Positions 1 through 20,752 of a DNA stretch of 20,752 nt are shown here, piece by piece. This DNA comes from a virus: the IMG/VR virus record IMGVR_UViG_3300042475_002264, positions 1-20,752 of that record, one strand, 5' to 3'. The translations under genes and the position numbers were made by a program. The notes beneath the pieces are model-generated. The model was not told the DNA's origin. It did not search any database and was given only the letters and a program-made list of their open reading frames with translations. Position 1 is the stretch's first letter, and each line of letters starts with the position of its first letter.

Positions 1-382
1 TGTCCTCATCCATGATCCAGTAGGCATGAACCCCGCCACCTGAGTCAATCACCACTGGGTCAGGTAGCCCAGTCTCCCCAACTAGTTTGTAGAGCGCCGT
101 GTGTGCGTCGCCCTTTGTTTGATAGTCTTTCTCTGCACCGACATCTAGGTCGATGAAGAATGATCGCACGAAGAGGCAGTCATCTGCTTTCCTGCTATAT
201 CCGTCGAACGTCCCCAGTGCAACGAATGTGTTTAACTGTTTAGCTTTGAACTTCTCAATTTGTTCAAATACGCCGTCAAGTGTCTCTGCAAATTTATTGG
301 AAACCTTTTTGTCAGTCCCAATGCTTGTAATGCAATAGACACCCTGCGTAGGCAATGCTTTCTCGTAGAATTGTTTTAACAT
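1..382 (-). CDS. DNA primase, archaeo-eukaryotic (AEP) type, N-terminal part (truncated by window edge)
   Basis: This open frame starts at the ATG at 382 and runs off the left edge, so only 127 residues are visible. It carries two hallmarks of the AEP/RepB-like primase fold. One is the metal-binding motif FFIDLDVG (Asp at about residues 78 and 80). The other is the nucleotide-binding motif SGGGVHAYW (about 114-122), preceded by LPDPVVID. In phages this domain usually forms the N-terminus of a primase or primase-helicase that makes primers at the fork. The neighbouring polymerase, helicase and ssDNA-binding candidate fit that role. Its ribosome site is weak (GGCGAGAC). It is the last visible gene of the leftward replication operon, after a hairpin at 398-421. 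Whether a helicase domain follows cannot be seen. Confidence 0.8.
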   Translation of the reverse strand, partial: MLKQFYEKALPTQGVYCITSIGTDKKVSNKFAETLDGVFEQIEKFKAKQLNTFVALGTFDGYSRKADDCLFVRSFFIDLDVGAEKDYQTKGDAHTALYKLVGETGLPDPVVIDSGGGVHAYWIMDED

Positions 383-397
383 GTCTCGCCAGAGTTG

Positions 398-421
398 AAA
401 AGAGCGGGACTATGCCCGCTC
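398..421 (-). terminator. Possible intrinsic terminator or attenuator hairpin
   Basis: A perfect 7-bp stem, GAGCGGG/CCCGCTC, with a 6-nt loop is followed on the minus strand by only four T residues. It lies between the helix-turn-helix gene and the primase. The short T tract makes it a weak terminator; it may only reduce primase transcription or act as a processing site. Confidence 0.45.
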
Positions 422-460
422 GGTGAATAGATGGGGAATTAATATCCCCCCGATTTTTAG

Positions 461-775
461 TTAGTCAAACTTCCTCCCGACCATTTCTTCAAGGTACGCT
501 TTAGCCGATGCGGTATTCTTTGCTGGAAGAAGACCCTTGGCGGTGTCACTCTCAATCAGGTCAGTCAGTGTCTCTACCTTAAGTAGATTGCTGTGGCGTA
601 GGGGTTTGCCACGGAACCAACTAAAGACCGTCATGCGAGTTACTTCCAACGCATTAGCCACATACTTTGCAGGGAGGTTTGCCTTCACGCAAGCGAGTGC
701 CAACGCAATGCCAGCCCTGTTGGGATTGGCCTTGTGCAACTCAATCAAAAAAGCTTCGCTGTATGTCCGTGACAT
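461..775 (-). CDS. Small helix-turn-helix DNA-binding protein
   Basis: This is a protein of 104 residues. The segment at about 33-57 (ANLPAKYVANALEVTRMTVF then SWFRGK) reads as a helix-turn-helix. 'YVANALEVT' is the first helix and turn, and 'RMTVFSWFRGKPLR' is a basic recognition helix ending in the WxRGK pattern seen in XRE/Cro-like and phage small HTH proteins. It begins 9 nt after the stop of the Cys-rich protein gene, behind AAGGAATAGGG. It probably binds DNA and could be a regulator of this phage, for example one acting on the dyads upstream of P1 and P2, but nothing in the sequence links it to a particular site. A role in replication initiation is also possible. Conserved acidic/hydrophobic helices fill the C-terminal half. 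Confidence 0.6.
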   Translation of the reverse strand: MSRTYSEAFLIELHKANPNRAGIALALACVKANLPAKYVANALEVTRMTVFSWFRGKPLRHSNLLKVETLTDLIESDTAKGLLPAKNTASAKAYLEEMVGRKFD

Positions 776-784
776 CCCTATTCC

Positions 785-1642
785 TTATTTCTTAGACCAC
801 TTCTTTACTACGTCAGAGATGTCTTTCTCATCAGTAGTGGCGGCTTTTTTAGATTCAACCTTGACGGGAGGCGCTTCGTCTTCTACGACTTCGTTGCGGT
901 GGCTAGGCACTTCAACTTCACCTGTGCTATCAGCTTGGAACACGTTCATCTTGATAGCGGCTTCAGCGGCTGGGCTCTTGGCTTGAGCGGCAATTGCCAA
1001 CAAGTCTTCATCAGGAACCTTGCCGGCGGGAGAGAACACAACCTTTGGCGTAGGAGATTTTGTATCGAAGGCCATCCTAGTGATTACCCGGCCAGCGCTT
1101 ACGTTGTGCGACGCCAAATGCTGGATGTATGGGCGGAAAGGCCAGCGACCATTGTCTTCCTTGCCGAACGCTGAAGTAGCAGGCAACACCAACTGCATCA
1201 CATCGCCTGATGGGTCGTTAGGCAACACCACGGCTGTGCGCCATGACAAGCGGCAAGCTGTACCTGTACCGCCTTGACCCGAACCCTTGACGGACTTGGG
1301 GCAGTCGAGGCAGGTTGTAGCGCAGGGAGTCTTGACATCTGCGTCGGGCTTGTCTGAGTCAGTAGACCAGCACACTGGGCTGACCTTTTGACCTTCTTGG
1401 TACGTTGCGTCGTAGAACATGCGAGAGGCTTTGTGAGCCATCTTGACAAAGATCACATTCATGTGACGGTCTTCAATAGCGCCAATTTCCTTGCCGCCAG
1501 AATACTTGCGGAATACACCGCCTTTGATAGAGATTCGTTTGCTCCCCTGACGAGCACCACCTGCTACGGCAAGTGTGTCTTCATCCAAACCAGCGATAGG
1601 GGTTAATGCACCGCTGAACATTGTTGCGAGATCGTTACTCAT
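785..1642 (-). CDS. Cys-rich phage protein, candidate single-stranded DNA-binding protein
   Basis: This is a protein of 285 residues. After a Gly/Arg/Lys-rich start (ARQGSKRISIKGGVFRK) come a mixed alpha/beta core and a cysteine cluster at about residues 91-130. That cluster reads VCW, then CATTCLDCP, then TACRLSW, which could hold one zinc ion. The last 40 residues are rich in Lys, Asp and Glu with low complexity (VKVESKKAATTDEKDISD), like the disordered tail of phage ssDNA-binding proteins, though it ends in Lys rather than acidic/aromatic residues. It sits between the helicase operon and the HTH and primase genes, where an ssDNA-binding protein is expected. I do not recognise a named domain. 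The function is inferred from position and composition. Ribosome site AGGAAAATATC, start at 1642. Confidence 0.5.
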   Translation of the reverse strand: MSNDLATMFSGALTPIAGLDEDTLAVAGGARQGSKRISIKGGVFRKYSGGKEIGAIEDRHMNVIFVKMAHKASRMFYDATYQEGQKVSPVCWSTDSDKPDADVKTPCATTCLDCPKSVKGSGQGGTGTACRLSWRTAVVLPNDPSGDVMQLVLPATSAFGKEDNGRWPFRPYIQHLASHNVSAGRVITRMAFDTKSPTPKVVFSPAGKVPDEDLLAIAAQAKSPAAEAAIKMNVFQADSTGEVEVPSHRNEVVEDEAPPVKVESKKAATTDEKDISDVVKKWSKK

Positions 1643-1668
1643 GATATTTTCCTGTTACTAAATTGAAC

Positions 1669-2079
1669 TTAATTAGAGGGTTTGCGCACGACAATCGTGA
1701 ACTCCCTCATCACATTCACGCCGGGCGGGAGACCTTCTCCTTGATGCTCAGCCATGAACTCTTTGAAATTGCCCTGATGGATACGACGCTCCAGCAAGTC
1801 AATCGCCTCGTTGTCTAGAACAAACTTTTTAAAGTTGTCCCAGTCGTTTGTAGTGAATCGTTCCTTGAGAGTCCGAATCACTGTGCCGCTCTCGGTGCGG
1901 ATACTACTTGCGTTGGTATCGTTGCACACTGTCAGCATGGATTGCTCTAGCACTTTCATCTCCTGCTCTAGCTCACCATCTTTTACTTCCCAACTCGCTT
2001 TGAGTTTCTCACGCTCATTCCTTATTGTCAAGTATACATTGACTAAATCATCAAGTTTTAACTCAGTAGTTTCACTCAT
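1669..2079 (-). CDS. Conserved phage protein of unknown function, coiled-coil N-terminus
   Basis: This is a protein of 136 residues. Residues 1-50 are charged and helical with heptad-like spacing (VYLTIRNEREKLKASWEVKD, then LEQEMKVLEQ), so a coiled coil is likely. The C-terminal half holds blocks I recall from similar small proteins in replication regions of podo- and siphophages: TNDWDNFKKFVLDNEAIDLL, ERRIHQGNFKEF, LPPGVNV and a basic REFTIVVRKPS end. I think this corresponds to a Pfam domain of unknown function (possibly DUF7173, from memory). It starts at 2079 with a 4-nt overlap (ATGA) onto the helicase stop, behind AGGAGTTAGGAAT, so it is probably translationally coupled and may work with the helicase. 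Confidence 0.6.
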   Translation of the reverse strand: MSETTELKLDDLVNVYLTIRNEREKLKASWEVKDGELEQEMKVLEQSMLTVCNDTNASSIRTESGTVIRTLKERFTTNDWDNFKKFVLDNEAIDLLERRIHQGNFKEFMAEHQGEGLPPGVNVMREFTIVVRKPSN

Positions 2080-3632
2080 ATTCCTAACTCCTGTTTGTAC
2101 AGATCAACCAAACTCTCATGCGTATCCACCTTGCCTTGCAACATCTGATAGACCTTGCGTTCAGCTTCAGAGCCTTGCAGGTGAACAACTGTCATGCTGT
2201 TTACCTGACCGACTCGGTCGATACGGGCAATGCACTGCAGGTATGTCTCGACGCTCATAACGGGAGACCAAAACACAACAGTGTCTGCGGCAGTTAGCGT
2301 GACGCCATGCGATGCAGATTGTGGTTGAATGACTAGAACTCGCGGGTCAGTTTGCGTTTGGAATCGGTTGATGATCTCAGACCGCTCCCTTGCGGGTACA
2401 TCCCCATTGATAACTTCATTGGCTACTCCTTGTGAACTTAAATGACGTGCGACTAATTCGATGGTGTGCCGAAACGGTACAAACACGATTACCTTGTGCT
2501 TGGTCTCGTCTAACACCTCCATCAGTGCATTCAGGCGTGGTGACACGTCAAACTCCACCACCTCCTTGTCATCGGTATAGATTACTCCACCCGATAACTG
2601 CAACAACTTGCTCAGCTTGGCTGCCGCATTGACAGCGCTGATCTGTTCACCCGCTGCTTCTATCAGCAGTTGATTCTTTAACTCACGGTAATATCTATTC
2701 ACCTGGGGGGTCAGCGGCACTTCACGGGTCTGGTACACCAACTCAGGCAGGTCAAGGCAGTCTGCCTTCTCGAACCGAATCGCTGGCTGAAGCGCCTCGT
2801 ACACCGCTTGCTGAGATATAGCGCGGGGGATCCACTTGAACTTGCTAATTGGTTGCATTACCTTGTCGCGCCAAGCCGTGAAGTACTTGGGTACGCCAGC
2901 AGGGTTGACTAGCTTTGCCAAGCCAAACGCATCCAGTGGAGACTGTGAGGCAGGTGTGCCTGTCATCATCCAGAGGCGGGTCGAGGGGGTGATCAGTTTA
3001 GCCAAGGTCTTCCAACGTTTTGTAGATACTGTTTTATATGCGTTGGCTTCATCAATAACAATTAGGTCAAACCCTACTTTACTAATTTCTTCTTGAACAA
3101 TGTTCACGCCATCGAAGTTGATGACTACAAATTCGTACTCTCCTTTAATGATCTTCTTGCGCTTGTCTGCCGTACCATAGGCCACGCCGACCGTTCTGTG
3201 CATGGCGGTTTTAAAGATATCAGCCTGCCAAGCGGAGTACATGATGGATAGTGGGCATACGACTAGGACTCGTTTGACTAGCCCCAACTGCATGAGATAG
3301 TCAGCCGCCCAGATAACACTGGATGTTTTTCCAGTACCAGCTTCATTGAAACAGAAACAGCGGTCTCGTAGGGATAGGAACGATGCTGTAACTTTTTGGT
3401 GAGCGAACGGCTGAAACATCCCAGGCCATTCGTATTCTTTGAGCATTGGGTTAGGAGCATCTCCGTACACACGGACTAGGCGTTGCATCTCGGGGACGCC
3501 CCAATAAACTACGACCTCTGCATTCGTGCCATCGTCTTTGAGCACTTCGCATCGCTCTATGTGTCCCAAGAGAAATTGCAAGTCGCTAGACGGGATTGTC
3601 ATTCGGACAACCGTGTCATCTACTACATTCAT
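2076..3632 (-). CDS. SNF2-like superfamily 2 helicase/ATPase
   Basis: This is a protein of 518 residues with the two RecA-like halves of an SF2 ATPase. In the first half are the Q-like motif FQPFAHQKV (73-81), Walker A in NEAGTGKTSSV (G99-T103), motif Ia VLVVCPLSI, Walker B IVIDEAN (DEAN, 194-197) and motif III MMTGTPA (223-228). In the second half are KVIVFVPFRHTIELV, INGDVPARERSEIINRF, VIQPQSASHGVTLTAAD (motif V) and YLQCIARIDRVGQ (motif VI with the arginine finger, 464-476). This spacing and the 'GTPA ... RxxRxGQ' ending are typical of phage SNF2-family proteins. The likely role is ATP-driven translocation on DNA during replication, recombination or host-DNA takeover. It is smaller than chromatin remodellers and has no visible nuclease domain. 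Ribosome site AAGGAACAGT; upstream lies a 174-nt gap. Confidence 0.9.
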   Translation of the reverse strand: MNVVDDTVVRMTIPSSDLQFLLGHIERCEVLKDDGTNAEVVVYWGVPEMQRLVRVYGDAPNPMLKEYEWPGMFQPFAHQKVTASFLSLRDRCFCFNEAGTGKTSSVIWAADYLMQLGLVKRVLVVCPLSIMYSAWQADIFKTAMHRTVGVAYGTADKRKKIIKGEYEFVVINFDGVNIVQEEISKVGFDLIVIDEANAYKTVSTKRWKTLAKLITPSTRLWMMTGTPASQSPLDAFGLAKLVNPAGVPKYFTAWRDKVMQPISKFKWIPRAISQQAVYEALQPAIRFEKADCLDLPELVYQTREVPLTPQVNRYYRELKNQLLIEAAGEQISAVNAAAKLSKLLQLSGGVIYTDDKEVVEFDVSPRLNALMEVLDETKHKVIVFVPFRHTIELVARHLSSQGVANEVINGDVPARERSEIINRFQTQTDPRVLVIQPQSASHGVTLTAADTVVFWSPVMSVETYLQCIARIDRVGQVNSMTVVHLQGSEAERKVYQMLQGKVDTHESLVDLYKQELGI

Positions 3633-3806
3633 ACTGTTCCTTACTATGTTAAACGTGGCCCCTTACGGGGGCTAGTCGGTCAAGCCTGTCGTGGCCCAAA
3701 GGAGAGGAAATCAGATCACCGCTTGACTGACATGGTTAAAAAGGGGAGAGCAACTGCAACATCAACGACCCCTTCAACATTGCTCACTCATGCCTAACAG
3801 CAATGA

Positions 3807-4118
3807 TTATTTCTTACGTTCCTTCTTACTAGTCTCTGACACCAAGTTTCCTTGAGAGTCACGACGGAACGAACGATTCTTTGCCGCGCTTTGAATACGC
3901 AGTCCATGTTTGTTAGAGCCACCTTTATCAAGGGCTTTAACGTGGGATACATCCTTACCTTCACGCTTATCAGCTTTGCCGTTGCCGTTGGCATCAGTGC
4001 CTGTCTTGTCGATTGCACGACGACCACGCTGCCGCTCCATGCGACGCTCATGTTCACCACGGGCTTTCTCTTGCTGATATTCTTTCTTGTAAGGGCGGGG
4101 TTTGTTAACGTAAGCCAT
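3807..4118 (-). CDS. Small basic protein, HNH-like
   Basis: This is a protein of 103 residues and very basic (many Lys/Arg, ending KKERKK). An Arg/Glu/Lys-rich helix at residues 10-35 is followed by KTGTDANGNGKADK. Then comes a segment resembling the core of HNH fold proteins: DVSHVKALDKGGSNKHGLRI, followed by QSAAKNRSFRR. The order H...GG..N..L...N matches the HNH logic of a catalytic-like His, a central Asn and a last Asn in place of His, but no zinc cysteines are present. It is therefore either a minimal HNH nuclease or a DNA-binding relative. It overlaps the stop of the RecB-like nuclease gene by one base (TAATG), with GGAAAGATA as the ribosome site. Many phages carry homologues of this size; I do not know a demonstrated function. 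Confidence 0.6.
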   Translation of the reverse strand: MAYVNKPRPYKKEYQQEKARGEHERRMERQRGRRAIDKTGTDANGNGKADKREGKDVSHVKALDKGGSNKHGLRIQSAAKNRSFRRDSQGNLVSETSKKERKK

Positions 4119-4771
4119 TATCTTTCCTTATGATGTGTGCAGGTATCCACAGGACACCAGCCGCAGAGGGGCGATGGATTGGGATTCCAGACATCCTTTA
4201 TATACGATGTGTCAAGCCTATTCAAGTCAGGATAGAACGCATCCCACAACTTATGGATGTCCTCGCGTTTGTATTCTTCAGTTAAGAAACTGTTATGCAC
4301 TATGAACAGCAAGCCAGCCTTGATTCGGTTGATCTCAGGGTAGTGGGCGAACGCCATGAGTGCCATCAGCTTTAACTGTTTTGGTTCAGGATACTTGTTG
4401 CTTCCAGTCTTGTAGTCGATGATAAACGCTGTGTCCCCATCAATAATCATCAAGTCTACGATACCCCGCACCCAGTAGTCTTTGCCATACGCACATGCGT
4501 TACCCTTGACGTCAAGCGCCATCTTCTGCTCGGGATAACGAATTCCCTTGATCTCCATGAGTGTGTCAAGGACAGGTTTGAACTGCTGATAGTTCTTAGC
4601 AAGAGGCTTGCCTTCTCCGACGTAATCTTCACAGGCCTTGTGTACCTCATTGCCATACGTCATCTGCGCGGTCGGCTTAACATGGAAGCGCTTAAGTACC
4701 TTGACCTCTTGGTACTTCTTTGGGCAGTTGATGTAGTCCTTGAGGGACGAGAAAGACCATGTGAAGTTCAT
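4118..4771 (-). CDS. PD-(D/E)XK nuclease, RecB/Cas4-like, with probable Fe-S cluster cysteines
   Basis: This is a protein of 217 residues with the RecB-type nuclease motifs in order: WSFSSLKDYINCPKKY (N-terminal), GNEVHKACED (His44), RGIVDLM (Asp106), FIIDYKTG (Asp119, Lys121) and KQLKLMALMAF (Gln132, the QxxxY-like motif). One cysteine near the N-terminus (Cys16) and three near the C-terminus (Cys203, Cys206, Cys211 in SPLCGWCPVDTCTHH) match the arrangement that holds a 4Fe-4S cluster in Cas4/AddB-type enzymes. It probably degrades or resects DNA in phage recombination or replication. It shares an operon with the SNF2 helicase, and its length equals that of free-standing Cas4-like phage nucleases. 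No CRISPR array or other cas gene is nearby. It overlaps the preceding gene by ATGA. Confidence 0.88.
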   Translation of the reverse strand: MNFTWSFSSLKDYINCPKKYQEVKVLKRFHVKPTAQMTYGNEVHKACEDYVGEGKPLAKNYQQFKPVLDTLMEIKGIRYPEQKMALDVKGNACAYGKDYWVRGIVDLMIIDGDTAFIIDYKTGSNKYPEPKQLKLMALMAFAHYPEINRIKAGLLFIVHNSFLTEEYKREDIHKLWDAFYPDLNRLDTSYIKDVWNPNPSPLCGWCPVDTCTHHKER

Positions 4772-4977
4772 TTTTTCATGCCTCGTACAAACGCGGCAAA
4801 ACTTGCCGCTGTATCACCGAGGGCTTTCATCTTGTCAAACTCCTTGGCTACTTCTTCTAAGACTGTATTACGCTGTGATGGTGAAACATAGACGTCGTAG
4901 TGGTAGGGTTGCCCCTTCTTCATCTCAGCTTCATGGGCGATGCGCTCGAACTCATCGTCTTCGTCTGTGTGAATCAT
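4768..4977 (-). CDS. Small hypothetical phage protein
   Basis: This is a protein of 69 residues, acidic at the start (HTDEDDEFER) and basic at the end (RGMKK), mostly predicted helix. A repeated-looking pattern of helices (IAHEAEMKKG and LEEVAKEFDKMKALG) frames a short beta-like stretch (YHYDVYVSPS). No domain is recognised. Start at 4977 behind CGGAGAAACAC. It is coupled to its neighbours at both ends by ATGA overlaps, which supports it being a real translated gene. Confidence 0.65.
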   Translation of the reverse strand: MIHTDEDDEFERIAHEAEMKKGQPYHYDVYVSPSQRNTVLEEVAKEFDKMKALGDTAASFAAFVRGMKK

Positions 4978-5198
4978 GTGTTTCTCCGTTTAAGTTCTTC
5001 CTCATGTGCCACCATAATATCTGCGCAGTATGGTCTGTTATCCATGCTGATCTTGTGGCGTTCTTCTTTTGTCAGACCAACCCACTCGCGCTCTGGATAC
5101 AAACCCCACACCTGACCAAGCGGTGTAAACAAAGGGCAGTCTTGGTCTGTACTTACCATGCCGTTGCTTGGGTCGTACCATGCTATTGGTTTATCCAT
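4974..5198 (-). CDS. Small hypothetical phage protein with WVGLTxEE motif
   Basis: This is a protein of 74 residues. It begins MDKPIAWYDPSNGMVSTD, a form common in short phage proteins that may bind a partner through an extended N-terminus. The core EWVGLTKEERHKI and the ending AHEEELKRRN resemble the adjacent 54-residue protein (WVGLTDEEI ... IEAKLKEKN), so the two appear to be diverged paralogues. Ribosome site AAGGAAAAGAATC, start at 5198, overlapping the upstream gene by 8 nt and the downstream gene by ATGA. Function unknown. Confidence 0.65.
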   Translation of the reverse strand: MDKPIAWYDPSNGMVSTDQDCPLFTPLGQVWGLYPEREWVGLTKEERHKISMDNRPYCADIMVAHEEELKRRNT

Positions 5199-5355
5199 GA
5201 TTCTTTTCCTTCAGCTTGGCTTCAATGGCTCGGAGAAGTTTCCCTGCTCCTGCTCCCACAGGCCATAATGCGCTTACAAAATCTTCAATTTCCTCATCCG
5301 TCAAACCCACCCAAGGGCGAACGTAGTCTTGAATGTCATCGTCGTCTTGTGTCAT
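5191..5355 (-). CDS. 54-residue hypothetical protein with WVGLTxEE motif
   Basis: This short gene has an excellent ribosome site (AAAGGAGAATC) before the ATG at 5355. It encodes 54 residues: an acidic start (MTQDDDDIQDYVRP), the motif WVGLTDEEI, a Gly/Ala turn (PVGAGAGK) and a helical basic end (IEAKLKEKN). The WVGLTxEE motif also occurs in the protein encoded just downstream, so a local duplication is likely. It overlaps the gene at 4974-5198 by 8 nt and the membrane-protein gene upstream by 20 nt in a different frame. It has no catalytic features. Confidence 0.65.
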   Translation of the reverse strand: MTQDDDDIQDYVRPWVGLTDEEIEDFVSALWPVGAGAGKLLRAIEAKLKEKNHG

Positions 5356-5464
5356 GATTCTCCTTTACATCTTTCCACCATGCTTGTACAAACCCAAAAA
5401 TAAATGCAAGGCCAGCTACTACAGTAATACCAAATAGAACACCAGAAATAAAGTCGTCACTCAT
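5336..5464 (-). CDS. 42-residue single-pass membrane protein
   Basis: This open frame of 42 residues starts at the ATG at 5464, behind GAGGGGAGC, and overlaps the stop of the preceding gene by ATGA. An acidic head (MSDD) is followed by a strongly hydrophobic stretch at about residues 5-30 (FISGVLFGITVVAGLAFIFG, then FVQAWW) and a charged basic tail (KDVKENHDTRRR). This is one transmembrane helix whose positive-inside rule puts the C-terminus in the cytoplasm. Its place inside a chain of coupled replication-region genes argues against a holin, though a small inner-membrane protein affecting the host is plausible. The good ribosome site, both-end overlaps and the clean hydrophobic profile support it being real. 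Confidence 0.6.
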   Translation of the reverse strand: MSDDFISGVLFGITVVAGLAFIFGFVQAWWKDVKENHDTRRR

Positions 5465-5682
5465 GCTCCCCTCGCTTTCAGCATTGCGTCTGCCATGCGG
5501 TATGCGCCCTTTGCGACTTTGTCAAACCACTCTTGGTCAGATTGAGAGCTAACTTGATCTGCAAAGTTATGCATAGCCTTAGCCGCAAAGTAATCACGCA
5601 AGGTCATGCCAGTGTTGTAAATGGTTGACGGGTGACTAAAATGTTCTGTGTTTATTTTTGTTGGAAATGCTGGTTCATTCAT
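5461..5682 (-). CDS. Small phage protein with GMTLRDYFAAKAM and ADAML motifs
   Basis: This is a protein of 73 residues. After a variable Pro/Asn-rich head (MNEPAFPTKI) come GMTLRDYFAAKAMHNFAD and the C-terminal AYRMADAMLKAR. This signature is very common in small phage proteins of unknown function. The protein encoded at 8814-9029 shares the frame LRDxxA...AYxxADAM..xR, so the window has two family members. It is coupled by ATGA overlaps at both ends. The role is unknown; it may be a small helical adaptor. Confidence 0.7.
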   Translation of the reverse strand: MNEPAFPTKINTEHFSHPSTIYNTGMTLRDYFAAKAMHNFADQVSSQSDQEWFDKVAKGAYRMADAMLKARGA

Positions 5683-5786
5683 CTCGGTGCATCCTCGTAG
5701 TTGTCAGGGTTGAACTTCGGCTCTCGCTTGTCGTTCTTGTCCTTGGGGTTTGGAAACGGGGGGAAAGGCCAATTTCTATTTGACAT
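5679..5786 (-). CDS. 35-residue Pro/Lys/Asp-rich micro-protein
   Basis: This short frame starts at the ATG at 5786, three bases after the polymerase stop, with GGAGAG 12 nt upstream, and ends in an ATGA overlap with the next gene. It reads MSNRNWPFPPFPNPKDKNDK then REPKFNPDNYEDAPR: Pro- and Asn-rich, charged, probably disordered. The tight coupling on both sides is the main reason to accept it. Function unknown; it could simply connect translation from the polymerase to the following genes. Confidence 0.5.
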   Translation of the reverse strand: MSNRNWPFPPFPNPKDKNDKREPKFNPDNYEDAPR

Positions 5787-5789
5787 ATA

Positions 5790-7682
5790 TTAACACTCTC
5801 CATAGGTCTGTGCGTACTTTGCTTCGCAGGTTACGGGTAAACCACTAGCCCAATCGGGTGGCGTAGACATGCACTCGACGATATATGCAAGCGCTTCATC
5901 CTTCTCGGCTTCGGGAACCACGATCACTGCCGCATCATGGACAGTCAGCGCAACGCGATAACGCTCGTTGATCTTGAGCATCTGCTCTCCCACAATGATT
6001 CGCGCCAAGGCTTGGACTACGTTTTCAACTAGCGACCCACCCCATAGTGACACGGGACCTTTGCGCGACTTGTAAACATACTGACTCTTGGCTTCGGACG
6101 TATCCAGCTTTAGATCTGGGTATCGGATAGAAAGACCATTGGGCAGGCCTACGCCATCCTTCGTGATCTTGAGGCACTTGTGCTTGCCGTAATAGTATGG
6201 CTTGATAGGCTTACCTGTTTTTGAATCATCAGGCCAATCTGCAAGGTCTTTGATCACCTTGTCACCTTCACCCCATAGATCAATCACTTTGTCATTGGTG
6301 TCGCGGTATGTTTTAACAAACTCTTCAGCTTCGGCCTCAGTAACGTTTGCGCCGGGTGGCGTTGTCTTAAGCGTGTGTTGAAGTTTTAATTTGCCAGTCC
6401 CATAGCCTAGACCCAAGATGCAGGTCTTACCTACGAAGCGTTCCACTGGGTCAGCCTTGCTTATTGGGCGATCATATATCTTGGTTGCGAAGAGCGAATA
6501 GACATCCTCTCCCTTGCGAAACTGCTCGACCACATCATCCTGCCCTGCCAACCAGACGAGGACACGCGCCTCGATTTGAGACGAGTCGCAGTTGATAACG
6601 ATGTGGTCATCGGGCGCGACCACCGCGTTCTTGAGAGCCTTTTTCTTCTTGTCTCGGCTAGGAAGGTTTTGGAAGTTAACTTTATCACTGCCTGCCCAAC
6701 GCCCTGTATGCGCTCCGTAGTATTTAAGGGGAATAGGAAGCCTGCCTTTATTTCTTTTTCCGACGTCAATGAATCTCTCAATCCTTGACTCCTCGATTGT
6801 GGATTTGGTTCCGAGTCGTACTGCGCACAGTTGTTGTATGAAGGGGTCGTCATGCTCAGTGAGTTTAAGAAATCCCTCATCATTTTTAGCAAGTGCATAG
6901 GTTTCCTTTCCTGTTGTTTTGCTTTCTTTCATGGGTACTTCAACCGCGCGCTCGACTAACACTTCAGCAAATTGTTTATTACTGGCTAGTCGTTTACGCA
7001 CAGCTTCAGCAGTTTCGCAATTGAGTTTCTCCATCAAGCTCTCAAGCAGTTGCTCTTTCTCATCCTTGAGTTCATCGTAGCGCTCTTGCAGTAGCGCATC
7101 ATCAACAAAGAACACTGGGTGCGTGAACATCCGCAGAGTCATGTCGATCAGCTTCATCTCGTTCTCAGGAAACTCGCTCGACAATATTTTGAATAGCTTG
7201 AGAGTTAGGTCAACGTCGTTCTTGCAATACTCTCCGTATCGCTCAAGTTCTTCTCTAGTGAAGTCGAGGCGCGCCTTGCCTTCAGCGGCAATCACTTCCT
7301 CGCCCTTGACACCGATCTCGTAGCGTTCAGCCAACGCCTTAAGTGAACCACCTGCCTCAACGCCATGAACCGCGCGCGCCATACATAGAGTGTCGAACAT
7401 GAACGCTGGTGTTATGCCATAGAGCCAGCTAAGAATAGCTCCATCGAACATGGTGTTGTGGCACAGAAGCGCGCTGCTGCCCCAATCAAACGACGCTAAG
7501 AATTCTTTTAGCTTATCCTTACCGCCTGATACCCAGACAGTTGGTTGCTCGTCTACCTTCACGCCCACACCGATAACTTCAAAACGCTTGTCGCGTATGT
7601 ATTCCTCAGTTGTTTGATGCTTGAAGCCTAGCTTGATCTTGCCATCGTAGTAGGTCTCAAAGTCGATTGTGATCAGCGACAT
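5790..7682 (-). CDS. polA-like: Family A DNA polymerase with 3'-5' exonuclease
   Basis: This is a protein of 630 residues. The N-terminal third is a DnaQ-type proofreading exonuclease: Exo I ITIDFETYY (Asp7, Glu9), Exo II CHNTMFDG (Asp80) and Exo III YCKNDV (Tyr152, Asp156). The polymerase half has YYGAHTGRWAGSDKVNFQNL; motif A INCDSSQIEARV (catalytic Asp366); motif B R415-x3-K419-x3-L423-x3-Y427-G; and motif C VHDA (catalytic Asp583). There is no 5'-3' exonuclease domain, as usual for phage enzymes. Two points are unusual against the E. coli Pol I/T7 pattern: Leu at the position equivalent to Phe762, and Ala after the motif C Asp where Glu is normal. This is the phage replicative polymerase. 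Ribosome site AAGGAAGCAA; the upstream gene overlaps by 26 nt. Confidence 0.95.
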   Translation of the reverse strand: MSLITIDFETYYDGKIKLGFKHQTTEEYIRDKRFEVIGVGVKVDEQPTVWVSGGKDKLKEFLASFDWGSSALLCHNTMFDGAILSWLYGITPAFMFDTLCMARAVHGVEAGGSLKALAERYEIGVKGEEVIAAEGKARLDFTREELERYGEYCKNDVDLTLKLFKILSSEFPENEMKLIDMTLRMFTHPVFFVDDALLQERYDELKDEKEQLLESLMEKLNCETAEAVRKRLASNKQFAEVLVERAVEVPMKESKTTGKETYALAKNDEGFLKLTEHDDPFIQQLCAVRLGTKSTIEESRIERFIDVGKRNKGRLPIPLKYYGAHTGRWAGSDKVNFQNLPSRDKKKKALKNAVVAPDDHIVINCDSSQIEARVLVWLAGQDDVVEQFRKGEDVYSLFATKIYDRPISKADPVERFVGKTCILGLGYGTGKLKLQHTLKTTPPGANVTEAEAEEFVKTYRDTNDKVIDLWGEGDKVIKDLADWPDDSKTGKPIKPYYYGKHKCLKITKDGVGLPNGLSIRYPDLKLDTSEAKSQYVYKSRKGPVSLWGGSLVENVVQALARIIVGEQMLKINERYRVALTVHDAAVIVVPEAEKDEALAYIVECMSTPPDWASGLPVTCEAKYAQTYGEC

Positions 7683-7851
7683 TTGCTTCCTTCAGTATAT
7701 TCTCGTAGTATTTGTTAGGCATGGGCGCTTTCTTATCAAGTAGTCCACGAAACCAATCAGCACCGCCAAGCTGTTGGAATACCATGAACTGCTTATCAGA
7801 TAAGCGTATGAACCTAGGCTTTAGGGGCGCGGGGGGTTTTGGTCTAGGCAT
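7657..7851 (-). CDS. Small phage protein, possible polymerase-adjacent DNA-binding protein
   Basis: This is a protein of 64 residues. A Pro/Lys/Arg-rich start (MPRPKPPAPLKPRF) leads to IRLSDKQFMVFQQLGGADWF, a helix-turn-helix-like pair of helices of the kind seen in many short phage proteins encoded next to polymerases. The end (KKAPMPNKYYENILKEA) is basic. It overlaps the polymerase start by 26 nt and the upstream stop by one base (TAATG). The ribosome site is weak, so it probably depends on coupling. Function unknown. Confidence 0.65.
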   Translation of the reverse strand: MPRPKPPAPLKPRFIRLSDKQFMVFQQLGGADWFRGLLDKKAPMPNKYYENILKEANVADHNRL

Positions 7852-8264
7852 TATTTTCTCATCGCATCTTTTAATTTTGTTGCGGTCTTCATCACCTGTT
7901 TATCTTTTCTAGCGTAGGCTTCATTGAACTGCTTTTCGAGAGCGTCTTTAACTTGTTTATGCAGGGCATCAGGGGTGAGGATACTAGGTGATGTTCCTAC
8001 ACTAAGGTTTCCACTCGAATCAAGCCTCATCACCTCCTGATATGTTATCGAATCCACATGACCTGTCAGCACGCGCATGACCTCGCCATTAAAGTGATCG
8101 CGCTTGGCTTGTATCAACGCCTCCTGCACCGCAGTGCGCTCCTCTTCAGTAAAGATATCCCATCCACTGCTCATTACACTTGACCACTTTGAGTACCCTC
8201 CCTCAATAAATTCTTCGGGGTTGGTCTTCATTCTTTCTAGCAGAATCTCCACTCCAGTCAGCAT
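7851..8264 (-). CDS. Hypothetical phage protein, first gene of the polymerase operon
   Basis: This is a protein of 137 residues. Its N-terminal part (ILLERMKTNPEEFI, then WSSVMSSGWDIFTEEERTAV) is a helical domain I recall from other uncharacterised phage proteins. The middle is Ser/Thr-rich (SSGNLSVGTSPSIL) and the C-terminal third is a basic helix (EKQFNEAYARKDKQVMKTAT). It has a strong ribosome site (AAAAGGAGAAAGTC) and follows the conserved box and dyad at 8277-8317, so it heads the leftward transcription unit that includes the polymerase, nuclease and helicase. The specific function is not recognisable. Confidence 0.65.
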   Translation of the reverse strand: MLTGVEILLERMKTNPEEFIEGGYSKWSSVMSSGWDIFTEEERTAVQEALIQAKRDHFNGEVMRVLTGHVDSITYQEVMRLDSSGNLSVGTSPSILTPDALHKQVKDALEKQFNEAYARKDKQVMKTATKLKDAMRK

Positions 8265-8276
8265 GACTTTCTCCTT

Positions 8277-8317
8277 TTAATAACTGGTTTCAAAATAGCA
8301 TCCCACTGAGTCATGGG
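8277..8317 (-). promoter_or_regulatory. Leader element: conserved box plus CCCAC-N6-ATGGG dyad upstream of the polymerase operon
   Basis: On the plus strand the 18-mer TTAATAACTGGTTTCAAA (8277-8294) is identical to one at 18892-18909, and near-identical boxes lie at 19726 and 20621. It is followed at 8302-8317 by the dyad CCCAC-N6-ATGGG seen at seven other intergenic sites. Both lie between the terminator at 8344-8370 and the start at 8264. On the minus strand the box reads TTTGAAACCAGTTATTAA and ends just before the ribosome site. The order of the two elements is the reverse of that in the right-end units. It is likely a promoter or regulatory leader; no clear sigma70 promoter is visible here. 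Confidence 0.6.
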
Positions 8318-8343
8318 TCGCTATCTAACAAAAAGTACCGACA

Positions 8344-8370
8344 CAAAAAAAGGCATGGCGAACCATGCCT
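8344..8370 (-). terminator. Strong intrinsic terminator with UUCG loop
   Basis: The minus strand has AGGCATGG-TTCG-CCATGCCT (8-bp perfect stem, stabilising UUCG loop at 8359-8362), followed by a run of T residues. It ends the transcription unit that finishes with the DUF3310 gene (stop at 8378) and separates it from the polymerase operon. Confidence 0.9.
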
Positions 8371-8377
8371 TCGGGGT

Positions 8378-8827
8378 TTACTTCAGAGTTTCAATCTCTC
8401 GTGTGAGATACCACTGAGCCTTGCGCAAGTCCTCAAGCTTGTTGCCCTTGTGGTCTGCCCTAGTAATGTATTTCACGACATTACCCAAGTTGTAGCCAAG
8501 CTTCTTCGCCTCGATGAAGTCGATGGTCTCGATGCCGCCCACCTTGTAGTGAGGAGGATGATTGACAGTATCGGGCGTAGTCTCCACTACGGCAGGGGGA
8601 GTCTCTATCGATCTTGCAAGCGCAAGACGCTTACCCATTTCTCTCAGTCTGATCATGCGCTCTTCAATGGTCTCGCCATATTGTTTCTGATATGACGTTC
8701 TTGCCTTGCTCATCAGCACATAGGTGTATGACTTGGTAGTGCCAAGAGTCTTCATCACCTCTGCGGTTTTCATGAGTGGGTTTCGCTCTAACAATACCCG
8801 AACTTGATCAACTTTACTGCGTTTCAT
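8378..8827 (-). CDS. HTH-DUF3310 protein
   Basis: This is a protein of 149 residues. The C-terminal 60 residues are a typical DUF3310 domain: VNHPPHYKVGGIETIDFIEA, then LGYNLGNVVKYITRADHKG, then LEDLRKAQWYLTREIE. DUF3310 proteins are widespread in phages and sometimes annotated as nucleotide kinases because of fusion partners; a biochemical function is not settled. The N-terminal part (VRVLLERNPLMKTAEVMKTL, then GTTKSYTYVLMSKAR) looks like a small winged or tri-helical DNA-binding domain, giving a putative HTH-DUF3310 fusion. I choose the start at 8827 because AAGGAGAAGGCAA sits right before it. The open frame extends 30 codons further, but those overlap the upstream gene. It is the last gene before the terminator. 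Confidence 0.85.
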   Translation of the reverse strand: MKRSKVDQVRVLLERNPLMKTAEVMKTLGTTKSYTYVLMSKARTSYQKQYGETIEERMIRLREMGKRLALARSIETPPAVVETTPDTVNHPPHYKVGGIETIDFIEAKKLGYNLGNVVKYITRADHKGNKLEDLRKAQWYLTREIETLK

Positions 8828-9029
8828 TTGCCTTCTCCTTCTTGGTTTGGCGTTTAATTGATACGATTCCAACCCCATGTTGGTCTCGCTCGTTCTGCAT
8901 AGCATCTGCGATGTCATACGCTTGCTCGGCTAGAAAGGTCGGGTCGCTACCTCCTTGTCTGAAAATTAACCCAACTAGCGCAAAGCCAGCGTGTAGGTCA
9001 CGCAGATTGCTACGATCTTCATCATTCAT
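8814..9029 (-). CDS. Small phage protein with ADAM motif
   Basis: This is a protein of 71 residues. LRDLHAGFALVGLIFRQGG and AYDIADAMQNERDQHG match the pattern of the 73-residue protein at 5461-5682 (LRDYFAAKAM ... AYRMADAML.AR), so both belong to one family of small helical phage proteins of unknown function. It is followed by a Lys/Glu-rich tail (KRQTKKEKANETQ). It overlaps the VRR-NUC gene stop by ATGA and the DUF3310 start by 14 nt. Confidence 0.65.
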   Translation of the reverse strand: MNDEDRSNLRDLHAGFALVGLIFRQGGSDPTFLAEQAYDIADAMQNERDQHGVGIVSIKRQTKKEKANETQ

Positions 9030-9310
9030 AATTGCTCCAATAGCCTTGTCAGTGCATCAATGTTTGTCTCATCAATGACGAGGGTGAGCCCACCCTGACC
9101 ACGAATGGCTGACATGTGTTTTTCTTGTAGGGCGGTTGGCTTGTTGCCGTTCGCTTTCGCTTCCACCCCTATGAATCTTCCTCTGTAACAAATCACAAAG
9201 TCAGGGACACCTGCCGCACCATAGCCAGTGCCAATTGGCATGGTGTAGTAAGCTCCCTTTGTATTAAGAATATCTTTGATCTTCTTCTTGACGATACCCT
9301 CAGGCGTCAT
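9026..9310 (-). CDS. VRR-NUC domain nuclease
   Basis: This is a protein of 94 residues from the ATG at 9310; a GTG four codons upstream is possible. It is a stand-alone VRR-NUC, a branch of the PD-(D/E)XK nucleases. After a helix (MTPEGIVKKKIKDILNTKGA) come the Gly-rich GTGYGAAGVPDFVICY (Asp37), GVEAK (Glu50, Lys52) and a following Gln/Lys helix (TALQEKHMSAIRGQ). Phage single-domain VRR-NUC proteins act as dimeric endonucleases and are thought to process Holliday junctions or other branched DNA. With the RecB/Cas4-like enzyme, this gives the phage two PD-(D/E)XK nucleases. It overlaps the preceding stop by 11 nt and the next start by ATGA. Confidence 0.88.
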   Translation of the reverse strand: MTPEGIVKKKIKDILNTKGAYYTMPIGTGYGAAGVPDFVICYRGRFIGVEAKANGNKPTALQEKHMSAIRGQGGLTLVIDETNIDALTRLLEQL

Positions 9311-9659
9311 TTTGTATCCCACCCTTCAGTGACTCTAAAGTTAATCTGTCCACGACCAAACAAAAGTATGTGTCGCTCGCCCGCCACCCAACCTCATCAA
9401 GCTCGGGTGAATCGGTGTTCGTATAAAGTGTCAGTCTAAGTATCTTTGAATCAGGTACATTCGAACTCCCTCCATTGGCAAGAATCATTGCAAACTTAGA
9501 CTTCAACACATCAGGCAAAGTATCGTCGTTGTATATGCGATGAAACCCATCAGCCACATACACGATGTACTCATCATTCACCTTACGCACAGGCAGACGA
9601 ATCAACTCCCAATGCTTTGGGTGAACCACAGGACTCAGCTCTCCAATCAAGTGGGGCAT
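9300..9659 (-). CDS. Hypothetical phage protein
   Basis: This is about 119 residues from the ATG at 9659 (MPHLIGELSPVVHP). An ATG five codons upstream (9674) is an alternative. I prefer the inner one because GGATGG precedes it and the overlap with the upstream gene is only 13 nt. The sequence alternates beta strands (WELIRLPVRKVNDEYIVYVA, then LRLTLYTNTDSPELDEVGWR, then YFCLVVDRLTLESL), suggesting a compact beta-rich fold. 'ADGFHRIYNDD' resembles a ligand-binding loop but matches no motif I know. Function unknown. It lies between the 321-residue protein and the VRR-NUC nuclease in one operon. Confidence 0.6.
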   Translation of the reverse strand: MPHLIGELSPVVHPKHWELIRLPVRKVNDEYIVYVADGFHRIYNDDTLPDVLKSKFAMILANGGSSNVPDSKILRLTLYTNTDSPELDEVGWRASDTYFCLVVDRLTLESLKGGIQNDA

Positions 9660-10612
9660 GGTGTTGCCATCCACGCATGCTCGTAGTTCGTTGGGCTACC
9701 GCTATAAAAGAACACCGCATCTAACCCCTCGTCATACTTGTCCAGTAGTGGGAAGTTGAGAGTGCCTAGCTTGCGACATTCTTTATTCTCATAAGAGACT
9801 TTCATCATTGTCATCAAGGGTACTAGCTCGGGATACTCCTCGATCGTTCTGACTCGCTTGAAGTCTTCAATGACTTCGTACTCCATCTTGCCTAGCGCAT
9901 CATTGATTACTTTCATCTTGAACTTGCCTATGATTAAGTGCTTGTAGTCGTCTATACCAATGAGATAGAAAGGATTCTTGAAGAACCGATTAGATTCCTC
10001 TATCTTCATATCTCGTATCCTATCATTTTCTTTGAATATGTCAAGTGTATTTTTACATTTATTTAGGTCTAGAGCAACAGGAATACCATCGGTACTTTCC
10101 CCTAGTAAGGTAGCTAGTAACACATGAAGCTCATCAGCCGAAAACATATTTTGTTTTTGGCTATCGCCCATCGCCCTGCGCAGATTACTAACACCGTTCT
10201 TGACATGCTTTATCTCTTTGTCCATGATGTCTTTCTTAGCGCGCACAGCGTCCTGCCGCTTTAGTACTGCCATGAGTGAAGAAAGTTTTGTACTACGAAT
10301 CGTCTCTCGATCAGCCTGATCTGACCCACGAGACTTGGAGTAGTAAGGTGTGCGGAAGCAATACTCTAGTTGATCAAAGTTAGCACCGCCTAGGTTTGTA
10401 GTCCATACCTTACAAACAGCCAGCCCATTGGGGTAGCACATCATGTAAGAATCTTTATCTTCTTGCGGATACCCTACATTCATTACTTTGTCCATGACCT
10501 TCAAGCCGTACTTGAATTGCAACTCACGCACCAGTGGGAGCGTATCTGAAGCCAACAACTCATTCAGTTGTTCCTCTGTGCCGAACCCATCAAGAAAATA
10601 TCTATTGATCAT
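9647..10612 (-). CDS. Hypothetical phage protein, 321 residues
   Basis: This is a protein of 321 residues with ribosome site AAGGAGAGACAG. The N-terminal half is mixed alpha/beta (MCYPNGLAVCKVWTTNLGGA, then FDQLEYCFRTPYYSKSRGSD). The centre is a charged helical region (RSTKLSSLMAVLKRQDAVRA, then KKDIMDKEIKHVKNGVSNLR) suggesting coiled-coil contacts. The C-terminal part holds FYLIGIDDYKHLIIGKFKM and EYEVIEDFKRVRTIEEYPEL. It has no Walker, nuclease or membrane motif. Its overall style resembles the 341-residue protein encoded nearby at 10798-11823, but I see no convincing homology. Function unknown. Confidence 0.65.
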   Translation of the reverse strand: MINRYFLDGFGTEEQLNELLASDTLPLVRELQFKYGLKVMDKVMNVGYPQEDKDSYMMCYPNGLAVCKVWTTNLGGANFDQLEYCFRTPYYSKSRGSDQADRETIRSTKLSSLMAVLKRQDAVRAKKDIMDKEIKHVKNGVSNLRRAMGDSQKQNMFSADELHVLLATLLGESTDGIPVALDLNKCKNTLDIFKENDRIRDMKIEESNRFFKNPFYLIGIDDYKHLIIGKFKMKVINDALGKMEYEVIEDFKRVRTIEEYPELVPLMTMMKVSYENKECRKLGTLNFPLLDKYDEGLDAVFFYSGSPTNYEHAWMATPCPT

Positions 10613-10622
10613 CTGTCTCTCC

Positions 10623-10805
10623 TTAAAAAGTTATGTTTCGTGTCGCTTTGATCGAGAACCCCAACGCCTCGATCTTCTTGATTGCGTGTAGTGTGAGAGT
10701 CTTAGTCCCTGCAATATCAGCAAACAGTTGCGCCTTCTCGCATAGGGGGTAGTACTTCAACACCCCATACACATCCTTGACCTCCACTTCAATAACATTA
10801 TTCAT
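10623..10805 (-). CDS. Small conserved phage protein (KDVYG...AGTKTLT)
   Basis: This is a protein of 60 residues: EVEVKDVYGVLKYYPLCEKA, then LFADIAGTKTLTLHAIKKIE, then ALGFSI. The blocks V(K)xVYGxxxxYP, FAxxxGTKTLT and IxxLGF form a pattern I recall from many short proteins of phages of Gram-negative bacteria, function unknown. The fold is probably two strands followed by two helices. It starts behind GGAGG with a 9-nt spacing and overlaps the upstream gene by 8 nt. Confidence 0.7.
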   Translation of the reverse strand: MNNVIEVEVKDVYGVLKYYPLCEKAQLFADIAGTKTLTLHAIKKIEALGFSIKATRNITF

Positions 10806-11823
10806 ACTGCTTTACCTCCACTCCATCAACCATGACTGTGTAGCCCCACTCGCTAGGCGGATAAATCTCACCATTGGAGTACTCAACTTTCTTGAACACC
10901 CCATCGTTAGCTTTGTAGATTTCCTTGTTCAGTCTGCGCTTGAGATTGACAAACATATCGTGTGGCTCATCCTCATGTGCGCTATACCTAGAAAAGTTTT
11001 TGTCTGAGTACCTCCGCAAGTTCCAACGCATATTGCCGATGTCCCACGCAAAGATGTAGAGCATTGCCGCATCAAGTGGTGCGGTGTCAACTAATGTATC
11101 TGCTACCGATGTGTACACCTTATGGTCTAGGTAGAAGTCACTGTTCGGTATATGTTCACCTATCACCTCAAGCATGGTCTTGGCGAACACCTCGTAGTCC
11201 ATTGCCTTGGTCATCACCTCGGTCGTGGTGTAGAAGTCTGCATACTTAGCGAGCAAAGTCTTACCCAACTTGCGATCGACTTTCCTACCAATGACCGTGA
11301 TCGGTTTGATTGGGCGCATAGTCTCACAGTTGACACGCATGCCATGATAGATTGGCATGGCGCTACGCTCTCCATTGCCGTTGACTCTTCCCCACCATAT
11401 CATCCCACCCCTGCGTGAGTCAGTACATAAGTAGCCATGCGAGTAGCCTGACAAAATACCTCGGTCACCCTGTCCGTATCTGTTACTAGTAAACTCGAAT
11501 GTATTGTCAGGTCGCACAACGCCAAGTATGTTTGGCTTCACATCGTACTTGTAGTAACACCATGTACCATCATTCTCTTGGTAGCAATGTATCTTTGATG
11601 CGCCTTGCTTTACCAAATCATCATGCTCTGCCTTCGTCAGGTTAACACTCTTCCAATGGTTACCATGCACGATGTTGAACACGCGCTCTCCGTTCTCCTC
11701 TCCAACAAGAAAGTATTTATTGTTATGTCTGCGGTTACCAATAGGAAATCTATTTACCGACCCACGATAGGGTGAGACGCTATTTGAGATGCTATTGAGT
11801 CTCTTGTAGTTAAGTGCTTGCAT
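10798..11823 (-). CDS. Hypothetical phage protein, 341 residues
   Basis: This is a protein of 341 residues with ribosome site AGGAGAGAACA. It is rich in Tyr, Trp, Arg and Asn. The N-terminal half contains many short beta-like stretches (NKYFLVGEENGERVFNIVHG, then SKIHCYQENDGTWCYYKYDV, then GYLCTDSRRGGMIWWGRVNG), and the C-terminal half is more helical (AAMLYIFAWDIGNMRWNLRR). No enzyme motif is visible. Related large, aromatic-rich unknowns occur next to MoxR/VWA modules in some phages, from general recall. Whether it belongs to the module at 12.4-16.1 kb or to the replication set is open. Confidence 0.65.
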   Translation of the reverse strand: MQALNYKRLNSISNSVSPYRGSVNRFPIGNRRHNNKYFLVGEENGERVFNIVHGNHWKSVNLTKAEHDDLVKQGASKIHCYQENDGTWCYYKYDVKPNILGVVRPDNTFEFTSNRYGQGDRGILSGYSHGYLCTDSRRGGMIWWGRVNGNGERSAMPIYHGMRVNCETMRPIKPITVIGRKVDRKLGKTLLAKYADFYTTTEVMTKAMDYEVFAKTMLEVIGEHIPNSDFYLDHKVYTSVADTLVDTAPLDAAMLYIFAWDIGNMRWNLRRYSDKNFSRYSAHEDEPHDMFVNLKRRLNKEIYKANDGVFKKVEYSNGEIYPPSEWGYTVMVDGVEVKQYE

Positions 11824-11992
11824 TGTTCTCTCCTATTTCTTTCAAGTCATACACTTCCATCTCACCGCTAGTGCTATCCCCCATTGGGTTTGCGCGGTCG
11901 TACATAAGTAACTCAGCTTCCTCTTTCGTGTCAGCCAGTACTGTGATTTCTTCCTGATATGTAGTTACCACTACACCCTTCCATGCTTTCAT
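11810..11992 (-). CDS. Small hypothetical phage protein
   Basis: This is a protein of 60 residues with a strong ribosome site (AAAAGGAGAGAAAAA). MKAWKGVVVTTYQEEITVLA followed by DTKEEAELLMYDRA is the compact beta-beta-alpha layout of many short phage proteins in which a 'TxEEAE' helix follows two strands. The end is acidic (GEMEVYDLKEIGENNAST). It overlaps both neighbours (ATGA upstream, 14 nt downstream). Function unknown. Confidence 0.65.
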   Translation of the reverse strand: MKAWKGVVVTTYQEEITVLADTKEEAELLMYDRANPMGDSTSGEMEVYDLKEIGENNAST

Positions 11993-12201
11993 TTTTTCTC
12001 TCCTTTTATTTCGTCAATTAGTTTCAGAATTTTTCGCCAGTTGAATCGCTTGGTTCCTTCGTTTTCTTCATGGTGCAAATTCATCAACGCCACTAGGTGC
12101 GCTTGGTCTCCATGTCTCTCCACCATCCTCTCCGCTTGAATCCTGTCGAGGGCGTCTCTGTTCTTTATCTCGTCTAGAGTTATGTTTGTCCACTCCTCCA
12201 T
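11989..12201 (-). CDS. Small helical protein, second copy of a tandem paralogous pair
   Basis: This is 70 residues from the ATG at 12201 (MEEWTNITLDEI), chosen because GGAGG stands 6 nt before it; a TTG seven codons upstream lacks a better site. The core MVERHGDQAHLVALMNLHHE then FNWRKILKLIDEIKGEKK lines up with the upstream overlapping frame (LLEHFPNSAHLHALERLN then MWRQVLDQLDKLEAQ). The common pattern is E-x5-AHLxALxxL ... W-R-x2-L-x2-(L/I)-D-x-(L/I). The two genes look like a tandem duplication. All-helical, function unknown. Confidence 0.65.
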   Translation of the reverse strand: MEEWTNITLDEIKNRDALDRIQAERMVERHGDQAHLVALMNLHHEENEGTKRFNWRKILKLIDEIKGEKK

Positions 12202-12361
12202 TCTGAGCCTCCAGTTTGTCAAGTTGATCTAACACCTGTCGCCACATATCGGTCTGTAACTCACCGACTGTGTTAAGTCTTTCTAACGCATGCAGATGCG
12301 CAGAGTTGGGAAAATGCTCTAAGAGACTTCTTGCTATCTCATCGACATATCTATACTTCAT
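12068..12361 (-). CDS. Small helical protein, first copy of the paralogous pair, overlapping the second
   Basis: This frame of 97 residues starts at the ATG at 12361 behind AAAGGACAAGAGCGC; in-frame ATGs at 12394 and 12430 are alternatives. Residues 1-55 (MKYRYVDEIARSLLEHFPNS, then AHLHALERLNTVGE, then WRQVLDQLDKLEAQNGG) match the protein of the next gene. The final 43 residues (from about VDKHNSRRDKEQRR) are low-complexity, basic then acidic, and run for 134 nt over the start of the next gene in another frame. I accept it because of the homology. Its odd tail suggests it lost its original stop after duplication. Confidence 0.5.
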   Translation of the reverse strand: MKYRYVDEIARSLLEHFPNSAHLHALERLNTVGELQTDMWRQVLDQLDKLEAQNGGVDKHNSRRDKEQRRPRQDSSGEDGGETWRPSAPSGVDEFAP

Positions 12362-12422
12362 GCGCTCTTGTCCTTTCTGCTCTGCCACCATGTATGCGGT
12401 TGAAGTTGTTAACAACCACAGT

Positions 12423-13703
12423 TCATTCATCACCGAACATAACCTTCTTACCCACAGGCGGAATGAAGTCACGGCGCTGAGTAACCATCCACAGGGTTGG
12501 GCTAGAAATGTTCCACTTGATGTCACCCTCTACATATCCATCGGTGAACACTAGGACACATTCAGCATTGAGCTTGTGCTTGTTTACATACTCACTGACA
12601 CATGAGACCTTAGTTCCGCCACCGCCCAAAGGCTTGAGCATCTTGGCAATGTCGGAGTAGTTGTCTTTAAACACTTGCTCACCATGCACCTCGGTATCCC
12701 ACCAAAGAACACGAACGACTTCGGGCTGACAGACCTCGCAAATTGAAACCAGTTCGGTAGCGAACTCGGTTATCTCTGCCCCACCTATCGAGCCTGATGT
12801 ATCGATGGCTACGATGATCTCGCCAATGCTCTCGTTCATCACGCTTGGCAGATAAATATCATTAGCCATCTGACGCTTGTTCATGCGACGCCATGTGAAC
12901 TCATCGTTACCCTTAGTCGATGAAGAGACGAACTCACGCAACGCATCACGCCAGTCAACCTTGGGTTCAAGTAAGTCGGAGATAACTCTAGGAATCTTCG
13001 CACCCATGCGACCTGCAAGCATCCCGCCTTCACGCAACGCTTTGTCGATGTCGTCTAAGATTTCCTTAGCTTCCTCGGCTGACACCTCACGGCCAATGAA
13101 GTCGTGTTCGTCTGCCTGAGAAATGTCATAGGTCTTGCCGTTGACTGTGACTGTATCTCCATCCATGTCATCGTCGTCGTTAGATTGTGTCCCACCCGAT
13201 GGTGGGGGATTACCTTGACCCTTACCGCCTTGACCTCCGCCACCGCCTTTCTTGGCGTGCTTCTTGAGATAGTTGTATACCTCACGCATAGACCAATCGT
13301 GGAACATCGGGTCATAGATCGCGCCATCGGGCAACTCGACAAGACGCTCGCTTGTTCCTGCAATAGTCCCATCAATGTTGGCGATGATGTCGTTCACAAC
13401 AAAGTCAGCCGCTAGGTTAGCCATCTTGCGGTTCTCCATAAACATGGCACGACCGAACACGACTTGCTTCAAGGCAACGTGGAGATTCTCATGGAGGATG
13501 AGACCACGCACCTTGCTCTCGCTGAGAATACTCTCCAAGAACTTGCGACCATACTTCTTGTTGACACCATCGGTGTATGCAGTAGGTACGCCTTCCTCTA
13601 CTGCGGATGTCCCCATCAACATAACGCCTGAGTACAGGGCAGTCTGTGGGTGCTTCATAAGCGCGATGTGTCCACGCTTGATTCGGGTTTCTTGCTTGCT
13701 CAT
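12423..13703 (-). CDS. VWA-like metallopeptidase protein (DUF2201 type, CobT/ViaA-like)
   Basis: This is 426 residues from the ATG at 13703 (MSKQETRIKRG; GGAG lies 6 nt upstream). The N-terminal domain contains HENLH (71-75), the HExxH zinc-peptidase motif, followed by NLAADFVVND, whose Asp may be a further zinc ligand, as in DUF2201 N-terminal domains. A Gly/Pro/Asp linker (about 152-180) leads to a VWA-like domain with the MIDAS IVAIDTSGSIGG (301-305), GGGGTKV (Thr364) and VFTDGY (Asp388). Proteins of this build pair with MoxR AAA+ ATPases, here encoded by the gene at 14025-15140. By analogy with RavA-ViaA and CobS-CobT the pair probably remodels or matures a target complex with metal dependence. 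Some annotations call such proteins cobaltochelatase-like, which the HExxH argues against. Confidence 0.88.
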   Translation of the reverse strand: MSKQETRIKRGHIALMKHPQTALYSGVMLMGTSAVEEGVPTAYTDGVNKKYGRKFLESILSESKVRGLILHENLHVALKQVVFGRAMFMENRKMANLAADFVVNDIIANIDGTIAGTSERLVELPDGAIYDPMFHDWSMREVYNYLKKHAKKGGGGGQGGKGQGNPPPSGGTQSNDDDDMDGDTVTVNGKTYDISQADEHDFIGREVSAEEAKEILDDIDKALREGGMLAGRMGAKIPRVISDLLEPKVDWRDALREFVSSSTKGNDEFTWRRMNKRQMANDIYLPSVMNESIGEIIVAIDTSGSIGGAEITEFATELVSICEVCQPEVVRVLWWDTEVHGEQVFKDNYSDIAKMLKPLGGGGTKVSCVSEYVNKHKLNAECVLVFTDGYVEGDIKWNISSPTLWMVTQRRDFIPPVGKKVMFGDE

Positions 13704-13792
13704 CATGGTCTCCAATAAAACAAATCTAACAATAAAACAATCATTCCTAACAGGAACAACACTCTCTCGAACTTCTCGGCTCTAGTAAGCAT
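13703..13792 (-). CDS. 29-residue membrane micro-protein between MoxR and VWA genes
   Basis: This short frame begins at the ATG at 13792, overlapping the preceding stop (TGATG) directly behind AAGGAGG, and ends overlapping the VWA gene start. It encodes MLTRAEKFER followed by a hydrophobic run (VLFLLGMIVLLLDLFYW) and RP: one short transmembrane helix with a charged head. Coupling on both sides and an excellent ribosome site support translation, but at this size the coding call is uncertain. It may help join the module to the inner membrane or simply couple translation. Confidence 0.45.
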   Translation of the reverse strand: MLTRAEKFERVLFLLGMIVLLLDLFYWRP

Positions 13793-13977
13793 CACACCTC
13801 CTTGAACTCGATGTAGTCATCGGTCTCGATAACTTGAATCTTGCCCTTGGCAATGCGTACCAACAACTCACTAGTAATGTGTTTATGTTGGCGGAACTTG
13901 CCGTTCACATAGCCGTAGCCAAGTGACGCAACGATAGCCCATGCCAATAGAAACAACTCAGCGATACTGAATGTCAT
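13792..13977 (-). CDS. 61-residue single-pass membrane protein of the MoxR-VWA module
   Basis: The start is set at the ATG at 13977 (MTFSIAELF) because GGAG lies 6 nt upstream; the ATG four codons earlier would place that site inside the gene. A hydrophobic segment at about 4-25 (SIAELFLLAWAIVASLGYGY) is followed by a basic cytoplasmic-type tail (NGKFRQHKHITSELLVRIAK) and an acidic end (VIETDDYIEF). The tail, with a short 'LLVRIAKGKIQVIE' strand-helix, could contact a soluble partner. It lies between the MoxR ATPase (ends 14025) and the VWA protein genes, with dyad b in the gap upstream. No named family recognised. Confidence 0.65.
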   Translation of the reverse strand: MTFSIAELFLLAWAIVASLGYGYVNGKFRQHKHITSELLVRIAKGKIQVIETDDYIEFKEV

Positions 13978-14000
13978 ATCAATCTCCATGTAAATAAGAA

Positions 14001-14016
14001 CCCACTGTGTCGTGGG
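14001..14016 (-). promoter_or_regulatory. Intergenic dyad b, CCCAC-N6-GTGGG
   Basis: A perfect 5-bp inverted repeat with 6-nt spacing lies between the MoxR stop (14025) and the small membrane protein start (13977). It matches seven other intergenic copies. In the minus-strand mRNA it would form a hairpin 24 nt before the start codon. Confidence 0.6.
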
Positions 14017-14024
14017 GTTAAGTT

Positions 14025-15140
14025 TTAGAACAACTCGTGGTTGTTCTTAGCCCACTCAGCGATCTTGGCATTGTTGCGAGCCAAGCGAATGGACTTCGTA
14101 TTGCGCATCATCATTGTGAAGAACACGCCTTGTACCTCGGATGAGGGAATACGCTCAACGAACGCCATGAACTTGGTCAGTTGGTCTTGCGTCTCCAATA
14201 CATCTACTGCCTGAAACATAATCATTAACTGCGCGCTGATGTCTCTCGGCATATCAATGCTCTCGGGTGCTTTGACGATGTCCTTCACATCGATCAATGA
14301 TTTCTCCATTGATATGAATGCCGCCATGTCTGCCGCGAATGACGCACCGACAGTACCAGCCAACGCCACCTTCGTGCCGTTCTCACCGATCGCATCACGA
14401 TTGCGCACGATCACATCGGCCTTCGCCAACGAACGAGGGGACACGAACGATAAGGTACTCATAGATGGTTTGAAGATGTATGGGTTATCGTTCTGATCAC
14501 CTGTGGTGTACGACGCCAAGCAACGAGGGAACATAGCCACCGATGCACGAATGACACGAGAGATACTATTCTCTGATGCCCATTGCAACCACTCGTTCAC
14601 ATTGGGTTTCGCCATGCGCATGATGCAAACACGATTACCTGCATGGGCAAGCATGGAGTCACCCACGCCATCACCTGCATTGTTCGATGTTGCAAAAACT
14701 AGAGACCCACGGGGCAGTGGCTTGTCACCCGCCATTCGCTCAAGAAACAACCTAGTGAAAACTACCTGCAATAGCTTAGGCGACTTCATGAACTCGTCAG
14801 CCAAGATAACCTTAGGCTTGGGGTCGTTCAAGTTGAAGAGGCTTGAGACGTAGTACTCAAGGGTTTGAGTCGCATGATTGGGAATAGTCATACCGATGTC
14901 TGACATATCCTTGACGGGGCAGTCGATGTAGATGTAGTCGTACTTGTCACCTGCGATGCTCATGCCATCGGCAGGGCTACGCCACTTGTCGCCATTGTCA
15001 GCGGCAATCATAGCCAACAGGGAAGTCTTGCCACAACCTGGTTCTGACTGAATGACAGGCGTGATCTCTGAAGCTATTAGGGGAATGATCTTACGCAGTT
15101 CGTTGATTGAAACTGTTTCGACTGTTTGAACTTTAGACAT
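14025..15140 (-). CDS. MoxR/CobS-like AAA+ ATPase
   Basis: This is a protein of 371 residues. It carries Walker A in SEPGCGKTSLLAMIA (Gly35-Ser40), Walker B KVILADEFMKSP (Asp115, Glu116), sensor 1 VFATSNNAGDG (Asn153-154) and a likely arginine finger region, DSMLAHAGNRVCIM (Arg170). The pattern 'DSMLAHAGNRV ... MAKPNVNEWLQWA' is typical of the MoxR and CobS branch (AAA_5), whose members act as ATP-driven chaperones for VWA-domain partners. The partner is very likely the VWA/metallopeptidase protein two small genes downstream. The ribosome site (AAAGAAAGTAATCAATC) is weak. It follows the 304-residue gene by 54 nt in the same P1-driven transcript. Confidence 0.9.
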   Translation of the reverse strand: MSKVQTVETVSINELRKIIPLIASEITPVIQSEPGCGKTSLLAMIAADNGDKWRSPADGMSIAGDKYDYIYIDCPVKDMSDIGMTIPNHATQTLEYYVSSLFNLNDPKPKVILADEFMKSPKLLQVVFTRLFLERMAGDKPLPRGSLVFATSNNAGDGVGDSMLAHAGNRVCIMRMAKPNVNEWLQWASENSISRVIRASVAMFPRCLASYTTGDQNDNPYIFKPSMSTLSFVSPRSLAKADVIVRNRDAIGENGTKVALAGTVGASFAADMAAFISMEKSLIDVKDIVKAPESIDMPRDISAQLMIMFQAVDVLETQDQLTKFMAFVERIPSSEVQGVFFTMMMRNTKSIRLARNNAKIAEWAKNNHELF

Positions 15141-15194
15141 GATTGATTACTTTCTTTACTGAGGTTGAACTGATAAAGTACTTATTGCCGCTCT

Positions 15195-16109
15195 TCATAC
15201 GCACTTGAATGCGCTGAACTTACCGAGGATGTCGTCGATATCCTCCTTCACTGCGTGACGCACCGCATCGGACTCACGAATGTCCTCTGCCGTTACACCA
15301 CTCAATGCTTTCTCTAGCGATGCCCGAGCCTCTTCCAGATCTGGATCACCGCTAAGATTGAAGCCCTTGAATGTATCGCACATTTCTTTGGCTTTCTGTA
15401 TGGTCGTGTCGTATATCTTACGCTTCTTGGTCTTGGTTTCGCCAGTGTTGTCATCGATGCCAACATCGTCTACACCACAGCAATGGCTGATCGATTTCAT
15501 AACTTCGATGAACCTTGTTTGTTGCTCCACCATGACGTGAGATACTATTTCCTGAGCTTGTTGACTGTATGTAGCAAACAAATCCTCAGCGATGTCTGAC
15601 GCTATGCCACATCTGAAATCCGACATGGGAACTTCCGATACAAAAAGCTGGACACCGAACTTAGATACCAGTTGCTCTTTAGCGGGGTAGTCATTGCGAT
15701 CGAACATATCGCCTTGCTTGAACGCCATGTCAGAGACAATGCTATCGTAGGCAAGGATGAAGTCGCCAAGCAGGGTGTTGAATGCCGCCTGATGTGCGTG
15801 ATACTCTTGCTTGAACTTGGGCATATCCACAGACGGCAATAAGTCCTGCGAGTTGTTCCATCTATAAGTTCTGCGCTTGACCCAGTTGTAGATAGTCTGC
15901 CGATAGTTGACGATCGCCTTGTGACGAGGGTGATCTGCCAAGAGGTTCTTGACGTAGCGGCCTGCGCTCTTGTCTGCATTCTTTGATGCAGTAACTTCAT
16001 TGCTGATACCACGGTCTTGCTTCGTCGCTGACCATACATTGACATCCACGCTCACGAGGACTGCTGATGAAGCAAGGCTGATGAGGTGATCGGGTTTATG
16101 TAATTCCAT
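15195..16109 (-). CDS. Third component of the MoxR-VWA module (DUF3150-like?)
   Basis: This is 304 residues from the ATG at 16109, supported by AAGGAGAGAGTT; the open frame continues upstream but there covers the leader dyad and is non-coding. The sequence is mainly helical: an early segment SSAVLVSVDVNVWSATKQD, a basic middle (YNWVKRRTYRWNNS), a Cys pair (SHCCGVDDVG) and a Lys-rich loop (ETKTKKRKIYDTT), then charged helices to the end. In plasmids and ICEs, CobS/MoxR and VWA genes are often accompanied by a protein with the same 'LVSVDVxxWSxxK' start, which I recall as DUF3150. I make that assignment from memory and gene order. It probably is a substrate, adaptor or scaffold for the ATPase. 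It is the first gene after promoter P1. Confidence 0.65.
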   Translation of the reverse strand: MELHKPDHLISLASSAVLVSVDVNVWSATKQDRGISNEVTASKNADKSAGRYVKNLLADHPRHKAIVNYRQTIYNWVKRRTYRWNNSQDLLPSVDMPKFKQEYHAHQAAFNTLLGDFILAYDSIVSDMAFKQGDMFDRNDYPAKEQLVSKFGVQLFVSEVPMSDFRCGIASDIAEDLFATYSQQAQEIVSHVMVEQQTRFIEVMKSISHCCGVDDVGIDDNTGETKTKKRKIYDTTIQKAKEMCDTFKGFNLSGDPDLEEARASLEKALSGVTAEDIRESDAVRHAVKEDIDDILGKFSAFKCV

Positions 16110-16136
16110 AACTCTCTCCTTTGGTTGAAAACAAAT

Positions 16137-16152
16137 CCCACTGATGCGTGGG
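16137..16152 (-). promoter_or_regulatory. Leader dyad c, CCCAC-N6-GTGGG, in the P1 leader
   Basis: A perfect dyad lies 28 nt before the start of the 304-residue gene and is flanked by the half-box CTAAATAG. It lies within the transcript from P1, so a 5'-UTR hairpin is expected. Leaders c and e share further bases after the dyad (TTTGTTT, CAACCAA, AAGGAGAGAG). Confidence 0.65.
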
Positions 16153-16197
16153 TTTCTAAATAGTGGGCTAGTTAAAAAACTCTTCCCACTAGCTATA

Positions 16198-16227
16198 AGT
16201 ATAACACAACTTGACCTTTGAGTCAAG
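16198..16227 (-). promoter_or_regulatory. Promoter P1 with CTTGAC-N6-GTCAAG operator-like dyad
   Basis: On the minus strand, -35 TTGACT (16221-16226), 17-nt spacer and -10 TATACT (16198-16203) form a near-consensus sigma70 promoter. A dyad CTTGAC-N6-GTCAAG (16210-16227) covers the -35 element and most of the spacer, so a bound repressor would block RNA polymerase. The predicted start is near 16191. It drives the 304-residue, MoxR, membrane and VWA genes. Promoter P2 is almost identical. Confidence 0.88.
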
Positions 16228-16248
16228 GGGTTTACTCAACTTTTTTTA

Positions 16249-16650
16249 TTACCAGTCTGTATGAATCTTTCGCTCGATCTGTATCCAGTGGTAACCATAC
16301 TCGCCATGCGCGCGCTCCTCTATGTCTCCTGACTCTTCTCCTACACGCAGGAACACAACGCCTAGTTTGCAGTGAAGTGCTTGCTTGTGGCACTCGCTCA
16401 CCCACTCCTCCGCTAGTTGCACCAACGCCATGTGACTCGCAACATCGGGGTAACTCTCGTACCACTTCACATCATCGGCAGTAAAGAAGAACATCTGCTT
16501 CATGTGGTCGATCTCCACCTCCGCTAATGCGATCTGGCACTTGGGGTTACTCTTGGCTTCCGCTAAGAATGTATAGAACGACTGCTCGTTGTTGGTATCG
16601 TGGTCATCCACGAACCGAATCGTGTATGCCACGTCTGATCTATAACCCAT
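16249..16650 (-). CDS. Hypothetical phage protein with MGYRSDV start
   Basis: This is a protein of 133 residues with ribosome site AAGGAGTATTTAA. The beginning MGYRSDVAYTIRF is shared by a widespread group of phage and bacterial small proteins of unknown function. The rest is mixed (LAEAKSNPKCQIALAEVEID, then MFFFTADDVKWYESYPDVAS) and ends GYHWIQIERKIHTDW. It is the last gene of the P2 operon. Promoter P1 lies immediately downstream of its stop, and no terminator is visible between them. Confidence 0.7.
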   Translation of the reverse strand: MGYRSDVAYTIRFVDDHDTNNEQSFYTFLAEAKSNPKCQIALAEVEIDHMKQMFFFTADDVKWYESYPDVASHMALVQLAEEWVSECHKQALHCKLGVVFLRVGEESGDIEERAHGEYGYHWIQIERKIHTDW

Positions 16651-16840
16651 TTAAATACTCCTTTTTTCTAAGCACTTCTAGTACCAATTCAAACTCGTCG
16701 GGGTAGCTACTTGCAAGACCACCAACGAACCATCTAAAGTCTGCGTCGGCTATTGCCTCTTCATAATCGCAAATGATCATTGTCTCTAAGATATACATCC
16801 ACGCTTCCATGACATCTTCACTTAGTAATATCTCGCTCAT
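16640..16840 (-). CDS. Small acidic hypothetical protein
   Basis: This is a protein of 66 residues, acidic and helical (LSEDVMEAWMYILETMIICD, then YEEAIADADFRWFVGGLASS, then FELVLEVLRKKEYL). No motif is recognised. Strong acidity and aromatic content would suit a protein-binding inhibitor, but that is only a guess. It overlaps both neighbours (ATGA upstream, 11 nt downstream). Confidence 0.6.
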   Translation of the reverse strand: MSEILLSEDVMEAWMYILETMIICDYEEAIADADFRWFVGGLASSYPDEFELVLEVLRKKEYLNGL

Positions 16841-17049
16841 CGGTGTAGCCCTCCCTTGTTGTTGATACCCTTGAGATCAGCCATGTCGGTGATCATCATG
16901 TAGTTGGACTTGTGCATAGGCACGACTGTGCGCACTGCGTCATGCGAGAGTTTCTCACCACATGGCATACAGTGTTTATAACCAAGCTTCCACCTCTCCG
17001 TGGCGTACTCGGTGTCGCAGTTGCGGCAGTGGGGTTTGTAGCTTTTCAT
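16837..17049 (-). CDS. Small zinc-ribbon protein
   Basis: This is a protein of 70 residues. Two Cys pairs, HCRNCDTEY (Cys8, Cys11) and KHCMPCGEK (Cys27, Cys30), form a Cx2C...Cx2C zinc ribbon in the N-terminal half, followed by a Met/Lys-rich segment (TVVPMHKSNYMMITDMADLK). Such small phage proteins often bind nucleic acid or the host RNA polymerase; neither is shown here. It is in the P2 operon, joined by ATGA overlaps on both sides. Confidence 0.65.
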   Translation of the reverse strand: MKSYKPHCRNCDTEYATERWKLGYKHCMPCGEKLSHDAVRTVVPMHKSNYMMITDMADLKGINNKGGLHR

Positions 17050-17315
17050 TTGATCAGCCCTTTCTCATACATTTGTTTCAGCATTGATGAATGGATAACT
17101 GAATACCCGCGCTTCACGCCTTCAATACTCATCCACTCAAGTTCATTGGTCAGGTCAAACTCACCTGCTGAGTAGCAACACCAATGCACCGCGATCTCAA
17201 ACGACTCTGATGAATCAAACCATTCACCCTCTGCATTGACACAACCATAGAAGTTGAACGGCTCGGCATTTCTGATGTTGGTAAACCTAGTGTTGAATTC
17301 CTCCCAAGTTTTCAT
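17046..17315 (-). CDS. Hypothetical protein, P2 operon
   Basis: This is a protein of 89 residues: MKTWEEFNTRFTNIRNAEPF, then acidic/aromatic stretches (AEGEWFDSSESFEIAVHWCC, then YSAGEFDLTNELEWMSIEGV) and a basic end (KQMYEKGLIK). It contains three cysteines without a metal-site spacing. No family recognised. It overlaps the next gene by ATGA at the start and at the end. Confidence 0.6.
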   Translation of the reverse strand: MKTWEEFNTRFTNIRNAEPFNFYGCVNAEGEWFDSSESFEIAVHWCCYSAGEFDLTNELEWMSIEGVKRGYSVIHSSMLKQMYEKGLIK

Positions 17316-17548
17316 TCTTCATCCTCCTGATATTTCACAAAGTCTTCTTCCTGCAATGGGGGCAATGTGATTGCCTCATTGACCATGTGCCATACATCCT
17401 TGAGGGACTCCATGTCCTCCGAACCTGTGCATGGTGCGCAGTAGGCGTAAGGGGTGTTGTCTTTGTTGTAATAAACTTCTTGCAGACAGTACCAATCCTC
17501 ACCGCCATTCTCGGACTTGGTGTTTACGATGCGATAGTTCCAGTGCAT
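17312..17548 (-). CDS. Small protein of the 'NYRIV ... EVYY' type
   Basis: This is a protein of 78 residues: MHWNYRIVNTKSENGGEDWY, then CLQEVYYNKDNTPYAYCAPC. The pattern NYR(I/V)V ... W..L.EVYY...G/N.P is one I recall from small conserved phage and bacterial proteins of unknown function that have a three-stranded sheet plus helix. The end is acidic (LPPLQEEDFVKYQEDEE). Ribosome site AGGAGAACTAATC. Confidence 0.65.
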   Translation of the reverse strand: MHWNYRIVNTKSENGGEDWYCLQEVYYNKDNTPYAYCAPCTGSEDMESLKDVWHMVNEAITLPPLQEEDFVKYQEDEE

Positions 17549-17550
17549 GA

Positions 17551-17799
17551 TTAGTTCTCCTCGTATGCGTGGGTTACTACACCCATAGTCTTGATGCGGT
17601 ACTTGTTCTCTTGTCCCTCGTACATGTCACCCTGCAAGCAAATGTGCATCTCGTACTCGGCAGTGTCCCGATGGTCATACAACGCCAAGGGCTTGCCGTT
17701 GCACAGAAGCAAGAACATCTTGCGTTCTGCTTGTTCGATCTGTTGCTTTGGGGCAACCTCTTTGATGTCGTCAAAGAAATGCGCTTTAACTTTTCCCAT
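17551..17799 (-). CDS. Hypothetical protein, P2 operon
   Basis: This is a protein of 82 residues with ribosome site AGGAGATCATT. A helix (DIKEVAPKQQIEQAERK) is followed by strands (MFLLLCNGKPLALYDHRDTA, then EYEMHICLQGDMYEG, then KYRIKTMGVVTHAYEEN). No motif is recognised. Dyad d lies 21 nt upstream of its start. It begins a subcluster separated from the first gene of the operon by 55 nt. Confidence 0.6.
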   Translation of the reverse strand: MGKVKAHFFDDIKEVAPKQQIEQAERKMFLLLCNGKPLALYDHRDTAEYEMHICLQGDMYEGQENKYRIKTMGVVTHAYEEN

Positions 17800-17819
17800 A
17801 ATGATCTCCTAGATAAAGA

Positions 17820-17835
17820 CCCACGCAGTGGTGGG
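17820..17835 (-). promoter_or_regulatory. Intergenic dyad d, CCCAC-N6-GTGGG
   Basis: A perfect dyad with 6-nt spacing lies between the genes at 17855 and 17799. Unlike c and e, no promoter precedes it, so if it acts it does so at the RNA level (processing, stability) or as a protein binding site inside the operon. Confidence 0.6.
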
Positions 17836-17854
17836 CCGTTGATGCAATGTGTGA

Positions 17855-18181
17855 TTAGATGATGTCGTAGCCTGTGAGATAGTTGAATGTATCAACCTCG
17901 TTCATAGGCTCGGTGATGGTCAACCCCTCGTACTCATCGTCAATATCTCCGAACTCATCGAAGCCATACTCACGATCAAGGAACTCAAGGTTCTGTGTGT
18001 GATATGTATCAACACGGCAGTCAGTGGCTAAATAGTCATCCACGCCATCGTGGGTGTTGACATTGCGTTGACGGGGTTTGGTCAGGCGCAAGGTTTTGCG
18101 CATGGGTCGGGGCAAAGCCTGCAACCATGCTGTTGGGTCTACCTGCTTCTCAGGTAATGCAGTCATAAATGAAACTATCAT
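17855..18181 (-). CDS. First gene of the P2 operon, acidic hypothetical protein
   Basis: This is 108 residues from the ATG at 18181, chosen because AAGGAGAGAGAA directly precedes it; the frame is open for 16 more codons into the leader. The start (MIVSFMTALPEKQVDPTAWL) is followed by a basic middle (PRPMRKTLRLTKPRQRNVNT) and an acidic C-terminal half (DREYGFDEFGDIDDEYEGLT). This charge split is common in early phage proteins that bind host targets. Being first after the strong promoter P2 suggests early, high expression. No family recognised. Confidence 0.65.
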   Translation of the reverse strand: MIVSFMTALPEKQVDPTAWLQALPRPMRKTLRLTKPRQRNVNTHDGVDDYLATDCRVDTYHTQNLEFLDREYGFDEFGDIDDEYEGLTITEPMNEVDTFNYLTGYDII

Positions 18182-18231
18182 TTCTCTCTCCTTGTGGTTC
18201 CTGCAAAGGACACCGATTGGTTGAAACAAAA

Positions 18232-18247
18232 CCCACGGATGCGTGGG
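18232..18247 (-). promoter_or_regulatory. Leader dyad e, CCCAC-N6-GTGGG, in the P2 leader
   Basis: A perfect dyad within the predicted P2 transcript, with CTAATTAG at 18251-18258. Leaders c and e are alike from promoter to ribosome site, suggesting duplication of a whole promoter-leader block. Confidence 0.65.
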
Positions 18248-18292
18248 ATGCTAATTAGGGTCGCTTGGTATCTACCTCCCGACCCAGACTCC

Positions 18293-18322
18293 AGTATAAC
18301 ATAACTTGACATATGAGTCAAG
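18293..18322 (-). promoter_or_regulatory. Promoter P2 with CTTGAC-N6-GTCAAG operator-like dyad
   Basis: On the minus strand, -35 TTGACT (18316-18321), 17-nt spacer and -10 TATACT (18293-18298). The dyad CTTGAC-N6-GTCAAG spans 18305-18322 in the same place as in P1. The predicted start is near 18286. It drives the small-gene operon 18181-16249, and transcription may continue into the P1 operon since no terminator separates them. Confidence 0.88.
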
Positions 18323-18352
18323 CAGTTAATAAAAAAAGTAGTTCGGAAACCT

Positions 18353-18703
18353 TGTTCTAATGTTCTGGTTTGTTCTATTTTTGAAACTATGCTTTTAGAA
18401 CGGGAATTGGGGGGTTTGGCGTAGCTAAGTCGTTGTTTTTATTATGTTTTATTTAATAAAATATATAAATGTTCTAATGTTCTACGGAAAAAGGGTATAT
18501 GCTCCTCTTTTTTGCGATTTTTGTGGTTATGGCTTTGCACAGGCTGAGAAGGTCTTGCTTGAACACTTTTTGCCAAAAACACCCATACCCTCCAAAAAAC
18601 GTAGAACATTAGAACAGAATGCTCGCAACCCGCATGGATACTCACTTTTTCTGTTCTATTACTAGTACACTAACGGCACTTTGTTCTACGGAAAAATAGA
18701 ACA
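18353..18703. repeat. Iteron-like array of TGTTCTA / TAGAACA
   Basis: Nine exact copies of one 7-mer lie in 351 nt. Direct copies start at 18353, 18371, 18470, 18478, 18652 and 18682; inverted copies start at 18602, 18610 and 18697. Partial copies lie at 18361 and 18396. Two pairs have 8-nt periodicity, and the pair at 18470-18486 is repeated inverted at 18600-18616 as a perfect 17-bp inverted repeat. Another dyad, TTGTTCTA...TAGAACAA, lies at 18681-18704. No supportable gene lies here. Such arrays are typical of replication origins bound by an initiator, or of multi-site operators. Confidence 0.75.
18436..18470. other. AT tract inside the iteron region, candidate DNA-unwinding element
   Basis: Thirty-five bases contain a single G (18446) and otherwise only A and T, including the dyad TTTTATT-T-AATAAAA. 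It abuts the iteron pair at 18470-18484. An AT tract beside iterons is the usual layout of a replication origin; it could also be an upstream promoter element. Confidence 0.55.
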
Positions 18704-18722
18704 AAACCAAAGCTCTATCATC

Positions 18723-18802
18723 TACCGTTTTCAGAATCGATACACGGTACAACTCCGCGGGCCTAGTACATCACACTAGCACTGTCATTTCTGAAAACGG
18801 TA
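18723..18802. repeat. 14-bp inverted repeat, TACCGTTTTCAGAA / TTCTGAAAACGGTA
   Basis: Perfect arms at 18723-18736 and 18789-18802 are separated by 52 nt that hold CCGCGG and a small CTAGT/ACTAG dyad. CGATAC or GCGATAC lies close to each arm. It lies between the iteron array and repeat unit f. It could be a protein-binding pair, part of the origin, or a recombination site. No coding potential is supportable. Confidence 0.6.
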
Positions 18803-18817
18803 AGCGATACAACGAAT

Positions 18818-18909
18818 TCCACGCATGCGTGGGATACTAATTAACGACCTTGTGCGCGCTCGACACGCCACGCCATCTCGCGCGCTCGCTCTTAATAACT
18901 GGTTTCAAA
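18818..18909 (-). repeat. Right-end intergenic repeat unit f
   Basis: On the plus strand: dyad TCCAC-N6-GTGGG (18818-18833), CTAATTAA, a GC-rich spacer, then TTAATAACTGGTTTCAAA (18892-18909). It is the same order of elements as in units g and h. It follows the terminator of the gene at 18965-19570 but, unlike g and h, no gene start follows it; the next open gene on this strand is beyond P2. Confidence 0.7.
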
Positions 18910-18920
18910 TTTGGAGGGCG

Positions 18921-18951
18921 AAAAAAAAACCCACATGGAAAACCATGTGGG
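18921..18951 (-). terminator. Strong intrinsic terminator
   Basis: Minus strand: a 9-bp perfect stem, CCCACATGG/CCATGTGGG, with a TTTT loop, followed by nine T residues. It ends the gene at 18965-19570. Confidence 0.93.
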
Positions 18952-18964
18952 CTTGGTCACAACA

Positions 18965-19570
18965 TTATTTGTTGTATGTCGTCCAGAATGCTTTTACGGC
19001 AAGGGCAAACTTTGCGCTGTTTGCTGTTGTATCGCCCTTGGTCTGTTTCACCTTGACTGATTTCTCTTGAGCTTCGAATGTCTTGGTCATCGATTCAACA
19101 AAATCTAATGTGGTGCGTGTTGTGGTGTTGCCGTTTCGCTTGGCAAGTATTTTCTTGCAAGCCCTTTTCAGATCACCTAATCGATTAGAACAGTAATCTG
19201 AGACATCCTCTCTAATACCCTTTACGATGCCATGCAAGGCAGGGTTTGTATTTTTGAGCTTTCCGAATTCCTGACTGGAAAAAGCAAAGGCATAAGCCAC
19301 ACCGATTTCAACCTTTTCAACCTTTGCATTTTTGATCTGCTCGGGTGTTGCAAGTATGTAATGGTCATTCACAACGGCATAGACCTTGGCAGGGTTTCTT
19401 TCGCTTTTCCGTTGTCTATAACCCTCATAAAGCATTTCCCTTGCATCGCTTGAGATGTCCTCTGGAAAACCTGAGATGTTAGCCAAGGCATATTCTGCTT
19501 GGTTGTCTAGGCTATCACCTGTGCTTGCTTGCTGATAACCCAGATCTTTCAATGATGTAATGGTAGACAT
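18965..19570 (-). CDS. Tandem paralogue A, unknown early-type phage protein
   Basis: This is a protein of 201 residues with a very strong ribosome site (AGGAGGACGCT). It aligns along most of its length with the upstream protein (19798-20454). Shared blocks include TSLKD, KVYAVVNDHYI with ATPEQIK, VEKVEIGVAYA, SSQEFGKL with NTNPALHG, and DYCSNRLGDLKRACKKIL. The last block is a Lys/Arg-rich helix that could bind nucleic acid. The C-terminal 60 residues diverge and are Lys/Thr-rich. No known domain is recognised. Each paralogue has its own leader and terminator, so both are probably made in quantity and alone. Candidate roles are DNA-binding accessory factor or early regulator; neither is shown. 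Confidence 0.8.
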   Translation of the reverse strand: MSTITSLKDLGYQQASTGDSLDNQAEYALANISGFPEDISSDAREMLYEGYRQRKSERNPAKVYAVVNDHYILATPEQIKNAKVEKVEIGVAYAFAFSSQEFGKLKNTNPALHGIVKGIREDVSDYCSNRLGDLKRACKKILAKRNGNTTTRTTLDFVESMTKTFEAQEKSVKVKQTKGDTTANSAKFALAVKAFWTTYNK

Positions 19571-19597
19571 AGCGTCCTCCTAAAAAGTTAATGAAAT

Positions 19598-19622
19598 ATC
19601 GCTTATGTGTTTTCTAAGCGAT
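19598..19622 (-). promoter_or_regulatory. Inverted repeat ATCGCTTA-N9-TAAGCGAT in the leader of paralogue A
   Basis: A perfect 8-bp inverted repeat lies just downstream of the candidate -10 (19628-19633), where a repressor could bind at the transcription start or the mRNA could form a hairpin. The same TAAGCGAT half-site also occurs at about 18801-18808 next to unit f, but not in the leader of paralogue B. Confidence 0.55.
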
Positions 19623-19627
19623 GGTTA

Positions 19628-19656
19628 ACAATAGCGAATGTGGCATCTAAAGTAAA
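19628..19656 (-). promoter_or_regulatory. Possible promoter of paralogue A
   Basis: Minus strand: TTTACT (19651-19656), 17-nt spacer, TATTGT (19628-19633). Each element matches the sigma70 consensus at four of six bases. The equivalent place before paralogue B has TTTACT and a poorer TAAGGT at the same spacing (20523-20551). It is supported mainly by this conservation and by its position after the repeat unit. Confidence 0.4.
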
Positions 19657-19740
19657 GTTTCACGGGGGGATGGGACACTATTTAGCGAGCTTGCACACTC
19701 ACGCTCACTCACGCACTCGCGCTAGATAACTGGTTTCAAA
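19651..19740 (-). repeat. Right-end intergenic repeat unit g
   Basis: Unit g is 90 nt and the same length as unit h (20546-20635). Both begin AGTAAAGTT on the plus strand, then have a dyad-like TTCAC-N6-ATGGG (19659-19674), CTATTTAGCGA and CTTGC. A CAC/CTC-rich spacer of variable sequence follows, then TAGATAACTGGTTTCAAA. The ends are well conserved and the GC-rich middle is not. It lies between the terminator of paralogue B and the leader of paralogue A. Confidence 0.75.
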
Positions 19741-19750
19741 AAAGCGGGCG

Positions 19751-19786
19751 AAAAAAAACCCCGCAGACCTTGCGGCCTACGGGGTT
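19751..19786 (-). terminator. Intrinsic terminator of paralogue B
   Basis: Minus strand: AACCCCG...CGGGGTT outer stem (7 bp) with an interrupted inner stem, followed by eight T residues. It lies 12 nt after the stop of the gene at 19798-20454. Confidence 0.88.
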
Positions 19787-19797
19787 GGGTCAGCTAA

Positions 19798-20454
19798 TTA
19801 CTTAGCTTCGGAGTGTTTCCACTTCACCATGAAGGCGACTTTGGCTTCATTCCAACGCTTCTCGTCAGCCGTAGCGTCATTACGACTTCTAGCTGATATC
19901 AGCCTAGTTGGAGCGGTTTCTTTAAACCAATCTTCGACAAACTCATCGAAGTTCTTATTGGCTGTACGCTTGCGTTCTTGACCCTCATTGAGAATCTTTG
20001 TAGCGGCTCGTTTCAAGTCGCCCAGTCGATTCGAGCAATAAGTAGAACACTTCTCTCTAATCTCTTTAATAAGAGAGTGGAGGGCTGGGTTGGTGTTGGC
20101 CAACTTACCGAACTCTTGCGCTGAGTAGCTATAAGCGTACGCTACACCAATCTCTACCTTCTCCACGTTATTCGCCTTCATATGCTCAGGCGTGGCGCGG
20201 ATATAGTGGTCATTGATAACCGCGTAAATTACCGCGGGTTTCAACAAATTGAACTTCATACGATATCCATCATATAAAGCGTCTTTGGCTTCAGTTGGGA
20301 CTTCTTTAGGAAAGTCTTTGACGTTGCCCAAAACGTAGCGGGCTACGTCTTCGAGAGTCTGAGCGGCTCCCGCTTGTTGAAAGGCTGAATCCTTCAAAGA
20401 AGTGAAGGCGGGTTGCGTGGCGGATTCCACGGCTTTTGCGGCTGATTTTGCCAT
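19798..20454 (-). CDS. Tandem paralogue B, unknown early-type phage protein
   Basis: This is 218 residues from the ATG at 20454 (MAKSAAKAVESA), with GGAG upstream; the frame stays open for another 48 codons but those translate the repeat unit and leader. It is a clear homologue of paralogue A: TSLKD, IYAVINDHYIRATPEH, VEKVEIGVAYAYSYSAQEFG, ANTNPALHSLIKEIR, STYCSNRLGDLKRAATKIL. The N-terminal 16 residues are an extra Ala/Lys/Ser-rich segment. The C-terminus differs (FDEFVEDWFKE ... ARSRNDATADEKRW). No catalytic motif is visible. The conserved middle with two strands and a basic helix suggests a shared binding function, with changed C-termini giving different partners. Confidence 0.8.
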   Translation of the reverse strand: MAKSAAKAVESATQPAFTSLKDSAFQQAGAAQTLEDVARYVLGNVKDFPKEVPTEAKDALYDGYRMKFNLLKPAVIYAVINDHYIRATPEHMKANNVEKVEIGVAYAYSYSAQEFGKLANTNPALHSLIKEIREKCSTYCSNRLGDLKRAATKILNEGQERKRTANKNFDEFVEDWFKETAPTRLISARSRNDATADEKRWNEAKVAFMVKWKHSEAK

Positions 20455-20545
20455 GTTCAAATCTCCATAAGAATGAACGATTGATGAAATACTGGGGGCT
20501 GAATTGCTGACCCAGTGATGTAACCTTACGCTTGTGGGTCTCTTA

Positions 20546-20635
20546 AGTAAAGTTCCACGAGGGGATGGGTCTCTAATTAGCGATCTTGCGACTCGCACGC
20601 ACGCAACGCTCTCGCCTTAGATAACTGGTATCAAA
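20546..20635 (-). repeat. Right-end intergenic repeat unit h
   Basis: 90 nt: AGTAAAGTT, dyad TCCAC-N6-ATGGG (20554-20569), CTAATTAGCGA, CTTGC, a CG-rich spacer, then TAGATAACTGGTATCAAA (one change from g). It lies between the terminator of the gene entering at the right edge and the leader of paralogue B, the same relation as unit g has to paralogue A. Confidence 0.75.
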
Positions 20636-20674
20636 CACGCGCTCTAACTATAATGGGCCGCACAATGTGAAGGC

Positions 20675-20702
20675 AAAAAAGAAAGGGGACCGAAGTCCCC
20701 TT
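20675..20702 (-). terminator. Strong intrinsic terminator with UUCG loop
   Basis: Minus strand: AAGGGGAC-TTCG-GTCCCCTT (8-bp stem, UUCG loop at 20691-20694), then TTCTTTTTT. It ends the gene entering from the right edge. Confidence 0.92.
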
Positions 20703-20704
20703 GG

Positions 20705-20752
20705 TTAACGCTTGAAGTAGTTGACTGGCAGTCTGCAGTAGTCTGCATCGTC
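20705..20752 (-). CDS. C-terminal end of an unidentified gene (truncated by window edge)
   Basis: Only the last 15 residues (DDADYCRLPVNYFKR) and the stop are visible. The frame is supported by the terminator that begins 3 nt after the stop. It does not resemble the C-termini of the two paralogues, so whether it belongs to the same duplicated cassette family cannot be judged. Confidence 0.55.
   Translation of the reverse strand, partial: DDADYCRLPVNYFKR

Follow-up and report, generated by a model that had tools for sequence, protein, structure and literature searches.

A phage operon that joins a MoxR-like ATPase and a VWA-metallopeptidase to a putative DUF3150-related third protein and to membrane microproteins

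The 20,752-nucleotide stretch of freshwater phage DNA analysed here (the window) carries on its minus strand an operon that encodes a mostly helical protein (HEL), a MoxR-like AAA+ ATPase, two predicted membrane microproteins (sm1 and sm2) and a DUF2201 metallopeptidase-VWA protein. Of these, the ATPase and the DUF2201 protein had been described before as a pair in phages, both as gp24/gp25 of N4, which are core genes of the Schitoviridae, and in jumbo phages. New here are HEL, which on sequence and structure grounds appears to be a DUF3150-related third component beside this pair, and sm1, which is an accessory micro-family specific to the ATPase-VWA junction. We read the operon, with an about even chance of being right, as the phage copy of a ternary module of mobile elements (MoxR-like ATPase, DUF3150-family HEL and VWA-metallopeptidase) that would serve as a cytoplasmic chaperone-protease, sometimes tethered to the membrane, with an early role in establishment or DNA metabolism.

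The five genes, which had been listed in a preliminary description of this DNA, are confirmed on the minus strand. HEL (15195..16109; 304 aa) is followed by the ATPase gene (14025..15140; 371 aa), sm1 (13792..13977; a 61-aa predicted single-pass membrane protein), sm2 (13703..13792; 29 aa counted from ATG, also predicted to be a single-pass membrane protein and ending in D-x-FYWR) and the gene for the DUF2201 protein (12423..13703; 426 aa), which combines an N-terminal zincin-like metallopeptidase domain (HENLH) with a C-terminal VWA domain carrying a full MIDAS. The sm2 frame overlaps both the sm1 stop and the VWA start (sm1/sm2 and sm2/VWA junctions, TGATG/ATGATG), and because of these start/stop overlaps sm1, sm2 and the VWA gene are probably translationally coupled.

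Upstream of HEL lies a sigma-70-like extended -10 promoter (TTGACT-17-TATACT, 10/12, with TG before the -10; 16198..16226, minus strand), which is also kept in relatives and of which one near-copy occurs at 18321-18293. Its -35 element is spanned by a palindrome, CTTGACTCAAAGGTCAAG (about 16210-16227, minus strand). The promoter had been called repressible, which is supported only in part: the palindrome is intact in close relatives and in L016, L029 and L039, L032 and L061 have a disrupted copy, and the analysis found no repressor. Two hairpins are present on the same strand: CCCACGCATCAGTGGG in the 5' untranslated region (16137..16152), a member of a hairpin class repeated across this phage group, and CCCACGACACAGTGGG between the ATPase gene and sm1 (14001..14016).

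The motifs of the two larger proteins are conserved and not chance occurrences. In the ATPase, the Walker A residues G35-G37-K38, the Walker B residues D115-E116, sensor-1 N153 and S-P-R236 are retained in 37/37 sequences, in agreement with the initial view that Walker A, Walker B and sensor 1 are intact. The HENLH and MIDAS assignments for the VWA protein hold equally well, with E72 and H75 of the HExxH motif conserved in 41/41, H71 in 40/41, and the MIDAS residues D301, S303, S305, T364 and D388 in 41/41. HExxH is partly lost in one phage homologue (L072) and in one plasmid homologue (Variovorax, L199), and proteolysis may therefore not be universal among these proteins. With both domains above the gathering score (DUF2201_N, 3e-25; DUF2201, 8e-18) and both motifs intact, the VWA protein belongs to the DUF2201 metallopeptidase-VWA family (PF13203 + PF09967; PHROG 1314). 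A misannotation had been predicted, and a database error does exist, but the label carried by PHROG 1314 and by RefSeq phage records is ‘HNH endonuclease’ rather than cobalt chelatase.

The ATPase is a full-length match to PHROG 1297, the N4 gp24 family (4.9e-45, residues 6-370). We term it ‘MoxR-like’ rather than a formal MoxR member because no AAA or MoxR model of Pfam or NCBIfam scores above its cut-off with the window protein; a plasmid homologue (L198) reaches an AAA_5 score of 22.4 (cut-off, 22). Its predicted fold is closest to CbbQ (Z = 10.6), NorQ (10.2) and CbbQ2 (10.2), with dynein and ClpC/ClpB chains within 1 Z unit of these. A VWA partner gene adjoins the ATPase gene, in keeping with a place in the MoxR clade, and this adjacency holds in every relative. 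A sequence search of the PDB returned no meaningful match.

Several lines of comparison point to HEL as a divergent DUF3150 homologue. Profile-profile comparison with plasmid DUF3150 gives a probability of 95.7 (E = 1e-8, residues 14-156), and the predicted HEL structure matches a DUF3150 phage protein in BFVD (E = 1e-15), although the HEL model is of moderate quality (pLDDT 78, pTM 0.50). PF11348 (DUF3150) is weakly matched by 11 of the 31 HEL family members (best, 3.8e-4); since the window protein itself has no PF11348 match above the Pfam cut-off, we speak of a divergent homologue rather than of a formal DUF3150 member. A PF11348 search across whole phage and plasmid records likewise gave no matches. 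Against the PDB, the HEL fold search found nothing with E <0.001, and VIA Z values of up to 8.6 concern short helical bundles only and are not significant.

HEL is also bound to the pair by linkage and by selection. The HEL, ATPase and VWA genes co-occur, apart from contig ends, in all 183 phage loci of a partly redundant set, and the linkage persists where the order has switched to ATPase-VWA-HEL (L080/L081). HEL is encoded together with an ATPase of MoxR type and with a VWA protein, as are DUF3150 proteins, which bears out the earlier proposal that such an ATPase has both a VWA/zincin partner and a third protein of its own. Among eight genes compared, HEL is the most constrained, with the lowest dN/dS (0.055). 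Beyond this group, tblastn of HEL against phage records gave no match, and the HEL clade HMM, whether or not plasmid sequences were included, found none in N4-like (Schitoviridae) loci; the soil phage Tunturi_3 provided the sole weak match of the HEL clade searches. Because HEL was not found in Schitoviridae, the ATPase-VWA pair can presumably work without it. One HEL homologue resides on a contig that binning had assigned to an actinobacterial MAG, which we do not take as evidence of the host.

Triads of a MoxR-type ATPase, a VWA protein and a third protein had been expected in mobile elements, and plasmids do carry them. HEL homologues were found on 31 plasmid records, 22 of which cover at least 80% of the query, and in each of the five records examined an ATPase-HEL-DUF2201 triad is present. 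These triads, from Burkholderiales and Rhodovastum plasmids, are homologous to the phage module in all three proteins by clade HMM (HEL, 1e-22 to 1e-32; VWA, 1e-25 to 1e-42; ATPase, 1e-12 to 1e-18), and their HEL proteins are about 22-27% identical to that of the window. They differ from the phage module in their order, ATPase-HEL-VWA, and in having no membrane microproteins annotated between the genes.

Parallel MoxR-DUF3150-VWA triads reside on IncA/C-type and other plasmids and in ICEs (IncA pRA1, pR997, and S. stutzeri, V. fluvialis, Rhodanobacter and Enterobacter plasmids), and a DUF3150 relative is encoded by 1,107 of 72,556 plasmid records. The three genes are adjacent or nearby in the order ATPase-DUF3150-VWA, the domain types are equal to those of the phage, DUF3150 is homologous to HEL, and HExxH is invariant in the VWA proteins; runs of MoxR/AAA, DUF3150 and VWA genes on diverse plasmids frequently adjoin RecT/Bet and exonuclease genes. 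In contrast, at about 550-700 aa the CobT-like VWA protein of the plasmids exceeds the phage one in size and is not matched over its full extent. Because matches of the phage ATPase and VWA profiles to these DUF3150-linked partners are confined to the P-loop or the HExxH region, the phage proteins could be parallel rather than orthologous to them. For SXT, published deletions of s067, s068 and s070 lowered transfer by no more than 10-fold (PMC2791158). The DUF3150 triad seems to be undescribed, as none of the papers searched mentions DUF3150.

Among cellular systems, RavA-ViaA, NorQ-NorD and CbbQ-CbbO likewise join a MoxR-type ATPase to a VWA partner, and CbbQ and NorQ are among the best ATPase fold matches; to our knowledge, their VWA partners have no zincin domain and no DUF3150 partner. 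N4 gp24/gp25 share with the window genes a homologous ATPase (clade HMM, E = 1.8e-17), a homologous DUF2201 protein (1.2e-29), an identical gene order, HExxH and MIDAS, whereas identity to the best Schitoviridae matches is only about 22-28%, and neither a HEL/DUF3150 partner nor a membrane microprotein between the genes was found in the genomes examined. Among the 14 core genes published for N4-like phages, gp24 is given no function and gp25 is identified by nothing more than its vWFA domain (PMC4193335). For group 2.2 jumbo phages, Iyer et al. 2021 (PMC7824862) describe an AAA+ ATPase paired with a vWA protein that has an N-terminal metallopeptidase, and name neither a third component nor membrane proteins. 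In the vWA-MoxR ternary conflict systems described by Kaur et al. 2020 (PMC7159879), MoxR and vWA are likewise joined by a third protein, in that case VMAP, which carries effector domains; for the present module, a search of PADLOC gave no match.

The membrane micro-genes had been singled out as the novel point, and part of this view stands. Both are real genes under purifying selection (dN/dS by codon alignment in close relatives: sm1, 0.32; sm2, 0.28), and sm1 belongs to a genuine, junction-specific family of 31 non-redundant members that extends down to about 20% identity. Its charge pattern suggests that the N terminus faces out and that the C-tail, about 40 aa in length, is cytosolic. However, sm1 is present in 61 of 96 phages and missing from 35, and some relatives at 91-96% ATPase identity lack it; L014 (91%) has neither sm1 nor sm2, and L006, L007 and L016 are without sm1. 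Absence from such close relatives, which had been named in advance as grounds for refutation, makes the microproteins accessory rather than core. sm1 was not seen on the plasmids.

It is nearly as probable as not, falling somewhat short of even, that the micro-ORFs have nothing to do with the ATPase-VWA machine and are small genes of other kinds (holin-like, exclusion or moron genes) that entered a junction tolerant of insertions. The junction does accept other inserts (a 172-aa ORF in L059, an 87-aa ORF in L036 and further membrane ORFs of 29-36 aa), sm1 has changed state by gain or loss at least eight times on the ATPase tree, an sm2 homologue sits 5' of HEL in L029/L030, and the N4 gp24-gp25 gap and the other Schitoviridae junctions examined hold no real-looking membrane micro-ORF. 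One hydrophobic ORF at the VBP47 junction shares its DNA with a gene annotated as HNH that is read in a different frame. Against unrelated passengers, sm1 occurs once per contig and always at the ATPase-VWA junction (in 11/11 contigs having it, of 18 examined), with 114 matches at the junction and no strong one elsewhere in the loci examined, and in the window sm2 probably links its translation to that of the VWA gene.

In the chaperone-protease reading that we prefer, the ATPase ring would remodel a target protein selected by HEL as a dedicated adaptor, and the VWA domain, docked on either the target or the ATPase through the MIDAS metal, would position the zincin domain to cleave. The membrane microprotein, found in about two thirds of these phages, would anchor some of the machine's components at the inner membrane. 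Working in the cytoplasm during establishment or DNA metabolism, the module would have as its targets nucleoprotein complexes of the host or of the mobile element, and not the virion. It lies at the head of a DNA-replication gene block, and in one genome (G002) the triad shares the plus strand with the genes for DNA polymerase, SNF2-helicase and primase, opposite to the terminase, portal and tail genes on the minus strand. Its presence on many plasmids as well as in the phage suggests a role in establishing mobile DNA rather than in building virus particles.

A role in virion assembly, with the ATPase-VWA pair as a chaperone and maturation protease that would fold or cut a structural protein, has been proposed for the same domain architecture in group 2.2 jumbo phages and likewise for the archaeal virus ATV (PMC7824862), and some virion proteins of the N4-like phage RPP1 are encoded near its gp24/gp25 homologues (PMC4193335). 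We consider it unlikely: gp24/gp25 are middle genes in N4 (PMC4193335), the G002 triad is transcribed apart from the structural genes, and a dedicated virion-assembly role is less likely because triads sit on plasmids, which make no virions. Of the ‘host or virion complex’ first suggested as the target, the virion has thereby lost ground, and a host or DNA-metabolism target has gained it.

No better placed is a function in counter-defence or superinfection control, an improbable reading in which the machine would disarm a host defence complex or exclude competing phages, and the small membrane proteins would bring it to the site of entry. The early-block gene position, the wide distribution on phages and conjugative plasmids that face the same host defences, and the coming and going of accessory membrane proteins are consistent with it. 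However, the module proteins matched no PADLOC family, and HEL, the ATPase and the VWA protein evolve under strong purifying selection instead of showing the rapid divergence that is usual for arms-race genes. A CobS/CobT-like metal-insertion enzyme (cobalt or magnesium chelatase) shares the MoxR-VWA logic, and IncA/C relatives are often annotated cobS/cobT, but this reading is rejected as very improbable, since no CobN/ChlH-like large subunit is seen within the 20.7-kb window, which is part of a genome, an HExxH zincin domain is present and no chelatase family matches above cut-off.

The link of the known phage pair to a third protein common to conjugative plasmids and ICEs shifts the likely role of these proteins from particle building to the establishment of mobile DNA, and it makes that role testable in standard plasmids and phages. 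The junction microproteins offer a tractable handle on where the machine acts. More tentatively, and with a probability well below even, MoxR-DUF3150-VWA/zincin may be a general, undescribed ternary unfoldase-protease of conjugative plasmids, ICEs and phages that would serve establishment by remodelling or destroying complexes of the host or nucleoprotein complexes, and to which a freshwater phage clade would have added a membrane-tethering microprotein family.

The module lies entirely on the minus strand, with its genes in the order given in the preliminary description. HEL, a mostly helical protein of 304 residues (15195-16109), is followed by an ATPase of 371 residues (14025-15140; PHROGs family 1297), by two single-pass membrane proteins termed sm1 (61 residues, 13792-13977) and sm2 (29 residues, 13703-13792), and by a DUF2201 protein of 426 residues (12423-13703; PHROGs family 1314). 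The DUF2201 protein, hereafter the VWA protein, matches Pfam DUF2201_N (3e-25) and DUF2201 (8e-18), and its zincin and MIDAS residues are nearly invariant across 41 relatives. The ATPase motifs do not vary across 37 non-redundant relatives. No Pfam or NCBIfam model matches the ATPase at or above cut-off, and therefore the label ‘MoxR-like’ is based on motifs, fold and partner. PHROGs and many NC_ phage records, including that of N4 gp25, label the VWA/metallopeptidase family ‘HNH endonuclease’, whereas Pfam finds DUF2201 domains instead. Two members, one from a phage (L072:6053-7342, LLENLH) and one from a Variovorax plasmid (L199:7938-9236, ATVLH), carry a degraded HExxH, which suggests that loss of proteolysis can leave the rest in place.

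Single-sequence searches with HEL gave no match. In BFVD, an AlphaFold2 model built from 31 homologues (pLDDT 78, pTM 0.50) hit a DUF3150 protein from an uncultured phage (1e-15), and 11 of the 31 family members matched PF11348 weakly (best 3.8e-4). The HEL profile also aligned through its N-terminal half with seven plasmid DUF3150 proteins (probability 95.7, E 1e-8). HEL occurs in all 17 long contigs, and the predicted neighbourhood of ATPase and VWA genes is borne out, with HEL, ATPase and VWA genes found together in all 80 IMG/VR loci identified via the ATPase wherever the contig is long enough. HEL-based and profile-based scans brought the total to 183 partly redundant loci, among which every exception is a contig end. 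Two loci (L080 and L081) have the order ATPase-VWA-HEL, and thus the set survives rearrangement. Codon alignments of close relatives yielded dN/dS values of 0.055 for HEL, 0.095 for the ATPase and 0.146 for the VWA protein, compared with 0.19-0.29 for three neighbouring genes and 0.32 and 0.28 for sm1 and sm2. One close relative (L167, HEL identity 97%) is binned in an uncultured actinobacterial MAG, possibly through a binning error.

HEL homologues, most matching over nearly their full length, are carried by 31 plasmid records (Burkholderiales, Rhodovastum and others). Each of the five records opened encodes an ATPase, HEL and a DUF2201 protein, all recognized by the phage-clade HMMs. The three genes are consecutive on four of these plasmids; on the Simplicispira plasmid several small genes separate HEL from the ATPase gene, which lies ~3.6 kb upstream. 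Canonical DUF3150 genes likewise sit after an AAA/MoxR gene and before a VWA gene on pRA1 and pR997 and on Stutzerimonas, Vibrio, Enterobacter and Rhodanobacter plasmids, in some cases with intervening genes; the record of the E. coli plasmid pT82A stops short of where the VWA gene would appear. In SXT, deleting s067, s068 and s070, one of which may correspond to DUF3150, reduces transfer by at most 10-fold (PMC2791158). VWA proteins linked to canonical DUF3150 also have an invariant HExxH. Profile comparison links the phage ATPase and VWA protein only faintly with these CobS/CobT-like partners, so the phage and canonical plasmid sets are treated here as parallel triads of one design rather than as established orthologues.

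MoxR ATPases are ring-forming protein remodellers, VWA/MIDAS domains bind acidic ligands, and zincins cut peptides. From these family functions, the triad would be a chaperone-protease with HEL as its adaptor. Virion assembly, the role proposed by Iyer et al. for the jumbo-phage pair (PMC7824862), is less favoured, since the triad also occurs on plasmids and the related N4 pair gp24/gp25 belongs to the middle genes (PMC4193335). Moreover, in a 65.7-kb relative (G002) the triad shares its strand and block with DNA polymerase and SNF2 helicase genes (assigned from positions and lengths matching those in the window) and a primase gene (PHROG match), whereas terminase, portal and tail genes occupy the opposite strand. 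These observations favour action during establishment, when the triad may act on host or nucleoprotein complexes.

The preliminary description had asked whether the membrane micro-genes are conserved between the ATPase and VWA genes of related phages. At least one short hydrophobic ORF is present in 74 of 98 non-redundant junctions, and of 18 contigs, 11 carry a single copy of sm1, without exception at this junction, and seven carry none. However, some close relatives lack one or both genes: L014 (ATPase identity 91%) has neither, and L006, L007 and L016 are without sm1. Among the 96 phages of the ATPase tree, 61 carry sm1, and well-supported branches force at least eight changes of state. Thus, sm1 is real and linked, but accessory. 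Members of its family have a short acidic N-terminus and a single transmembrane segment, and [IV]AKGK-x-K[IV] recurs as a motif in their tails; net charge averages -0.8 ahead of the segment and +1.9 behind it, which suggests an N-out/C-in orientation. Other membrane ORFs of 29-36 residues, together with sm2, partly substitute for sm1, and nothing comparable lies between the N4-type gene pairs examined. The junction accepts foreign genes, as in L059, where a 172-residue ORF (HNH-like by eye) is inserted beside sm1.

Upstream of HEL, the promoter (TTGACT-17-TATACT, its -10 preceded by TG; 16226-16198, minus strand) is conserved as far as distant relatives. The palindrome overlying its -35, part of the case for a repressible promoter, is broken in L032 and L061, and so repression is plausible at most. 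A near-copy of promoter and palindrome (18321-18293, minus strand; 3 mismatches in 29) suggests that the two promoters are co-regulated. A minus-strand hairpin, (C/T)CCACG-N4-CGTGG(G/A), recurs before genes at 20569-20554, 18833-18818, 18247-18232, 17835-17820, 16152-16137, 14016-14001 and 8317-8302, often with TAATTAG or similar just ahead. Other lineages of the phage group have TCCACG..CGTGGA versions that look like paired changes, and the hairpin is possibly an intercistronic RNA element. Two minus-strand neighbours (18965-19570 and 19798-20598), neither matched in PHROG or Pfam searches, encode similar proteins accompanied by direct repeats of 36-59 nt and look like tandem paralogues.

The ATPase-VWA pair was already known. 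What is new is a family of junction microproteins and a third component of the DUF3150 family, which ties these phages to plasmid triads.
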